Both the position numbers and the translations under genes were made by a program. The notes beneath the pieces were generated by a model, which searched no databases, was not told the DNA's origin, and saw only the letters and a list, made by a program, of their open reading frames with translations. A stretch of DNA of 64,000 bases from Sphingomonadaceae bacterium. Lineage in GTDB: Bacteria; Pseudomonadota; Alphaproteobacteria; Sphingomonadales; Sphingomonadaceae. Position 1 is the first letter of the stretch. Each line of letters starts with the position of its first letter. The stretch spans positions 1 through 64,000 of the forward strand of contig JAFAZF010000072.1 of NCBI GenBank assembly GCA_019239915.1, written 5' to 3'. This document shows, one piece after another, positions 1-64,000 of the stretch.

Positions 1-218
1 CGGTGCTCGAGGTGCTCGATGCGGTGGAGCGCGTCACCAACATGCCGATCGCGCGGCGCATGGAGCCGCGCCGCGCCGGCGATCCCGCCGCACTGGTCGC
101 CGCTAACGAAGCGATCGTCGCCGCCTTCGGCTGGCAACCGCGCCACGCCGATCTCGAAACGATCGTCACCCACGCGCTCGCATGGGAACGGGCGCTCGGC
201 GAGCGCCGCGCCTCCTAG
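1..218 (+). CDS. galE: UDP-glucose 4-epimerase, C-terminal end (partial)
   Basis: Only the last ~72 codons are in the window; the gene starts to the left. The tail matches the C-terminus of GalE-type short-chain dehydrogenase/epimerases: a VLDAVERVTNMPI helix, the RRAGDPAALVA segment that contacts the nucleotide sugar, then GWQPRHADLETIVTHALAWE. GalE interconverts UDP-glucose and UDP-galactose in the cytoplasm, feeding exopolysaccharide and LPS sugar supply. The NAD-binding Rossmann half and catalytic YxxxK lie outside, so a related nucleotide-sugar epimerase cannot be excluded. The next gene starts 123 bp downstream on the same strand. Confidence 0.85.
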   Translation, partial: VLEVLDAVERVTNMPIARRMEPRRAGDPAALVAANEAIVAAFGWQPRHADLETIVTHALAWERALGERRAS

Positions 219-341
219 CGGCCGCCGCAAAGAGGCCGATGCGCGTGCATCGGGAGCACCGGCCGCGTTTGTGCGTTCGGCGCCCGTCTGCTTGATCCAA
301 GTTGGATTGGCGGACGTGCGACGTCCTGCCAGCGGGGGAGC

Positions 342-1964
342 ATGCCGGAACAACCGACACCCACTCATGACGGGCCGGACATGGCCCCGTCGATCGCGCT
401 GGAGCGCTATCGCGCATTGTTCGATTCGATGGACGACGGCTTCTGCATCATCGAGTTCCTGGACGGCGCCCACGGCCCGCTCAGCGACTATGTCCATGTC
501 GAGGCGAACGCCGCCTACGCGCGCCACGCCGGCATCCCGGACGTGATCGGCCAGAAGGTGCGCGAGATGGTGCCCGACGAAGCCTCGGGCTGGGTGGAGC
601 TCTATGGGAGCGTCCTTCAGACCGGCAAGCCGCTGCGCTTCGAGCGCGAGCTGGTCGCCACCGGCCGCCAGCTCGAAGTATCGGCCTTTCGAATCGGCGC
701 GCTCGAGGACCGCCAGGTGGCGGTGCTGTTCAAGGACGTCACCGCGCGGCTGAACGCGGAGCAGGCGCTGAAGCAGCTCAACGAGACCTTGGAAGTGCGG
801 ATCGCCGAGGCCATCGCCGAGCGCGAGGCGAGCGAGGAGGCGCTGCGCCAGGCGCTCAAGATGGAGGCGGTCGGCCAGATGACCGGTGGCCTCGCGCATG
901 ATTTCAACAATCTGCTCGCCGGAATTTCCGGCGCGTTCGAGATGATCGGCGTGCGCCTCGCGCAGGGGCGCAGCGCGGATGTGGAACGCTACCTCACCGC
1001 CGGCCAGGGCGCGGCGCGGCGTGCGGCGGCGCTGACGCAGCGGTTACTTGCCTTCTCGCGCCGGCAGACGCTCTCGCCCAAGCCGACCGACGTCAACCGC
1101 CTGATGGCGGACCTTGTCGAGCTCGTGCAGCGTACCGTTGGGCCCGGCATCCATGTCGAGACCGTCGCTGCCGCGGGCCTGTGGTCGACACTGGTCGATC
1201 CCAATCAGCTCGAAAACGCGGTCATCAACCTCTGCATCAACGCGCGCGACGCGATGCCCGACGGCGGCACGATCACGATCGAGACCTGCGACAAATGGCT
1301 CGACGAGCGCGCCGCCAAGGAGCGTGCGCTGGAGCCCGGCCAATATGTCACGCTGTGCGTGAGCGACACGGGCACCGGCATCGACAAGGCGACGCTGGAG
1401 CGCGTCTTCGATCCCTTCTTCACGACCAAGCCGCTCGGCGAGGGTACCGGGTTGGGGCTCTCGATGGTCTATGGCTTCGCGCGCCAGAGCCACGGCCATG
1501 TCCGCATCTATTCGGAGCTCGGGCAGGGGACGATGGCGTGCATCTACCTGCCGCGCCACCATGGCGACGCCGACGCGCCGTCGCTGGATCACGCCCTGCC
1601 GCACGTCGCCAGCGCCGCGCACGAGACCGTGCTCGTCGTCGATGACGAGCCGACGGTGCGGATGCTGATCGTCGATGCGCTCGCCGATCTCGGCTATGCC
1701 TGCCTCGAGGCGGGGGACGGCGCGGCCGGGCTGCGCATCCTCGATTCCGATGTCCGTGTCGATCTGCTGATCACCGACGTCGGCCTGCCCGGCGGGCTCA
1801 ATGGCCGCCAGGTCGCCGAGGCGGCGCGCGCTGCGGCCCGAGCTGCGGGTCCTGTTCATCACCGGCTTTGCCGAGAACGCGGTGCTCAACCACGGCCACA
1901 TCGAGCGTGGCATGGAACTGCTGACGAAGCCGTTCGCGGTCGAAGAACTCACCCGCCGGGTTGA
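342..1964 (+). CDS. Hybrid sensor histidine kinase with frameshifted receiver domain
   Basis: Membrane-free sensor kinase. Residues ~20-130 form a PAS-like sensor, ~135-170 a coiled-coil linker, and the H-box GGLAHDFNNLLAG carries the phospho-acceptor His186. The N box (NLCINARDAM, ~297-306), DTGTGID and the GEGTGLGLSM lid (~366-375) show a complete HATPase domain. A receiver domain starts at ~428 (VLVVDDEP) with phospho-acceptor Asp479 in LLITDVGLPGG. After about residue 497 the frame loses homology (PVHHRLCRERG...), while the expected sequence continues in the +1 frame to 1986. The kinase module is intact, so signalling through another regulator is possible, but the receiver would misfold unless the shift is a sequencing error. 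Confidence 0.85.
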   Translation: MPEQPTPTHDGPDMAPSIALERYRALFDSMDDGFCIIEFLDGAHGPLSDYVHVEANAAYARHAGIPDVIGQKVREMVPDEASGWVELYGSVLQTGKPLRFERELVATGRQLEVSAFRIGALEDRQVAVLFKDVTARLNAEQALKQLNETLEVRIAEAIAEREASEEALRQALKMEAVGQMTGGLAHDFNNLLAGISGAFEMIGVRLAQGRSADVERYLTAGQGAARRAAALTQRLLAFSRRQTLSPKPTDVNRLMADLVELVQRTVGPGIHVETVAAAGLWSTLVDPNQLENAVINLCINARDAMPDGGTITIETCDKWLDERAAKERALEPGQYVTLCVSDTGTGIDKATLERVFDPFFTTKPLGEGTGLGLSMVYGFARQSHGHVRIYSELGQGTMACIYLPRHHGDADAPSLDHALPHVASAAHETVLVVDDEPTVRMLIVDALADLGYACLEAGDGAAGLRILDSDVRVDLLITDVGLPGGLNGRQVAEAARAAARAAGPVHHRLCRERGAQPRPHRAWHGTADEAVRGRRTHPPG

Positions 1965-1986
1965 GCGCCTCCTGCAAGGCAGGTGA
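1830..1986 (+). pseudogene. Out-of-frame C-terminal end of the receiver domain
   Basis: This continues the receiver of the preceding kinase in a different frame: LRPELRVLFITGFAEN, then LLTKPFAVEELTRRV, which carries the conserved Lys of response regulators (TKPF). Joining the frames within the run gcggcgcgcgctgcggcc at about 1821-1838 restores a normal ~120-residue receiver ending at 1986. A missing GC dinucleotide in that alternating GC tract, or one extra base, would explain it. I treat it as a broken end rather than a separate gene, because it has no ribosome binding site or start of its own. Confidence 0.7.
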
Positions 1987-2041
1987 ACGCGGCCACAAAA
2001 AGCGGTCGATAAAGCGATCGTGCCCCAGTAGGACGCCGGGC

Positions 2042-3169
2042 ATGATACTCACCGAAACGCAGGAAGCGATCGCCGCCGAAGTCCGCGCATTCGCGCAGGA
2101 GCGGATCAAGCCCAACTCCGTTCAATTCGAAGCGGACGGTGGCTATCCTGCCGGATTGTTCGAAGAGCTTGGGCAGCTCGGGCTGCTCGGCATGGTCGCG
2201 CCCGAACAGTTCGGCGGCGCGGGCAGCGATTATGTCTCCTATGCGCTGGCGCTGATCGAGATCGCGGCGGCCGACGGCGCGCTGTCGACGGTGCTGTCGA
2301 TCCAGAACTCGATCATGGTCGCCGGGCTGCTCAAGGACGGCACCGAGGCGCAGCAAGCGCGGTTCCTGCCGGACTTCATTTCGGGCCGGACGGTCGGCGC
2401 CTTCGCTCTCACGGAAACCGATGCCGGTTCGGACGCCGCCGCGATCCGCACGCGCGCAACGAAGGTCGAGGGCGGCTGGCGGCTCAACGGATCCAAGCAG
2501 TTCATCACATCGGGCGGGATCTCGGGCGTGACGATGGTCATTGCCGTGACCGATCCCGACGCCGGACGGAAGGGGATCACTGCCTTCCTCGTGCCGACCA
2601 ATCGGCCGGGGTACGTCGTCGAAAAGACCGAGCACAAGCTCGGGCAGGCCGCATCGGACACTTGTGCGCTGCGCTTCGAGGATATGTTCGTCGAGGACGA
2701 TCTCGTCCTTGGTGAGCCGGGGCAGGGCTATCGCATCGCGCTCGCCAACCTCGAGACCGGGCGCATCGGGATCGCCGCGCAGTGCATCGGCATGGCGCGG
2801 GCCGCGCTCGACATCGCGGTCGGCTATGCCCGGGAGCGCAAATCGATGGGCAAGCCGATCATCGAGCATCAGGCGGTCGGCTTTCGGCTCGCCGATCTGG
2901 CGACGCGGCTGGAGGCGGCGCGGCAGATGGTGCTCTCGGCCGCCGCGCTGCGCGATGCGGGAAGGCCGGCGCTCACGCAGGCTTCGATGGCCAAGCTGTT
3001 CGCCTCGGAAACCGCCGAGGCGGTCGTCTCGGGCGCGATGCAGACGCTCGGCGGCTATGGCTATCTCGAGGAGTTCGGCGTCGCCAAGATCTATCGCGAC
3101 GTCCGCGTCTGCCAGATCTACGAAGGCACGTCGGATATCCAGCGCATGCTCATCGCGCGATCGCTGTAG
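2042..3169 (+). CDS. Acyl-CoA dehydrogenase
   Basis: Flavoprotein of 375 residues that oxidises acyl-CoA to trans-2-enoyl-CoA in fatty-acid or branched-chain amino-acid breakdown. The N-terminal helical domain is followed by the FAD signature FALTETDAGSDAAAIRT (~125-141) and the SGGISGVTM strand. The C-terminal motif IYEGTSDIQRMLIAR carries the catalytic-base Glu of the short/medium-chain family. Length is typical. The ATG at 2042 is chosen because family homology begins at MILTETQEAIAAEVRAF; the frame extends upstream without homology. It stands alone, followed by a palindromic repeat. Substrate length cannot be read from the sequence. Confidence 0.93.
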   Translation: MILTETQEAIAAEVRAFAQERIKPNSVQFEADGGYPAGLFEELGQLGLLGMVAPEQFGGAGSDYVSYALALIEIAAADGALSTVLSIQNSIMVAGLLKDGTEAQQARFLPDFISGRTVGAFALTETDAGSDAAAIRTRATKVEGGWRLNGSKQFITSGGISGVTMVIAVTDPDAGRKGITAFLVPTNRPGYVVEKTEHKLGQAASDTCALRFEDMFVEDDLVLGEPGQGYRIALANLETGRIGIAAQCIGMARAALDIAVGYARERKSMGKPIIEHQAVGFRLADLATRLEAARQMVLSAAALRDAGRPALTQASMAKLFASETAEAVVSGAMQTLGGYGYLEEFGVAKIYRDVRVCQIYEGTSDIQRMLIARSL

Positions 3170-3257
3170 ATCGGACATGCGGCTGATCAGCTAACGCAAA
3201 TCCTCTCTTCGCAGGGAGGAGCGCGGTCGCGTGGCCAAGGCTGTTTTGCGATCACAT

Positions 3258-3373
3258 CCGTTCGCCCTGAGCCCTTCGACTGCCTGCAGGGCAGGCGCTC
3301 AGGACAGGCTGGCCCTTCGGGCCAGTCGAAGGGCAAGCATAGTGGCTGGGCTTCGACTTCGCTCAGGCCGAAC
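3258..3373. repeat. REP-like element, family A, copy 1
   Basis: Starts CCGTTCGCCCTGAGC and ends GCTCAGGCCGAAC, forming an inverted pair with inner CTTCGAC/GTCGAAG arms. It sits between convergent genes (acyl-CoA dehydrogenase and the lipoyl-domain protein). It is the longest copy, with an extra internal palindrome TGGCCCTTCGGGCCA. One of eight related elements in the window. It may help terminate both transcripts. Confidence 0.75.
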
Positions 3374-3414
3374 TTATGGACCGATCCAGGCAGATCGATT
3401 TACTTAATGCGCGC

Positions 3415-3645
3415 CTACTCGATCTCGCCGAGCACGGCGCCGACCTGGTAGGTCTCGCCGACTGCGGCGATGATCTTGAGCTTGCCGGACGCCGGCGCTT
3501 CGACCTCGTTGGTCGATTTGTCGCTTTCCAGGGCATAGAGCGGCTGCCCGGCGGTCACTTCGCTGCCATCCTCGGCGAGCCATTCTGCGAGCACGCCCTC
3601 GTTCATCGAGAAGCCGAGTTTCGGAAGGAGGATCTCGGTGGCCAT
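3415..3645 (-). CDS. Stand-alone biotin/lipoyl-attachment domain protein
   Basis: A 76-residue protein that is a single lipoyl/biotinyl domain: MATEILLPKLGFSMNEG, then the hairpin LESDKSTNEVEAPASG, whose DK turn is the usual lipoyl-lysine site (lipoyl domains have DKA or DKS; biotin domains have MK). It lacks the E3-binding and catalytic acyltransferase domains of a 2-oxoacid dehydrogenase E2. The start follows a clear AAAGGAG ribosome site, which rules out an in-frame upstream ATG. It is the downstream neighbour (108 bp) of a CitE-like lyase on the same strand, so it may be a swinging-arm partner in a small CoA-ester pathway. That role is inference. Confidence 0.85.
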   Translation of the reverse strand: MATEILLPKLGFSMNEGVLAEWLAEDGSEVTAGQPLYALESDKSTNEVEAPASGKLKIIAAVGETYQVGAVLGEIE

Positions 3646-3753
3646 GGGTGCTCCTTTGATGGCGAAGATGGGCTGGAGTCCAGCCGGGTATAGCGGGGCG
3701 GATGGAGGCTGGCGCGGCGACAAGTCAAGCCTTCTCGCACGCCGCGCCGCCGA

Positions 3754-4647
3754 TCATGGCCGCTCCGCCAGCCGCAGCAGCCGCTCGGCGCGCGCCAGAT
3801 GCGGCCGATCGAGCATGCCGCCGCGATAGCCGATCGCGCCGACGCCGGGATTGGCGGCGAACAGCGCGACGATCTCCTGCGCGTCGGCGATTTCCTCTGC
3901 GGTCGGCGAGAAGGCCGCGTTGATCGGCTCGACCTGGGCGGGGTGGATGGCGAGCATGCCGCGATAGCCGTCGCGGCGGACGCGCTCGGCGGTGCGGCGC
4001 AGGCCATCCGCATCGCGGAAGTCGCCATGGATCGTCTCGATCGCGGGCAGGCCGGCGGCGGCCGCGCCGAGCAGGCACAGGCTGCGCGCGAGCTGGAAGG
4101 TGAAGCCGAAGCTGCCGTCCGCCTCGCGGTTGGCGCTGGCGCCGACCGCGTCGGCGAGATCCTCCGCGCCCCAGGTTAGCGCAACGAGGCGAGGCGCGCC
4201 GGCATAGTCGCCGGTCTTGAACATTGCGGCGGCGGTTTCCGTGATCAGCGCGATCACCTTGGTCGCGCCGTCGGCGATGTGGTGCGCGGCCTCGAAGGCG
4301 GAGAGATGATGGTCGAGCCGTTCGATATCGGCGCGGCCTTCGGCCTTGGGCAGCATGATCCCGCCCGGCCGCCCCGGCATCACGGCGGCGAGATCGGCGA
4401 GGATGTGGCCGCTCCCGAGCGGATTGACGCGCACCCATAGCCGCGCCCGGCGATCCGGGTTGGCCGCGAGGAATTCCCGCACCAGCGTCCGCGCGCGCGG
4501 CTTTTCGGATTCGGCGACCGCGTCTTCCAGATCGAGCAGCACGATGTCGGCAGGTCCATCGGCGGCCTTCGCCATTTTGCGCTCGCTGTCTCCGGGCGCG
4601 AACAGCCAGGATCGTGCGCCGAACTGCCCCGCCTCATCCGCCATCAT
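3754..4647 (-). CDS. HpcH/HpaI aldolase family, CitE-like CoA ester lyase
   Basis: A 297-residue TIM-barrel lyase. The start region RSWLFAPGDSERKMAKA and the segment DIVLLDLEDAVAESEK are diagnostic for the CitE / malyl-CoA lyase group; LEDAV carries the conserved acidic Mg-binding residues and IALITETAAA a conserved barrel strand. These enzymes cleave or form C-C bonds in citryl-, malyl-, citramalyl- or beta-methylmalyl-CoA. ATG at 4647 follows GGAAGGG; an ATG three bases further in is equally possible. The frame extends upstream to 4872 without homology and over the start of the divergent aminopeptidase gene, so I reject that extension. Exact substrate is unknown. Confidence 0.88.
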   Translation of the reverse strand: MMADEAGQFGARSWLFAPGDSERKMAKAADGPADIVLLDLEDAVAESEKPRARTLVREFLAANPDRRARLWVRVNPLGSGHILADLAAVMPGRPGGIMLPKAEGRADIERLDHHLSAFEAAHHIADGATKVIALITETAAAMFKTGDYAGAPRLVALTWGAEDLADAVGASANREADGSFGFTFQLARSLCLLGAAAAGLPAIETIHGDFRDADGLRRTAERVRRDGYRGMLAIHPAQVEPINAAFSPTAEEIADAQEIVALFAANPGVGAIGYRGGMLDRPHLARAERLLRLAERP

Positions 4648-4783
4648 CGAATCCCTTCCACGCTGCAGCGCGAGCCTTCGATCGCGGTCCGCTGCCGAAA
4701 ACGCAACATTGACAGCATCCTCGATATCCCACGAGATGCGTGGTTCAATGTCGGGGGCGCGTCGCCGCTCCGGAAGGAGGTTC

Positions 4784-7447
4784 ATGCGAAGCGCCGCGCT
4801 CGCCATCATGATGCTCGCAGCGGCGCCGCCCGCCAAGCATGTGCCGACGACGATCCCCGCCAAAGCGGACATCGGCGCCGTGCCGCCGGGCCGCCTGCCC
4901 GACGACGCGCATCCCGCGGCCTATCGCATCGATCTCACCCTGCTGCCCGAGAAGGCGCGCTTCTCCGGCCATGTCGAAATCACGGTCGATCTCGCGGCGC
5001 CGCGTCCGGCGCTGTGGATCAACGGGCGCGATCTGAACGTCGCCCATGTCGAGGCACGAACGTCGAGTGGGACGATCGTGGCGCGTTACGAGCAGGTCGA
5101 TCGGCTCGGCGTCGCGCGGCTCGATTTCGCGCGCCCGCTGCCGGCCGGCCATGCCACACTCGTCTTCGACTATGACGCGCCGTTCTCGAGCGCGGCCGCG
5201 GCGCTCTACCATGTGCAGGTCGGCGGCGCGTGGTATGCTTGGTCACAGTTCGAATCGATCGACGCGCGCGCCGTTTATCCGAGCTTCGATCAGCCCGGCT
5301 ACAAGACGCCGTTCACGATCAGCCTCACCACCCATGCCGGCCAATCGGCGACGAGCAACGCGCCAGAAACGGGCGTCGTCCACCAGGGGGCGCTCGACAA
5401 GCACCTGTTCGCGCCGACATTGCCGCTGCCGACCTATCTCGTCGAGTTCGGTGTCGGCCCGTTCGCCATCGCGACCGGCGCGGTGCCACCGACGCCGCAG
5501 CGCGCCAATCCGCTGCCGCTCCGCATCGTCGCGACCCGGTCCAACGCCGACAAGCTGGCCTATGCGCTCAAGGAAAGCCCGCGCATCGTCACGCTGCTCG
5601 AGCAATATTTCGACCGGCCGTTTCCCTTCCCGAAGCTCGATCAGATCGCATCGCCGATCCAGGAAGGCGCGATGGAGAATGCCGGCGCCGATACCTATCA
5701 GGACAATCTCCTGCTGCTCGACGACGGCGCCTCGACCACCCAGCGCCAGGAATTCGGCGAGGTCGTCGCGCACGAGCTCTCGCATCAATGGTTCGGCGAT
5801 CTCGTGACGCCGGCCTGGTGGGACGACATCTGGCTCAACGAGAGCTTCGCCAACTGGATGGGCTACCGCATCGGCAACGCCTGGCGGCCCGAACTCAACA
5901 TCGGCGTCGGCGCGATCGACGAGGCGTTCGCCGCGATGACGATCGATAGCCTCGTCGCCGGCCGGCCGATCCATCAGCCGATCACGCAGTCCGGCGAGAT
6001 CGACAGCGCGTTCGATCCGGTCACCTACGGCAAGGGGGGCCAGGTCGTCGCGATGATCGCCGCCTATCTTGGCGACGAGACCTTCCGGAACGGGGTGCGG
6101 CTGCACATCAAGCGCCACGCCTATGGCAACGCGACGTCGGACGATTTCTTCGCGGCGCTGGCCGATGCGGCGCACGATCCGCGCATCGTCGCGGCGATGA
6201 AGAGCTTCGTCGACCAGCAGGGCGTGCCGGTGGTGCGCGTGACGCGCGCGGCCGACGGCGGCTTCGACGTCTCGCAGAAGCGTTATGCGCTGCTCGGCAG
6301 CATGCCCGCCGCCGAGACGTGGACCATCCCGCTCTGCATGCGCATCGGCGGCACGCGCCAGTGCGATCTGCTCGATCGGGATCATGCCCGGGTCGGCTAT
6401 CGCGGACCGGCCCTCGGCGCCGCGCCGATCATGCCGAACGCCGGCGGCACCGGCTATTATCGCTTCGCGCTCGACGATGCCGACTGGCAGGCGCTGATCG
6501 CCGAGGGCGCGAGGCTCGGCGCGGGCGAGGCGTTGGCGGCGAGCGACAGCCTGTGGGCAGGCTTCCGCGCCGGCGAGATCGCGCCCGCGCGGCTCATCGA
6601 GATGACGCGCGCGATGGCCGCGAATCCGGACACGACCGCGGCGATCGACGGCGGCCAAAGGCTCGGCGGGCTGCGCGCGCGCGGGCTGATCGCCGCCGCC
6701 TCGCTGCCGGCCTATCGCGCGCTGATGGCCGCGATCTACGGCCCGCGCCTCGCCGCGCTTGGCGCCGACCTCCGCGCGCAGGCCTATGCGGCCGATCCGC
6801 CCGACCGGCAGAAGCTGCGCGCCGCGCTCATCGGCCTGGTCGCGCGCGAAGCCGGCGATCGGGCCTTGCGCGCGCGGCTGGTCGCGGCGTCCAAAGCCTA
6901 TCTCGGTGGCGACGCCAAGGCGCTGGACCAGTCGATCCTCGCGATCGCGCTCGTCGTCTATCTGCAGGACGGCGGCGTGTCGGCGACGGAGGCGCTCGTG
7001 GCCAAGATGGCGGCATCGCAGGACGCGCTGTTCCGCGGCGCCGCCCAGCAGGCGCTCGGCGCCAGCGACAGCGCGGTGGACGCGCAGTGGCTGCTCGGCC
7101 ACTTCGGCGACGGCACGCTGCGGCCGCCCGAGGAGCAGAACATCCTCGCCGACATGATGACCGAGCCGGCGACGCGCGATCCCGCCTACGCCTATCTCGA
7201 TGCGAATTTCGATCGGATCGCGAAGACCGCGAGCATATTTGATTTCGGGCGGCTGACGAGTATGCCCGATCGCTACTGCTCGGTCGCCAAGGCCGACGAG
7301 ATCGAGCGTCGTTTCGCGCCGCGCGTCTCGCAGTACAAGCGCGGCGGCCTGGAGCTCGCGCGCACCGTGGAGCTCGTGCGGAGCTGCGGCGCGCTCGCGC
7401 GGGCACGGGGTGCGGAGCTTGCCGCCGCGCTCGGCAATGCTTCCTAA
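4784..7447 (+). CDS. M1 family zinc aminopeptidase
   Basis: An 887-residue M1 metallopeptidase that removes N-terminal residues from peptides. It has the GAMEN exopeptidase motif at ~295-299 and the zinc site HELSHQW at 330 with the third ligand Glu353 (HEXXH-X18-E). The N-terminus MRSAALAIMMLAAAPPAKH looks like a short signal peptide, so the enzyme is probably exported; the C-terminal half is the helical ERAP1-like domain. The ATG at 4784 follows a strong GGAAGGAGG ribosome site 3-8 bases upstream. The open frame reaches back to 4346 but overlaps the divergent lyase and has no signal there. Confidence 0.93.
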   Translation: MRSAALAIMMLAAAPPAKHVPTTIPAKADIGAVPPGRLPDDAHPAAYRIDLTLLPEKARFSGHVEITVDLAAPRPALWINGRDLNVAHVEARTSSGTIVARYEQVDRLGVARLDFARPLPAGHATLVFDYDAPFSSAAAALYHVQVGGAWYAWSQFESIDARAVYPSFDQPGYKTPFTISLTTHAGQSATSNAPETGVVHQGALDKHLFAPTLPLPTYLVEFGVGPFAIATGAVPPTPQRANPLPLRIVATRSNADKLAYALKESPRIVTLLEQYFDRPFPFPKLDQIASPIQEGAMENAGADTYQDNLLLLDDGASTTQRQEFGEVVAHELSHQWFGDLVTPAWWDDIWLNESFANWMGYRIGNAWRPELNIGVGAIDEAFAAMTIDSLVAGRPIHQPITQSGEIDSAFDPVTYGKGGQVVAMIAAYLGDETFRNGVRLHIKRHAYGNATSDDFFAALADAAHDPRIVAAMKSFVDQQGVPVVRVTRAADGGFDVSQKRYALLGSMPAAETWTIPLCMRIGGTRQCDLLDRDHARVGYRGPALGAAPIMPNAGGTGYYRFALDDADWQALIAEGARLGAGEALAASDSLWAGFRAGEIAPARLIEMTRAMAANPDTTAAIDGGQRLGGLRARGLIAAASLPAYRALMAAIYGPRLAALGADLRAQAYAADPPDRQKLRAALIGLVAREAGDRALRARLVAASKAYLGGDAKALDQSILAIALVVYLQDGGVSATEALVAKMAASQDALFRGAAQQALGASDSAVDAQWLLGHFGDGTLRPPEEQNILADMMTEPATRDPAYAYLDANFDRIAKTASIFDFGRLTSMPDRYCSVAKADEIERRFAPRVSQYKRGGLELARTVELVRSCGALARARGAELAAALGNAS

Positions 7448-7510
7448 GCCGTCGACAGCCGCGCCGTTATTCGCCAAGGCGCGAGCGTCGCCGCCAAGAG
7501 CCGAGTCGCC

Positions 7511-7885
7511 ATGCAGAAATCCGCCACCGACATCATGCAGGAGATCATCTTCTCCGCCGTGATCGACAGCGTGCTCGCGCTCAAGGAAGGCGCGCGCGGC
7601 GTGCAGAACGTGCTGCTGCGCGATCTCAACGCCGTGCATCCGAACACGACCTTCGCGGACCTGCCGCCGCATGCCCAGGCGGCGATCCAGCAGAGCGTGC
7701 GCGCCGCCTTCACCCGGCTGCTCAAGGAGGGCTATGCCGTCGCGCCCAGCATCGAGCGCCGGCCGCCGATGCCGCCGCGCCCGCCGCGCCCGGCCGGCGG
7801 CCGGCCGCCCGTGGTCGAGACCAAGCGCCGCCCGCGCCCGCGCCCGGACGATGGCGGGAACAAGCCGCCGCGCGGCAAGCGCTGA
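7511..7885 (+). CDS. Conserved hypothetical protein with Pro/Arg-rich tail
   Basis: A 124-residue cytoplasmic protein of unknown function. Residues 1-80 look like a compact helical domain (MQKSATDIMQEIIFSAVIDSVLALKEG...LLRDLNAVHPNTTFADL). Residues ~85-124 are a low-complexity, very basic Pro/Arg tail that could bind nucleic acid or membrane. It lies 64 bp after the aminopeptidase gene on the same strand and may be cotranscribed. GC and codon use match the neighbours. I do not recognise a family. Confidence 0.75.
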   Translation: MQKSATDIMQEIIFSAVIDSVLALKEGARGVQNVLLRDLNAVHPNTTFADLPPHAQAAIQQSVRAAFTRLLKEGYAVAPSIERRPPMPPRPPRPAGGRPPVVETKRRPRPRPDDGGNKPPRGKR

Positions 7886-7987
7886 ACTCGCTGCAGCGCG
7901 TTGGTGGAGGCTCGGAACAGGGACTCGACAAGCGAAGGCTGCGCAGACGAGCCGACGGGCTCGTGACGTAGCTCGCGCGCCGAGCCG

Positions 7988-8662
7988 CTAGAGCGTCGCC
8001 TCGATCGCGCGGGCGGCCTGGTCGGGATCCTTCGCCTGCGTGATCGGGCGGCCGACGACGAGGATCGAGGCACCGTGATCGAGTGCGTCGCGCGGCGTCA
8101 CCACTCGCTTCTGGTCGGCGAGCGAACCATTGGCGGGGCGTACGCCGGGCACGACGAAGAAGCCGTCATGCCAATGCTTGCGCACCGCTCCGACTTCCCG
8201 GCCGGAGCAGACGATGCCGTCCAGCCCGGCGGAGCGGGCCAATTCGGCAAGCCGGAGCACCTGATCGTGCGGATCGCCTGCGACGCCGATGTCGCGCAGA
8301 TCCTCCTCGTCGAGGCTGGTCAGCACCGTCACCGCGACGACCTTGCAGCCGAGCGGCGCGGCGGCCTTGGCATCCTCCATCATGGCGCGACCGCCGGCTG
8401 CGTGCACGGTGAGCACCGATGGCTCGAGCGGACGTAGCGCCTGCACGGCCTTGGCGACGGTGTTGGGGATGTCGTGCAGCTTCAGGTCGAGGAAGATCGG
8501 CAGCCCGAGCTTGGCGACTTCGTGGACGCCGTGATGGCCGTTCGCGCAGAAGAATTCGAGGCCGAGCTTGAGGCCGCCGACATGGTTCTTGACCTGCCGC
8601 GCGATGTTGCAGGCGGCGTCGAGATCAGGGGTGTCTATGGCGACGTAGATCGGCGAGCGCAT
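7988..8662 (-). CDS. pyrF: Orotidine 5'-phosphate decarboxylase
   Basis: A 224-residue TIM-barrel enzyme catalysing the last step of UMP synthesis (OMP to UMP plus CO2) in the cytoplasm. The signature FLDLKLHDIPNTVAKA, with its catalytic D-x-K-x-x-D, is intact; GGLKLGLEFF and the C-terminal VVPGVRPANG and ILVVGRPIT phosphate-binding segments follow. Length is normal. It starts 3 bp after the lapA-like gene, so the two form an operon, as is common in sphingomonads. Confidence 0.97.
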   Translation of the reverse strand: MRSPIYVAIDTPDLDAACNIARQVKNHVGGLKLGLEFFCANGHHGVHEVAKLGLPIFLDLKLHDIPNTVAKAVQALRPLEPSVLTVHAAGGRAMMEDAKAAAPLGCKVVAVTVLTSLDEEDLRDIGVAGDPHDQVLRLAELARSAGLDGIVCSGREVGAVRKHWHDGFFVVPGVRPANGSLADQKRVVTPRDALDHGASILVVGRPITQAKDPDQAARAIEATL

Positions 8663-8665
8663 GGC

Positions 8666-8980
8666 TTACCCTACGTCAGCCGGCCCGCGTCCGCCAAGCG
8701 CTACCGGCGCCTGCGCCGGGACAGGTTCGGGCGCGCGCAATTCGGCGGCGCTGCGCTCGGCACTCTCGAGTCTGCGCCGAAGGCTCCAGCGCGTCGCGCG
8801 ATGCAACACGAAGGTCGGCAGCAGCCCGAGCAGGAAGGCAAGCAGCAACAGCACGGGCAGCTTCACGTCGAGCTCGAGCCCGCCCCACAGCGAAACCGGC
8901 ACCATCGTCCAGTTGCGCATCGCGAACACCACCGCGACGACCGCGATCACCACCCAACACAGCGTCTTGAGGAATTGCAT
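8666..8980 (-). CDS. LapA domain membrane protein (DUF1049)
   Basis: A 104-residue inner-membrane protein with two transmembrane segments (~3-23, and ~42-63 LPVLLLLAFLLGLLPTFVLH) flanking the short polar RNWTMVPVSLWGGLELDV loop typical of LapA/DUF1049, which in enterobacteria is linked to LPS assembly. The C-terminus is a coiled, charged segment followed by a Pro/Ala tail. The ATG at 8980 gives the standard start MQFLKTLCW; the frame runs upstream without homology. It is the first gene of the lapA-pyrF operon. Confidence 0.88.
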   Translation of the reverse strand: MQFLKTLCWVVIAVVAVVFAMRNWTMVPVSLWGGLELDVKLPVLLLLAFLLGLLPTFVLHRATRWSLRRRLESAERSAAELRAPEPVPAQAPVALGGRGPADVG

Positions 8981-9170
8981 CCTGCGCGCCCCCCATTTTG
9001 CGCGCGACGATACCAAATGAAGTCACGATGGCCAGAGGGGGAGGGAGCCCCCCCCGAAAGGTCACGATTGCGGAAACGGCGCAGGCATGATGCACTGCTG
9101 AAGCCCCCTCCCTTTCAGGAGCGGGCAGGCGGGCGTTGGTTGACGAAGGTCCCGCACGCCTTCCGCAGCG

Positions 9171-9200
9171 CGTGCCCTTCGACTTCGCTCAGGGCGAACG
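9171..9200. repeat. REP-like element, family A, half-site (copy 2)
   Basis: CGTGCCCTTCGACTTCGCTCAGGGCGAACG is the right arm of the family A element (consensus GTCGAAG...CTGAGC...CGAACGG, seen inverted). The left arm is missing or too diverged to recognise. It lies in the gap between the histidine-rich gene and the lapA-like gene. Confidence 0.6.
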
Positions 9201-9244
9201 GCCGCGGGTGAGCGAGACTGATCGAAAGCCTCGAGAGCCGCGGC

Positions 9245-9898
9245 TCAGCGATGCTTGTGGCGCGGCTTGCTCGTCGTGGCGTCGCGGTCGCGATGCGTGT
9301 GATGGTGATCCTTGTCGGCGTGCTCGGTTTTGCCGTGCTTGGCCTTGGGCCCCACCTTGTCGCGGTCTGCCTTTTGGTGATCGTGCCTGGTCGCATGATG
9401 CGAGGAGGTATCGCGCGCTTGGTCGCGATGCTTCTTATCCTTGTCCGGATGCTTGCCGGACGAGCGCTGATCGTGGTCGTGTCGGCCGTGCGTGTCGTGG
9501 TCGCGATGCGTGGCGGTGCCATGATCGTGGCGATCGTGGCGATCGTGGTTCGAGCGCTTCTCGTCGTGGCGGCTTTCGCGACGATCGCGATCGTGATGCT
9601 CGTTGGCGCGATCGTGATGCCGATGCACATGCTCGTGATGGTGCCGACTGCGACGTGCGTGGCTGCGCGAATGATGCCGGCGGCCGCGATGGCCGTGATG
9701 GCTGGAATGGGAGGTGTAGACCGGCGTCTCGGCGCTCCAGGATGAGGACGGCGGCGCGACATAGCTCTGCGCCGGCGCCTCAGGCGCGTTTTCGACATTG
9801 GGTGGGGGCGGCAGGCCCGCATCCTGCGCCGAGACCGGCGCGACAAGCCCAAGGGCGAGCATCATCCCGCCCAGAATTGCGAACAGTCTACGCGTCAC
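9245..9898 (-). CDS. Exported histidine-rich, low-complexity protein
   Basis: About 217 residues. The start VTRRLFAILGGMMLALGLVAPVSAQDA is a clean Sec signal peptide with an ASAQ-like cleavage site, then a ~35-residue Pro/Ser linker, then ~155 residues made mainly of His, Asp, Arg and Lys (about 39 His, many in HH, HDH or HRD pairs). The composition suggests a periplasmic metal-binding or sequestering protein, which is inference. The GTG start at 9898 has GGGGAAGAG 5 bases upstream; an ATG at 9922 adds eight residues. No family recognised. The opposite strand is open and very hydrophobic, but this is a by-product of CAC/GAC codons. Confidence 0.75.
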   Translation of the reverse strand: MTRRLFAILGGMMLALGLVAPVSAQDAGLPPPPNVENAPEAPAQSYVAPPSSSWSAETPVYTSHSSHHGHRGRRHHSRSHARRSRHHHEHVHRHHDRANEHHDRDRRESRHDEKRSNHDRHDRHDHGTATHRDHDTHGRHDHDQRSSGKHPDKDKKHRDQARDTSSHHATRHDHQKADRDKVGPKAKHGKTEHADKDHHHTHRDRDATTSKPRHKHR

Positions 9899-10059
9899 TC
9901 GTACTCTTCCCCGGCGCCGCATCCTCTCCGATCGCGGCACCGCCATTTCTAGCCGAGCGATGCCGGCCGGCCCATAGCAGCGGCCCGCAGTTCGTCGGTT
10001 GCGAGGCACTCTCCAGCCCGCTATGTTCCAGTTTCGTTCACGGGAGGGCATAGGCTAGT

Positions 10060-11427
10060 ATGGCGCGGCCGCAGAAACGCTATGTCTGCCAGGCCTGCGG
10101 CGGCGTCTCGCAGCGCTGGGCGGGGCAGTGCACCGATTGCGCGGAGTGGAACACGATCGTCGAGGAAGCGGCGGCGGTGGTGACGCCGTTCGCGGCGCGT
10201 CACGATCTCCGCGCCGGCGGCCGGCCGGTGACGCTGGTAGGCCTTTCGGACGACATCCCGCTGCCCGAGCGTATCGCGACCGGGATAGCCGAGCTCGATC
10301 GCGCGATCGGCGGCGGCTTCGTGCCCGGCTCGGCGACGCTGATCGGCGGCGATCCCGGCATCGGCAAGTCGACGCTGCTGCTCCAGGCGGCGGCGAAGCT
10401 CGCGGTCGCGGGGCGGCGCGTCGCCTATCTCTCGGGCGAGGAGGCGGCCGACCAGGTCCGGCTGCGGGCGCAGCGGCTGGGGCTCGGCGCCGCGCCGGTG
10501 CTGCTCGGTGCCGCGACCTCGGTGCGCGACATCCTCGCGGCGCTGTCGCAGGGCTCGGCGCCGGCGATGATCGTGATCGATTCGATCCAGACGATGCACA
10601 GCGACGTCATCGAGGGCGCGCCGGGCACGGTCAGCCAGGTCCGCGCCTCGGCGCAGGAGCTGATCCGCTACGCCAAGGAGGAAGGCGCCGCGCTCGTCCT
10701 CGTCGGCCACGTCACCAAGGACGGCAGCATCGCCGGTCCGCGCGTGCTGGAGCATATGGTCGATACCGTGCTGAGCTTCGAGGGCGAACGCGGCCACCAG
10801 TATCGCGTGCTGCGCGCGATCAAGAACCGCTTCGGTGGGACCGACGAGATCGGCGTCTTCGCGATGGCCGAAAAGGGCTTGGAGGAAGTCGCCAACCCGT
10901 CTTCGCTGTTCCTGACCAGCCGCGGCGAGGGCGTGGCGGGCGCGATCGTCTTTCCCGCCTTGGAAGGCACGCGGCCGCTGCTCGTCGAGATCCAAGCGCT
11001 CACCGTGCGCCTCGCCAGTGGCGCGACCCCGCGGCGCGCGGTGGTCGGCTGGGACAGCGGGCGGCTCGCGATGGTGCTCGCCGTGCTCGAGGCGCGCTGC
11101 GGGCTCAGCTTCTCGACCGCCGAGGTCTATCTCAACGTCGCCGGCGGCTATCGCATCTCGGATCCCGCCGCCGATCTTGCCGTTGCCGCCGCGCTCGTTT
11201 CGGCGCTTGCCGAGCGGCCGGTGGCGGCGGACGCGATCGCGTTTGGCGAGCTCGCGTTATCGGGCGAGCTTCGCCCCGTCGCGCACGCGAACCTTCGCCT
11301 CAAGGAAGCCGCCAAGCTCGGCTTCGGCAAGGCGCTGGTGCCGAAGCCCGTCGAGGAGAAGGGTGCGCTGAGCCTCCAGCGCTTCGCGACGCTGGGCGGC
11401 TTGGTCGATCATCTGCTGGGCCGGTGA
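10060..11427 (+). CDS. radA: DNA repair protein RadA (Sms)
   Basis: A 455-residue RecA-like branch-migration helicase used in recombinational repair. It has an N-terminal C4 zinc finger (C10-x2-C13...C24-x2-C27), Walker A GGDPGIGKST at ~96-105, Walker B MIVIDSIQTM, the RadA-specific KNRFG motif (IKNRFGGTDEIGVF), and a C-terminal Lon-protease-like domain without catalytic dyad (STAEVYLNVAGGYRISDPAADLA). Length is standard. It begins 160 bp from the divergent histidine-rich gene and appears monocistronic. Confidence 0.98.
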   Translation: MARPQKRYVCQACGGVSQRWAGQCTDCAEWNTIVEEAAAVVTPFAARHDLRAGGRPVTLVGLSDDIPLPERIATGIAELDRAIGGGFVPGSATLIGGDPGIGKSTLLLQAAAKLAVAGRRVAYLSGEEAADQVRLRAQRLGLGAAPVLLGAATSVRDILAALSQGSAPAMIVIDSIQTMHSDVIEGAPGTVSQVRASAQELIRYAKEEGAALVLVGHVTKDGSIAGPRVLEHMVDTVLSFEGERGHQYRVLRAIKNRFGGTDEIGVFAMAEKGLEEVANPSSLFLTSRGEGVAGAIVFPALEGTRPLLVEIQALTVRLASGATPRRAVVGWDSGRLAMVLAVLEARCGLSFSTAEVYLNVAGGYRISDPAADLAVAAALVSALAERPVAADAIAFGELALSGELRPVAHANLRLKEAAKLGFGKALVPKPVEEKGALSLQRFATLGGLVDHLLGR

Positions 11428-11471
11428 GGGCGACGGTCGGCAATTGACCCCGCGCAGGTTGGATCGCTCGG

Positions 11472-11690
11472 CTAGTAGGGCGGCCCTCCCGCCGTTTGGT
11501 TGCCCTCGGCGGCATTGTCGCCTTTTGCCGCTGTAGTGTTCGCGTCCGCACCACTTGTACCCGCCGGCACGAGGCTGACCGCATTGGAAATTGGATCGGA
11601 ATTGGCGATCCCGCTGGTGGGCGACCTGTTACAGCCGATCGTCAACATCGAGGCCAATCCAGCGATTGCGATCCGCATCTGCGTTTTCAT
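11472..11690 (-). CDS. Small putative lipoprotein
   Basis: A 72-residue protein starting MKTQMRIAIAGLASMLTIGC, a short signal peptide with a plausible lipobox (L-T-I-G-C), then a Ser/Thr/Ala/Gly-rich tail ending GGPPY. No domain recognised and no strong ribosome site, so this is tentative. It sits in an AT-richer patch (about 11.43-11.88 kb) between convergent radA and the hydrolase gene. The rest of that ~460-bp gap shows no other convincing gene. Confidence 0.5.
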   Translation of the reverse strand: MKTQMRIAIAGLASMLTIGCNRSPTSGIANSDPISNAVSLVPAGTSGADANTTAAKGDNAAEGNQTAGGPPY

Positions 11691-11887
11691 GAGAAAAATG
11701 CCGTAGATAATGATCGGAGAGAACAGACTACGGAAGAGGTGGTTCCGAATATCCCTAAGGCATTGCCGATAACCTGGGTTTATAACCTACCACAAACTCG
11801 CAGCAATACTTCGGCAGGATAGTGTCTTGCGCTGTGATTGCTGGGCAGTCGCACCGGGCAGCAACCGTGATAGCTGCCGTGTTGCTT

Positions 11888-12631
11888 CTACCCCAGCGTT
11901 TCGCCGAAGAGCTTGAACAGCTCGCGCCAGTGGCGTTCGGCGGCTTCGGCATCGAAGATCGGGAAGTCGGTCATCGTCCAGCCGTGGAGTGCGCCCTGGT
12001 AGATCTCGCAGCGATGATCGACATGCGCCTCGCTCAGCGCCTTCTCGAGCCGTTCGGCCTGCTCGGGCGGATAGCCCTCGTCCTTGTCGGCGCCCGCGAC
12101 ATAGACGCGCGCCTTGATCTTCGACGCAAGCCGGTGCGGGCTGTCGGCGTCGTCGGTGGCGAGATTGCCGCCATGGAAGGAGGCGGCCGCGGCGATGCGA
12201 TCGGGATAGGTGGCGGCGACGGTGAGCGCGATGCCGCCGCCCATGCAATAGCCGGTGACGCCGATCTTCGTGCCGCGCACGTCCGTGCGGGTATCGATGT
12301 AGGCGATGAAGGCGGCGCTATCTTCGGCGGCGAGTGTCTTGCTGGTCGAGGTGAAGAAGCGGGCGAGCTTCTCGCGCACGCTGCCGCCGGAGAAGATCTC
12401 CTTCGGGTCCATCGGCGCGTAGGGGCCGGCGCGGTAGAACAGGTCGGGCAGCAGCACGACATAGCCGCCGTCCGCCATGCGCTGCGCCATTTCGAACAGC
12501 GCGGGGCGGATCGCGAGCCCGTCCATGTAGAGGATGACGGCCGGCCAGGGGCCGCTGCCGCGCTCGGGCGTGAAGACGCGCGTCGTGCACTCGCCGTCGC
12601 GCGTGCGGATCGTCACCTGCTCAGCGGCCAT
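11888..12631 (-). CDS. Dienelactone hydrolase family protein
   Basis: A 247-residue alpha/beta hydrolase. The nucleophile elbow is GYCMGGG, with Cys instead of Ser, as in dienelactone hydrolases; the base His is in GALHGWTM and the acid Asp probably in GADKDEGYP. Family members open lactone rings in aromatic degradation or act as general carboxylesterases. No catabolic cluster surrounds it, so the substrate is unknown. It lies 55 bp downstream of the AEC transporter gene on the same strand. Confidence 0.88.
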   Translation of the reverse strand: MAAEQVTIRTRDGECTTRVFTPERGSGPWPAVILYMDGLAIRPALFEMAQRMADGGYVVLLPDLFYRAGPYAPMDPKEIFSGGSVREKLARFFTSTSKTLAAEDSAAFIAYIDTRTDVRGTKIGVTGYCMGGGIALTVAATYPDRIAAAASFHGGNLATDDADSPHRLASKIKARVYVAGADKDEGYPPEQAERLEKALSEAHVDHRCEIYQGALHGWTMTDFPIFDAEAAERHWRELFKLFGETLG

Positions 12632-12686
12632 CGTCCTGCTCCTCTTGGCTGGCCGCGCCCTGCCCGATCGCAGACCGGGCGTCCAG

Positions 12687-13619
12687 CTAGCCCGTCATGT
12701 GCCAGGCGAGCGCGGACACCGTGATGACGGAGATGATCGTCGAAATGAGGATGACGCGCGAGGAGACCGCGAGCTCGCGATCGTAAAGCTGGGCGACCAT
12801 GAACGGGCCGGTGCCGGTCGGCAGCGCGGCGATCAGGATCGCGCCCTTCGCCCACAAGGGCGGCATCGCCGGCAAGGCCAGCAGCGCGAGCCAGGTGAGC
12901 AGCGGCTGCGCGACCAGCTTGAGCAGCAGCAGCGGCGCGAGCCCAGGCGTGCGGCCGGCGCGGCTCGGCTGCGCGAGGAACATGCCGATCGTCACCAGCG
13001 CCACCGGCGTCGCCGCGCCGCCGAGCAGCGTCGTGAAGCTGTCAAGCGCGGCGGGGAGGGGCAGGCGGCAGGCGTTCCAGAGGCCACCGGCGAGCGGCGA
13101 GAGCACCAGCGGGTTGCGGACGAGCGCGATCGCGACGCGACGTGCCGCGACGCGCGCCGGATGATCGCGGTGGACATCGAGCTCGATCAGCAGGCAGGCG
13201 ATCGCGAACAGTAGGCAGACGGTGAGCAGCGTCGCGACGATCGCCGGGCCGATATTGGCGGCGCCGAACAACCCCGCCATCAGCGGGATGCCGATGAATG
13301 CGGTGTTGGCGTAGGCTGCGCACAGTCCGTCGATCGTGCGGCTGGCGAGATCGCTGCCGCGACCATGCGGCAGCAGCAGCGCTACGACGAAGGTCGCCGC
13401 CATGCCGGCGCTGAACGCGATCAGGAAGCTCGGCTGCCAGAGCTGCACGACCGGCGCCGAGGCGACCGCGCGGAACAGCAGCGCGGGCAGCGCCAGCCAG
13501 ACGGTGAAGCTGTTGAGCAGCGCGACCGCGTCTGCCCCCAGCCGTCGCCAGCGCGCGAAGCCGAAGCCGCAGGCGATCAGCGCGAAGATCGGAAGCACGG
13601 TGCCGAACATGGCGGTCAT
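12687..13619 (-). CDS. AEC family transporter (auxin efflux carrier type)
   Basis: About 310 residues with roughly ten hydrophobic segments in the 5+5 inverted-repeat arrangement of the AEC/bile-acid transporter superfamily. Landmarks are the N-terminal FGTVLPIFALIACGFGFARW, the half-helix break region NTAFIGIPLMAG, and GTGPFMVAQLYDRE near the end. Members export or import malonate, malate or amino acids; specificity cannot be read here. The start is either ATG 13619 or the ATG nine bases further in; neither has a clear ribosome site. Confidence 0.88.
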   Translation of the reverse strand: MTAMFGTVLPIFALIACGFGFARWRRLGADAVALLNSFTVWLALPALLFRAVASAPVVQLWQPSFLIAFSAGMAATFVVALLLPHGRGSDLASRTIDGLCAAYANTAFIGIPLMAGLFGAANIGPAIVATLLTVCLLFAIACLLIELDVHRDHPARVAARRVAIALVRNPLVLSPLAGGLWNACRLPLPAALDSFTTLLGGAATPVALVTIGMFLAQPSRAGRTPGLAPLLLLKLVAQPLLTWLALLALPAMPPLWAKGAILIAALPTGTGPFMVAQLYDRELAVSSRVILISTIISVITVSALAWHMTG

Positions 13620-13691
13620 GGCGGTGCTAGAGCGTGATCCGGTGGCGCAGACAAGCCGCCTTCTCGCAACGCAGAATATCGGAAGCACCCA

Positions 13692-13768
13692 CCGTTCGTT
13701 CGGCCTGAGCGTAGTCGAAGGCCATGCACCGATGGTGGCTGCACTTCGACTGTGCTCAGTGCGAACGG
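13692..13768. repeat. REP-like element, family A, copy 3
   Basis: CCGTTCGTTCGGCCTGAGCGTAGTCGAAGG ... CTTCGACTGTGCTCAGTGCGAACGG: a near-complete inverted pair with a ~22-bp centre. It lies between two genes on the same strand: downstream of the sugar dehydrogenase and upstream of the AEC transporter. Confidence 0.75.
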
Positions 13769-13779
13769 ACTTTATGCGC

Positions 13780-15126
13780 CTATTTCGCGCTCGTCACCGG
13801 TGTCGCCGCGGTCACGCGCCAGATCGTATTGCCGACATCGTCCGCGACGAGCAGCGCGCCCTTGGGATCGAGCACGACGCCGACGGGGCGGCCCTGGGCC
13901 TTGCCGTCGGCGGTGACGAAGCCGCCGAGCAGCTGCTCGGGCTTCGCGCCCTTCACGGGATTGCCGCCGGCGAAGGGCACGAACACGACTTGGTAGCCGG
14001 AGCGCGGCTTGCGGTTCCACGAGCCATGCTCGCCGATGAAGGCGCCGCTGGCATAATGCGGCCCGAGCGCCTCGCCGGTCGCGAAACTCAGGCTGAGCGC
14101 CGCGACGTGCGGGCCGAGGCCATAATCGGGCACGGTCGCGTCCTCGAGCACGTCGGGCTTGTCGAACTTCACGCGGCTGTCCGGGTGGTTGCCCCAATAT
14201 TGCCAGGGCCAGCCATAGAAGCCGCCGAACTGCACGCTGGTGAGATAGTCCGGCACGAGGTCGGAGCCGATCTCGTCGCGCTCGTTGACGACGGTCCACA
14301 GCGCTTTGGTCGTCGGCTCCCAGGCCATGCCGTTGGGATTGCGCAGGCCGGCGGCGAAGATGCGGTGCTCGCCGGTCGCGGGATTGACCTCCCAGATGTC
14401 GGCGCGCCCGGTTTCGGCATCGGCGCCGTTCTCGCCGACATTGCTGTTCGATCCGATCGTCACGTAAAGCAGTTTGCCGTCGGCGGTGGCGACGACGTTC
14501 TTGGTCCAGTGGTGGTTGATCGGGCCGGCGGGTAGGTCGACAACCTTGGTTGGTTTGGCGGTGATCTGCGTCTCGCCCGTCTGGTACGGGAATTTCAGCA
14601 GCGCGTCGGTGTCGGCGACGTAGAGCGTGTCGCCGACCAGCGCCATGCCGAACGGGGAGCGCAGCCCGGAGAGGAAAGTCGTTCGGACGTCTGCCTTGCC
14701 GTCGCCGTTCGTGTCGCGGAGCAGGACGATCTTGTCCGGCGAGCCGCCGCTCGCGCCGGCGCGCTTCATCATCTGGCGCTCGACGAAGTTGCGCAGGCGT
14801 CCGAAGAAGCCGCTGACCTGATCGTGCGGCTGCGGCGTGTCGCTCTCGGCCACGAGCACGTCGCCATTGGGCAGCACGAGCAGCCAGCGCGGATGCTGGA
14901 GGCCGCTGGCGAACGCCGCCACGGCGAGGCCGGGGGCCGGCGTCGGCATCGCGCCGGGCGCCCAGCCGGCCGGCTTGGCCATGTTGATCGTGGGCAGCAG
15001 CGTGTGGTTGGGCGCGGGAAGCTCGGGATTTGGGCCGGTGCCGGCGGCGACGTCGAGCTTCGCCTTCTCGCCGCAGCCCGCCAGCAGGGCCGCGCTCATC
15101 AGCGCCGCCAGCAACCTTTCGCGCAT
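13780..15126 (-). CDS. PQQ-dependent sugar dehydrogenase / sorbosone dehydrogenase family lipoprotein
   Basis: 448 residues. The N-terminus MRERLLAALMSAALLAGC is a lipoprotein signal (LAGC lipobox). The rest is a six-bladed beta-propeller of the GDH/sorbosone dehydrogenase type, with blade repeats such as HPRWLLVLPNGDVLVAES, YVTIGSNSNVGENG, GLRNPNGMAWEP, FIGEHGSWNRKPRSGY and GRPVGVVLDPKGALLVADD. It would oxidise an aldose or sorbosone in the periplasm with PQQ and pass electrons to the respiratory chain. PQQ binding is inferred from family. It is flanked by a family A repeat on the 3' side. Confidence 0.9.
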   Translation of the reverse strand: MRERLLAALMSAALLAGCGEKAKLDVAAGTGPNPELPAPNHTLLPTINMAKPAGWAPGAMPTPAPGLAVAAFASGLQHPRWLLVLPNGDVLVAESDTPQPHDQVSGFFGRLRNFVERQMMKRAGASGGSPDKIVLLRDTNGDGKADVRTTFLSGLRSPFGMALVGDTLYVADTDALLKFPYQTGETQITAKPTKVVDLPAGPINHHWTKNVVATADGKLLYVTIGSNSNVGENGADAETGRADIWEVNPATGEHRIFAAGLRNPNGMAWEPTTKALWTVVNERDEIGSDLVPDYLTSVQFGGFYGWPWQYWGNHPDSRVKFDKPDVLEDATVPDYGLGPHVAALSLSFATGEALGPHYASGAFIGEHGSWNRKPRSGYQVVFVPFAGGNPVKGAKPEQLLGGFVTADGKAQGRPVGVVLDPKGALLVADDVGNTIWRVTAATPVTSAK

Positions 15127-15157
15127 CGGTTCTCTCCAGCAACTCGTCTTGGAAACA

Positions 15158-16054
15158 TCACGCCTCGGCGGGTTGTTCCATCCGCGGCGGATGAAGTCTC
15201 AGCCGAAGCACGCGGCGGGCGTCGCCTTCGGTCACCTCCAGCCGCCAGCCGCTGTCGTGGGTGACGATCTCGCCGACCTGTGGAACGTGACCCGCGATGA
15301 CCGAGGCGAGGCCGCCGAGCGTGTCGACATCCTCCTCGACCTCGGCGAGGCGCGGGTCGATGAGCGCCGCGGCCTCGTCGAGCTCGGCGCGGGCATCGGC
15401 GTCCCAGAGGCCATCGTCGAGCGGCATCAGCATGGCGGGTTCGGCCTCGTCATGCTCGTCCTCGATGTCGCCGACGATCTCCTCGACGATGTCCTCGATC
15501 GTGATGAGGCCGTCGGTGCCGGAATATTCGTCGACGACGATCGCGAGATGGGTGCGCGTCGCGCGCATCTCGGCAAGCAGATCGAGCACGCCCATCGATG
15601 CCGGCACATAGCGCGGTTCGCGGATCAGGCCGGCGAGGCTCGTGGGCGGCGCTTCGCCGCGCGCGAGAATGGCGAACACGTCCTTGACGTGGATCATGCC
15701 GACGATCGCGTCCAAGGTCTCGCGATAGACGGGCAGGCGGCTGTGGCCGGCCTCGGCGAAGGCGGCGACGGTTTCGTTGAAGCTCGCGCTTTCGGGGATC
15801 GCGACGATATCGCCGCGCGGCACGGCGACGTCGCCGACGGTGAGATCGCCGAAATGGAGCAGGTTGCGCACCATCTGGCGCTCGAGCGGCGAGAGGTCGC
15901 CCGCGCTCGGCGCCTCGCCCTCATGCTCGTCGATCTGCTCCTCGATCAGGTCGCGGAGCGTCGGCTCGTTTTCGTCACCGAAGAGCAGGCCGCGCAGGCC
16001 ACGCCACAATCGCCCGCCACCCTCGGCGGGCTTGCTACTGGAATCGTCCGGCAT
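15158..16054 (-). CDS. CBS-domain hemolysin/CorC family protein
   Basis: A 298-residue cytoplasmic protein: two CBS domains (~65-190; PRGDIVAIPESASF...GHSRLPVYRETLDAIVGMIHVKDVF, then VVDEYSGTDGLITIEDIVEEIVGDIEDEHD) and a C-terminal CorC_HlyC FAD-like fold (VDTLGGLASVIAGHVPQVGE). It lacks the DUF21 membrane domain, so it is the short TlyC/CorC form (YbeX in E. coli), linked to Mg/Co efflux and ribosome maturation. It is the last gene of phoH-orphan-ybeY-corC, but a REP-like element separates it from ybeY by ~200 bp. Confidence 0.93.
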   Translation of the reverse strand: MPDDSSSKPAEGGGRLWRGLRGLLFGDENEPTLRDLIEEQIDEHEGEAPSAGDLSPLERQMVRNLLHFGDLTVGDVAVPRGDIVAIPESASFNETVAAFAEAGHSRLPVYRETLDAIVGMIHVKDVFAILARGEAPPTSLAGLIREPRYVPASMGVLDLLAEMRATRTHLAIVVDEYSGTDGLITIEDIVEEIVGDIEDEHDEAEPAMLMPLDDGLWDADARAELDEAAALIDPRLAEVEEDVDTLGGLASVIAGHVPQVGEIVTHDSGWRLEVTEGDARRVLRLRLHPPRMEQPAEA

Positions 16055-16124
16055 CTTTCTGGTCTGATGGCCCCTGTTGGGCGCGCATTATAGGGAAGGC
16101 GCGCCTATCGTCACTCATTCTCTT

Positions 16125-16220
16125 CGTCATCCCGGCGAAGGCCGGGATCCATGGATAGGGTAAGTCTGAAAGCGTGAGCGCGCCGCCGTCCATGGATCCC
16201 GGATCAAGTCCGGGATGACA
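16125..16220. repeat. REP-like element, family C
   Basis: CGTCATCCCGGCGAAGGCCGGGATCCATGG ... CCATGGATCCCGGATCAAGTCCGGGATGACA. Each arm is itself a hairpin and the two arms are inverted, a BIME-like pair. The GTCATCCCGG...CCGGGATCC motif is familiar from intergenic repeats in many alphaproteobacteria. It interrupts the ybeY-CBS gene junction. Confidence 0.8.
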
Positions 16221-16250
16221 GTGAAGGATGGAGCGGCTGGAGCGACCTGC

Positions 16251-16760
16251 TCAGCAATCCTTGATGGCGTAGGGATCGCCCAGGCCCAGCGATCGCAGTG
16301 CGCCGCGCTCCATCTCTTCCATGTGCTCGGCTTCGGCCTCGCCCTGCTCATGATCATAGCCGAGCAGATGATAGGTGCCGTGGACGATCAGATGCGTGGC
16401 ATGCTCCTGCGGCGTTACGCCCTTCTCGGCGGCCTCACGCTCGCACACGCCGGCGGCGAGCACGATGTCGCCGAGCAGCGCCTCGCCGTCGTCCGAGTTG
16501 GCGAGGTCCTCGATCAGATCGCGCTGGACCATCGGGAAGGAGAGCACGTTGGTCGGCTTGTCCTTGTCGCGGTAGCTGGCGTTGAGGCTCTGCACCTCGG
16601 CGTCGTCGGTGAGCTTCACAGAGACCTCGACGGTCACGCGCTTGGCGATCAGCGGCTTGTGCGGGCTGTTCAGGATCGCCGCGCGCACCGCACGCTCGGC
16701 CAACGCCGCCCATTCGATGCTCTCGTCCCAAGCACCGATATCGGTTTCGACCTCGAGCAT
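16251..16760 (-). CDS. ybeY: Endoribonuclease YbeY (rRNA maturation factor)
   Basis: A 169-residue metal-dependent endoribonuclease needed for 16S rRNA 3' processing and 70S quality control. The zinc motif HGTYHLLGYDH (H-x3-H-x5-H) lies near the C-terminus; RDKDKPTNVLSFPM and LLGDIVLAAGVCEREA are family-typical. Its ATG shares a base with the stop codon of the upstream low-GC gene (TGATG), so translation is probably coupled to that gene instead of directly to phoH. Confidence 0.97.
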   Translation of the reverse strand: MLEVETDIGAWDESIEWAALAERAVRAAILNSPHKPLIAKRVTVEVSVKLTDDAEVQSLNASYRDKDKPTNVLSFPMVQRDLIEDLANSDDGEALLGDIVLAAGVCEREAAEKGVTPQEHATHLIVHGTYHLLGYDHEQGEAEAEHMEEMERGALRSLGLGDPYAIKDC

Positions 16761-17293
16761 CAGAAATCAAGCACTTTCGGGTATCGCTTTCTCACATCTA
16801 TATCTGTGTAGGAGAAGGTGACCGGCAATTTTCCTCCACCAACGAAAAATAACAATGGCGCATACCTGAAGCACCACATGGCGGTCTTTGCTTTTTTACC
16901 TTTCGGATGCAGGTCGCTGACACAAGGAGGGCCATACTTCTTGTAAAACGCCTTTAGTAGGTCTTCGGAATAAACCAAAGCTGTTGAAAGTTCAAAATCA
17001 TAAGGGATACCTTTATACATCTCAAAGCCAACTACCGCGGGAACTTCATAGAAGAAGTAATTTTTGAATGTGCAGTCCTGTTCCTCAGGATTAATTCGTG
17101 AGCGATCACAAACGATTCCTTCCAGCGGGCCGTCGTAGTGGACACCAAATGTGACTCCGCGGAACACGAAGTCGCTGGTGGTTGCGAGAGGCCATGCCTT
17201 TTCATCAGCGACATCAGCGGCGCGCGCCGGCTCACACAATAAAAATGTACTAGCAGCAACACACGCCGCTAGCCACTGATGTAGCTTACCCAT
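16760..17293 (-). CDS. Low-GC exported protein inserted between phoH and ybeY
   Basis: 177 residues with a signal peptide (MGKLHQWLAACVAASTFLLCEPARAADV). The mature part has several Cys (IVCDRSR, EQDCTF, PPCVSD, MWCFRY), is rich in aromatic residues, and recalls lipoprotein- or toxin-like beta proteins, but I recognise no family. Base composition is clearly lower in GC than both neighbours, with codons such as AAA, TTT, ATA and AAT that are rare elsewhere here. It overlaps phoH by 8 bp and touches ybeY by 1 bp, so it is fully embedded in the operon. Either a recent acquisition or a fast-evolving local gene; the function is unrelated by appearance to RNA metabolism. Confidence 0.8.
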   Translation of the reverse strand: MGKLHQWLAACVAASTFLLCEPARAADVADEKAWPLATTSDFVFRGVTFGVHYDGPLEGIVCDRSRINPEEQDCTFKNYFFYEVPAVVGFEMYKGIPYDFELSTALVYSEDLLKAFYKKYGPPCVSDLHPKGKKAKTAMWCFRYAPLLFFVGGGKLPVTFSYTDIDVRKRYPKVLDF

Positions 17294-18281
17294 CCTTGCC
17301 CTCGTACGCCTCCACGATGCGGCCGACGAGCGGGTGGCGGACCACGTCCGCCGCCGAGAAGCGGATCGTCGCGATGCCGTCGACGCCTTCGAGGCGGTTG
17401 ACCGCGTCGGCGAGGCCCGACTTGCCGATGTCGGGCAAATCCACCTGTCTCGGATCGCCGCAGACGACCATGCGGCTGCCCTGACCGAAGCGGGTGAGAA
17501 ACATCTTCATCTGCGCGGGCGTGGTGTTCTGCGCCTCGTCGAGGATGATGAACGCTTCGGAGAGCGTGCGGCCGCGCATGAACGCGATCGGCGCGATCTC
17601 GATCTCTCCGCTGGCGAGCCGCCGCTCGACCTGTTCGGCGGGGAGCATGTCGTAGAGCGCGTCGTAGAGCGGGCGGAGATAGGGATCGACCTTCTCCTTC
17701 ATGTCGCCGGGCAGGAAGCCCAGCCGCTCGCCGGCCTCGACCGCCGGCCGCGACAGGATGAGCCGGCTGACCGATCCGGTGATGAGCTGCTGCACCGCCT
17801 GGGCGACCGCGACATAGGTCTTGCCGGTGCCCGCCGGCCCCAGCGCGAAGATGATGTCGTCGCGGCCCAGCGCCTCCATGTAGCGGATCTGCGCGGCTGT
17901 GCGCGGCACGATCGTCTTCTTGCGCGTGCGGATCATCACCGAGGGCGGCTCGGCGACGTCCGAGCGGACGATGCCGTCCAGCGTCGGTTCGGCGGACATC
18001 GCGATCACGCCGTCGACGACGCCGGCATCGATCTCCTGGCCGTGCGCGATGCGGTTGTAGAGGCCGCTCAGCACGTCGCGGGCGCGCGCCGCCTGTTCCG
18101 CCTGGCCCTCGATCTGCACCTTGTTTCCGCGCGCGGAGATGTAGACGCCGAGCCGGTTCTCGATCGCGACCAGGTTCTGGTCATATTGGCCGAAGAGCGT
18201 GCCGAGCAGCTGCGGCTTTTCGAAGGCGACCTCGAGGCGGGCGCGGTCGCCAGGTTGCGCGGGAATGGGCTTTCGGCTCAT
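17286..18281 (-). CDS. phoH: PhoH family ATPase
   Basis: 331 residues. An N-terminal KH-like segment (ENRLGVYISARGNKVQIEGQ) precedes the PhoH NTPase domain: Walker A ALGPAGTGKTYVA, Walker B FIILDEAQNTTPAQMK, then LTRFGQGSRMVVCGDPRQVDLP. PhoH proteins are RNA-binding ATPases/helicases working with YbeY in rRNA quality control. ATG 18281 is preferred because AAGGA lies 5 bases upstream; an ATG at 18302 has no ribosome site. It heads the operon phoH-orphan-ybeY-CBS gene. Confidence 0.95.
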   Translation of the reverse strand: MSRKPIPAQPGDRARLEVAFEKPQLLGTLFGQYDQNLVAIENRLGVYISARGNKVQIEGQAEQAARARDVLSGLYNRIAHGQEIDAGVVDGVIAMSAEPTLDGIVRSDVAEPPSVMIRTRKKTIVPRTAAQIRYMEALGRDDIIFALGPAGTGKTYVAVAQAVQQLITGSVSRLILSRPAVEAGERLGFLPGDMKEKVDPYLRPLYDALYDMLPAEQVERRLASGEIEIAPIAFMRGRTLSEAFIILDEAQNTTPAQMKMFLTRFGQGSRMVVCGDPRQVDLPDIGKSGLADAVNRLEGVDGIATIRFSAADVVRHPLVGRIVEAYEGKDG

Positions 18282-18342
18282 CCGATCCTTTCCGGTCAGC
18301 ATGGGTAACTATGCTGCGCCGCGAAGGATGCGGCGCGCAGCG

Positions 18343-19707
18343 TCAAATTGCCAGCGGACTTTGGTCGGGCAGCGCGGCTTTTTGGCGACAATCCACGCTT
18401 TTGTGCTTTGATTCCGAAGATCGTTCGGTCGGGCGGCCGAGCAGGTGGAAGGCGAGCAGCTCGGCAAGCCGACTGTCGGCGAGGCCGCGGCGCTGCGGGC
18501 GCTGCATGATGTCGAGATCGGGCGCGTAATTGCCTTCGACGAGACGCACGCCCTCCGGCGTGATGCCGATGTCCCAGCCGATCAGGATGCGATCCGCGAA
18601 CGCGCGATGCGCCGCGATCGCCAGCTCCGCGACGTCGCGCCAGAGCGGCAGCGCGCGCCCGGCGATAGTGGCACCCGAATCGGGGTGGGCGTCGAGCCAG
18701 CCGATCCGCGCCGACGTGCCGAGATCCGTTGCCGGACCCAGTGTGCCGGTGGCGGGATCGATCGCCGAGACGATGCCGCCCGCATGGAAATTGTCGACCG
18801 TACCGTTGGCGCCGATACCCATGCGGAACACGGCACCGATCAGCTCGGGCTCGCCATGCTCGTCGAGGCAGGTCAGCGCGCGCACCGTCTGCAACGCGCC
18901 GTTGCTGAGGTCCGCGATCGCGGGATGATTGCGCAGCCGCGGCTGGACGATATGGGCTTCGCCCTCGGAAATCGCGGCGAGATGCGCGGCAAGCCCGGCG
19001 GAGTCCAGGATCAGACCGTCGGCGCGGCGGTAGCGGCCGTCACTCAGCCAGTCCCAGCGTTGGGCGCCCTTGCCGCCGTTGCCGCGGAACGGCTTCACGA
19101 ACAGATCCCGTTCGGGAAGCGCCGGCGCCGCGCTGCCGCCACCGGCCATCAGCAGGGTCGGCGTGGCGGCGAGGCCATGTGCCGCGCAGTGTCGCGCGAA
19201 GGCATCCTTGTCGCTGAGCGGCGTGGTTGGCCGCAGCCGCCGCGCCAGCCGCTGATAGACGCAGCGCTTGGTTTCGAAGCGTTGCAGGAAGCCGGGGCCG
19301 GCGCTGCGCAGCTCGGCATCGTGCAGCGAGAAGATATAGTACCAGGGCGCGAGATAGCCGTGGCGGCAATAGAGGCGGAGCTGATCCCACAGCTGCAGCG
19401 GCACCGAGCGCCCGCTGCGCGCCGCGATCGCGCGGCCGTTGCGCGCGGTGAACAGCGCCATGCCGCCGAACAGCACGAGCGGCCACAGCAGCAGCGCCAT
19501 GGCCATGTCGAACCACTCGTTGCCGAGATCGGGATCGAAATAGTGGCGCAGATAGAGCGCGCGCAGCTCCCCCGCCGCGGTCGCCTCGCTGCGGGAGACG
19601 AGTCCGCCGATCAGCACCGGCAGGCCGGCGACACGGTAGACGATCGCCTCGCCATGCCATTTCAGGAAGCGCTTCGCCCCGTGGCGCGCCTTAACGATCC
19701 AGCCCAA
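18343..19707 (-). CDS. Sugar-transfer-associated ATP-grasp domain protein
   Basis: 454 residues. Two hydrophobic segments near the N-terminus (~28-40 and ~68-85, MALLLWPLVLFGGMALF) suggest membrane anchoring. The C-terminal ~270 residues form an ATP-grasp domain: DLFVKPFRGNGGKGAQRW, then IVQPRLRNHPAIADLS, and the metal-binding end WDIGITPEGVRLVEGNYAPDLDI. This matches the ATP-grasp group often found beside polysaccharide genes; the reaction (ATP-driven ligation of a carboxylate to an amine or hydroxyl) is inferred. The terminal ~30 residues look unstructured. Confidence 0.82.
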   Translation of the reverse strand: MGWIVKARHGAKRFLKWHGEAIVYRVAGLPVLIGGLVSRSEATAAGELRALYLRHYFDPDLGNEWFDMAMALLLWPLVLFGGMALFTARNGRAIAARSGRSVPLQLWDQLRLYCRHGYLAPWYYIFSLHDAELRSAGPGFLQRFETKRCVYQRLARRLRPTTPLSDKDAFARHCAAHGLAATPTLLMAGGGSAAPALPERDLFVKPFRGNGGKGAQRWDWLSDGRYRRADGLILDSAGLAAHLAAISEGEAHIVQPRLRNHPAIADLSNGALQTVRALTCLDEHGEPELIGAVFRMGIGANGTVDNFHAGGIVSAIDPATGTLGPATDLGTSARIGWLDAHPDSGATIAGRALPLWRDVAELAIAAHRAFADRILIGWDIGITPEGVRLVEGNYAPDLDIMQRPQRRGLADSRLAELLAFHLLGRPTERSSESKHKSVDCRQKAALPDQSPLAI

Positions 19708-19817
19708 CCTATATGCTCTCCCGGCGCGCCTGCGTTGTTCTTACGCGCATCGTTATGACGATGCGACTTTTCGATGTCCGCATGATGGCGCATGCGGATC
19801 GCTCGGGAGCGCGAGAC

Positions 19818-20282
19818 ATGGCTGAGCGCAGTGCCGGAATCCTGCTCCACCGCCCAGGATCGGCCGGGCGCGAGGTGCTGCTCGTCCATCCCGGCGGTCC
19901 GTTCTGGCGAAAGCGCGACGCCGGCGCGTGGCAAATCCCGAAGGGGCAGATCGAGCCGGGCGAGACTGCGTCGGCGGCGGCGATCCGCGAATGCGAGGAG
20001 GAACTGGGCGTGCGGCTCACCGGCGCGCCCGCGCCGCTCGCGACGATCCGTCAGGCCGGCGGCAAATGGGTCGAGGCATTCGCGCTCGAACAGGATCTCG
20101 ATGCCGACGCGATCCGGAGCATCACGTTCACCATGGAGTGGCCGCCGCGCTCGGGCCGGATGCAATCCTTTCCCGAAGTCGACGCCGCACGCTGGTTCGG
20201 GCTCGCCGATGCCCGCGCGATGATGTTGCCAAGCCAGTTGCCGCTGCTGGACGCGCTCGAGGAGCGGTTCGCAAGCAGTTGA
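19818..20282 (+). CDS. Nudix hydrolase
   Basis: A 154-residue pyrophosphohydrolase with a complete Nudix box G-x5-E-x7-REC-x-EE-LG ([23 protein letters not shown], ~41-63). The family hydrolyses nucleoside diphosphates linked to another moiety; the [20 protein letters not shown] region fits the NTP pyrophosphohydrolase/Ap4A-like subgroup, but the substrate is uncertain. ATG 19818 gives [14 protein letters not shown], the normal family start, with GGGAG upstream; the frame extends ~35 codons further without homology. It converges with the M28 peptidase gene, 2 bp apart. Confidence 0.92.
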
Positions 20283-20284
20283 GA

Positions 20285-21907
20285 TCATGGTCGCAGATGC
20301 GCGAACTCGGAAGCCGGGCTCCAGCGTGGCCAGGCATCGGAGTCCGCAAGCCGGCGGCCGACGTCGTAGAACAGCGCCACGTCCTGCGCCGCACCGCGCA
20401 GATCCCAGCCGGCGTCCCAGCGGTCACAGCTCTGGTGATAGCATTTCATGTAGGCGGCGAGCCAAGCATCGCCTGCCGGCCTGCCGCCGTTCACGAGATC
20501 GAGCCCGCCGGTCATGCCCATCAGCAGCTCGGCGGGCACGCCACGCTTGGCGAGCGAGAAATGGTCGGCCCGGTAGAACAGGCCGCGCTCGGGCTTGGGG
20601 TCAGGCGTGACCGTGCGGCCTTGGCGCGCCGCCGCCGCCGCGACCATCGCGTCCATGTCCGCCGATTGGCCGGCGCTGGCGAGCATCACGTTGCGCGCGG
20701 GCCCGGCGGTCTGCAGCACGTCCATGGTGAGGTCGGCGACGGTCTTGGCCGCGGGGACCAGCGGATGCTCGGCATAATATTCCGAGCCGAGCAGGCCGCG
20801 CTCCTCGCCGGTCCAGGCGGCGAAGACCAGCGTGCGGGCGGTGCGCGGCGCCTGTGCGAAGGTGCGCGCGAGCTCGAGCACGCCGGCGACGCCAAGCGCG
20901 TCGTCCGCCGCTCCCGGCCGGATCGCGTCCAGACCGCCGGTGCCGGGCTTGATGCCGTACGCATCCCAATGCGCGCCGAACAGGATCGCCTCGTCCGGGC
21001 GGATGCGGCCGGTGAGCTTCGCGACGACGTTGTGGCTCTCGATCCGCTCGCGCGTGGCGGGAATCGCCGCGGACAGCGTCACGCCGGCAAGCGGCACGGG
21101 GCGGAAGTTGCCGCCCCGCGCGGCGACGGCGAGCCGGTCGAGATCGAGCCCGGCGCCGCGGAACAGCGCCTGCGCCGCCTCGTGCGAGATCCAGCCTTCG
21201 AGCGCGGGATGGCTGGCGCCCTGATCGGGGCGGCGGATGTCGTAGCTCTCGCCGTGCGGCGCCGCGACGGTGCTCCAGCCATAACCCGCCGCATCGGTGT
21301 CGTGGACGATGAGGACGCTTACCGCGCCATGCCGTTCGGCTTCCTCGAACTTGTAGGTCCAGCGACCATAATAGGTCATCGCCCGGCCGCCGAAGCGACC
21401 CGCGACGGGTTCGCCGGCTGCGGCGTAGAAATCGGGGTCGTTGACCAGGAAGACGGCGACCTTGCCATGCAGATCGGCGCCCTTGTAATCGTCCCATCCG
21501 CGCTCGGGCGCGGTGACGCCATAGCCGACGAAAACGAGCGGCGCGTTCGCGATGCGGGCGACGTCGACATCCTGCCGCGTGCCCAGCGAAACGTCCCGAT
21601 CCTGCGCCAGATCGACGCTGCCCGCAGGCGTGGCGAGATGGACCGGCGCGGCCGTATCGAGCTGCGTGCGGAGCAGCGGGACCGCCTGCGTCCAGCCGCC
21701 ATTCTCGCCGCCGGGCTCGAGCCCCAGCGCGCGAAACCGGCCGATCAGATAGTCGACCGTCTTCGCTTCGCCCGCCGTGCCGGGCGCGCGTCCTTCGAAG
21801 GCCGGCGCGGCGAGCGTGCGCGTGATGTCGGAAAGCCGCGCGGGATCGATCGGCGCGGCGGCAGGCGGCGCGACGGCCGCCGCGAGCGCGAAAAGCGGTG
21901 CGATCAT
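20285..21907 (-). CDS. M28 family metallopeptidase, exported
   Basis: 540 residues with a short signal peptide ([20 protein letters not shown]-like). A PA domain ([20 protein letters not shown] ... [11 protein letters not shown]) precedes the M28 di-zinc catalytic domain: GAHWDAYG (His, Asp), [23 protein letters not shown] (two Glu), and a final metal-binding His in [12 protein letters not shown]. It probably acts as a periplasmic aminopeptidase. ATG 21907 has GAGGTG upstream. The frame stays open for another ~315 codons across purU, but that part is antisense shadow. Confidence 0.9.
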
Positions 21908-22018
21908 CGACGGATCACCTCGCTGGGGTATCGCAGCGGAGCGCTCGGACATCCGCGAGGTTCCGGCCGCGGCGCGCCGGGGCTGGATCACCGCCGCGAA
22001 AGCTGTCAGCGGCGGATC

Positions 22019-22879
22019 ATGAGCCGCACCGCCTTTATCCTGACCCTCTCCTGCCCGGACCGGCCGGGCATCGTCGCGCGCGTCACCGCCGAGCTGCTCG
22101 CGCTCGGCGGCAACGTGCTCGAGGCGCACCAGTTCGACGATGTCGAAACCAACCGCTTCTTCATGCGGATCATCTTCGACGTGCCCGTCGACACGGCGCC
22201 GGAGGCACTGCGCGCCCGCTTCGCGCCGATCGCCGCCGCGTTCGCGATGGAGTGGGCGATCCGCGCACGGGGCGAGCGCCGCCGCGTGCTGCTGCTCGCC
22301 TCCAAGTTCGACCATTGCCTCGTCGATCTGCTCTATCGCCAGCGTATCGGCGAACTCGCCATGGACGTCGTCGGCATCGTCTCCAACCATCCGCGCGAGA
22401 CCTACGCGGGGAGCGATTTCGGTGCGGTGCCCTTCCACCATCTGCCGATCACGAAGGATACCAAGCCCGAGCAGGAAGCGCGCATCATGGCGCTGGTCGA
22501 CGCGACCGGCGCCGAGCTCGTCGTGCTCGCCCGCTACATGCAGATCCTGTCGGACGATCTCGCGCGCTTTCTCTCGGGGCGCTGCATCAACATCCACCAC
22601 AGCTTCCTGCCGGGCTTCAAGGGCGCCAAGCCCTACCACCAGGCGCACGCCCGCGGCGTCAAGCTGATCGGCGCGACGGCGCACTACGTCACCGCCGATC
22701 TCGATGAGGGCCCGATCATCGAGCAGGACGTCGAGCGGATCAGCCATCAGGACAGCCCCGAGGATCTCGTCCGCAAGGGCCGTGACATCGAGCGCCGTGT
22801 GCTCGCCCGCGCCGTCGCTTTTCACCTCGAAGGGCGGGCGTTCATGAACGGCCACAAGACGGTGGTGTTCAGGGACTGA
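22019..22879 (+). CDS. purU: Formyltetrahydrofolate deformylase
   Basis: 286 residues. An N-terminal ACT domain ([33 protein letters not shown]) is followed by the formyl-transferase hydrolase domain: [24 protein letters not shown], and the catalytic core [20 protein letters not shown] and [16 protein letters not shown]. PurU releases formate from 10-formyl-THF, balancing one-carbon pools and supplying formate for purines. The ATG lies 111 bp from the divergent peptidase start. A palindromic repeat lies directly after the stop. Confidence 0.97.
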
Positions 22880-22897
22880 GCGTCCGTCAAGCTATCC

Positions 22898-22975
22898 CGT
22901 ACTCCGCGGAGGCGGAGCGCCGGCGGCAGACGAGATGCTTCGCCATCCGGCGCTCCGGCCTGCGCCGGAGCACGG
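22898..22975. repeat. REP-like element, family D, copy 1
   Basis: TACTCCGCGGAGGCGGAGCGCCGG ... CCGGCGCTCCGGCCTGCGCCGGAGCA: nested palindromes forming an inverted pair between the convergent purU and era genes. A close relative lies at 61647-61723. Probably also works as a bidirectional transcription barrier. Confidence 0.7.
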
Positions 22976-22982
22976 CGGCTTT

Positions 22983-23876
22983 TCACTCCACCCAGTCGAG
23001 GCCGATGTCGCGATAGAGGCCGCGATCCTCCTGCCATTCCGGCCGGACCTTCACGTGCAGGAACAGGTGAACCTTGCGGCCGAGCAGCGCGCTCAGTTCG
23101 GCGCGGGCACGCGAGCCGATCTCCTTGAGGCGGCTGCCGCGGTTGCCGAGCACGATCGCCTTCTGGCTGTCGCGCGCGACGAGGATCTGCTGGTGGATCG
23201 CGACGGAGCCGTCCTTGCGCTCCTCGTACCGCTCGGTCTCGATCGCGCTGTCATGGGGGAGCTCGGCATAGAGCTGGTGGTAGAGCTGCTCGCGTGTCAC
23301 CTCTGCCGCCAGCATGCGGTCGGTCGCGTCCGAGACCTGCTCCTCGGGGAAATGCCACGGCCCCTCGGGCATATGTTCGGCCAGCCAGCGCTTGAGATCG
23401 GCGACGCCGTCGCCGGTCGCGGCCGAAACCATCAGGATCGCCTGCGGCGCCAGCATCTCCTGCAAACGCTGGGCGAGCACCAGAAGGCCTTCCTTCGGCG
23501 ACACATCGACCTTGTTGAGGATGACGATGCGCGGCTCGCGCCGATCGGCCAGCGCCGCCGCCAGCGCCTCGACGCGGGGGCGGAGGCCTTCCTTGGCGTC
23601 GATCACCAGCGCGACGAGATCGGCGTCCTGCGCGCCGCTCCAGGCGGCGGCGACCATCGCCCGATCGAGCCGGCGCTTGCCCTCGAAGATGCCGGGCGTG
23701 TCGACGAGCAGCATCTGGCTCTCGCCCGCGATCGCGATGCCGATCAGCCGCGCGCGCGTGGTCTGCGCCTTGGCGCTGGTGATCGCGACCTTCTGGCCGA
23801 CGATGGCATTTACCAGCGTGGACTTTCCGGCATTTGGAGCGCCGATCACCGCGACGACGCCACATTTCTCACTCAT
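22983..23876 (-). CDS. era: GTPase Era
   Basis: A 297-residue essential GTPase for 16S rRNA and 30S maturation. G1 GAPNAGKST (~12-20), G2/G3 region TRARLIGIAI and DTPG, G4 NKVD, G5 VSAATGDGV; then a C-terminal KH domain (ILVARDSQKAIVLGNRGSRLKEIGSRAR). Its start overlaps the rnc stop by 4 bp (ATGA), so translation is coupled in lepB-rnc-era. Confidence 0.98.
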   Translation of the reverse strand: MSEKCGVVAVIGAPNAGKSTLVNAIVGQKVAITSAKAQTTRARLIGIAIAGESQMLLVDTPGIFEGKRRLDRAMVAAAWSGAQDADLVALVIDAKEGLRPRVEALAAALADRREPRIVILNKVDVSPKEGLLVLAQRLQEMLAPQAILMVSAATGDGVADLKRWLAEHMPEGPWHFPEEQVSDATDRMLAAEVTREQLYHQLYAELPHDSAIETERYEERKDGSVAIHQQILVARDSQKAIVLGNRGSRLKEIGSRARAELSALLGRKVHLFLHVKVRPEWQEDRGLYRDIGLDWVE

Positions 23877-24541
23877 TTTCCGATCCGTTCGATAAGCGCT
23901 TGTGCCGCCGCCGTTTCCGCTTCCTGCTTTGAGCTGCCGCTGCCGTCGGCGGAGCCCTTGCCGGGGATCTCGACGACGATCTCGAAGGTCGGCGCGTGCT
24001 GCGGCCCCGAACGCCGTGCGACCGTGTAGACCGGCGGGCGCCAGCCCTTGGCGGCGGCGAGTTCCTGCAGCTGCGCCTTGGGATGCTTGGGCGCGGCGCG
24101 CTGGCCGTGGACGCGATCGCCCCACGCCCGCTCGATGAAGCCGCGCGCTGCCTCGAGCCCCGCTTCGAGATACAGCGCGCCGATCAGCGCCTCGACGACG
24201 TCGCCCAATATGTAGCTGCTGTCGGCGGCGCCGTCGTCGCGCGCCTGCTTGCCGAGGCGGAGATGGCTGGCGAGGCCGAGCTCGCGCGCGATCTCCGCGC
24301 AGGTCTCGCCGGCGACGAGCGCGTTGAGGCGGCGCGAGAGATTACCTTCGGGTTCATCGGGAAACAGAGCGTAAAGCCAAGAGGCCATTGCCAGCCCGAG
24401 AACGCGGTCGCCGAGGAATTCGAGCCGCTCGTAGCTGCCGCCGGCATGGCTCGAATGGGTGAGCGCTTGTGTGAACAGCGCGGGATCACGCGGCCGATGC
24501 CCCATATTGGCGGCGACCCACTCGTCGAGCGACTGGCTCAT
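23873..24541 (-). CDS. rnc: Ribonuclease III
   Basis: 222 residues. The RNase III signature ERLEFLGDRVLGLAMA and the second catalytic patch ILGDVVEALIGALYLEAG carry the Mg-binding acidic residues; the C-terminal dsRNA-binding domain (HPKAQLQELAAAKGWRPP ... GSGSSKQEAETAAAQALIE) is complete. It processes rRNA and structured mRNA. The start overlaps lepB by 4 bp (ATGA) and the stop overlaps era in the same way. Confidence 0.98.
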   Translation of the reverse strand: MSQSLDEWVAANMGHRPRDPALFTQALTHSSHAGGSYERLEFLGDRVLGLAMASWLYALFPDEPEGNLSRRLNALVAGETCAEIARELGLASHLRLGKQARDDGAADSSYILGDVVEALIGALYLEAGLEAARGFIERAWGDRVHGQRAAPKHPKAQLQELAAAKGWRPPVYTVARRSGPQHAPTFEIVVEIPGKGSADGSGSSKQEAETAAAQALIERIGK

Positions 24542-25326
24542 GCAATCGGCTTGCCGGTGCGATCGATGCGGAGGGCGGCGAGCCAACGCCAGGGTGCCGC
24601 CCAGCGTGCGGTGCCGTCGACGGAGAGCAGGACGCGCACCGCCGGCCCCTCGACCTCATCGGCCGGCACCATGCCGATGCCGCCGCCCGGCCGCGCGGGA
24701 AAGCGGCTGTCGAGGCTGACGTCGCGATTGTCGCCGAGCATGAAATAATGGCCGGGCGGCACGCGAAACGGACCCATAGTTTCCTGCGGCATCGCGTCGT
24801 GCACGATGACGTCATAGCGGCGGCCGCCGGGCAGCGTCTCGGTATAGAGGGGATTGCAACACCCGAACAGGGCAATGGCATTCGGGGCGTTCGGACGGCC
24901 GATGTCGGCGCCGCGCACGCGTGGCACGGGCGCGCCGTTGAGGATGAGCTGACCGCCCCGCAGCGCGATCGTGTCGCCGGGCAGGCCGACGAGCCTTTTG
25001 ATGTAATCCGTTCGCCCGTCGGGCGGCGCGCGGAACACGACGACGTCGCCTCGCTCCGGCGCCCGCGCTAGCAGCCGGCCGCGCAGGCGCGGCCAACCGA
25101 ACGGGAAGCTGGTGTGCGACCAGCCGTAGCGCCAGCGCGCGACGAGCACATAGTCGCCCGGCAGCAGCCCCGGCAGCATCGATTCGGAGGGCACGCTGCG
25201 CGGCATCGCGACGAGTCCGCGCACGAGCATCGCGGCGACCGCGAACGCCAGCAGGATCCACAGCCCGCGCTCGATCTCGCGCGCGGCACGCGGCGCGATC
25301 GGGCTGGTCTCGGTGGCGGCATCCAT
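24538..25326 (-). CDS. lepB: Signal peptidase I
   Basis: 262 residues. One N-terminal transmembrane helix (~22-40, LWILLAFAVAAMLVRGLVA), then the catalytic Ser in SVPSESMLPGLLPGD and the general-base Lys in YIKRLVGLPGD, followed by the box GHYFMLGDNRDVSLDSR. It removes signal peptides from exported proteins at the periplasmic face. Two membrane helices are usual in E. coli LepB; this is the shorter single-helix form. First gene of lepB-rnc-era. Confidence 0.97.
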   Translation of the reverse strand: MDAATETSPIAPRAAREIERGLWILLAFAVAAMLVRGLVAMPRSVPSESMLPGLLPGDYVLVARWRYGWSHTSFPFGWPRLRGRLLARAPERGDVVVFRAPPDGRTDYIKRLVGLPGDTIALRGGQLILNGAPVPRVRGADIGRPNAPNAIALFGCCNPLYTETLPGGRRYDVIVHDAMPQETMGPFRVPPGHYFMLGDNRDVSLDSRFPARPGGGIGMVPADEVEGPAVRVLLSVDGTARWAAPWRWLAALRIDRTGKPIA

Positions 25327-25444
25327 CCGGCGCGCTTTGGGCCGCCGGGCCGCATCCGGTCAAGAACGGCGGTTCAGGCACCGGAGACCGTTGCCCAGAT
25401 CGCCGCGGCACCCTAGCTGCGCATCACAGCAACGGGAGCGCGCG

Positions 25445-26791
25445 ATGGCGGCGTACGACTATGATCTGTTCGTGATCGGCGCGGGCTCGGGCGGGGTGCG
25501 CGCCGCGCGCGTGTCCGCGGCGCACGGCGCCAAGGTCGCGGTCGCCGAGGAGCATCGCGTCGGCGGCACCTGCGTGATCCGCGGCTGCGTGCCCAAGAAG
25601 CTGCTCGTCTACGGCGCCCATTTCGCCGAGGACCTGATGGACGCGCGCCGCTTCGGCTGGAAGGTGCCGACCTGCGATTTCGACTGGCCGACGTTGCGCG
25701 ACAACGTTCTGGACGAGGTCACAAGGCTCGAGGGCATCTATCAGAATACGCTTGGGAATGCCGGGGTCGAGGTGATCAAGCAGCGCGCGACCGTGACCGG
25801 GCCGCACGACATCGCGCTCGCTGACGGCCGCACGCTGACGGCGCGCGTGATCCTCATCGCGACGGGTGCGTGGCCGGCGATCCCCAACGTCCCCGGCAGT
25901 GAGTACGGCATCACCTCGAATGAGGTCTTCCATCTCGAGAAGCTGCCCAAGCGCATCGTCATCGCCGGCGGCGGCTATATCGCCAACGAGTTCGCCGGCA
26001 TCTTCCACGAGTTCGGCAGCCACGTCACGCTGGTCAACCGCGCGGACAAGATCCTGCGCGGCTATGACGAGCAGATCCGCGACCGCCTGCTCCAGATCTC
26101 GATGACCAAGGGCATCGACTTCAAGTTCCACTGCAAGCCGGAGCGCATCGAGAAGCAGGAGGACGGCTCGCTCTGCATCCGCCTCGAGAAGCAGGACCCG
26201 CTCCACTGCGACGTGCTGCTGTTCGCGACCGGCCGCGCGCCGAAGACCGCCGGGCTGGGGCTCGAGACCGCCGGCGTCGCGCTCGACGACAAGGGCGCGG
26301 TCAAGGTCGACGATGACAGCAGGTCGAGCTGCGACAGCATCTACGCGGTGGGCGACGTCACCAACCGGGTGCAGCTGACGCCGGTCGCGATCCGTGAGGG
26401 GCAGGCGTTCGCCGACACCGTGTTCGGCAACACGCCACGCCGCGTCGACTATGGCTGCATTCCGTCGGCGGTGTTCAGCCATCCGCCGATGGCCGGCATC
26501 GGCCTGACCGAAGCGCAGGCACGCGAGAAGTTCGGGACGGTAAAGACTTATACTTCGGACTTCAGGGCGATGAAGAACGTGCTTGCCGATCGCAACGAGC
26601 GCGCGCTCTACAAGATGGTCGTCCACCCGGTGACGGACGTCGTCGTCGGCCTGCACATGATCGGGCCGGATGCGCCGGAGATCCTGCAGGCGGCCGCGGT
26701 CGCGGTGAAGGCCGGCCTTACCAAGCAGGCGTTCGACGACACGGTCGCGCTCCACCCGAGCATGGCGGAGGAGCTGGTGCTGCTGCGGTGA
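25445..26791 (+). CDS. gor: Glutathione-disulfide reductase
   Basis: A 448-residue FAD/NAD(P) disulfide oxidoreductase. FAD motif IGAGSGGVRAAR; redox-active disulfide GGTCVIRGCVPKK; NADPH motif IAGGGYIANEFAGIF; C-terminal dimer/active site HPSMAEELVLL with the catalytic His-Pro. The VIRGCVPKK variant and short length fit the alphaproteobacterial glutathione reductase. It regenerates GSH; gshB lies ~9 kb away. ATG 25445 follows GGGAG at a good distance; the frame extends upstream over the lepB start region but without homology. Confidence 0.96.
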   Translation: MAAYDYDLFVIGAGSGGVRAARVSAAHGAKVAVAEEHRVGGTCVIRGCVPKKLLVYGAHFAEDLMDARRFGWKVPTCDFDWPTLRDNVLDEVTRLEGIYQNTLGNAGVEVIKQRATVTGPHDIALADGRTLTARVILIATGAWPAIPNVPGSEYGITSNEVFHLEKLPKRIVIAGGGYIANEFAGIFHEFGSHVTLVNRADKILRGYDEQIRDRLLQISMTKGIDFKFHCKPERIEKQEDGSLCIRLEKQDPLHCDVLLFATGRAPKTAGLGLETAGVALDDKGAVKVDDDSRSSCDSIYAVGDVTNRVQLTPVAIREGQAFADTVFGNTPRRVDYGCIPSAVFSHPPMAGIGLTEAQAREKFGTVKTYTSDFRAMKNVLADRNERALYKMVVHPVTDVVVGLHMIGPDAPEILQAAAVAVKAGLTKQAFDDTVALHPSMAEELVLLR

Positions 26792-26830
26792 CGGCGGCAA
26801 CTAATTGGGGGCGTCACGATGCGACGAGCG

Positions 26831-26865
26831 AGACTGGGATGCCAGCCTGCGCTGGCATGACGGTC
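26831..26865. repeat. REP-like hairpin, family C related
   Basis: ACTGGGATGCCAGCCTGCGCTGGCATGACGGT contains the perfect palindromic arms ATGCCAGC/GCTGGCAT. The layout resembles one arm of the family C element at 16125-16220. It lies between the convergent gor and acs genes and probably limits read-through. Confidence 0.5.
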
Positions 26866-26872
26866 GTTCTGG

Positions 26873-28819
<1,947 letters not shown>

Positions 28820-28916
28820 CTGGCATCCTTCTGCTCGCCTACGTCTGCGCCAAGCCGAGGCTTGGGCGCAAGCGCGGTCATCCCCGCTTAACCCGATCCG
28901 GCGCATGATCGGCGAC

Positions 28917-29162
28917 ATGAAGCCGCACCTTTTCCTGTTCGCCCCGCTTGCCCTGGTGCTGGGCGGCTGCGTCTCCACCGCCGAGCATGTCGTGATGCTG
29001 CCCGTGCATGCCACGAGCTTCACCGTCGACAAGCTGACGACGAGCCGCGCCGAGGCCGATCGCAACTATGGCCGCAAGATGCGCAAGCAGCAGGCGCGCG
29101 AGGCGAAGGAGCAGGCGCGCGAGGCGAAGCAAGCGCAGCGCCAGGGCGGCTACGGTGGCTGA
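28917..29162 (+). CDS. Small lipoprotein with charged repeat tail
   Basis: About 81 residues. [18 protein letters not shown] is a lipoprotein signal with LGGC lipobox. After a short [21 protein letters not shown] stretch the C-terminus is a Lys/Arg/Glu/Gln helix with the repeat [16 protein letters not shown], which may form a coiled coil. No family recognised. An ATG at 28905 would add four residues. Divergent from acs, 97 bp away. Confidence 0.65.
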
Positions 29163-29205
29163 GGCCTCTGGGGCGCCTTCCTCGCAAATCTGCTTGATGT
29201 GAGAT

Positions 29206-29288
29206 CCGTTCGTCCTGAGCGAAGTCGAAGGACGTGCCTCATGCACCAACGCGCGTCGCACGTGCTTCGACGACGCTCAGCACGAACG
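29206..29288. repeat. REP-like element, family A, copy 4
   Basis: CCGTTCGTCCTGAGCGAAGTCGAAGGACGTGC ... GCACGTGCTTCGACGACGCTCAGCACGAACG. Full inverted pair with a ~20-bp centre, between two genes on the same strand. This is close to the consensus of the family. Confidence 0.8.
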
Positions 29289-29423
29289 AGCCATTGTCGG
29301 GGTGCCGAGGTGCCTTGATCGACATTGCGGCGCTCGCGCCACGCCCACCCTGCATCGCGCCGCGCCGCAACGGCTCGTCGCAACCGCCATCGCTTTTTAA
29401 CCTCGTTCGGCTACGCTCCTCCC

Positions 29424-29984
29424 ATGGGTAGCGTGATCAGCTTCGAGGACCGCGCGGTGGCGTCGCTGCGCCGCCGCGTCGCCGAGGTGGAGGAGGCCAA
29501 TCAGGACCTCATCGCCTTCGCGCGCGGCCATAGCGGTGCGGTCTCGTCGATCCACGCCGCGGTGCTCGCCGCGATCGAGGCGGAGGGCTTCGATCATCTC
29601 GTCCACATCGTCACGCAGCAGTGGCCGGACACACTCGGTCTCGATGCGGTGGCGATCGCGCTCTATGTCGGCGATCAGGGCATGCGCGCCGATCATGGCG
29701 GCATGCAGTTCGTCGATCGCAAGCTGATCGAGCGTGCGACCGAGGGCGTCGAGGGCGTGGTGCTGCGCGGCGTCGGCCGCGGCCATCCGCTGTTCGGCGA
29801 GGCCTCCGACCTGATCCGGGCTGAGGCGCTGATCCGGCTCGACAATCCCTCGCCGCTGCCCTCCGGCCTGCTCGCGCTCGGCCAGCGCGCCGGCATGGGT
29901 TTTGAGACGCGCCACGGCTCGGAACTGCTGCTCTTCCTCGGCGACGTGCTGTCGCGGATGATGGGGCGGTGGCTGCTGCCCTGA
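29424..29984 (+). CDS. DUF484 family protein
   Basis: 186 residues. A coiled N-terminal helix (VASLRRRVAEVEEANQDLIAFARGH) leads into a GAF-like domain (FDHLVHIVTQQWPDTLGLDAVAIALYV ... GQRAGMGFETRHGSELLLFLGDVLSRMMGRWL). This is the DUF484/YigA family, commonly encoded next to xerC, as here (152 bp, same strand). Biochemical role unknown; a ligand-sensing or regulatory partner is only a suggestion. Confidence 0.88.
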   Translation: MGSVISFEDRAVASLRRRVAEVEEANQDLIAFARGHSGAVSSIHAAVLAAIEAEGFDHLVHIVTQQWPDTLGLDAVAIALYVGDQGMRADHGGMQFVDRKLIERATEGVEGVVLRGVGRGHPLFGEASDLIRAEALIRLDNPSPLPSGLLALGQRAGMGFETRHGSELLLFLGDVLSRMMGRWLLP

Positions 29985-30000
29985 GCGCGCCTCGGGGAAC

Positions 30001-30124
30001 CGTCACGGCTGAGCTTGTCGAATCCCTGTCCTTTCTTCCCGGTTCGAAAAAAGAACAGCCCCCTTCGACTGCCTGCCTGCGGCCGTCGCTCAGGACAGGC
30101 TTCGACAAGCTCAGGGGCGAACGG
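30001..30124. repeat. REP-like element, family A, copy 5
   Basis: GCTGAGCTTGTCGAATCCC ... CCTTCGACTGCCTGCCTGCGGCCGTCGCTCAGGACAGGCTTCGACAAGCTCAGGGGCGAACGG. A composite of left and right arms in the DUF484-xerC gap. The arms use the GCTTGTCGAA variant in place of GAAGTCGAAG. Confidence 0.65.
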
Positions 30125-30136
30125 TAGTCTAAGGCG

Positions 30137-31054
30137 ATGAGCGCGCCCCCTCTCGACGATCATCCCGCGCGCGGTCTCGCGGCCGACTGGGCCGTCCACC
30201 TCCGCCGCGATCGGCTGCGTTCCGAACACAGCATCCGCGCCTATGTCGCGACCGCGCATCGGTTGATCGGCTTTCTCGGCGAGCATCGCGGCGAGGCCGT
30301 GACGGCCGCGTTGCTGACCTCGCTCGAGCCTGCGGACCTGCGCGCTTATCTCGCGCAACGCCGAGGCGAGGGGCTGGGCAACGCCTCCGCCGCGCGCGAG
30401 CTTTCGGCGGTGCGCGGCTTCCTCCGCTTCGTCGGCGGCGAGGCGGCGAGCCCACCCGCCATCAAAGGTCCACGCGTCAAACGCGGCGTGCCGCGTCCCG
30501 TCGCGCCCGCCGACGCGCTCGCGCTCGCGCACGATGCCGCCGACGATGCCGCGCAGCCCTGGATCGCGGCGCGCGATTTGGCGGTGCTGCTGCTGCTCTA
30601 CGGTGCCGGCCTGCGCGTCGGCGAGGCGACGGGACTCACCGCGGCGATCCTGCCGGTAGGCGAGACGATCGCGGTGACGGGCAAGGGCGCCAAGACGCGG
30701 ATCGTGCCGATCCTTCCGCAGGTGAAGGAGGCGATCCGCGACTATGTTCGGCTCTGCCCGTGGCCGCTGGCGAAGGGCGAGCCGCTGTTTCGCGGCGCCA
30801 AGGGCGGCGCCCTGTCCGCCGATCTCGTCCGCCGCGCGGTCCGCGCCGCGCGCGTGCGCCTGGGATTGCCTGAGCGGACGACGCCGCATGCGCTCCGCCA
30901 CAGCTTCGCGACGCACCTGCTCGGGCGCGGCGCGGACCTGCGCGCGCTGCAGGAATTGCTCGGCCACGCCAGCCTCTCGTCGACGCAAATCTATACCGCC
31001 GTCGACGCGGCGCACCTGATGGACGTCTATCGCAACGCGCATCCGCGGGCCTGA
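30137..31054 (+). CDS. xerC: Tyrosine recombinase XerC
   Basis: 305 residues. N-terminal SAM-like core-binding domain (SEHSIRAYVATAHRLIGFL); catalytic domain with Arg in YGAGLRVGEATG, Lys in TGKGAKTRIVP, HALRHSFATHLL (His, Arg), LLGHASLSSTQIY (His) and the nucleophile Tyr of QIYTAV. It resolves chromosome dimers at dif with XerD. Adjacent to DUF484, as in many proteobacteria. No dif-like site was sought beyond the immediate gap. Confidence 0.95.
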   Translation: MSAPPLDDHPARGLAADWAVHLRRDRLRSEHSIRAYVATAHRLIGFLGEHRGEAVTAALLTSLEPADLRAYLAQRRGEGLGNASAARELSAVRGFLRFVGGEAASPPAIKGPRVKRGVPRPVAPADALALAHDAADDAAQPWIAARDLAVLLLLYGAGLRVGEATGLTAAILPVGETIAVTGKGAKTRIVPILPQVKEAIRDYVRLCPWPLAKGEPLFRGAKGGALSADLVRRAVRAARVRLGLPERTTPHALRHSFATHLLGRGADLRALQELLGHASLSSTQIYTAVDAAHLMDVYRNAHPRA

Positions 31055-31105
31055 AGCCACTGATCCATGCTAAGCTCGCCCGCATCTCGCAGCGGGAGAT
31101 TCGCG

Positions 31106-31423
31106 ATGGGCCTATTGGACGGATTGCTCGGTCAGCTCGGCAGCAACGTCGATATCGACGATCTCGCGGTCAAGGTCGGGCTGCCGCCCGATCAGGTCGA
31201 GCAGGCCGTGCATGCGCTCGGCGTCGCGCATCCCGAGCCGGGTGTCACGGTGGAGACCGCGGCCGCGCAGACCGGGTTGCCGAGCGATACGTTGCAGGAG
31301 ATCGTCGGCCATATCGGCGGTGAGGGCGCGCTCGCGCAATTCTCGAGCCTGCTCCAGAGCGACGGCGGCGGCCTCGCGGGCAAGCTCGGGGGGCTTGCGT
31401 CAGGGCTGTTCGGCAAGGAGTGA
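31106..31423 (+). CDS. Hypothetical protein, Gly/Leu-rich
   Basis: 105 residues. MGLLDGLLGQLGSNVDIDDLAVKVGLPPDQVEQAVHALG looks like a helix-turn-helix-like repeat used twice (a second copy resembles VETAAAQTGLPSDTLQEIVGHIGGE), then a Gly-rich amphipathic tail ending GLFGKE. This pattern recalls the DUF937-type small proteins. ATG 31106 follows GGGAG. Located between xerC and a hairpin terminator. Confidence 0.7.
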   Translation: MGLLDGLLGQLGSNVDIDDLAVKVGLPPDQVEQAVHALGVAHPEPGVTVETAAAQTGLPSDTLQEIVGHIGGEGALAQFSSLLQSDGGGLAGKLGGLASGLFGKE

Positions 31424-31431
31424 AGTCCACT

Positions 31432-31455
31432 CCCTCTCCCGCGTGCGGGAGAGGG
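31432..31455. terminator. Hairpin between convergent genes
   Basis: CCCTCTCCCGC-GT-GCGGGAGAGGG is a perfect 11-bp stem with a two-base centre. It begins 8 bases after the stop of the Gly/Leu-rich gene and ends 9 bases before the stop of the convergent helicase gene, ideal for a bidirectional barrier. There is no clear T-run. Confidence 0.6.
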
Positions 31456-31464
31456 CTAGAAGGA

Positions 31465-32772
31465 TCACCGCGCGCGGCGGCGGCGTCCGCTCCTTTGCGC
31501 ACCGGCACCTGCACCTGCACCGGCTCCCGCCGGACGCGCGCTGAAGCGCTTGGCCGGCGGCCGCGGCTGATGCGGCCGGCGCTGCGGTTGCTCGGACTGC
31601 GGCGAGGCGGGGGCGCGGCTGACGAGCTGGCTCGCACGCTCGAGGAAGCGCTCGGGCAACGGCTGCACCGGCACCTTCTTGCGCGTCAGCTTCTCGATCT
31701 GGCGGAGCAGCCCGCGCTCATCCTCGGAGCAGAAGGCATAGGCGACGCCGGTCGCGTCGGCGCGGCCGGTGCGCCCGATGCGGTGGACATATTGCTCGGG
31801 AACCTCGGGCAAATCGAAGTTGAAGACGTGGCTGACGCCCGAGACGTCGATGCCGCGCGCGGCGATATCGGTCGCGACCAGCACCGGCGTCTTGCCGGAC
31901 TTGAACTCGGCGAGCGCGCGCTCGCGCTGCGGCTGGCTCTTGTTGCCGTGGATCGCGTTCGCCGCGACACCGTTCGCGCCGAGCAGCTTCACGACCTTGT
32001 CGGCGCCGTGCTTGGTGCGCGAGAAGACGAGCGCGCGCTCGACCTCGGGCTGCTGCAGCATGAGCGTGAGCAGCGCCTGCTTCTCGGGCTGGTTGACGAA
32101 GGTGATGTGCTGCTCGACCCGCTCGGTGGCGGACGCGACCGGCGTGACGACGACCTGCTCGGGCTGGGTGAGCAGCTTGTCGGCAAGTTCCTTGATTGCC
32201 GCCGGCATGGTCGCCGAGAAGAACAAGGTCTGGCGCTGCTTGGGCAGCAGCGAGATCGTGCGGCGCAATGCGTGGATGAAGCCGAGATCGAGCATCTGGT
32301 CGGCCTCGTCGAGCACGAAGATCTCGACGTCCTTGAGGCTCAAGAGGCGCTGGTCGACGAGATCGAGCATACGCCCCGGCGTCGCGACGAGGATGTCGAT
32401 GCCACGCTCGACGGTGCGGCGGTTGGCGGCGATTGAGGTGCCGCCGAACACGGTGCCGACCGAGAGCTTGACGAACTTGCCATAGGCCTTCGCGCTCTCC
32501 GCGATCTGGCTGGCGAGCTCGCGCGTCGGCGCCAGTACGAGCATCCGGCAGGTGAATGGCGCCGGCCGCTTGTTCGCGGCGACGAGCCGGTCGATCGAGG
32601 GCAGCACGAACGCGGCGGTCTTGCCGGTGCCGGTCTGCGCGATGCCGAGCAGGTCACGGCCGGCGCGCAGCGGCGGGATCGCCTGGCGCTGGATCGGGGT
32701 GGGGGTGGCGTAGCTCTTCGCGGCGAGCGCGCGGAGCACGGGCTCGGACAGGCCGAGCTGGTCGAATGACAT
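31465..32772 (-). CDS. DEAD-box ATP-dependent RNA helicase (RhlE-like)
   Basis: 435 residues. Q motif FDQLGLSEPVLRAL...TPIQRQAIP; motif I AQTGTGKT; Ia PTRELASQI; II VLDEADQML; III SATMP; IV-VI ALVFSRTKHGADKV, VLVATDIAARGIDV, QYVHRIGRTGRA. The C-terminal ~70 residues are a Pro/Arg/Gln-rich basic tail with an Ala-Gly repeat ending in GRRRRAR, suited to RNA binding. Such helicases assist ribosome assembly and cold adaptation. ATG 32772 chosen because homology starts at MSFDQLGLS. Confidence 0.95.
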   Translation of the reverse strand: MSFDQLGLSEPVLRALAAKSYATPTPIQRQAIPPLRAGRDLLGIAQTGTGKTAAFVLPSIDRLVAANKRPAPFTCRMLVLAPTRELASQIAESAKAYGKFVKLSVGTVFGGTSIAANRRTVERGIDILVATPGRMLDLVDQRLLSLKDVEIFVLDEADQMLDLGFIHALRRTISLLPKQRQTLFFSATMPAAIKELADKLLTQPEQVVVTPVASATERVEQHITFVNQPEKQALLTLMLQQPEVERALVFSRTKHGADKVVKLLGANGVAANAIHGNKSQPQRERALAEFKSGKTPVLVATDIAARGIDVSGVSHVFNFDLPEVPEQYVHRIGRTGRADATGVAYAFCSEDERGLLRQIEKLTRKKVPVQPLPERFLERASQLVSRAPASPQSEQPQRRPHQPRPPAKRFSARPAGAGAGAGAGAQRSGRRRRAR

Positions 32773-33027
32773 GAAGTGAGTAGCCTTGTTAAGCGGCAGG
32801 CGCGTGGGGCTTGGTGCGCACCACGGCTGCGGGGCCGAATGGATGCGCCCCGCGTGATGTGGGAAGCTGAAACGGTTGGCGACGCCGAGCCGAGGCCAGA
32901 TGGCCCGATCACGCTGCATGAGGCGTCGCTGACGATCCTTGTACAGGAACGTCGCGAAAATTTCAATGCAGCGTGTCCGAGCGCGTCGTTCACGCTTTCG
33001 TCATCCCGTGAAGACGAGAGTGCGACG

Positions 33028-33300
33028 GTGGGGCGACTTCTTTTCGCAATGTGGCTCATGTCGTCGGCAGCGGCGTTCGCGCAGGCGCCCGACGATGCCG
33101 CGCATCGCGCCGATCGTGCGGCGGTACGACAGCTCAACGGCGGCGTGATGGCGCAGGTTGCGCGACGCGATGCGGCCGATCAGGCGAAGTTCGATCGCTA
33201 TCGCGCGGCAAGCGCCGAGTATCAGCGTGCGCTCGATTCGTGGCGCCGGCAAGCGATCGCATGCGAGCACGGCGACTCGGCCGCGTGCGCGCCGCAATAG
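33028..33300 (+). CDS. Small exported protein with C-terminal Cys pair
   Basis: About 90 residues if it starts at GTG 33028: VGRLLFAMWLMSSAAAFAQA is a signal peptide, followed by a charged helix and the ending SWRRQAIACEHGDSAACAPQ, whose C-x6-C spacing recurs in small sphingomonad exported proteins that I recall but cannot name. An ATG at 33049 would shorten the signal. The frame is open further upstream, but without features. Start and expression uncertain. Confidence 0.55.
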   Translation: MGRLLFAMWLMSSAAAFAQAPDDAAHRADRAAVRQLNGGVMAQVARRDAADQAKFDRYRAASAEYQRALDSWRRQAIACEHGDSAACAPQ

Positions 33301-33393
33301 CATAATGCATCGAGTCGTGGTGCTTCATCGCCGAATAAGAACGCTTCGTCGCTATCGATGCAGCGCGAATCGGAAATTGCGGGTTGGCCGTGC

Positions 33394-34419
33394 ATGCGAA
33401 ACGATCTTACCCCGCTCCGCCCGGCCATGACCGCCATCGCTGCCGTCGTCGCCTTCACCGCCGCTCCCGCCTTCGCGCAGAGCGCCGACGCTGCCTCGGA
33501 TGGTGCCGCCCCGGTCGCGATCGCGCCGCCGCCCGCGCCGGTGGCGAGCGATACCGCTGCTGCGCAATCGTCCGCGCAGCCGGTGCTGCTGACGCCGCCG
33601 CCGGTGACCGCTTCGACGACGAGCGCTTTGGCGGCCGACGAGGCCCGCGCCGCGCCCAACGTAGTGAAGCACACGGCCACCAAGGCGCGCGCCACCGCAC
33701 CTACCCCGGCCGCCCCCGCAACGATCATCGACCACGCCGCCGCGCCGGCGGTTGCGAAGGCCGCGCCGGTGCCGGCTCCGATCGCGCCCGCTCCGATTCC
33801 CACCACGGCGGCCAAGGTGCAGCCGCCGGTGCAGACGGCGGCTGTCCAAAAGTCAACGGCGACTGCAACGCCCGGCGATCGCTCGGCGACCGACGATGAA
33901 CTGATCGCCGCCGCCGGTCTCGGCATCGTCCTGCTCGCGGGTGGCGCCTATGCGTATAGCCGCCGTCGTCGCGACGACGAGGGATATGGCGAAGTGGTCG
34001 AGACAGTTCCGGTCGCCGCGCGCGTGCCGGCCGCTCGGGACGATGTCGACTATATCGCTCCGATCGCGGCCAGCCCGGCGATGTCCATTCCGGCTCCCGC
34101 GCCGCTTCCGGATGTCGCCGCGACGGCGCTGCCCCCGGAATTCGATCTTTCGCGCTACAGTCCGCGCGTGCAGGCGGCCTATCGCGGGCCGACCACGGAC
34201 AATCCGTCGCACTCGCTCAAGCGTCGTCTCGCGCGGGCCCGCTTCTTCGATCAGCGCGATCGTCGCGAGGCTGGCGTGACGCGCTCGCCCGCGGAGACGG
34301 TGTCGGCAGCTCCCCTCAACAACGTGCGTGGCGAACAGCTGGTCTATCGCCCCGCGCGGCCGAACGTCCGCCCCCAGATCGGCGGCTTTCAGCCGGCCCG
34401 GCGTGGCGCGAACGGCTGA
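33394..34419 (+). CDS. Exported/membrane protein with Ala-Pro-rich linker
   Basis: About 341 residues. Signal peptide MRNDLTPLRPAMTAIAAVVAFTAAPAFAQ; a ~130-residue Ala/Pro/Thr/Val linker; one transmembrane helix at ~180-200 (AAGLGIVLLAGGAYAYS) followed by RRRRDDE, a stop-transfer; then a ~130-residue cytoplasmic part with the segment YSPRVQAAYRGPTTDNPSHSLKRRLARARFFDQRD, which looks like the conserved piece. Topology therefore is linker outside, tail inside. Function unknown; a cell-wall-spanning sensor or scaffold is only a guess. Confidence 0.75.
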   Translation: MRNDLTPLRPAMTAIAAVVAFTAAPAFAQSADAASDGAAPVAIAPPPAPVASDTAAAQSSAQPVLLTPPPVTASTTSALAADEARAAPNVVKHTATKARATAPTPAAPATIIDHAAAPAVAKAAPVPAPIAPAPIPTTAAKVQPPVQTAAVQKSTATATPGDRSATDDELIAAAGLGIVLLAGGAYAYSRRRRDDEGYGEVVETVPVAARVPAARDDVDYIAPIAASPAMSIPAPAPLPDVAATALPPEFDLSRYSPRVQAAYRGPTTDNPSHSLKRRLARARFFDQRDRREAGVTRSPAETVSAAPLNNVRGEQLVYRPARPNVRPQIGGFQPARRGANG

Positions 34420-34439
34420 GGCTAAGGTAATGATAGCGG

Positions 34440-34464
34440 CCCTTCGCTCCCAGCGAGCGGAGGG
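34440..34464. terminator. Hairpin between convergent genes
   Basis: CCCTTCGCTC-CCAGC-GAGCGGAGGG makes a 10-bp stem with one G-T pair and a 5-base loop. It lies between the membrane protein gene (+) and the corA-like gene (-), 20 bp past the former's stop. No T-run, so its efficiency is unknown. Confidence 0.5.
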
Positions 34465-34516
34465 TCGCTGCCCTTGAGATCCGCGATCCCGAAACGCAGA
34501 CGTTGCGCTCCATTCG

Positions 34517-35515
34517 TCAGCGCTCGCCCGAACGTATTCGCTCGAGCACAACATAGGTAAGCACGGCCGAGGCGCAGGCGATCGTCGTCGCGATGAAGGT
34601 GCCGTGGCTCCCCGCGGTGAACGGCAGGCCGCTGGTGTTCATACCGAAAAAGCCGGTGACGAGCGTCGCCGGCATCATGATCCCCGTCACCACCGACAGG
34701 AAATAAAGGATCCGGTTGGTCTTCTGCGCGGCCTGGAGATCGAGTTCCTCGCGCAGCAGGCGCAACTGCGCCTGCGCGGCGACGATTTCGGCATCGAGGA
34801 TCTGGAAGCGCTGGGTGTAGCGTTCGGTCACCTCCTGGAGATCGAGCGGCAGCGCGCCAGCACTCTCGCAGCGGTGCAGCGTCGCGCGCAGCCCGGCGGT
34901 GATGCGGTGAAGCTGGGTGGTGAGGCGGCGAACGCCGATCAGCGTGCGATTGTCGGGCGGCCGGTCGGCGAGCAGCTGATCCTCCGCGGCGAGCAGCGTA
35001 TCGGTGCCTTCCGCGATCCGTGCCGAGACCGTATCGGCCAGCGCAGCGAGAATGAGATCGAGCGCCGTCTTGCCGCACGCCACGTCGCCGCCGTCGCCGA
35101 GCCGCCTGCGCATCGCGTCGGGGGTCAGCAGCGGATGATGGCGGCCGGTGACGACGAGCCCGGGCGCGATCGCGACGCGCAGCGCGCCGATTCGGCCGGT
35201 CTCCTTGCGATCGAAGTCGCGCTCGAGATCCTGCAGGACAAGACCGACGACGCCGCCCTCGATGAGCAGCCGCGGATGGGCGTCATGCTCGGCGAAGAAG
35301 TTGGCGAAGGCTGGCGGCAAGCCGCTCTCCGTCGCGATCCAGCGCTGGCTGCGCTGATCGGCGAGGTTGAGGTGCAGCCAGCGCAGGCCCTCGCATTCGG
35401 GCGGCGTCTCTCCCGCCGCCAGCCCGCCCGCTTCGGGCGCGTAGCTCCAGACGAGGCCGGGCCACCGCGCGACGGCGGGTGCGCCGACCGTCTCGGCGCC
35501 GACCGTCGTCACCAC
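34517..35515 (-). CDS. CorA/ZntB family divalent-cation transporter
   Basis: 332 residues. Large N-terminal cytoplasmic domain, a long helix, and two C-terminal transmembrane helices (LSVVTGIMMPATLVTGFFGMN and TFIATTIACASAVLTYVVLE) joined by the signature GMNTSGLPF. CorA proteins import Mg; ZntB proteins move Zn with protons. The acidic loop after GMN that marks classic CorA is absent (GLPFTAGSHG), and the length and WSY / WLHLNLAD start are closer to ZntB-like members, so zinc is possible. Confidence 0.88.
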   Translation of the reverse strand: MVTTVGAETVGAPAVARWPGLVWSYAPEAGGLAAGETPPECEGLRWLHLNLADQRSQRWIATESGLPPAFANFFAEHDAHPRLLIEGGVVGLVLQDLERDFDRKETGRIGALRVAIAPGLVVTGRHHPLLTPDAMRRRLGDGGDVACGKTALDLILAALADTVSARIAEGTDTLLAAEDQLLADRPPDNRTLIGVRRLTTQLHRITAGLRATLHRCESAGALPLDLQEVTERYTQRFQILDAEIVAAQAQLRLLREELDLQAAQKTNRILYFLSVVTGIMMPATLVTGFFGMNTSGLPFTAGSHGTFIATTIACASAVLTYVVLERIRSGER

Positions 35516-35542
35516 GGGCTTGTGCTCACCGCTGTTTCGCCT

Positions 35543-36493
35543 TCATCGAGCCCTGGCTTTCATCTCGATCGCCTCCCAGATCAGCGCCGGCGTGTCGGTG
35601 CCGTTGAAGCGATCGATAGCGACGATCCCGGTCGGCGATGTGACGTTGATCTCGGTGAGGTGGCCGGCGATGACGTCGATGCCGACGAACAGCAGCCCGC
35701 GCCGCGCGAGCTCAGGGCCGAGCTTCGCGCAGATCTCGAGTTCGCGGGCGGTCAGCTCGGTCTTGGCCCCGGAGCCGCCGACCGCGAGGTTGGAACGGAT
35801 CTCGCCTTCCTTCGGCAGGCGGTTGACCGCGCCGGCAGGCTTGCCGTCGACGAGCACGATGCGCTTGTCACCGAGCCGCACGTCGGGGAGGAAGGCCTGG
35901 ACCATGAACGGCTCGCGCCAGACCTGGCCGAACAGCTCGGTAAGCGCGGCGAGGTTGGCGTCGTTGCGGCCGACATGGAACACCGCCGAGCCGGCATTGC
36001 CATAGAGGGGCTTGACGACGACCTCGCCATGCTCGGCGTGGAAGGCGCGCGCATCCTCCAGCCGGCGTGTGATCAGCGTCGGCGGCATGAACTCGGCGAA
36101 ATCGAGCACGAACAACTTCTCGGGCGCATTGCGCACCGCGGCGGGATCGTTGACCACCAAGGGCGCGTGCTGGATGCGCTCGAGCAGGTGCGTCGCGGTG
36201 ATGTAGGCGAGATCGAACGGTGGATCCTGCCGCATCAGCACGACGTCGACATCGTCGGCGAGATCGAGCGTCGTCCAGTCCTCGAAGCGGTGATGGTCGC
36301 CGGCGATGTTCTGCACGGTGACGGCGCGGGCGGGTGCGGTGACGCGGCCGTCGCGATAGCTGAGGTTCGCGGCCTCGTAATGCCACAACCTGTGGCCGCG
36401 TGCCTGCGCGCCGAGCATCAGCGCGAAGGTGGAGTCGCCGGCGATGTTGATGCTTTCCAGCGGGTCCATCTGGACCGCGACCCTCAGGCTCAT
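35543..36493 (-). CDS. gshB: Glutathione synthetase
   Basis: 316 residues. ATP-grasp ligase joining gamma-glutamylcysteine and glycine. VAVQMDPLESINIAGDSTFALML start; MRQDPPFDLAYITATHLLE; VVKPLYGNAGSAVFHV grasp loop; NRLPKEGEIRSNLAVGG and the metal-binding end GLLFVGIDVIAGHLTEINVTSPTG are all GshB hallmarks. The gene is the last of the exported-protein/rsmI/yraN/gshB run on this strand, separated from yraN by a family A repeat. Confidence 0.97.
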   Translation of the reverse strand: MSLRVAVQMDPLESINIAGDSTFALMLGAQARGHRLWHYEAANLSYRDGRVTAPARAVTVQNIAGDHHRFEDWTTLDLADDVDVVLMRQDPPFDLAYITATHLLERIQHAPLVVNDPAAVRNAPEKLFVLDFAEFMPPTLITRRLEDARAFHAEHGEVVVKPLYGNAGSAVFHVGRNDANLAALTELFGQVWREPFMVQAFLPDVRLGDKRIVLVDGKPAGAVNRLPKEGEIRSNLAVGGSGAKTELTARELEICAKLGPELARRGLLFVGIDVIAGHLTEINVTSPTGIVAIDRFNGTDTPALIWEAIEMKARAR

Positions 36494-36515
36494 GTTTTCA
36501 CCCGTTCCCCAAAAC

Positions 36516-36598
36516 CCGTTCGTGCTGAGCGAAGTCGAAGCACGTGCCTCGAACGCGCCGCCTGCGGCACGTCTTTCGACTTCGCTCAGGACGAACGG
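36516..36598. repeat. REP-like element, family A, copy 6
   Basis: CCGTTCGTGCTGAGCGAAGTCGAAGCACGTGCC ... GGCACGTCTTTCGACTTCGCTCAGGACGAACGG. A near-perfect inverted pair of ~33-bp arms in the yraN-gshB junction, inside an otherwise tight gene run. It could shape mRNA stability between the two genes. Confidence 0.8.
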
Positions 36599-36623
36599 CA
36601 GGTAGGGGGTGGCACGGACAAAG

Positions 36624-36998
36624 TCATCCCATCCAGACATGTTCGAGATGGCGCGGCAGGCGGCCTGGCGCCACCAGGATGGCGTCGATCCGGATGTCGT
36701 CGCCCGGGCCGGCGAAACGCGCGGCGAGGATCTCCGCCGCGGCGGCGACACGGGCGAGGCGGCGTTCGTCGAGCGCGAGATCGAGCGCGGCCTCGTCGGC
36801 GCGATGCTTCACCTCGACGAAGGCGACGAGGCTGCCGCGCCGCGCGACGATGTCGACCTCGCCCGCCGGCGTGCGCACGCGCGTCGCGAGAATCCGCCAG
36901 CCCTTGAGCCGGAGCCACCACGCCGCCGTCGCCTCACCCGCGCGGCCCTCGCGCTCGGCACGGGTGCGCTTGGGATCGGGGGAACGCGGCGGCTTCAC
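36624..36998 (-). CDS. YraN family (UPF0102) putative endonuclease
   Basis: About 124 residues. The restriction-endonuclease-like core is intact: GWRILATRVRTPAGEVDIVARRGSLVAFVEVKHR contains the E-x-D...E-V-K signature of the UPF0102/Holliday-resolvase-like fold. The GTG start at 36998 directly follows the stop of the upstream gene with one base between, which supports it over the much longer open frame. Encoded next to rsmI and gshB, the conserved yraN context. Nuclease activity is inferred from fold. Confidence 0.88.
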   Translation of the reverse strand: MKPPRSPDPKRTRAEREGRAGEATAAWWLRLKGWRILATRVRTPAGEVDIVARRGSLVAFVEVKHRADEAALDLALDERRLARVAAAAEILAARFAGPGDDIRIDAILVAPGRLPRHLEHVWMG

Positions 36999-36999
36999 G

Positions 37000-37332
37000 T
37001 CAGCGACGGCACCGTGCGTACCAGCTCTTGTCGCCGTCCTCGTCAACGATCTGCATATGGTCGGCGCCCAGGCGGCGGACGAGGCTGCGATGCGCTTCGC
37101 CGTCGTCGCCGATCTCGATGAGGCGCGTTCCGGCGAGCTGCCAGCGGCCGCCGCCGGCGGCGTCCTCGAAGCTGCCGTCGCGGTGCCAGGCCTTGCTCTC
37201 TTCGTCGCTGCAGGCGTGATCGTCGGCGCGCGCGGCGTCGGTGACATGAACCCACTGACCGGCGAGCCACGCCGGCGTCGGCGGCTGGCCGCCAGCATGG
37301 GCAGCGGCGAGCATGATCGCGGCGAGCATCAT
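37000..37332 (-). CDS. Small exported hypothetical protein
   Basis: 110 residues. MMLAAIMLAAAHAGG is a very short signal peptide; the mature part WLAGQWVHVTDAARADDHACSDEESKAWHRDGSFEDAAGGGRWQL resembles lipocalin-like or META-type small beta proteins, with two Cys that could pair. It overlaps rsmI by 4 bp (ATGA) at its start and abuts yraN at its end, so it is an integral member of the operon. No named family recognised. Confidence 0.8.
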   Translation of the reverse strand: MMLAAIMLAAAHAGGQPPTPAWLAGQWVHVTDAARADDHACSDEESKAWHRDGSFEDAAGGGRWQLAGTRLIEIGDDGEAHRSLVRRLGADHMQIVDEDGDKSWYARCRR

Positions 37333-38174
37333 CCGTCATCCTCCTGGAGCTTGAGCGCCCGGGCATAGAGATCGCGCTTCGGCTGGCCGGTGATCTTCGA
37401 CACCTCGCTCGCCGCCTGCGATGGCCCGAGCCGCGCCAGCGCCTCGCGCAGCATCGTTTCGACATCTTCGGTCGCGGGGGCGTCGGCCTCCCCCGGCGGA
37501 CCGACGAGGATCACGATCTCGCCCTTCGGCGGGGTCTCGGCATAGCGCGCGGCGAGATCGGCGAGCGAACCGGTGACGCACTGCTCGAACGCCTTGCTGA
37601 TCTCGCGCGCCACCGCCGCCTCGCGCGCCCCGAGCCGTCCGGCAAGCGCCGCCAGCGTCGCACCGAGGCGCGGGCCGCTCTCGTAGAGGATCAGCGTCGC
37701 CCGGATGCTCGCGAGCTCGGCGATCGCGCTGTCCCGCGCGCTGGCCTTGGCGGGCAGGAAGCCGGCGAACAGGAAGCGATCGCTCGGCAATCCGGCGAGC
37801 GTCAGCGCGGCGATCGCGGCACAGGGGCCGGGCAGGGTGGTGATCGCATGGCCGGCGGCGCGGGCATCGCGCACCAGCTTGTAGCCGGGATCGGAGACCA
37901 GCGGCGTGCCGGCGTCGGTGACGAGCGCGACCGCATGGCCCTTCATCCGCGCGATCAACTCGGGGCGGACGCGCTCGCCATTATGATCGTGGTACGGCGT
38001 CATCGGCGTCTTCGCGCCGATATGCCGGAGGAGCTTGGCGGTGACGCGGCTGTCCTCCGCGGCGATCAGGTCGGCGCGGCGCAGGACGTCGGCGGCGCGC
38101 GGGCTGAGATCGCCGAGATTGCCGATCGGGGTGGCGACGATATAGAGCCCGGGCGAGAGGGGATCGTCATCCAT
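37329..38174 (-). CDS. rsmI: 16S rRNA (cytidine-1402-2'-O)-methyltransferase
   Basis: 281 residues. SAM-dependent tetrapyrrole-methylase fold: LYIVATPIGNLGDLSPRA, LIAAEDSRVTAKLL, HNGERVRPELI, VALVTDAGTPLVSDPGYKLV and TLPGPCAAIAALTLAGLPSDRFLFAGFLP are all RsmI signatures. It modifies C1402 in the decoding centre. The ATG at 38174 shares the bases CATG with the ATG of the divergent lipoprotein gene. An upstream in-frame ATG at 38186 would add four residues. Confidence 0.96.
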   Translation of the reverse strand: MDDDPLSPGLYIVATPIGNLGDLSPRAADVLRRADLIAAEDSRVTAKLLRHIGAKTPMTPYHDHNGERVRPELIARMKGHAVALVTDAGTPLVSDPGYKLVRDARAAGHAITTLPGPCAAIAALTLAGLPSDRFLFAGFLPAKASARDSAIAELASIRATLILYESGPRLGATLAALAGRLGAREAAVAREISKAFEQCVTGSLADLAARYAETPPKGEIVILVGPPGEADAPATEDVETMLREALARLGPSQAASEVSKITGQPKRDLYARALKLQEDDG

Positions 38175-39369
38175 GCGTGCATCCATGACAGAGCGCAGCG
38201 GCGCCATGCAACAGTCGGCGGCGGCGATCCGCCGGGTCGGCTTCGCGCGGACGCTCGCCATCGCCGCCGCGTCGCTGCTCGCCGCCTGCTCGACGGTGGT
38301 GCCGAAGGGCCCCGCCGCGCCTCCTCCTCCGGTGGTGGAGGCACCGCGTAACCAGGCGCTGCCCGAGGATCGCGAGCGCCATCGCATCGCGCTGCTCGTG
38401 CCACTGTCCGGCGCCAACGGCAATGTCGGCCAATCGCTCGCCAACGCCGCCAATCTCGCGTTGCTGGATACTGGCGGCAAGGGCCTGCGGATGACGATCT
38501 ACGACACCACGAACGGCGGCGCGGCCGCGGCGGCGCAGCGCGCGATCGCCGAAGGCAACGGGCTGATCCTGGGGCCGCTGCTCGGGCCGGAAGTGCGCGC
38601 GGCGGCGCCGGTCGCGGCGCGCGCGCACGTGCCGATCGTCGCCTTCTCGAACGATCTCGGCGCGGCCGGCGACGACGTCTATCTGCTCGGCTACCAGCCC
38701 GCCCAATCGATCGAGCGCGTGGTGCAATATGCGGCGTCGCGCGGCATGAAGCGCTTCGGCGGGCTGGTGCCGACCGGAATCTATGGCGATCGCGCCTCGA
38801 GCGCGTTCCTGCACGCGGTCAACGCGGCCGGCGGCAGCGTTGTCGCCATGCAGAGCTACGATCGCTCGCCGGCGGGCCTGGCGGCGGCGGCGCGCAAGCT
38901 CGGCACCGGCTTCGACGCGGTGCTCGTCGCCGACAACGGGCGCATCGCGATCCAGGCCGCGCCGTCGCTCAAGCGCGGCGGCAGCAAGCTGCTCGGCACC
39001 GAGCTCTGGAACACCGAGCCGTCGCTTGCCGCCACGCCGGCGATGCAGGGCGCCTGGTTCGCCGGAGTCTCGGACACGCTCTACGGCCGCTTCGCCGCCA
39101 AATACCGCACGCGCTTCGGCAAGTCGCCCTATCGGCTGGCGAGCCTCGGCTACGACGCGGTTCTTCTCGCGTCGCGGATCGCGCCCGATTGGCGCATGGG
39201 CGATGCCTTCCCGGAGAGCCGCCTGCGCGATCACGGCGGCTTCAGCGGCGTCGACGGCGCCTTCCGCTTCGGCCACGAGGGCGTCGCCGAGCGGGGGCTC
39301 GAGGTCTACGAGATCAAGCCCGGCGGCTTCGTCACGATCTCGTCCGCGCCGGCGAGCTTCGATCGCTGA
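38173..39369 (+). CDS. Penicillin-binding protein activator, LpoA-like lipoprotein
   Basis: About 398 residues. Signal RRVGFARTLAIAAASLLAAC with lipobox LAAC, then a Pro-rich linker and a periplasmic-binding fold: IALLVPLSGANGNVGQSLANAANLAL, GLILGPLLGPEVRAAAPVAA, VPIVAFSNDLGAAGDDVYLLG, GYDAVLLASRIA. This is the LpoA/YraM C-terminal domain, an outer-membrane activator of peptidoglycan synthases, without the TPR domain of the enterobacterial form. Alternative starts are 38185 and 38206. It is divergent from rsmI with overlapping start codons, a variant of the yraM-rsmI-yraN cluster. Confidence 0.88.
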   Translation: MRASMTERSGAMQQSAAAIRRVGFARTLAIAAASLLAACSTVVPKGPAAPPPPVVEAPRNQALPEDRERHRIALLVPLSGANGNVGQSLANAANLALLDTGGKGLRMTIYDTTNGGAAAAAQRAIAEGNGLILGPLLGPEVRAAAPVAARAHVPIVAFSNDLGAAGDDVYLLGYQPAQSIERVVQYAASRGMKRFGGLVPTGIYGDRASSAFLHAVNAAGGSVVAMQSYDRSPAGLAAAARKLGTGFDAVLVADNGRIAIQAAPSLKRGGSKLLGTELWNTEPSLAATPAMQGAWFAGVSDTLYGRFAAKYRTRFGKSPYRLASLGYDAVLLASRIAPDWRMGDAFPESRLRDHGGFSGVDGAFRFGHEGVAERGLEVYEIKPGGFVTISSAPASFDR

Positions 39370-39479
39370 CCGCCTCGGGTGACGCGAAGTTCATAGCGCC
39401 GCGTCGGCTCCGGCTACCTGTCGTTAACCATCGCGCTTCATAGCTGGGCGGATCGACCGCCGCGGGCGAGGAGTGCCGA

Positions 39480-40604
39480 TTGCTTCATCGCGGGATCATC
39501 GCCGAGCCCGGCCTGCAGCAGCAGGGCGCGCCGCTCGCCTTGGGCGTGATCATCCCGGTGCTCAACGAGGCCGAGAACGTCCGGCCGCTGCTCGCCAAGC
39601 TCGAGCAGGCGCTGGGGGCAGTCGCTTGGGAAGCGATCTTCGTCGACGACGACTCGCGCGACGGTACGGGCGACATCGTGCGTTCGCTGGCGCGCGAGGA
39701 TCCGCGCGTGCGCATCATTCAGCGCGTCGGCCGGCGCGGGCTTTCTTCCGCCGTCATCGAAGGCATGTTGGCAAGCGCGGCGCCGGTGCTCGCGGTGATC
39801 GACGGCGATCTCCAGCATGACGAGCGGCTGCTGCCGCGCCTCTACGATGCGGTGATGGCGGGCGCCGATATCGCCGTCGCCTCCCGCTACACCGGCGGGG
39901 GTGGCGTCGGCGACTGGAGCGCGGGCCGCCACAGGGCCAGCCGCCTCGCGACGCGGCTCGCCCAGACGCTCACCGCGACGCCGCTCTCCGATCCGATGAG
40001 CGGCTTCTTCGCGATCTCGCGCGCGGCGTTCGATCGCGCGCTGCCGCGGCTTTCGGGCGGCGGCTTCAAGATCCTGCTCGACCTCGTCGCATCGAGCCCG
40101 CACCCGCTCGCGATCGCCGAGCTGCCCTACCGCTTCCGCGCGCGCCAGGCAGGCGCGAGCAAGCTCGATTCGCGCGTGATGCTCGATTACGCGCTGCTGC
40201 TGATCGAAAAGACGCTCGGCCGCTTCGTTCCGATCCGGCTGATCCTGTTCCTCGCGGTCGGCGCGCTCGGCGTGCTGCCCAACCTTGCTACACTCGGCTT
40301 GCTGCTCGGCTGCGGCATGCGCTTCGCGGCGGCGCAGACGATCGCGGTGATCGTCGCGATGAGCTGCAACTTCGCGCTCAACAACGCACTCACCTACCGC
40401 GACCGGCGGCTGACCGGCTGGCGCTTCGTCACCGGCCTCGTCAGCTACGGGCTGGTCTGCTCGGTGGGCGCCGCCGCCAATGTCGGCGTCGGCACGCTGA
40501 TGTCCGGCGCGCACGAGCGCTGGTGGATCGCGGGCATTGCCGGCGCGCTCGTCGGGGCGATGTGGAATTTCGGCGCTTCCTCGCTTCTGACGTGGCGCAA
40601 GTGA
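39480..40604 (+). CDS. Glycosyltransferase family 2 fused to GtrA-like membrane domain
   Basis: 374 residues. Residues ~20-245 are a polyprenyl-phosphate sugar transferase of the DPM1 type: VIIPVLNEAENVRPLL, WEAIFVDDDSRDGTGDI, LAVIDGDLQHDERLLPRL, VASRYTGGG, DPMSGFFAISRAAF. Residues ~250-370 hold four hydrophobic helices of the GtrA family (PIRLILFLAVGALGVLPNLATLGLLL ... FALNNALTYRDRR). It likely loads a sugar on undecaprenyl phosphate and helps flip it. The TTG start at 39480 is chosen because GAGGAG lies 7 bases upstream and no ATG/GTG fits better. Confidence 0.9.
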   Translation: MLHRGIIAEPGLQQQGAPLALGVIIPVLNEAENVRPLLAKLEQALGAVAWEAIFVDDDSRDGTGDIVRSLAREDPRVRIIQRVGRRGLSSAVIEGMLASAAPVLAVIDGDLQHDERLLPRLYDAVMAGADIAVASRYTGGGGVGDWSAGRHRASRLATRLAQTLTATPLSDPMSGFFAISRAAFDRALPRLSGGGFKILLDLVASSPHPLAIAELPYRFRARQAGASKLDSRVMLDYALLLIEKTLGRFVPIRLILFLAVGALGVLPNLATLGLLLGCGMRFAAAQTIAVIVAMSCNFALNNALTYRDRRLTGWRFVTGLVSYGLVCSVGAAANVGVGTLMSGAHERWWIAGIAGALVGAMWNFGASSLLTWRK

Positions 40605-41668
40605 CGCGGCTCGCGCAGCTCGATCGGCGTGCGGCGCTCGCGCTGGTCGGCGTGCTGCTGCTGCTGATCGGCTACGGCCTGGCGGGCCCGTCTGCTCCCG
40701 CGCCGCATCCGTCGCATGGACCCGCGCATGGCGATGCCGCGCTCTATCGCGCGATCGACGCGCGCATGACGGCGGGTGAGGGCTATTATCGCGCTGCCGC
40801 CGAGGAGCAGCGCTTGCGCCGCTATCCGCTGCGGCCGTTCGTGACCGTGCGGCTGCCGACGCTGAGCTGGCTCGCCGCGGCCGCCGGCCCGGCAGGAGCC
40901 CTGCTGCTGCTGCGGCTGCTCGTCGTCGCCACCATCGCTGCCACCATCGTGCGCATCCGCCAGGCGGTTGCCGCGCCGCCGTTGCGCGTCGCCGCCTGCG
41001 TGCTCGCGGCCGCCTGCGCGGTGCCGTTCGCGCAGCCGGTGCTCGCGCTGTGGCACGAGATGTGGGCGGGATTGCTCGTCGCGCTCGCGCTCGCCTGTCG
41101 CAGCCCTACACGTTGGTGGCCGAGCGTGCTGATCGGGCTCGCCGCCGCGCTGATGCGCGAGATCGCGCTGCCGTTCCTGCTCGTGATGGCGTGCGCCGCG
41201 ATGGTCGAGCGGCGGCGCGGCGAGGCGTTCGGCTGGGTGGCGGCGATCGGCGCGTTCGCGCTGGCGATGGCGGCGCACGCCGTCGCGGTGCACGCGGTGT
41301 CGACGCCGCAGGATCTCGCCTCGCCGGGCTGGTCGGGCTTGGGCGGCTGGCGTTTCGTGCTCGTGGTGGCGCGCGATTGCTCGCTGCTGCGGGCGGTGCC
41401 GATGCCGGTCGCCGCGATCCTCGTGCCGCTGGCGCTGCTCGGCTGGGCGGCGTGGCCGGGCGGTTACGCGGCCCGCGCCGCGCTGGCGCTCGGCGCCTGG
41501 AGTTGCGCGTTCATGGCTGTCGGCCGGCCGGACAATTTCTACTGGGGCCTGCTGATGGCGCCGATCCTGCCGATCGGCCTCGTCCTCGCCATTCCCGCGC
41601 TTGCCGATCTCGTGCGGCAGCTCGCGCCGCGTTCGCGCGCGCCTCAGGCCTTGGCCGGCGCCGCGTAG
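40601..41668 (+). CDS. Polytopic membrane protein, possible GT-C glycosyltransferase
   Basis: 355 residues with about nine hydrophobic segments. Starts at GTG 40601, overlapping the stop of the preceding glycosyltransferase by 4 bp (GTGA). After the first helix a loop HGDAALYRAIDARMTAGEGYYRAAAEEQRLRRYPLRPF resembles the first periplasmic loop of GT-C transferases that use polyprenyl-phosphate sugars, which fits its coupling to the GT2-GtrA gene. The classical DxD/DE acid pair is not obvious, so function is inferred from context. The 3' end overlaps convergent pyk by 25 bp. Confidence 0.75.
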   Translation: MTRLAQLDRRAALALVGVLLLLIGYGLAGPSAPAPHPSHGPAHGDAALYRAIDARMTAGEGYYRAAAEEQRLRRYPLRPFVTVRLPTLSWLAAAAGPAGALLLLRLLVVATIAATIVRIRQAVAAPPLRVAACVLAAACAVPFAQPVLALWHEMWAGLLVALALACRSPTRWWPSVLIGLAAALMREIALPFLLVMACAAMVERRRGEAFGWVAAIGAFALAMAAHAVAVHAVSTPQDLASPGWSGLGGWRFVLVVARDCSLLRAVPMPVAAILVPLALLGWAAWPGGYAARAALALGAWSCAFMAVGRPDNFYWGLLMAPILPIGLVLAIPALADLVRQLAPRSRAPQALAGAA

Positions 41669-43113
41669 CCCTTGAGCTCGTCGCCGGTGAGCCGGACGAC
41701 GTGGAGCACGTTGGTCGAGCCCGGCGTCCCGAACGGCACGCCGGCGATCATGATGACGCGATCGCCTGCCTTGGCGAGCCCCGAGCGCAGCGCCATCCGC
41801 CGCGCCTTGGCGACCCACTCCTCGAAGCTGTGGACATCGCGCGTGCGGACGGCATGGCCGCCCCACAGCAGCCCGAGCCGCCGCGCGGTGAGCAGCCGCG
41901 GCGTCAGCACGAGCAGCGGCGCCCCTGGACGCTCGCGTGCGACGCGCCGCGCGGTCGAGCCGGTGCTGGTGAAGCAGATCACGCATTTGGCGTCGACCGT
42001 GTCGATCATCCGGCAGGCGGCCGCCGCGATCGCGTCGGCGGTGGTGCGGTCGGGCTCGGTCTCGGTAAAGTGGAGCCGCGCCGAATAGCCCGCGCTGCCT
42101 TCGACGGAGAGCGCGATGCGGTGCATCATCGCGACCGACTCCTCCGGCCACGCGCCGGCCGCGCTTTCCGCCGAGAGCATCACCGCGTCGGCGCCGTCGT
42201 AAATGGCGGTCGCGACGTCGGACACTTCCGCCCGCGTCGGCGTCGGCGCGACGATCATCGATTCGAGCATCTGCGTCGCGACGACGACGGGCTTGCCCAT
42301 ATGGCGCGCGGTTTCGACGATGCGCTTCTGGAGCGGCGGCACCGCCTCGGGCGGCAGTTCGACGCCGAGATCGCCGCGCGCGACCATCACGCCGTCCGAC
42401 AGTTCGAGGATCTCGTCGAGCCGGTCGATCGCCGCCGGCTTCTCAATCTTCGAGAGCAACGCTGCCTTGCCGCCGATCAGCCGCCGCGCCTCGGCGACGT
42501 CGTCGGGCCGCTGTACGAACGAGAGCGCCACCCAGTCGACGCCATGATCGAGCGCGAAGGTGAGATCGGCGCGATCCTTGTCGGTGAGCGCAGCCATCGG
42601 CACGATCACGTCGGGGACGTTGAGGCCCTTGTTGTTCGAGAGCGGCCCGCCGACCTCGACGCGCGTCGCGATGCGATCGGCGTCGCATTCCTCGACGCGC
42701 AGCACGAGCTTGCCGTCGTCGAGCAGCAGCCGTGCGCCCGGCCGCAGCGCCGCGAAGATCTCCTTGTGCGGCAGGTTGACGCGGTGCTCGCCGCCCGGCG
42801 CCGGATCGCGATCGAGCACGAAAAGGTTGCCGGTGACGAGCGTCGTCCGCCCGTCCGCGAACGCGCCGACGCGCAGCTTCGGACCCTGCAGGTCCGCGAG
42901 GATCGTCGTCGGGCGGCCGAGCTCCTTCTCGAGCGCGCGGATCGCCTGGATCGTCGCGGCATGATCGGCATGGGCGCCATGGCTCATGTTGACACGGAAG
43001 GCATCCGCCCCCGCGAGCACGAGCTTGCGCACCATTTCCGGGGTGCGGCTCGCCGGCCCGAGCGTCGCCAGAATCCGGACTTTTCGCCCGCGCGGCGCTA
43101 TCTGGTTCGTCAT
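41644..43113 (-). CDS. pyk: Pyruvate kinase
   Basis: 489 residues. TKILATLGPAS-type start (RKVRILATLGPASRTPEMV), ADAFRVNMSHGAH, ILADLQGPKLRVG, the signature SKIEKPAAIDRLDEILELSDGVMVARGDLGVELP with catalytic Lys and metal-binding Glu/Asp, and the C-terminal allosteric domain KCVICFTSTGSTARRVARERPG. Makes pyruvate and ATP from PEP. ATG 43113 chosen at family start. Its last 25 bp overlap the convergent membrane-protein gene. Confidence 0.97.
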   Translation of the reverse strand: MTNQIAPRGRKVRILATLGPASRTPEMVRKLVLAGADAFRVNMSHGAHADHAATIQAIRALEKELGRPTTILADLQGPKLRVGAFADGRTTLVTGNLFVLDRDPAPGGEHRVNLPHKEIFAALRPGARLLLDDGKLVLRVEECDADRIATRVEVGGPLSNNKGLNVPDVIVPMAALTDKDRADLTFALDHGVDWVALSFVQRPDDVAEARRLIGGKAALLSKIEKPAAIDRLDEILELSDGVMVARGDLGVELPPEAVPPLQKRIVETARHMGKPVVVATQMLESMIVAPTPTRAEVSDVATAIYDGADAVMLSAESAAGAWPEESVAMMHRIALSVEGSAGYSARLHFTETEPDRTTADAIAAAACRMIDTVDAKCVICFTSTGSTARRVARERPGAPLLVLTPRLLTARRLGLLWGGHAVRTRDVHSFEEWVAKARRMALRSGLAKAGDRVIMIAGVPFGTPGSTNVLHVVRLTGDELKGYAAPAKA

Positions 43114-43194
43114 GGCGGGCTTCGCTCCTGTTGCGGCGCGCGGCGCGTTCCTTATCGGCTGGCGAAAAGCGATCAACCCCGAAGGACGAACGAC

Positions 43195-43491
43195 ATGGAT
43201 ATCGATGCAATCGACGACGCGGTCGCGGCCCGAGCGTTCCGCCGGCTGGTGCGCCATCTGCGCCATCGCCAGGACGCGCAGAACATCGATCTGATGGGGC
43301 TCGCCGGCTTCTGCCGCAACTGCCTCGCCGACTGGACCGCCGAGGCGAGCGCCGGCGCGCTCGACAAGGATGCCGCCCGCGACGCGATCTACGGCATGCC
43401 CTACAAGGCGTGGAAGGCGATGCAGCCCGAGGCGACGCCCGAGCAGCTCGCGCGCATGGCGGAGTCGATGAAGCGCAATCCGCCCGCTTGA
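43195..43491 (+). CDS. DUF1244 family protein
   Basis: 98 residues. AAFRRLVRHLRHRQDAQNIDLMGLAGFCRNCLADW followed by YGMPYKAWKAMQPEATPEQLARM is the full DUF1244 pattern, including the CRNCL motif, whose two Cys may bind metal or a cofactor. Conserved across alphaproteobacteria with unknown function. The ATG follows GAAGGA at 8 bases. Divergent from pyk, 81 bp away. Confidence 0.9.
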   Translation: MDIDAIDDAVAARAFRRLVRHLRHRQDAQNIDLMGLAGFCRNCLADWTAEASAGALDKDAARDAIYGMPYKAWKAMQPEATPEQLARMAESMKRNPPA

Positions 43492-43545
43492 GCCGGTGCG
43501 CGCTTGCCCCTAGAGGCGCACGCTTCCGAGAGTGAAGAGGGTAAT

Positions 43546-43791
43546 ATGGCCGACGAGCCGATCAACGTCGCGGCGGACCAACTCCGCCTGTTCATCGAGC
43601 GCATCGAGCGCCTCGAGGAGGAGAAGAAGGGCATCGCGGACGACATCAAGGACGTCTACGCGGAAGCCAAGGGCCAGGGCTACGAGACCAAGACGATGCG
43701 CCAGGTCGTCCGCCTCAGGAAGATGGCCAAGGACGCGCGCGACGAAGCCGACGCGCTGCTCGAGACGTATCGGGCGGCGCTGGGGTTCTAA
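43546..43791 (+). CDS. DUF2312 (GapR-like) nucleoid protein
   Basis: 81 residues. [50 protein letters not shown] is the DUF2312 signature. The family member GapR of Caulobacter encircles overtwisted DNA ahead of replication and transcription; this one is the right length and charge pattern. The ribosome site GAAGAGG precedes ATG 43546. Followed by a family A repeat. Confidence 0.9.
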
Positions 43792-43807
43792 GTTCCCAAC
43801 GACAAAC

Positions 43808-43890
43808 CCGTTCGCCCTGAGCCTGTCGAACGGCTGTTCTTCTTCGCCGGGACGATAAGGGCTGGGCTTCGACAAGCTCAGCCCGAACGG
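43808..43890. repeat. REP-like element, family A, copy 7
   Basis: CCGTTCGCCCTGAGCCTGTCGAACGGC ... GGCTTCGACAAGCTCAGCCCGAACGG. Inverted pair with the CTGTCGAA / TTCGACAAG arm variant, between the DUF2312 gene and yebC on the same strand. Confidence 0.75.
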
Positions 43891-43967
43891 AGTGTGAACT
43901 GGCGTAGCACGCGGACAGGCGCTAGATCGTCGCTACCTGACGGACCGAAAACGAGAGACCAGCGGCG

Positions 43968-44714
43968 ATGGCCGGCCATAGCAAGTTCAAGAACATCATG
44001 TATCGCAAGGGCGCGCAGGACAAGAAGCGTTCCGCCCTGTTCTCGAAGCTGTCCCGCGAAATCACCGTCGCGGCGCGCGCCGGCCTGCCCGATCCGAACG
44101 CGAACGCGCGGCTGCGCGCTGCGGTGATCGCGGCGCGCAAGGAGGGCATGCCCAAGGACAATATCGAGCGCTCGATCAACAAGGCGGCGGGCGGCGACGG
44201 CGAGAATTACGAGGAGGTTCGCTACGAGGGCTTCGGCCCCGGCGGCGTCGCGCTGATCATCGAGACCTTGACCGACAACCGCAACCGCACCGCCACCAAC
44301 GTCCGCACGATCGTCTCGAAGAACGGCGGCAACTTGGGCGCCGGCGGGTCGGTCAGCCACGGCTTCGATCGGCTCGGGCTGATCAACTATCCGGCGTCGG
44401 CGGGCAGCGACGAGAAGGTGTTCGAGGCGGCGCTCGAGGCGGGCGCCGAGGACGTCAGCTCCTCCGAGGACGGCCACGAGATCTGGACCGCGATCGACGG
44501 GCTGCACGAGGTCGCCAAGGCGCTCGAGCCGGTGCTCGGCGAGGCCGAGGGCATCAAGCTCGCCTGGCGCCCGCAGACCAGCGTCACGCTCGACGATGAG
44601 ACCCAGGCTGGCCAGCTCCTCAAGCTCATCGACCGGCTCGACGACGACGACGACGTCCAGACCGTCTGGGGGAATTACGAAGTGCCCGAGGCAATCATGG
44701 AAAGGCTCGGTTGA
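43968..44714 (+). CDS. yebC: YebC/PmpR family transcriptional regulator / translation factor
   Basis: 248 residues. [32 protein letters not shown] is the universal start; [34 protein letters not shown] and [14 protein letters not shown] follow. YebC proteins regulate quorum sensing (PmpR) in pseudomonads; recent work on the family also links them to relief of ribosome stalling at proline stretches. Normally next to ruvC; here a DUF559 gene and repeats are inserted between them. Confidence 0.97.
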
Positions 44715-44728
44715 GGCGGACGGGGAAG

Positions 44729-44818
44729 CCCCACCCCAACCCCTCCCCTGAAGGGGAGGGGCTAGATGGTCGCGTGAAACGTAGCCCCTCCCCTTCAGGG
44801 GAGGGGTTGGGGGTGGGG
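44729..44818. repeat. REP-like pair, family B, left of DUF559 gene
   Basis: Unit 1 CCCCACCCCAACCCCTCCCCTGAAGGGGAGGGGC and unit 2 its inverse (GCCCCTCCCCTTCAGGGGAGGGGTTGGGGGTGGGG), separated by ~20 bp. Each unit is itself a palindrome (CCCCTCCCC-TGA/TTC-GGGGAGGGG) and the two are inverted. The element begins 15 bp after the yebC stop. Unit 2 ends in the GGGGAGGGGTTGGGGGTG that seems to provide the ribosome site and start of the next gene. Confidence 0.88.
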
Positions 44819-45265
44819 AACCCGCTCACAGCTCGCGCGCGGTCGCTGCGCAGCAATCCGACCGAGCCGGAGCTTCGGCTGTGGCAAGCCCTGCGTGCTT
44901 CGCAGCTTGGCGGCCACAAATTCCGGCGGCAGGCGTCGATCGCCCGCTATTTCGCTGACTTCCTGTGCCCGGCGAAAGCGCTGATTGTCGAGATCGACGG
45001 CGATACGCACGTGAGTTTGGCGGATGCGATGCGCGATGTTGCTCTGGATGCACTCGGCTATCGCACGCTTCGCTTCTCGAATGCAGACGTGATCAAATAT
45101 CTGGACGGCGTCTTGCAGGTCATCCTTATTCAACTCGAGCAATTGCCGGATCGCTGGCCGGGCGGACCCCACCCCAACCCCTCCCCTGAAGGGGAGGGGC
45201 CACCGAGGCGTGCCGATCGAAGCCCCTCCCCTTCAGGGGAGGGGTTGGGGGTGGGGGCGCCATGA
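44813..45265 (+). CDS. DUF559 (VSR-like endonuclease fold) protein inserted between yebC and ruvC
   Basis: About 150 residues. Core: [55 protein letters not shown] ... [19 protein letters not shown], the full DUF559 pattern with E(LRLW), FRRQ, DF-C and the E-I/V-D-G-x-x-H acid/His site of the VSR-related nuclease fold. The GTG at 44813 lies after a repeat-derived GGGGAGGGG; an open frame from TTG 44711 would translate the whole left repeat. The C-terminus reads through the right repeat ([10 protein letters not shown]..., [14 protein letters not shown]) and overlaps the ruvC ATG by 4 bp. Cellular role unknown. The frame may be a passenger of the repeats or their mobiliser. Confidence 0.82.
45167..45257. 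repeat. REP-like pair, family B, right of DUF559 gene
   Basis: ACCCCACCCCAACCCCTCCCCTGAAGGGGAGGGGC ... GCCCCTCCCCTTCAGGGGAGGGGTTGGGGGTGGGGG. It has the same two-unit inverted design as the element at 44729-44818, so the nuclease core is framed by two copies. It is translated as the last ~32 residues of the DUF559 protein, and its last bases form the Shine-Dalgarno-like GGGG region before ruvC. Confidence 0.88.
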
Positions 45266-45756
45266 TCCTGATCGGCCTCGATCCGGGGCTCGGCACGACC
45301 GGGTGGGGGGTGATCTTCGCCGAGGGCAATCGGTTGGGCCATGTCGCCAACGGCCAGATCGGCACGCGTGCGACCGATCCGCTCGCGGCGCGGCTCGCCG
45401 CGCTGCACGCGCAGCTCTGCGCGGTGATCGCCGGGCATGATTGCGCTGCCGCCGCGGTCGAGGAGGTGTTCGTCAACGCCAATCCGCAATCGACGCTGAA
45501 GCTCGGCCAGGCGCGCGGCGTCGTGCTGCTCGCCGCAGCGCAGGCCGGTGTCCCCGTCGGCGAATATGCGCCGCGGCTGGTCAAGAAGGCGGTGGTCGGC
45601 ACCGGCGCCGCCGAGAAGGCGCAGGTCCACGCGATGGTGTCGCGGCTGCTGCCGAGTGCGAAGATCGCCGGTGCGGACGCGGCCGACGCGCTCGCGGTGG
45701 CGATCTGCCACGCGCACCATCTCGCCTCCGCTCGCGCGTTGAAAGGCGCCGCGTGA
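45262..45756 (+). CDS. ruvC: Crossover junction endodeoxyribonuclease RuvC
   Basis: 164 residues. [18 protein letters not shown] carries the first catalytic Asp; [22 protein letters not shown] the Glu region; [17 protein letters not shown] the final Asp pair. It cuts Holliday junctions. The ATG overlaps the stop of the DUF559 frame (ATGA) and the stop overlaps ruvA (GTGA). Confidence 0.97.
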
Positions 45757-46358
45757 TCGCGCGGCTCAAGGGCGCGCTCGCCGAAGCCGGCGCGGACTTC
45801 GCGGTGATCGACGTCGGCGGTGTCGGCTATCTCGTTCAGGCGAGCGCCCGCACCTTGTCGGCGATCGGCCCGGTCGGCGGCGCGGTGATGATCTTCACGC
45901 AGATGCAGGTGCGCGAGGATGCGATCACGCTCTACGGCTTCGGCTCGGCGGCCGAGCGCGATTGGTTCGGGCTGCTGACCAGCGTCCAGGGGGTCGGCGG
46001 CCGCGTCGCGCTCGCGATCCTCTCGGTGCTGGCGCCCGATGAACTCGCGCGCGCGGTCAACGCCGGCGACAAGGCGATGGTCGCGCGCGCCAACGGCGTC
46101 GGGCCGAAGCTGGCGCTGCGCATCGTCAACGAGCTCAAGGACAAGGCGCTGCTCGAAGGCGGCGCCAGCCTCGGCACCGCGCTCGCACCGGCTGCGGGCG
46201 GCGGCGTGCTCGCGGACGCACGTTCGGCGCTTGCCAATCTCGGCTTCAAGCCCGGCGAGGCGAGCGCGGCGGTGACGGCGGCGGCGGACGAACTTGGCGA
46301 GGGCGCCGGGCTCGACGCGCTGGTCCGCCTCGCGCTCAGGAAAGCGTCGAAAGGCTAG
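45753..46358 (+). CDS. ruvA: Holliday junction DNA helicase subunit RuvA
   Basis: 201 residues. OB domain ([29 protein letters not shown]), two helix-hairpin-helix segments ([20 protein letters not shown] and [21 protein letters not shown]), and the C-terminal domain III that binds RuvB ([16 protein letters not shown]). GTG start overlapping the ruvC stop. It converges with a glycosyltransferase-like gene and shares the bases CTAG between the two stop codons. Confidence 0.97.
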
Positions 46359-47848
46359 GCGTCCTCGCGCCGGAGGACGTGCTGCATCTCGAGATCGGGC
46401 GCGGCGCGCGCATCGCAGCCGCCCGGTCGTTCCCACAGGCAGATGCCGTCCGCGCCGGTGCCGCGGCAGGCGATCGGGCGATAGCCGAGCCGGGGCGCGT
46501 CAGTCTCGTCTGCGGGTGCGATCAGGCCGTTATAGGCGGGCGTACCGCGCAGGAGATCGCGCCGCGCCGCCGCGGGCGTCGTCCGCCATGGGAGGTAGAG
46601 CGGCACGGCGCGGTGCAGATAGGCATGGCCCGCCGTCCAATAAGGCGTGCGATAGACCGCGACGCCGCACAGCCGCGCATCCTTTCCGGCAAGGCGGGCG
46701 ATGCGCAGGCGATCGGCATAATGCGCCTCGTAGGACGGCATCGGCCGCACGGCGGCGAGACCCGCCGAGAGCGCCGTCCAGCCGAGGATCAGCGCGAGCC
46801 ACGCCGTGCGCCGCCGCGCCGGTGCTGCGGCACGCGTCGCCAGTTCCGCCGAGCCGATCGCGGCGAGCAGCAGCAGCGTCTCCGCCGGTAACCAGATGTA
46901 GCGATATTCCTTGTGTCCGATCGCCATGTGCAGCGCGAGCGTCGCCAGCGCGGCGGCGAGCAGCGCCAGGTGACGGCGCGCGACCGGCGCGATCAGCAGC
47001 GGCGCGGCGAGTGCGAGCGGGCCCCATTGCAGCAGCAGCATGCCGAGATAGGCGAACGGCGGCAGCGTCCCGCCGATCGCTGCGGCGCGGTGCTCGATCA
47101 CGTTGAGGCGCAGATTGGCGAACGCTTGGCCGAACGGGATCTGGCCCATCGCGACATCGACGCATGCCGATGCGAGCAGCACCGGCACCGCACCTGCGAC
47201 CAGCGCTCCCCAGCCGCGCCAATCGCGGCGCAACTCGAGCAGCGCCAGGATAGCGGCGGCCGGCGCATATTGCGGGCGCAGCACGGCGGCAAACCCGAGC
47301 AGCGCTCCGGCGGCGACGCGACGGCGGCCCGGTCTGTCGATGAGGGCGGCGGCGGCCAGGAAGCAGTCGGTGACGATCGGCTCGATCATGACGTGATCGG
47401 CGAATATGATCGCCTCGTACCAGATCGCGAGCACGGCGGCGGCGGCGAGGCCATGCGCCGGCGAATGCCGCCTGCCGATCGCCCAAGCCGCCCAGATCGC
47501 GCCCAGCGAAAGTAGCATCACGCACAAGCGCGGCAGCAGCAGGTAGAGGTCGCCGCCGGGATCGAGCGCCTCTCCGATCCGCATCGGCACGCTGAGCAAC
47601 AGCGGCACGAGCGCATTGCGCAGCCCGTAGCGGACATCCCACGGCACCACGCCGGTGCCGAAGGCGAGGCGATGCGCCTGTTCGAGATATTGGACGGTCT
47701 CGTCGGGGTGGAAGAAGCCGTAGGGGCTGAGCAGCGCGAGCCGCAGCCCGAACGCCAGCACCAGGATCGCCGCGAAGGCAAGCCGCGCGCGGCGATCGTC
47801 CGCGGCAGCGGCCATCGCTTCGACGTGCGGGATCGGCTCCATCAGCAT
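46355..47848 (-). CDS. GT22-like (ALG9/PIG-B type) mannosyltransferase-like membrane protein
   Basis: About 497 residues with ~10 transmembrane segments. The first loop has [34 protein letters not shown], the H-P-D-E...G-x-G...T/PWD pattern of GT22 (ALG9, ALG12, PIG-B), and a later loop [10 protein letters not shown] matches the HKEERF motif of the same family. GT22 enzymes use polyprenyl-phosphate mannose and are rare in bacteria. A possible donor-maker, GT2-GtrA, is encoded at 39.5 kb. Starts at 47848 or 47842 (ATG) or 47875 (TTG) are all possible. It lies antisense between ruvA and ruvB, splitting that operon. Confidence 0.82.
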
Positions 47849-47933
47849 CGCGCGACCATCCGCCAATATGGTCAAAGTCCTGTTAACCGCGTCGCACTCG
47901 ACAGCCGCCCGCCGGAACGTCTAGGCAACATTC

Positions 47934-48956
47934 GTGACCGACACCGACCGCCTGACCACGCCGACGCGCCGGCCGGAGGATGCCGATGCGGCGCTGCGCC
48001 CGAAGGCGCTCGACGAGTTCGTCGGTCAGGCAGCGGCGCGCGACAATCTTCGCGTGTTCATTGCTGCCGCCAAGGCGCGCGGCGAAGCGCTCGATCATGT
48101 GCTGTTCTTCGGGCCGCCGGGGCTTGGCAAGACGACGCTCGCGCAGATCGTCGCGCGCGAGCTCGGCGTCGGCTTCCGCGCGACGTCGGGGCCGGTGATC
48201 GCCAAGTCGGGCGATCTCGCCGCGCTGCTCACCAATCTCGAGGACGGCGACGTGCTGTTCATCGACGAGATCCACCGGCTCAATCCGGCGGTCGAGGAGG
48301 TGCTTTATCCGGCGATGGAGGATCGCGCGCTCGATCTCATGATCGGCGAGGGGCCGTCGGCGCGCTCGGTGCGGATCGAGCTGCCGCGCTTCACGCTGGT
48401 CGGCGCGACGACGCGGCAGGGCCTGCTGACGACGCCGCTGCGCGATCGCTTCGGCATCCCGATCCGGCTCAATTTCTACACGATCGGCGAGCTGGAGCAG
48501 GTCGTCGCGCGCGCCGCCGGCCTGCTCAGGCTCTCGATCGCGCGGGACGGCGCGCACGAGATCGCCCGCCGCTCGCGCGGCACGCCGCGTATCGCCGGCC
48601 GGCTGCTGCGCCGCGTCCGCGACTTCGCGCACGCCGCCGGCCACGACGTCATCGACGCGAAGGGCGCCGACGGCGCGCTCAACCGGCTCGAGGTCGACGC
48701 TCTCGGTCTGGATGCGATGGATCGCCGCTATCTGACGATGATCGCGGACATCTATCGCGGCGGCCCGGTCGGCGTCGAGACGCTCGCGGCTGGACTTGCC
48801 GAGCCGCGCGACACCATCGAGGAGGTCGTCGAGCCCTATCTCATCCAGATCGGCCTGATCGCGCGCACCGCGCGCGGCCGCTGCCTCAACTCGCGCGGCT
48901 GGACGCATCTCGGCCTGCCGGTGCCCGAGGGCGGCCAGGGCGGCCTGTTCGACTAG
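47934..48956 (+). CDS. ruvB: Holliday junction DNA helicase subunit RuvB
   Basis: 340 residues. AAA+ motor: [11 protein letters not shown] start, Walker [14 protein letters not shown], Walker [18 protein letters not shown], sensor [19 protein letters not shown], and the C-terminal winged helix ([26 protein letters not shown]). GTG start. Separated from ruvC-ruvA by the antisense GT22-like gene, so it needs its own promoter. Its stop shares CTAG with the convergent hydrolase gene. Confidence 0.97.
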
Positions 48957-49924
48957 TCCCGATCGCCGGGCGCATCCGTTCGGTCCGGGTGCAGCGCCCG
49001 CTTGAGTGCGGCGAGCGAATTGGCGTTGGCGTTCTTCGCCACCGGCGCATCGCTGAAGACCTCGAAGCCATGATAGGCGCCCGGATAGACGTGCAGTTCG
49101 GTGGGTACGCCGGCCCGGATCAAGCGGCGGGCATATTCGAGGTCTTCCTCGAGGAAGAGATCGAGCGCGCCGACCGCGATGAAGCTCGGCGGCAGCCCGG
49201 CGAGATCGGGCGCGCGCGCCGCCGCGGCATAGTGCGGCACGTCCGCGCCGCCGGGCTCGCGGCCTAGCAGCGAGGACCAGCCGAAACGGTTCTGCTCGGG
49301 TGTCCAGACGAACTCGCCCGTATAGGGATGACGCTCGGCCGTGCAGGTACGATCGTCGATCATCGAGTAGATGAGGTGCTGGTGGATGAGCGGGATCTCG
49401 CCGCGATCGCGCGCGATCAGCGCGAGCGCCGCGGCCAGCCCGCCGCCGGCGCTCTCACCGCCGATCGCGATCCGGGCACGATCGACGCGAAGGGCATCGG
49501 CATCGTCGTGCAGCCAGGCGAGCGCCGCATAGCAATCCTCGAGCGGCCCCGGATGCGGCGTTTCGGGCGCAAGACGATAATCGACCGAGACGACCACGCA
49601 ATCGGCCGCGGCCGCGCGCCCGGCATTGGTCGCGTTCGCCATCGCCGCGCTGCCGATGACATAGCCGCCGCCATGGATGTGGAGCAGCGCCGGCCGCGTC
49701 CTCGCTTCGCCCTTCGGCGTCAGGATCACGATGCCGATCTCATGGCCCTCGCGCGTCGCGATGCGGCGCTCCTCGATCGTTGCCGGCAACGTCTCGGGAT
49801 CGGGCGTCGGCAGCGCGCCCAGGCCATCTCGGATCATCGGCAGCAGCGTCGCCATGTCTCCCCTCGGCGGGAACATCTCGAGCGCGGCGAGGAGTTCGGG
49901 GTCGATGAGATGGCGTGACGACAT
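48953..49924 (-). CDS. Alpha/beta hydrolase, HSL (acetyl-hydrolase) family
   Basis: 323 residues. Oxyanion motif [12 protein letters not shown], nucleophile [13 protein letters not shown], Asp in [12 protein letters not shown] and His in GAYHGFEVF: a complete hormone-sensitive-lipase-type catalytic triad. Acts on short-chain esters; the natural substrate is unknown. ATG 49924 gives [20 protein letters not shown], a usual family start. Four-base tail overlap with ruvB. Confidence 0.92.
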
Positions 49925-50080
49925 CGCGCGCTTTCCTCTCCGGCTTAGGATTTCCGCATAGCGGGTTAGGCAATCGGCCAAAAGACCGCGCGCGTGCGTC
50001 CATCGGCCGCAAGAGTGTGGATGAACCGGGCGTGCGGGGTTTACCCACCGCATGGTCTGACTCTAAAGCCCGGAATGAAC

Positions 50081-50545
50081 ATGGTTAGCGGCCAGGATCA
50101 CCCCCAGCGTGGACGCATCGCCGAGGATGGCGAGCATCGCTTCCCCGTGCGCGTCTATTTCGAGGATACCGATGCGGGCGGCGTCGTCTACCACGCCAAT
50201 TATCTTCGCTTCATGGAGCGCGCGCGCAGCGACATGCTCGCCTGCGCGGGCATCGATCAGCGCAGCGCGCTGGAGGCGGGCGAGGGCCTCTACGCGATCA
50301 CCGAGCTCGCGGTGCGCTATCGCCGCGCCGCCAAGCTCGACGACGCGCTGGTGATCGCGAGCAAGGTCCGGAAACTCGGCGCTGCCCGGTGCGTCATTCA
50401 GCAGACAGTCAGCCGCGGCGCGGAGATCATGGCCGAGGCGGAAGTGACCGCGGCCTTCGTCACGCCGGAAGGCCGTCCGCGTCGCCAGCCGCTGCCGTTC
50501 GTCGAGGCGCTGAAGAGCTTCAACGGCTCGCATATCAAGGGGTAA
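50081..50545 (+). CDS. ybgC: Acyl-CoA thioesterase YbgC
   Basis: About 154 residues, hot-dog fold. The signature VYFEDTDAGGVVYHANYLRFMERAR includes the catalytic Asp. YbgC hydrolyses short acyl-CoA or acyl-ACP and is a standing member of the tol-pal operon, possibly linked to phospholipid metabolism. An ATG at 50075 would add two residues. It leads the operon, 9 bp before tolQ. Confidence 0.95.
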   Translation: MVSGQDHPQRGRIAEDGEHRFPVRVYFEDTDAGGVVYHANYLRFMERARSDMLACAGIDQRSALEAGEGLYAITELAVRYRRAAKLDDALVIASKVRKLGAARCVIQQTVSRGAEIMAEAEVTAAFVTPEGRPRRQPLPFVEALKSFNGSHIKG

Positions 50546-50554
50546 TGCCAGCCT

Positions 50555-51253
50555 ATGCAGGCCAGTAGTCAGATCGCCGCCGGAACGGCCACCATCTCGC
50601 CGATCCACCTGTTCCTGAACGCGGACATCATCGTGAAGTTCGTGATGCTCGGGCTGCTGGCGGCGAGCATCTGGACGTGGTCGATCATCATCGCCCACGC
50701 GCTCCGGATGCAGCGCACGCGCGAGGCCAATGACCGCTTCGAACGCGACTTCTGGAAGGCCGAGGACATCGACAATTTCTACACGTCGCGGCGCGGCAGC
50801 GATCTGCCGAGCGCGCGCGTGCTCGGCGCCGGCATCACCGAATGGCGGCGCTCGACGAGCGGCGAGAACATCGATCGTGACGGCACCCGCTCGCGGCTCG
50901 CGACCGCGCTCGGCGCCGCGATCGCCGTCGAGATCGACAAGCTGTCGGATCGGCTCAACATCCTTGCGACGGTCGGCTCGGTGGCGCCATTCGTCGGGCT
51001 GTTCGGCACGGTGTGGGGCATCATGCGCTCGTTCACCGACATCGCCGCGCAGCAGAACACCAACCTCGCGGTGGTCGCCCCCGGCATCGCCGAGGCGCTG
51101 TTCGCGACCGCGCTCGGCCTGTTTGCCGCGATCCCGGCGGTGATCGCGTACAACCGCCTCAGCCATGGCATCAACCGGCTCGAGGCGCGGCTCAACCGCT
51201 TCGCCGACGGCTTCCACGCGACGCTCAGCCGCGAGCTCGAAAATGAGGCGTGA
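50555..51253 (+). CDS. tolQ: Tol-Pal system protein TolQ
   Basis: 232 residues with three transmembrane helices: ~26-46 (IVKFVMLGLLAASIWTWSII), ~136-160 (ILATVGSVAPFVGLFGTVWGIM) and ~175-195 (GIAEALFATALGLFAAIPAV). Forms the proton-driven motor with TolR and TolA for outer-membrane constriction at division. A family B repeat separates it from tolR. Confidence 0.96.
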   Translation: MQASSQIAAGTATISPIHLFLNADIIVKFVMLGLLAASIWTWSIIIAHALRMQRTREANDRFERDFWKAEDIDNFYTSRRGSDLPSARVLGAGITEWRRSTSGENIDRDGTRSRLATALGAAIAVEIDKLSDRLNILATVGSVAPFVGLFGTVWGIMRSFTDIAAQQNTNLAVVAPGIAEALFATALGLFAAIPAVIAYNRLSHGINRLEARLNRFADGFHATLSRELENEA

Positions 51254-51271
51254 GGCTGTTCTCAAACTAAA

Positions 51272-51417
51272 GCCCCTCCCTTTCAAGGGAGGGGTTGAGG
51301 TGGGTGCGCGCGTCTGCGCGCCAAACGGCCACTATACGCCAAGCCGGAGCGCCGTCGGGGCATCGAGCCCCGTCGTCGTTTACCCCACCCCAACCCCTCC
51401 CCTGAAGGGGAGGGGCG
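51272..51417. repeat. REP-like pair, family B, inside tol operon
   Basis: GCCCCTCCCTTTCAAGGGAGGGGTTGAGGTGGG and the inverse CCCCACCCCAACCCCTCCCCTGAAGGGGAGGGGC, separated by ~75 bp. Same family as the DUF559 flanks, but with no nuclease gene between the units. It fills the 186-bp tolQ-tolR gap, an unusual interruption for this operon, and could alter relative TolQ:TolR levels. Confidence 0.85.
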
Positions 51418-51439
51418 ACTTTCGTTCGGGGGTCTGCTG

Positions 51440-51919
<480 letters not shown>

Positions 51920-51933
51920 GCGGGGCGGCTAGG

Positions 51934-53145
51934 GTGGATCGCGCCGAACGCGAGGGCATCGGCGCATCGGTCGCCGCGCATGTGCTGCTGTTCGCGGCGC
52001 TGTCGCTGGGGCTGCTCGCGCCGAAGCCGAAGCCGCCGCTCGCCTCGACCTCGATGAACGTCTCGATGATTTCCGAGGCGGCACTGCGCGCGGAGCTGCA
52101 GGGACCGCCCAAGGCGGCGCCGAAGGCCCGCCAGGCGCCGGAGGTCGGCAAGCCGGAGGAAGCCGCGCCGCCCAAGCCCGCGCCCGCGCCCGCGCCGAAA
52201 CCCGCGCCGGCCGCCAAGCCGGCCGCCGCGCCTGCGCCCGAACCGAAGCCACAACCCAAGCCGACGCCGCCGAAGCCGGAGCCCAAGCCCGCGCCGAAGC
52301 CGGAACCGAAACCCGCTCCGAAGCCGGAGCCCAAGCCGGTCCCGAAGCCCGAGCCCAAGCCGGTGCCGAAACCGAAGCCGGAACCTAAGCCGGTTCCAAA
52401 ACCCGAGCCGAAGCCCAAGCCCGAGCCCAAGCCGAAACCGGCGCCGGAAAAGGTGAAGCCGACACCGCCGAAGCCGGCACCCCAGAAGCCGGCGCCGGAG
52501 AAGGCGGAGAAACCAGCCAAGACGAAGCCCGAGAAGGCGGCGCCGGAGAAGTCCGCGCCCGCCAAGCCGGCGGAGAAGCCGAGCGCGAAGGCGTCCGCGG
52601 CATCCGAGAAGGCGCCGCCGGGCAAGGCCGCGCCGGCGGGATCGAAGCTCGCCAAGGGCGACAAGGCGTTCACGCTACCGACCGATCTCTCCGCCAAGGA
52701 GGGCAACGGCGCCAGCGGCAAGGCCGAGAAGCGCGCCGGCTCGCGGCTCGGCGCCGATTTCTCGAAGGACATCGCCGCCGCAGCGGCTTCGGGCAAGAGC
52801 GCGGGCTCCAGCGCCGCCAAGTCCGCGCCGGTGAGCGCGCGCCAGATGGCGGGGCTCGTCGGCCTGATCCGATCGAAGGTGGAGCCCTGCTACAACCCGC
52901 CCGCCGGCGGTGCCGACGCCGCCCAGATCGTCACGACGCTCAGCATCCGCATGAACAAGGATGGGTCGGTGGTGTCGGTCGCGGCGGGCAGGCAATCGGG
53001 CGTCACGGACTCGAACCAGGCCTACGCCAAGCAGATGGCTGACGCCGCCAAGCGCGCGGTGCTACGCTGCTCGCCGATCAAGGACCTGCCGGCCGATCTC
53101 TATGCGGGAGGCTGGGACGACTTCGATTTCGTGTTCCATCCGTAA
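51934..53145 (+). CDS. tolA: Tol-Pal system protein TolA (Pro-Lys-rich)
   Basis: 403 residues. N-terminal membrane helix ~10-28 ([20 protein letters not shown]); a ~200-residue low-complexity arm built from KPEP, KPAP and KPVP repeats that would span the periplasm as polyproline instead of the Ala-rich helix of E. coli; C-terminal TonB/TolA-like domain ([19 protein letters not shown] ... [12 protein letters not shown] ... [12 protein letters not shown]) with a Cys pair. GTG start after AGG. The repetitive DNA gives spurious open frames on the other strand. Confidence 0.93.
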
Positions 53146-53164
53146 AGATGCAGTGAGGCGTAAG

Positions 53165-54508
53165 ATGAAGGTCTGGAAGCTGATGGCTGCTCTGCTGCAG
53201 CTCACCGCGCCGATCGCGCTTTCGGCGCAGGCACCTTCCGGCAACGGCGGCAGGCTGGTCGTCGACATCAACGGCGGCATCTCGCAGCCCATGCCGATCG
53301 CGATCCCGGTGATGCCGACGCCGGCGCCCAAGGGCACGCCCGCCGGCGATACCGCCTCGCTCGGCGACCGCGTCGCACAGATCGTCACCGACGATCTCAA
53401 GGGCTCGGGCCTGTTCCAGCCGGTGCCGAAGGGCCGGCTCGCCGCCGTCGCTTATCCGCAGGTGACTGCGCCCGATTTCCCGACCTGGGCCAACACTGGC
53501 GCGCAGGCGCTCGTCCAGGGCTTCGTCCAGGCCAACAACGACGGCACGCTGACCGTCGGCTGCTACCTCTACGACGTCTTCGCCAAGACCGAGCTCGCCC
53601 GCCAGGGCTTCGTGGTGACGCCCGCCTACTGGCGCCGCGCCGCGCACAAGTGCGCCGACACGGTCTACACCCGGCTGACCGGCGAAGGTCCCTATTTCGA
53701 CAGCCGCGTCGTCTATGTCTCGGAGACCGGCCCCAAGAACCACCGCATCAAGCGGCTGGCGATCATGGACCAGGACGGCGCCAACCACCGCTTCCTGACC
53801 AACGGCCAGGCGATCGTGCTGACGCCGCGCTTCGCGCCCAACCAGCAAACGATCACATACATGAGCTTCTCGGGCAACCGGCCTCGCGTCTATGTCTACG
53901 ACATCGGCTCGGGTCATCAGCGGCTGCTCGTCGATCAGCCGAACATGACCTTCGCGCCCAGGTTCTCGCCCGACGGCCGCTATATCGTCTTCTCGATGTC
54001 GAACGGCGCCGGCACCGACATCTACCGCGTGGCCGCCGGCGGCGGCGCGCCGCAGCGGTTGACCAACGGCCCCGGCATCAACACCGGCCCCTGCTATTCG
54101 CCCGATGGCGCCAGGATCGTGTTCGAGAGCGATCGCTCGGGCACCCAGCAGCTCTATGTGATGAACGCCGATGGCTCGCACCAGCAGCGCATCAGCTTCG
54201 GTGGCGGCCGCTATGCGACGCCGGCGTGGAGCCCGCGCGGCGACCTCATCGCCTTCACCAAGATCGGCGGCGGCTTCAACGTCGGCGTGATGAGCCCGTC
54301 GGGCGGCGGCGAGAAGACGCTGACGCATGGCTGGCAGGACGAGGGGCCGAGCTGGTCGCCCAACGGCCGCGTGATCATGTATTTCCGCACCGCGCAGGGA
54401 TCGGGTCATGCCGATCTTTGGTCCGTGGATCTCACCGGCGTTAACGAGCGGCGGATTCCGACTCCGCTGGACGGATCGGATCCGTCCTGGTCGCCGTTGC
54501 TGCCTTGA
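53165..54508 (+). CDS. tolB: Tol-Pal system protein TolB
   Basis: 447 residues. Signal peptide MKVWKLMAALLQLTAPIALSAQA; N-terminal alpha/beta domain (VAQIVTDDLKGSGLFQPVPKG); six-bladed propeller with repeats such as APRFSPDGRYIVFSMSNGAGTDIYRV and GPCYSPDGARIVFESDRSGTQQLYVMN. Periplasmic partner of Pal. The ribosome site GAGG precedes ATG 53165, 19 bp after tolA. Confidence 0.96.
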   Translation: MKVWKLMAALLQLTAPIALSAQAPSGNGGRLVVDINGGISQPMPIAIPVMPTPAPKGTPAGDTASLGDRVAQIVTDDLKGSGLFQPVPKGRLAAVAYPQVTAPDFPTWANTGAQALVQGFVQANNDGTLTVGCYLYDVFAKTELARQGFVVTPAYWRRAAHKCADTVYTRLTGEGPYFDSRVVYVSETGPKNHRIKRLAIMDQDGANHRFLTNGQAIVLTPRFAPNQQTITYMSFSGNRPRVYVYDIGSGHQRLLVDQPNMTFAPRFSPDGRYIVFSMSNGAGTDIYRVAAGGGAPQRLTNGPGINTGPCYSPDGARIVFESDRSGTQQLYVMNADGSHQQRISFGGGRYATPAWSPRGDLIAFTKIGGGFNVGVMSPSGGGEKTLTHGWQDEGPSWSPNGRVIMYFRTAQGSGHADLWSVDLTGVNERRIPTPLDGSDPSWSPLLP

Positions 54509-54572
54509 AACGGTTGACGCTGCGGGAGTGGCGGCGAAATATGACAAGAACGTTGTGAAGGAGTCCCCGACC

Positions 54573-55106
54573 ATGAGCCGAGCCAAGCTTTCGATCCTGG
54601 CCGTCGCCACGCTCGTCGCGCTCGCCGGTTGCGCCAAGAAGCCGCCGAAGCAGCTTCCGCCGCCGCCGCCGTCGAGCAGCAACCCGAGCGACAACAACGG
54701 CATGGGCAACGGCTCCGGCAACGGCGTCGGCAGCGGCGTTATCCCGGGCTCGCGCGCGGACTTCATCGCGCAGGCCGGATCGGACACGATCCACTTCGCG
54801 ACCGATAGCTACGATGTCGATAGCGAGTCGCGCGGTATCCTCTCGGCGCAGGCCAAGTGGCTCGTCGCGCATCCCGGCGTGCAGGCGACGATCGAGGGCC
54901 ATTGCGACGAGCGCGGCACGCGCGAATACAACCTCGCGCTCGGCGAGCGCCGCGCCAACTCGGCGAAGAACTTCCTCGTCTCGGCGGGCGTGCCGGCGTC
55001 GCGGCTGAGCGTCATCAGCTACGGCAAGGAGCGCCCGGTCGCCGAGGGTTCGGACGAGAGCGCCTGGGCGCAGAACCGCCGTGCCGTGACGGTGGTGCCG
55101 CAATAA
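54573..55106 (+). CDS. pal: Peptidoglycan-associated lipoprotein Pal
   Basis: 177 residues. Lipoprotein signal SILAVATLVALAGC; Pro/Ser/Asn/Gly linker with a GNGSGNGVGSG run; OmpA-like peptidoglycan-binding domain FATDSYDVDSESRGILSAQAKWL ... GHCDERGTREYNLALGERRANSAKNFLVSAGV. AAGGAG precedes the start. In many proteobacteria ybgF (cpoB) follows; here a repeat and decayed sequence follow and no cpoB is visible in the window. Confidence 0.97.
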   Translation: MSRAKLSILAVATLVALAGCAKKPPKQLPPPPPSSSNPSDNNGMGNGSGNGVGSGVIPGSRADFIAQAGSDTIHFATDSYDVDSESRGILSAQAKWLVAHPGVQATIEGHCDERGTREYNLALGERRANSAKNFLVSAGVPASRLSVISYGKERPVAEGSDESAWAQNRRAVTVVPQ

Positions 55107-55112
55107 TCGAAC

Positions 55113-55223
55113 TTTCCCTCTCCTCCGCCGGGGAGAGGGCTGGGTGAGGGGGATTCCGGCGCAGCCGGGCGTCTGCGCAACCTATGGCGGACACCCTCAC
55201 CCAACCCTCTCCGTGAGGGGGCG
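55113..55223. repeat. REP-like element related to family B, after pal
   Basis: TTTCCCTCTCCTCCGCCGGGGAGAGGGCTGGGTGAGGG ... CCCTCACCCAACCCTCTCCGTGAGGGG. Two inverted units around ~45 bp, like family B but with diverged arms (CTGGGTGAGGG for GTTGGGGGTGGGG). Starts 6 bp after the pal stop and probably ends the tol-pal transcript. Confidence 0.75.
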
Positions 55224-55337
55224 TGCTGATGACGCAAGCCGCTCCGCGTGCTGGCGCAGGTGGTCGGCCATGAAGGTCATGATGCCGGGAACGAAGCGGC
55301 GATCAGCGCCGACAGCCTCTCGGTGACGTAGCGCCAC
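55197..55337 (-). pseudogene. Possible gene fragment between pal and VOC gene
   Basis: A 46-codon frame from GTG: VALRHREAVGADRRFVPGIMTFMADHLRQHAERLA..., ending inside the pal-side repeat. The stretch FVPGIMTFMADHLRQHAERL has natural-protein composition, and an adjacent frame (NYRMWRYVTERLSALIAASFP, 55277-55345) also looks protein-like, as if one gene had been shifted and eroded. No family recognised; could be chance in GC-rich DNA. Confidence 0.22.
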
Positions 55338-55397
55338 ATCCGATAGTTGTCGGTTCTCCCGATTTTAGCGCCTGCCAGCGCGGCGAAAGGGATCCGT

Positions 55398-55781
55398 TCA
55401 GGACGCCATCCGATGGAGCGCGCAGAGCTTGTTGCCGTCGGGGTCGCGGAGATAGGCGAGATAGAGCCGCCCGCTCTCGCTATCCCGCGGTCCGGGCGCT
55501 CCCTCGATCGCCGTGCCGCCATGCTCGACGCCGGCCTTGTGCCAGGCGGCGGCCTGTTCGGGGCTATCGGTAGCGAAGCCGATCGTGCCTCCATTGGCAT
55601 AGGTCGCAGGCTCGCCGTCGATCGGCTTGGTCACGAGCAGCCGGCCGCCGTCATGGGCATAGATGAGGCGGCCCTTGCGGTCGGTGCGGCCGGGCTGCGC
55701 GCCGATCGCGCCGAGCGTTGCGTCATAGAAGCGCTTGGAGCGCTCCAGATCGTTGCTGCCGATCACGAGATGGCTGAACAT
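55398..55781 (-). CDS. VOC family (glyoxalase-like) protein
   Basis: 127 residues. FSHLVIGSNDLERSKRFYDATLGAIGAQPG and YLRDPDGNKLCALHR are the two beta-alpha-beta-beta-beta halves of the vicinal-oxygen-chelate fold, with metal ligands His4 and the C-terminal acidic/His residues plausible. Family functions include glyoxalase, dioxygenase and antibiotic binding; none is indicated. It directly follows an alcohol dehydrogenase remnant on the same strand. Confidence 0.9.
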   Translation of the reverse strand: MFSHLVIGSNDLERSKRFYDATLGAIGAQPGRTDRKGRLIYAHDGGRLLVTKPIDGEPATYANGGTIGFATDSPEQAAAWHKAGVEHGGTAIEGAPGPRDSESGRLYLAYLRDPDGNKLCALHRMAS

Positions 55782-55795
55782 CCTCTTTCTCCTCC

Positions 55796-55927
55796 TTAGA
55801 CTTGGTAGACGACCACGCTGCGGATGCTTTCGCCGGCGTGCACGAAGCCTCTGTCGATGTCGTCGAGCATGAGCACGTGCGTGATCATCGGATCCAGTGC
55901 GATCTTGCCGGCGGCGCGGGCTTTCAT
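55796..55927 (-). pseudogene. Remnant of class III (zinc) alcohol dehydrogenase C-terminus
   Basis: A 43-codon fragment MKARAAGKIALDPMITHVLMLDDIDRGFVHAGESIRSVVVYQV matches the very end of S-(hydroxymethyl)glutathione dehydrogenase-type enzymes (typical ending ...GKI-DPMITH...L--IN--FD-MH-GESIRSVV-Y). Upstream the sequence loses all similarity, so the ~330 N-terminal residues are missing. Interpreted as a 5'-truncated relic. The ATG may be fortuitous. Confidence 0.7.
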
Positions 55928-55969
55928 GGGACGGGCCCCTTACAGTGCGTCGGTTTCAACTTGAGCTCA

Positions 55970-57004
55970 TCATCTCCGGGGCGGGGAAGGATCATCCTTG
56001 TTCCGGGTCATCGCGAAGATGCCGGTGGCGTTGGCGGGGTCGAAGCGCAAGTCGAGCCGTTCCGTCTCCGGATCGATGGCGCGGGTGATGAACTCGTAGA
56101 AGGAGCCGGGCACGCGCTGCACGCTCTCGCCGCCGTTGGGCAGGAGGAACAGCCGCTCGACCATGTCCGCGCGGAAGGCGGTCTGGCGGACGCGGCCGCT
56201 CGCCGAGACCTCGACCGCGTCCTTGATCGGCCGGCCGAGCGCCTTCTGCTCGCCGGCGAGCGCCTCGACGTCGGGAACGCGATCGGTGGCGTGGTTGAAG
56301 GCGTTGCCCTCGGTCGCAATCCACGCCGCCTCCGCGGACTGCGCCCGCAGCGCGTCGTAATCGCCGAGCGCCGGCGTGTCGTGTTGCCGCCCGAAGGCCG
56401 CGAGCAGCTCGCCGAGGCCGGCCGCGGCGATGGCGGGCGGCGCCGAGCCGTCGCGTGCGAGCGCCGCCAACAGCGCTTCGCCGTCCGCGCCGATCGGATC
56501 GCGCGAGCTGTCGAACACATTGTGCGCCGCCTCGGCGAAGGTGTCGTCGAACCGGTCAACATAGAGTTCGCTCACGAAGAATTGCGGCACCGTTTCGGGA
56601 AAATCGGCGTGGCAGTAGACATGGCCGGTCATCTTGAGCCGCGGCAGCGGATAGCGATCGGCGAGGCGATAGCCGAGCGGCTCGAGCAGCCGCTGGAAGG
56701 CGTCCTGGCCCGGCGGCAGCGCACCGGTCGGCCCATTGCCGAAGCGGATCGTGCGCAGCGCGCCATGATCGAACACCACCCGCTGGCCGCGTTCGCGCAC
56801 GTCGGCGACATAGGCGGCGGCGCTCGGCACGCGCCCGAGGAGGTCGTCGAACAGGCAGATGTTGAGCGCCATGGCGATCGCCGCGCGGGAGGCGCTCGCC
56901 CCGTCTTCGGCCGCGATCGCCGGATCGATCGCCAGCGTGGCGATCGCGCGCGCCGCCGCCGCCTCGCCGAGCCGGGCCGCCACCAGCGTCTCGATCATCG
57001 TCAT
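55970..57004 (-). CDS. DUF1338 / 2-oxoadipate dioxygenase-decarboxylase (HglS-like)
   Basis: 344 residues. The metal and substrate residues of the HglS family are in place: VVFDHGALRTI (His, Arg), the conserved GNAFNHATDRVPD (His) and PGSFYEFITRAID (Glu). HglS converts 2-oxoadipate to D-2-hydroxyglutarate in D-lysine catabolism, using VOC-like chemistry. The ATG at 57004 follows GGAGAGG at 5 bases. No other lysine catabolic gene is near, so its pathway here is open. Confidence 0.88.
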   Translation of the reverse strand: MTMIETLVAARLGEAAAARAIATLAIDPAIAAEDGASASRAAIAMALNICLFDDLLGRVPSAAAYVADVRERGQRVVFDHGALRTIRFGNGPTGALPPGQDAFQRLLEPLGYRLADRYPLPRLKMTGHVYCHADFPETVPQFFVSELYVDRFDDTFAEAAHNVFDSSRDPIGADGEALLAALARDGSAPPAIAAAGLGELLAAFGRQHDTPALGDYDALRAQSAEAAWIATEGNAFNHATDRVPDVEALAGEQKALGRPIKDAVEVSASGRVRQTAFRADMVERLFLLPNGGESVQRVPGSFYEFITRAIDPETERLDLRFDPANATGIFAMTRNKDDPSPPRR

Positions 57005-57242
57005 CGCGCCTCTCCGCGCCGCGTCGTCGCACAGCCGTCTAGAAGTGCCGCTGTCCCGCAACAAGCGCCGAGCCGTTTCTTTACCACGCCCATGCGGTTG
57101 ACGCTGACGCTGCAGCGCGACAAAGCAGCCCGCGAAGCCGGCGCAAGGGGGTGCGCGCGGTATGTCCTCGCACGCATGGCGGCGTCCCTGCCGCGGCGCG
57201 CCGCTCGTCACGGGACGGGCGCAGGTAAAGGAGTCACACGGA

Positions 57243-58253
57243 ATGGCGGTCAAAGTTGCGATAAACGGGTTCGGGCGAATCGGTCGGCTCGTCGCGCGCG
57301 CGATCCTCGCCAAGCCGGAGAGCGGGCTGGAGCTGGTTGCGATCAACGATCTCGCCGATGCGAAGTCGAACGCGCTCCTCTTCAAGCGTGATTCGGTGCA
57401 CGGCCCCTATCCGGGCACTGTCGAGGTCGACGGCAACGACCTGATCATCGACGGCAAGCGCGTCCACGTCTCGGCCGAGCGCGATCCCGCCAACCTGCCG
57501 CACGCCAAGAACGGCATCGACATCGCGCTCGAATGCACCGGCTTCTTCACCGATCGCGAGAGCGCGCAGAAGCATCTCTCGGCGGGCGCCAAGAAGGTGC
57601 TGATCTCGGCGCCGGCCAAGGGCGTCGACCTGACCGTCGTCTACGGCGTCAACCACGACAAGCTCACCGCCGAGCATACGATCGTCTCGAACGCGAGCTG
57701 CACGACCAACTGCTTGGCACCCGTCGCCAAGGTGCTCAACGACGCGATCGGCATCGAGCGCGGCCTGATGACGACCATCCACGCCTACACCAACGACCAG
57801 AAGATCCTCGACCAGATCCACAGCGACCTCCGCCGTGCGCGCGCCGCCGCGATGTCGATGATCCCGACGACGACCGGCGCCGCGCGCGCCGTCGGCGAGG
57901 TGCTGCCGGAGCTCAAGGGCAAGCTCGACGGCTCGGCGATCCGTGTGCCGACGCCGGACGTCTCGATCGTCGACCTGACCTTCACGCCGAAGCGCGACAC
58001 CACGCGCGACGAGGTCAACGCGATCCTCAAGGCGGCGGCCGAAAGCGGTCCGCTGAAGGGCGTGCTCGACTATTCCGACGAGCCTCTGGTCTCGATCGAC
58101 TATCAGCACACTCCGGCGAGCTCGACCGTCGACAGTCTCGAGACGGCGGTGCTCGAAGGCAAGCTCGTCCGCGTGCTAAGCTGGTACGACAACGAATGGG
58201 GCTTCTCGAACCGCATGGTCGACACCGCCTCGGCGATGGCGAAGCTGCTGTAA
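57243..58253 (+). CDS. gap: Glyceraldehyde-3-phosphate dehydrogenase, type I
   Basis: 336 residues. NAD-binding start [19 protein letters not shown]; catalytic [15 protein letters not shown] with active-site Cys; [16 protein letters not shown]; end [24 protein letters not shown] precedes the ATG. A plausible weak -35/-10 (TTGACG, 17 bp, CAAAGC) lies ~130-160 bp upstream. First gene of gap-pgk-VOC-aldolase. Confidence 0.97.
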
Positions 58254-58272
58254 CGGCGCGCTAAACCATAAC

Positions 58273-58356
58273 CCGTTCGCACTGAGCGCAGTCGAAGTGC
58301 GTGCCGCAAGAGATGCCGCCTGGGGCACGCACTTCGACTTCGCTCAGTGCGAACGG
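58273..58356. repeat. REP-like element, family A, copy 8
   Basis: CCGTTCGCACTGAGCGCAGTCGAAGTGCGTGCC ... GGCACGCACTTCGACTTCGCTCAGTGCGAACGG. Nearly perfect ~33-bp inverted arms. It fills most of the gap-pgk junction, within a glycolytic operon. Confidence 0.8.
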
Positions 58357-58376
58357 TCATTGAAACGGGAGTTCAT

Positions 58377-59588
58377 GTGAGCCGCTTCAAGACGCTCGAC
58401 GACATCGGCGACGTGACCGGCAAGCGCGTGCTCGTGCGCGAGGATCTGAACGTGCCGATGGATGGCGCGCGGGTGACCGACGACACCCGGCTGCGCGCCG
58501 CCGCGCCGACACTGGCCGAGCTTTCCGACAAGGGCGCCAAGGTGCTCGTGCTCGCCCATTTCGGCCGGCCCAAGGGCGAGCGCACGCCCGACATGAGCCT
58601 CGCGCTGGTGACGCAGCCGCTCAGCGCCGTGCTCGGCCGCGAGGTGATCTTCATCGACGATTGCGTCGGCGCCGATGCGGCGCGGGCGATCGACATGCTG
58701 CCGGAGGGCGGCATCGCGATCCTCGAGAACACGCGTTTCCACAAAGGCGAGGAGAAGAACGACGACGCGCTGTGCGACGGCATGGCCGCGCTTGGCGATC
58801 TCTACGTCAACGACGCCTTCTCGGCGGCGCACCGTGCGCATGCTTCGACCGAGGGTCTCGCCCGCAAGCTCCCGGCCTATGCCGGCCGATCGATGCAGAC
58901 CGAGCTCGAGGCGCTGGAGAAGGCGCTGGGCACGCCGGAGCATCCGGTCGCGGCGGTGGTCGGCGGCGCGAAGGTCTCGACCAAGCTCGACGTGCTCAAG
59001 CATCTCGTCGCGCTCGTCGATCACCTGATCATCGGCGGCGGCATGGCCAACACCTTCCTCGCCGCGCGCGGGATCGACGTCGGCAAGTCGCTCTGCGAGC
59101 ATGATCTGAAGGACACCGCGCTCGCGATCCTCGACGCCGCCGACAAAGCTGGCTGCACGGTGCACCTGCCCTATGACGTCGTCGTCGCGAAAGAATTCAG
59201 GGCGAACCCGCCGACGCGCACCGTCAACGTCCACGAGGTCGCGGCGGACGAGATGATCCTCGACGTCGGCCCGGCGGCGGTCGAGGCGCTGGCGGACGCG
59301 CTCAAGACCTGCCGGACGCTGGTCTGGAACGGGCCGATGGGCGCGTTCGAAACGCCACCGTTCGACGCCGCCACTGTTGCGCTGGCGCGCACCGCCGCCG
59401 CACTCACCAAGGAGGGCAGCCTGGTCTCGGTAGCCGGCGGCGGCGACACGGTCGCGGCGCTCAACCAGGCCGGCGTCGCCGACGACTTCACCTTCGTCTC
59501 CACCGCCGGCGGCGCCTTCCTCGAATGGATGGAAGGCAAGGAGCTGCCCGGCGTCGCCGCGCTTTCCAAGAGCGTGGGCAACGGCTGA
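58377..59588 (+). CDS. pgk: Phosphoglycerate kinase
   Basis: 403 residues. [39 protein letters not shown], the substrate loop, [15 protein letters not shown], and the hinge/ATP end [14 protein letters not shown] and [13 protein letters not shown]. The start is GTG 58377 with GGGAG 6 bases upstream; an ATG two bases earlier is out of frame and hits a stop at once. Start context lies right beside the family A repeat. Confidence 0.97.
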
Positions 59589-59592
59589 GGCG

Positions 59593-60018
59593 ATGATCAC
59601 CATCCGCTCCATCGATCATGTCGTGCTGCGCGTGGTCGATCTCGATCGGATGGCGCGCTTCTACGAGGACGTGCTCGGCGCGCGGCTCGAGAAGCATCAG
59701 CAGGAGCTCGGCCTCTACCAGATGCGGATCGGCGATGCGCTGATCGACCTGATCCCGGTCTCGGGCGTGCTCGGCAAGGTCGGCGGCGCGGCGCCCGGCA
59801 AGGAAGGCCGCAACGTCGACCATGTCTGCTTCCGCGTGCTGCCGTGGGACGGCGACGCGATCGTCATGGAATTGCAGCGCCACGGCATCAAGGCGCAGAT
59901 CGTCTCGCGCTACGGCGCGGACGGCGACGGGCCATCCATCTATATCGACGATCCCGAAGGCAACACGATCGAGCTCAAGGGGCCGCCCTGGGCGCCGGCG
60001 CCGGGGCGCAAACGCTAG
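59593..60018 (+). CDS. VOC family (glyoxalase-like) protein
   Basis: 141 residues. IDHVVLRVVDLDRMARFYEDVLG and IYIDDPEGNTIELKG delimit two VOC half-domains; VDHVCFRVLPWDGDAIVMELQRHG starts the second. Metal ligands His8, Glu (IELKG) and the second-half His are present, so a metal-dependent reaction is plausible. Lies 4 bp after pgk inside the glycolytic run, suggesting a methylglyoxal or triose-phosphate side-product role, which is inference. Confidence 0.9.
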   Translation: MITIRSIDHVVLRVVDLDRMARFYEDVLGARLEKHQQELGLYQMRIGDALIDLIPVSGVLGKVGGAAPGKEGRNVDHVCFRVLPWDGDAIVMELQRHGIKAQIVSRYGADGDGPSIYIDDPEGNTIELKGPPWAPAPGRKR

Positions 60019-60049
60019 ACCTTTCAACCGCAATCACGAAGCTGGGGAC

Positions 60050-60967
60050 ATGCAGGCGATGACCGATCCGACGATGACGGCCAAGATGACTGGGCAGATG
60101 GCGAGCGGGAAGGGCTTCATCGCCGCGCTCGACCAGTCCGGCGGCTCCACGCCCAAGGCGCTCAAGGGCTACGGCATCGAGGCCGACGCTTTCTCGAACG
60201 ACGACGAGATGTTCGCGTTGATCCACGAGATGCGGGTGCGCATCATCACCTCGCCCGCCTTCACCGGCGACAAGGTGATCGGCGCGATCCTGTTCGAGCG
60301 GACGATGGACGGCCAGGCCGATGGCAAGCCGGTGCCGCAGGTGCTCAGGGATCGCGGCGTCGTGCCCTTCATCAAGATCGACAAGGGGCTCGAGGACGAG
60401 AAGGACGGCGTGCAGCTGATGAAGCCGCTGACCGGCGTCGATGCGCTGCTCTCCCGCGCCGCTGGCCTCGGCGTGTTCGGCACCAAGGAGCGCTCGGTGA
60501 TCAACCTCGCGAACCCCGCGGGCATCGCGGCGGTGGTGAAGCAGCAGTTCGAGGTCGGCCAGCAGGTCCTCGCGGCCGGGCTCGTCCCGATCATCGAGCC
60601 CGAGGTCAACATCAAGAGCCCCGAGCGGGCGCAGGCCGACCGGATCCTGCTCGACGAGCTCGTCAAGGCGCTCGACGCGATGCCGGGCGACGACAAGGTG
60701 ATGCTCAAGCTCTCGTTGCCCGCCAAGGAAGGCTTGTTCCAGCCGCTCGTCGATCACCCCCGCGTGCTGCGCGTCGTGGCGCTGTCGGGCGGCTTCAAGC
60801 GCCCCGAGGCGTGCGTCGAGCTCGCCCGCAACCCCGGCATCATCGCGAGCTTCAGCCGCGCGCTGCTCGAGGACCTGCGCTTCCAGATGAGCGACGCCGA
60901 GTTCGACAGGGCGCTGGGCGAGGCGATCGACGAGATCTACGACGCGTCGGTGAACAAGAAGGGGTGA
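60050..60967 (+). CDS. Fructose-bisphosphate aldolase class I (short bacterial type)
   Basis: 305 residues. GKGFIAALDQSGGSTPKALKGYGI start, GAILFERTMDG, PFIKIDKGLEDEKDGVQLMKPL, LVPIIEPEVNIKS and VMLKLSLPAKE (Schiff-base Lys region) match the short class I aldolases found in staphylococci and some proteobacteria. Interconverts fructose-1,6-bisphosphate with triose phosphates. Start may be ATG 60050 or 60059. Confidence 0.93.
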   Translation: MQAMTDPTMTAKMTGQMASGKGFIAALDQSGGSTPKALKGYGIEADAFSNDDEMFALIHEMRVRIITSPAFTGDKVIGAILFERTMDGQADGKPVPQVLRDRGVVPFIKIDKGLEDEKDGVQLMKPLTGVDALLSRAAGLGVFGTKERSVINLANPAGIAAVVKQQFEVGQQVLAAGLVPIIEPEVNIKSPERAQADRILLDELVKALDAMPGDDKVMLKLSLPAKEGLFQPLVDHPRVLRVVALSGGFKRPEACVELARNPGIIASFSRALLEDLRFQMSDAEFDRALGEAIDEIYDASVNKKG

Positions 60968-60969
60968 GC

Positions 60970-61638
60970 ATGGCGACCGAGCGTGAAGCCGCTGTCGACG
61001 ACTATATCGTCGAGCGGCTGATCGGCGAGGACGAAGCGGTGGCGGCGGCGCTGGCGGCGAACGTCGCCGCCGGCCTGCCGCCGATCGAAGTCTCGATCGC
61101 CCAAGGGCGGATGCTCCAGCTCTACGCGCGAATGATCGGCGCGCGGCGCATCCTCGAGGTCGGCACGCTCGGCGGCGTCTCGACGATCTTCCTCGCCCGC
61201 GCGCTGCCCGAGGGTGGGCGGCTGATCAGCTGCGAGATCAACCCGAAGCATGCCGAGGTCGCGCGCGGCAACGTCGCCAATGCCGGTCTTGCCGACAAGG
61301 TCGACATTCGCGTCGGGCCGGCGATCGACACGCTGGGCGCGATGCTGACCACGCAGGAGGCGGCGTTCGACCTCGTCTTCATCGACGCCGACAAGCAGAG
61401 CAATCCCGATTACGTCCGCGCCGCGCTGCACCTCGCGCATCCCGGCACGATCATCATCGTCGACAACGTCATCCGCCAGGGCGGCGTGATCGAGGAGGCC
61501 AGCAGCGATCCGATGATCCTCGGCACCCGCGCGCTGTTCGATCTCGTCCACGCCGAGAAGAAGCTCACCGCCACCGCGATCCAGACCGTCGGCGCCAAGC
61601 ATTGGGATGGATTCCTGATCGCGATCGTCGAGGGCTGA
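60970..61638 (+). CDS. O-methyltransferase (CCoAOMT-like)
   Basis: 222 residues. SAM motif ARRILEVGTLGGVSTIFLARALP; LISCEINPKHAEVARGNVANAGL; metal-binding Asp in FDLVFIDADKQSNPDYV and DNVIRQGGVIE. This is the small-molecule O-methyltransferase family (catechol or caffeoyl-CoA type); substrate unknown. It starts 2 bp after the aldolase stop. A repeat cluster follows. Confidence 0.92.
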   Translation: MATEREAAVDDYIVERLIGEDEAVAAALAANVAAGLPPIEVSIAQGRMLQLYARMIGARRILEVGTLGGVSTIFLARALPEGGRLISCEINPKHAEVARGNVANAGLADKVDIRVGPAIDTLGAMLTTQEAAFDLVFIDADKQSNPDYVRAALHLAHPGTIIIVDNVIRQGGVIEEASSDPMILGTRALFDLVHAEKKLTATAIQTVGAKHWDGFLIAIVEG

Positions 61639-61646
61639 CCGGTGCC

Positions 61647-61723
61647 GTGCTCCGGCGAAGGCCGGAGCGCCGGAGAATGGAGTGCGACGCTCGCCGCCAA
61701 CGCTCCGCCCTTCGCCGGAGCAC
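61647..61723. repeat. REP-like element, family D, copy 2
   Basis: GTGCTCCGGCGAAGGCCGGAGCGCCGGAG ... CTCCGCCCTTCGCCGGAGCAC: inverted arms with GTGCTCCGGCGAAG at both ends. Related to 22898-22975. Directly after the methyltransferase gene. Confidence 0.75.
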
Positions 61724-61746
61724 AAGGGCCTTTCGCAGCCCGACCG

Positions 61747-61824
61747 TTCTCCTGCGAAAGCAGGAGCCCTGGCGCTTCGGATGCAATGCTCGCCGCTGGA
61801 AGCTCCTGCTTTCGCAGGAGCACC
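61747..61824. repeat. REP-like element, family E
   Basis: TCTCCTGCGAAAGCAGGAGCC ... AGCTCCTGCTTTCGCAGGAGCA. Each arm is a palindrome (CTCCTGC-GAAA-GCAGGAG) and the pair is inverted around ~38 bp. Placed just past the proposed 3' end of the non-coding RNA, so it may end that transcript. Confidence 0.75.
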
Positions 61825-61859
61825 GCGTTCGTGCGGATCCGTCGGGCAGTAACTGGACG

Positions 61860-62237
61860 CGGCGAAGCGTGTTGGATTTGCGCGCGCACCGATCCCGTAG
61901 CTCAGCTCCGGGCGGGAGAAACGGCCGGCGCCCCTCGCGTGCCTCGCGGCCTTCGGGGCTTTGCCGGTGTCTCAGTTTACCGGCGAGAGCACCTCGCCCA
62001 TTTCCGCGGGCGCGTCGGGCCGGCGGGGGGAACTGGCTCGTTGTGGCGGACGCCGCGGGCCATGCCGTTTTGGGCACGAGCATGGAAGCCTGGCGCTGGC
62101 ATGGTTGAACTTACGTTGCGTCAGGGTTCGAACCCCGAAGGCCCTGGCGCGCCGGCCGTCCGGACGATCGCGACGCGAGTGCACCGCGTCGTCCCATCCC
62201 GCCGCGTGTCGGCCTCTCGTCAGGAGCCTCGCGCGAC
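61860..62237 (-). ncRNA. Candidate structured non-coding RNA
   Basis: A ~380-bp stretch without a credible reading frame, downstream of a near-consensus minus-strand promoter. It can form several strong stems on that strand: CGACGCG/CGCGTCG, CCATGCC/GGCATGG, GCCGGT/ACCGGC with an A-rich loop, and CGGGG-TTCGAA-CCCTG resembling a T-arm. Length and GC-rich packing suit a stable RNA. I could not match it to RNase P RNA, 4.5S RNA, 6S RNA or a normal tmRNA tag; a permuted two-piece tmRNA was considered but no ANDN-type tag codons were found. The 3' end is a guess. Confidence 0.35.
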
Positions 62238-62244
62238 GGCGGGG

Positions 62245-62273
62245 CTTGTAGCGGAACGAGGGCGAAATGTCAA
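62245..62273 (-). promoter_or_regulatory. Near-consensus sigma-70 promoter, minus strand
   Basis: On the minus strand: perfect -35 TTGACA (62273-62268), 17-bp spacer, -10 TACAAG (62250-62245), then a GC-rich CCCCGCCG discriminator as in stable-RNA promoters. The start would be near 62237-62240. No minus-strand gene begins within the next ~600 bp, which argues for an RNA gene downstream. Confidence 0.6.
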
Positions 62274-62355
62274 GGATGTTCTTGGTATGTTCGGACGCGT
62301 CGGGTGTCATCTTATGGTGGATTGCTGCCGTTGCGCCGGGCCGACGCATTGCGCA

Positions 62356-62411
62356 TCCTCCCCATCGCAGATGGGGAGGGGGACCATCCGCGCAGCGGAT
62401 GGTGGAGGGGA
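62356..62411. repeat. REP-like pair, family F, left of second DUF559 gene
   Basis: Hairpin 1 CCTCCCCATCGCAGATGGGGAGG followed by hairpin 2 GACCATCCGCGCAGCGGATGGT, then GGAGGGG. The last bases supply the purine-rich ribosome site right before the DUF559 ATG. The matching right element has the same two hairpin types in reverse order. Confidence 0.82.
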
Positions 62412-62825
62412 ATGGCGGAGCGCTCGACCGTCCTGAAAGCGCGTGGCCTACGGCGCGCGATGACGAAACCGGAACTGGCGCTCTGGGATAGGCTGCGGAA
62501 ACGCCCGGCAGGCATCAAGTTTAGACGCCAGCATCCTGTCGGACCGTTCGTGCTGGATTTCTATTGCCCCGCAACGCGGGTCGCGATCGAAGTCGATGGT
62601 GTGACCCATGAGATGGGCGGCAATCCGGCACGGGACGCGCGGCGCGACCAATGGCTTGCGAGCCGAGGGATCGCCGTGCTTCGGCTCAGCGCGCGCGATG
62701 TGCTTGGCGATCTCGAGGCCATCCTCGGCGCGATCATCCGGCGCTGCGCGCCGCCCCTGCACCAGCCTGCGGCTGGTCCCCCTCCCCATGCTGCGCATGG
62801 GGGAGGACTGAACGACCGCTCTTGA
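62412..62825 (+). CDS. DUF559 (VSR-like endonuclease fold) protein, second copy
   Basis: About 137 residues. AMTKPELALWDRLRKRPAGIKFRRQHPVGPFVLDFYCPATRVAIEVDGVTHEMG ... GIAVLRLSARDVLGDLEAIL: all DUF559 landmarks, including FRRQHP, DF-C and the EVDG-x-x-H site. It is only distantly similar to the 44.8-kb copy, so not a recent duplicate. ATG 62412 follows GGAGGGG from the left repeat; an upstream ATG at 62304 would translate that repeat. The C-terminal ~22 residues (HQPAAGPPPHAAHGGG...) are translated repeat. Function unknown; related folds nick or repair DNA. Confidence 0.82.
   Translation: MAERSTVLKARGLRRAMTKPELALWDRLRKRPAGIKFRRQHPVGPFVLDFYCPATRVAIEVDGVTHEMGGNPARDARRDQWLASRGIAVLRLSARDVLGDLEAILGAIIRRCAPPLHQPAAGPPPHAAHGGGLNDRS
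62760..62807. repeat. REP-like pair, family F, right of second DUF559 gene
   Basis: CACCAGCCTGCGGCTGGT followed by CCTCCCCATGCTGCGCATGGGGGAGG. The order of hairpin types is opposite to the left element, so the two flank the gene as an inverted set. It lies within the 3' end of the reading frame. Confidence 0.8.
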
Positions 62826-62860
62826 GCGAAAGCTGTCATGGCCCGGCGGGTTCCGGCGCC

Positions 62861-63625
62861 TCAAGGCAGCGCCCGGCGCACCATGGCCTTCAGCGTCAGC
62901 GCGTCCTCCACCGCGTGGCCTTCGGCATCGTTGTTGAAATAGGCCCAGACGTCGCGGCCGCCCCGCGCCTGATCAACCATCCAGTCGGTCCACTCCAGCA
63001 GCCGTTCGTCGGAATAGCGGCCCCAATATTTGCCCTCGCCGCCGTGGAACCGGACATAGGCGATCGGGCCGACCGCGATCCGTTCGGTGGCCGAACCCGG
63101 CATGTCGTGCGCGCAAAAGGAGGCGCCGTATCGTTCGAGCAGCGCCAGCGTCTCGGGCGTGAGCCAGCTCGTGTCGCGGAACTCGAAGACGTGCGTCAGG
63201 TCGTTCGGCAGCAGCAGGAGGAAGCTTTCCAGCCGCTCGAGATTGATGCGGAAGCGCGGCGGCAGCTGGTAGAGGATCGGCCCGAGCCGATCGCCGAGAT
63301 GCCGCACCGGCGCCATCATCCGCGCCACCGGCTCGGCGCAATCCTTGAGCTTCTTCGCTTGCGTCAGGAAGCGGTTGGCCTTGACCGCGAAGCGGAAGCC
63401 CGCCGGCGCCTGCGCGGCCCACGCGTCGAACGTCTCGGCCTTCGGTAGCCGGTAGAAGCTGTTGTTGAGCTCGACCGTGTCGAAGGTCTCGGCATAATGC
63501 GCGAACCAGCGCTTGACGGGCAGGCGCGCGGGGTAGAAGCGGCCGCGCCAATGGCGGTAGATCCAGCCGGAGCAGCCGATGCGGATCGTGCCGGCGCGCT
63601 CCGGCCGGCTGATGGAAGACGGCAT
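62861..63625 (-). CDS. DUF72 family protein
   Basis: 254 residues, TIM-barrel. IRIGCSGWIYRHWRGRFYP, YAETFDTVELNNSFYRLPKAETF, FRFAVKANRFLTQAKKL, LGPILYQLPPRFRINLERLESFL and YVRFHGGEGKYWGRYSDERLLEW, WAYFNNDAEGHAVEDAL are all DUF72 hallmarks. Widely conserved; the exact role is unclear (structural similarity to endonuclease IV-type barrels has been noted). Its ATG shares the bases CATG with the divergent thiE ATG. Confidence 0.92.
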   Translation of the reverse strand: MPSSISRPERAGTIRIGCSGWIYRHWRGRFYPARLPVKRWFAHYAETFDTVELNNSFYRLPKAETFDAWAAQAPAGFRFAVKANRFLTQAKKLKDCAEPVARMMAPVRHLGDRLGPILYQLPPRFRINLERLESFLLLLPNDLTHVFEFRDTSWLTPETLALLERYGASFCAHDMPGSATERIAVGPIAYVRFHGGEGKYWGRYSDERLLEWTDWMVDQARGGRDVWAYFNNDAEGHAVEDALTLKAMVRRALP

Positions 63626-64000
63626 GCAAGGCCCTGACGAATTGCCCGAACTCGACGACGAGAACGCGCTCGATCCCGATTTCGCCCAGCGCTTCGAGCG
63701 CCAGCCGCGGCCGCCCTGCCAGCTCTATTTGATCTCGCCGCCGGCGATCGACGCGGGCTTCGCGAGCCGCCTCGCCGCGGCGCTTGATGCCGGGCCGGTG
63801 GCGGCGTTCCAGCTGCGGCTCAAGGGCATGAACGAGCATGACGTTGCCAAGCGCGCCGAGCCGCTGCTGCGCGTTTGCCGCGACCGCGAGATCGCGTTCA
63901 TCGTCAACGACAGCATGAGCCTCGCCAAGCGGCTCGGCGCCGACGGCGTCCATCTCGGGCAGGAGGATGGCGACCCGCGCGAGGCGCGCGCGCTGCTCGG
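63624..64000 (+). CDS. thiE: Thiamine-phosphate synthase (partial, runs off right edge)
   Basis: The first ~125 codons are visible. After a ~30-residue acidic N-terminal extension (ELPELDDENALDPDFAQRF) the ThiE barrel begins: QLYLISPPAI, AAFQLRLKGM with the pyrophosphate-binding region, and FIVNDSMSLAKRLGADGVHLGQEDGD, the classic ND...GADGVHLGQED signature. Joins hydroxymethylpyrimidine and thiazole phosphates. An ATG at 63612 would add four residues. In sphingomonads it commonly follows the aldolase gene; here four elements intervene. Confidence 0.88.
   Translation, partial: MQGPDELPELDDENALDPDFAQRFERQPRPPCQLYLISPPAIDAGFASRLAAALDAGPVAAFQLRLKGMNEHDVAKRAEPLLRVCRDREIAFIVNDSMSLAKRLGADGVHLGQEDGDPREARALL

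Follow-up and report, generated by a model that had tools for sequence, protein, structure and literature searches.

The repeats closest to those described here are the intrastrand triplex motifs (TM, earlier called PIT). According to the part of PMC4666352 available to us, these consist of a hairpin and a third-strand arm (CCCTCTCCC..GGGAGAGGG..GGGTGAGGG), lie between genes either singly or as inverted pairs, and are present in more than 260 genomes, with 23 in E. coli K-12. The same part shows triplex formation in vitro for the E. coli motif and ties TMs to genome instability; it reports no association with mobile elements, leaves the spread of the repeats unexplained, and contains no mention of DUF559 or ycjD that we could find. 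In alphaproteobacteria, the host class of the genome studied here, CGTC-tagged REPs have been described as palindromic repeats without an associated transposase (PMC3733652, in the portion at hand); our repeats are likewise palindromic, but differ from them in tag and sequence. On the protein side, VsrA of Caulobacter crescentus, a DUF559 protein like that of our locus, has been studied as a repair enzyme. The accessible text of PMC12907096 reports that cells lacking the ScmA methyltransferase mount an SOS response for which VsrA is responsible, which means that the DUF559 family can damage DNA in vivo, and proposes that it acts in mismatch repair; the string 'palindrom' is absent from this text. 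Each half of the system presented below is known already, the repeats as TM/PIT and the Vsr-like domain as DUF559, and among the titles and abstract openings listed by searches of the open-access literature none connected a nuclease of either description, DUF559 or Vsr-like, to repeats of palindromic or triplex type.

We analysed a stretch of 64,000 nt, called the window, in which a DUF559 open frame lies between yebC and ruvC (Table 1). The genome of the window is labelled G000, nine other genomes of its genus are G001-G009, and individual loci carry L-numbers. A first-pass annotation of the window had placed a VSR-like nuclease gene between two copies of a two-unit inverted repeat, and both parts of this description were confirmed: the repeats are present at 44729-44818 and 45167-45257, with four hairpins formed by CCCCTCCCC/GGGGAGGGG, and the gene product matches DUF559 (PF04480, E 4.1e-30, 104.3 bits against a cut-off of 20.6). 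The inner pair, U2 and U3, is laid out like the other DUF559 elements of G000, with the hairpin outer and the arm inner, and in both units the arm fits its stem as a third strand at 10 of 10 positions (U2, left end of L004, stem AGGGGAGGGG and arm GGGGTGGGGA; U3, right end of L004). This copy carries additional outward half-units, and one resembling U1 is also present at yebC-ruvC of G038 (L055). With related elements occupying yebC-ruvC in three further genera, this copy appears to be old.

Table 1. Features of the window, in window coordinates.
Feature	Position	Strand	Remarks
Inverted repeat pair, GTTCGTCCTGAGC..GTCGAAGGAC type	43828-43893		upstream of yebC
yebC	43968-44714		
U1, outer left unit	44729-44764	-	arm (CCCCACCCC) points outward; hairpin 44740-44761
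U2, inner left end	44785-44817	+	hairpin 44785-44806; third-strand arm towards gene
DUF559 gene (Vsr-like, PD-(D/E)XK nuclease)	44813-45265	+	likely GTG start; stop overlapping ruvC
U3, inner right end	45167-45199	-	arm towards gene; hairpin 45178-45199; 11 residues of the protein are translated U3
U4, outer right unit	45223-45256	+	hairpin 45223-45244; arm outward
ruvC	from 45262		
Miniature element, tolQ-tolR	51273-51415	.	two outer hairpins, arms inside, no gene
Single triplex-type unit after pal	55115-55154	+	CCCTCTCC family; repeat copy at 55115-55140, stem with one mismatch
Second DUF559 element (L010)	62356-62807	+	two-hairpin (CCTCCCC) end family
DUF559 domain of second element	62433-62747	+	PF04480, E 1.6e-27

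As the first-pass annotation had it, the repeat supplies the ribosome site and the start of the gene, since U2 provides both a GGAGG in its hairpin and, 8 nt further on in the arm, the start codon, likely GTG at 44813 (or TTG at 44807). The gene ends in a TGA (45263-45265) that overlaps the ruvC ATG (45262) in a shared ATGA, again as described. Translation through the repeats stood on the right, where the frame crosses U3 and U4, and is doubtful on the left, because the TTG at 44711 is just where the open frame first offers a start codon and the likely start lies inside the arm. Among 103 elements with a right-hand hairpin, the frame crosses it in 79, ends before it in 21 and ends inside it in 3; with the stop preceding the hairpin in 21, a C-terminal tail was dropped as an essential feature. 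The reading frame of this tail differs between families (by eye). Reading through the hairpin is thus solid only at the 3' end and is dispensable elsewhere. An RNA family was also considered and set aside, as no Rfam match reached the gathering score within positions 43500-52000 of the window. The inverted repeat pair upstream of yebC is of a type that also occurs in the yebC-ruvC gap of G001, G004, G008 and G009, indicating that repeat families alternate at intergenic sites.

By their sequence, the ends of the DUF559 elements are the intrastrand triplex motifs (TM/PIT) of PMC4666352, with which, as far as the available part of that paper goes, they share the hairpin with third-strand arm, the intergenic position and the occurrence singly or in inverted pairs. 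What sets our TMs apart is that they form the two ends of a DUF559 element; families of the CCCCTCCCC type and families with two hairpins also join those already known. The arm lies 2-3 nt past the stem in families without a second hairpin and otherwise past the second hairpin; read antiparallel, it has the sequence of the purine strand, G being placed over G and either A or T over A. Purine stems and arms correspond as GGGAGAGGG with GGGTGAGGG, GGGGAGG with GGAGGGG, GGGAGAAGG with GGATGAGGG, and AGGGAGGGG with GGGGTGGGT. A perfect third-strand fit of the arm to its own stem was found in 134 of 204 units and failed in 70, compared with 6.3% when stems of equal length were swapped and 1.0% when arms were shuffled.

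The parallel with REP sequences and their RAYT transposases, drawn in the first-pass annotation, is an apt working analogy that does not extend to the enzyme. Our elements share with REP/REPIN and RAYT systems the short palindromes, the miniature inverted pairs, a small nuclease gene framed by repeats and a copy number linked to the gene. They differ from them in encoding a PD-(D/E)XK (Vsr-like) nuclease where RAYTs are HUH/Y1 enzymes, and in a triplex arm that replaces the GTAG tag, with the hairpin outer and the arm inner in the clear miniature pairs inspected. Y1_Tnp (PF01797) was detected in one of the ten genus genomes, G000, and not in G001-G009, and only 1 of 204 units has GTAG/CTAC at a distance of up to 6 nt from its hairpin (CGTC/GACG, 4 of 204). 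Since a Y1 enzyme and a GTAG tag define REP/RAYT, the DUF559 element is set apart from that group, and a RAYT driver was rejected on the same two counts. The two Y1_Tnp genes of G000 (G000:C31:32993 and G000:C61:67011) have nearly equal scores and are perhaps a recent arrival of IS200 type.

To place the locus in a wider sample, we collected 119 DUF559 loci of the family, comprising 30 from the genus, 29 from a family-wide search and 60 among the matches listed (40 consecutive and 20 from the tail), with duplicates omitted. A TM was scored strictly, as a perfect stem of 7-12 nt with a perfect third strand in either orientation no more than 200 nt from the domain, and control windows were taken 400-600 nt out from the locus. 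A TM was present on either side of 114 of the 119 loci and on both sides of 83, against none in 233 control windows; by this test, five loci are without any TM in that range, and at 36 one or both of the sides are without one. When the left and right flanks were compared as inverted repeats, 98 of the 119 scored at least 18, while comparisons further out never did so (0/342, maximum 15). The best-scoring DUF559 matches in other families of the phylum, 27 loci chosen by score and not by random draw, gave a TM on either side in 26 and on both in 7 (controls 3/54). Named matches from a contig collection, found by protein only, gave 11 of 12 (controls 1/23), although most of these 12 are, by eye, one Sphingobium site; several loci, such as most Sphingobium matches, are orthologous sites and hence non-independent. 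YebC, the sole control gene, had a TM on either side in 5 of 30 loci and on both sides in none (controls 2/60). Together with 12 of 12 genes in G000, these counts show that most DUF559 genes, in the family and in the other families sampled, do have flanking repeats, and the link between gene and repeat that the first-pass annotation had proposed is supported.

Some loci depart from this pattern. Two of them, L224 and L266, miss the strict test yet show inverted hairpin ends by eye. From a plasmid collection we took 12 of 38 matches, picked for spread, and found a TM at 8 (controls 2/24). The four misses are from Pseudanabaena, Picosynechococcus, Synechocystis and Neisseria; in all except Synechocystis, hairpins whose sequence is different or imperfect can be seen by eye close to the gene, and the Pseudanabaena hairpin pair matches over about 90 nt. 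On a plasmid of Synechocystis sp. B12 (L250), the DUF559 gene has no TM by the strict test and overlaps a hypothetical protein just before the BREX gene pglX, that is, DUF559 stands there in a defence setting. At L039 the setting differs again, DUF559 being a weak match within a long open frame.

The number of hairpins was also compared with the number of DUF559 genes. The pattern CCTCCCN{2,16}GGGAGG occurs 152 times in G000, compared with 3 for the reversed pattern; this difference, with the 0/342 and 0/233 controls above, rules out chance repeats. For G000 to G009 the numbers of DUF559 matches and hairpins are 12/152, 2/31, 0/4, 3/36, 2/160, 1/5, 0/77, 1/38, 5/58 and 4/78, the two matches of G004 being one full-length gene and one 22-bit match and the single match of G005 being partial. 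The reversed-pattern controls in these ten genomes range from 1 to 13, so that the hairpins of G002 (4 vs 4) and G005 (5 vs 12) are at background. Across 119 family genomes, hairpin number and DUF559 number have a rank correlation of 0.645, kinship being ignored, and the reversed-pattern control gives 0.20. Median hairpin numbers are 8 in the 17 genomes without the gene, 4.5 in the 36 with one and 152 in the 7 with six or more. Overall, then, the repeats are not equally common in genomes without DUF559, with exceptions in G004 and in three hairpin-rich genomes that have no DUF559 gene (G057, 86 hairpins; G091, 30; G006, 77). Such hairpins may be miniatures that persist without a driver, or may have a different one. 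G011 and G056 have several DUF559 genes and few hairpins of the counted type; the pattern does not detect the CCCTCTCCC type, to which the ends in these genomes may belong. In G060 the mirror control pattern reached 76 against 10 for the hairpin pattern and reflects some other repeat.

A profile search of G000 identified 12 DUF559 genes, two in the window and ten elsewhere. Inverted hairpin units frame all of them, in about six sequence families by eye, and the strict script detected at least one unit by each of the 12 genes and units on both flanks of 9. Five of the twelve elements have CTCCCCTCCCTGNAAGGGAGGGG and an GGGGGTGGG-type arm in common, in three the stem is separated from the arm by a second hairpin, and one gene (L005) has a stop codon inside the domain. 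At the start of contig G000:C19 (L309), the DNA up to a hairpin resembles, by eye, the 3' end of a further DUF559 copy truncated where the contig begins; the true number in G000 may therefore exceed 12.

The repeats had also been said to be scattered alone in the window, between tolQ and tolR and after pal. At tolQ-tolR we found a full two-hairpin miniature, while the unit after pal belongs to the same class but to a different sequence family (CCCTCTCC). This miniature is missing from the tolQ-tolR junction of G001-G007, and G008 and G009 have other repeats at that place. Of 29 solo loci fetched (20 + 9), 12 have at least two hairpins according to the script, 16 have one and 1 has none, and some of the single-hairpin loci have an imperfect partner by eye. 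The clear pairs measure about 95-126 bp, with hairpins outer and arms inner, and a few miniatures mix the ends of two families (L147, L149, L153).

Comparison of DUF559 relationships with the flanking repeat family, a check proposed with the first-pass annotation, bore out the link: the two are correlated at unrelated sites (rho 0.33 between protein identity and end similarity; largest of 300 label permutations 0.095). This comparison used 113 elements and 6138 pairs at non-orthologous sites, leaving out L005, L034, L039, L092, L094 and L104. An end score of at least 25 was reached by 65% of pairs above 60% identity and by no more than 6% of pairs below 50%, which demonstrates that gene and ends co-diversify. 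Within G000, three copies (L007, L009, L011) have protein domains that are 88-95% identical and lie at unrelated sites. The DNA of these three and of L005 aligns closely between the hairpins and drops off outside, except that L005 and L009 additionally share about 50 nt outside the left hairpin, where the outer boundary is unclean. Several of the four have a common short motif beyond the right end.

The yebC-ruvC junction was read in 30 genomes of the family. A DUF559 element is present in G000, G037, G038 and G040, a TM without a gene at L057, L059 and L063, and a hairpin at L050; many short gaps have neither, and ruvC was not found at two of the 30 loci. At a second junction, serA-hisZ (names from our own reading of the flanks), 30 loci of one genus contain a DUF559-like gene in at least 8 (by eye) and miniatures or other repeats in others, the script having left 9 of the 30 unassigned; L271, L274 and L275 have a bare gap of 31 nt. 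These distributions indicate that the same sites are re-used over long times. Element-free tolQ-tolR, yebC-ruvC and serA-hisZ junctions were found between species, whose intergenic DNA is too diverged for a target duplication or exact ends to be read.

Profile search of the window gene matched DUF559 as the sole domain and no known transposase class, these being DDE, HUH, serine, tyrosine and DEDD. In an alignment of the window copy with 24 diverse copies that are 40-53% identical to it, E16, D45, E56, D58 and H62, which we take to be the catalytic residues of the PD-(D/E)XK/Vsr fold, are invariant in all 25, which points to selection on the nuclease. Profile matches include 3hrl (3.6e-35), an endonuclease-like protein of Neisseria, and 3r3p (7.7e-4), the homing endonuclease I-Bth0305I. 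The predicted structure of the window protein has a mean pLDDT of 81.5, and a Foldseek search with it returned 3hrl (E 8.7e-9) and 3r3p (3.3e-4), with Vsr 1cw0 as a weaker match (0.063). The predicted fold and the profile are therefore similar to those of I-Bth0305I, and the predicted fold appears weakly similar to that of Vsr. I-Bth0305I is an intron-borne homing enzyme and Vsr a mismatch-repair nickase, and neither is to our knowledge framed by TMs. We know of no PD-(D/E)XK nuclease that transposes an element alone, nor of a relative of the Vsr/homing fold that joins DNA strands unaided.

In E. coli K-12, ycjD (1351407-1351760) is an annotated DUF559 gene (PF04480, 167 bits). Of the TMs given in the available part of PMC4666352, number 9 (1351204-1351239) lies 168 bp from it, and a degenerate TM unit overlaps the 3' end of ycjD. 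By our own arithmetic, the chance that one of 18 TM loci falls so near a given gene is about 3 in 1000. The ycjD region, between fabI and sapF, is variable in E. coli: of 5375 matching genomes, 3364 cover 80% or more of it at a single place. An efflux operon takes that position in three strains that we read and that lack ycjD, and these offer no clean empty site. At alx-sstT, three states occur in the E. coli strains read. These are a TM pair, one hairpin on its own, and a different, longer segment that by eye has no TMs and whose annotated ORF lacks a Pfam match. The single hairpin, seen in one strain, reads as a slippage deletion as easily as an insertion.

We propose, with a probability of roughly 0.7, that the locus is an IS-like mobile element whose sole protein is the DUF559 nuclease and whose ends are TMs, and that the scattered TMs are its derivatives. 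Insertion sequence features are present, namely terminal inverted repeats, one enzyme gene, and copies at different sites (L007/L009/L011, L005). It is nearly certain that gene and ends form one unit; that this unit moves appears very probable, and DUF559 is likely to be what moves it. The element, of about 410-530 bp, would consist of one single-domain DUF559 gene between two inverted TMs, with the hairpin outermost and the arm inward. The nuclease would recognise the folded end, as hairpin or hairpin-triplex, when it is single-stranded, for example at a replication fork, and would nick or cut both there and at the target intergenic DNA, after which host replication or repair would copy the element into the break. 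Miniatures would be moved in trans, and the scattered TM/PIT repeats of proteobacteria would be non-autonomous derivatives of the element. Catalysis and transposition by the element are what we infer from these comparisons, as is the passage from cutting to insertion. For DUF559 acting on folded ends in single-stranded DNA, with host replication or repair doing the rest, we see even odds, a homing-like route being the main rival. We lean slightly towards regarding the element as a new autonomous class, in which a single-domain nuclease of the Vsr/homing fold would recognise triplex-folding ends, move them by way of host replication or repair, and drive the TM/PIT repeats.

A homing-type nuclease would cut element-free sites, or TM hairpins without a gene, and recombination would copy the gene in, which would mainly produce spread at the same site between strains. 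Such a route fits the relation of DUF559 to I-Bth0305I in predicted fold and in profile, and the filling of the same sites in different genomes (yebC-ruvC in four genomes, serA-hisZ repeatedly within one genus). Same-site homing does not account for the near-identical copies that one genome has at unrelated sites, nor for the scattered miniatures. Homing genes lie in an intron, an intein or their own recognition site; the DUF559 element lies in intergenic DNA between TM ends, which may or may not be such a site. We consider homing possible though unlikely. Lower still we place the idea that DUF559 is cargo caught between hairpins that spread by other means, such as an enzyme acting in trans, replication slippage or template switching. 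Hairpins are indeed abundant without DUF559 in G057, G091 and G006, and the E. coli strain with one hairpin of the TM pair retains what slippage between CCCTCTCCC repeats would leave. Many genes should then be framed in this way, whereas the single control gene YebC and the distant control windows are not, and a passenger would not be expected to co-diversify with the ends; moreover, seven of the nine genus genomes without a Y1 transposase have hairpins clearly above the reversed-pattern control.

Two further explanations fare worse. DUF559 could be a repair nuclease that serves the host by resolving or trimming triplex-forming hairpins, gene and repeats being selected together as a self-limiting, non-mobile unit; the DNA damage and repair associated with VsrA in Caulobacter (available part of PMC12907096) and the TMs adjoining ycjD agree with this, yet a repair gene is not expected to reach as many as 12 diverged copies in a genome, nor to have ends that change along with it, and action in trans needs no linkage, which makes this account improbable. 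That the repeats belong to a classic REP/RAYT or IS200/IS605-type system, DUF559 being incidental, is suggested by small palindromes, miniature pairs and an intergenic bias as in REPINs, and by the two Y1 transposase genes of G000. We find it very hard to maintain given the nine genus genomes in which Y1_Tnp was not found and the third-strand arm that takes the place of the GTAG or CGTC tags.

If the IS-like reading is true, DUF559 is the missing driver of TM/PIT repeats in hundreds of genomes, including E. coli, as RAYTs are for REPs. The element would offer a candidate driver for repeats whose spread the available part of PMC4666352 leaves without one, and a candidate job for a widespread domain of unknown function. 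It would also mean that a nuclease without known transposase chemistry can sustain mobile elements, and the C-terminal tails of DUF559 proteins, such as the 11-residue stretch from U3, would be explained as translated element ends.

Many DUF559 elements, for example L005, L006, L007, L009, L010, L011, L012, L028 and L030, have in common a motif that by eye is TTTCCACCA / TGGTGGAAA-like and lies some 10-30 nt beyond their ends, possibly a preferred target repeat. At yebC-ruvC of G040 (L048, 2656-2704) and G037 (L066, 2271-2334), foreign palindromic inserts (AGTGCAGCGGC..GCCGCTGCACT and AGTTGCAGGT..ACCTGCAACT) split a hairpin unit of the DUF559 element, and these are perhaps a further small element that targets TM hairpins.
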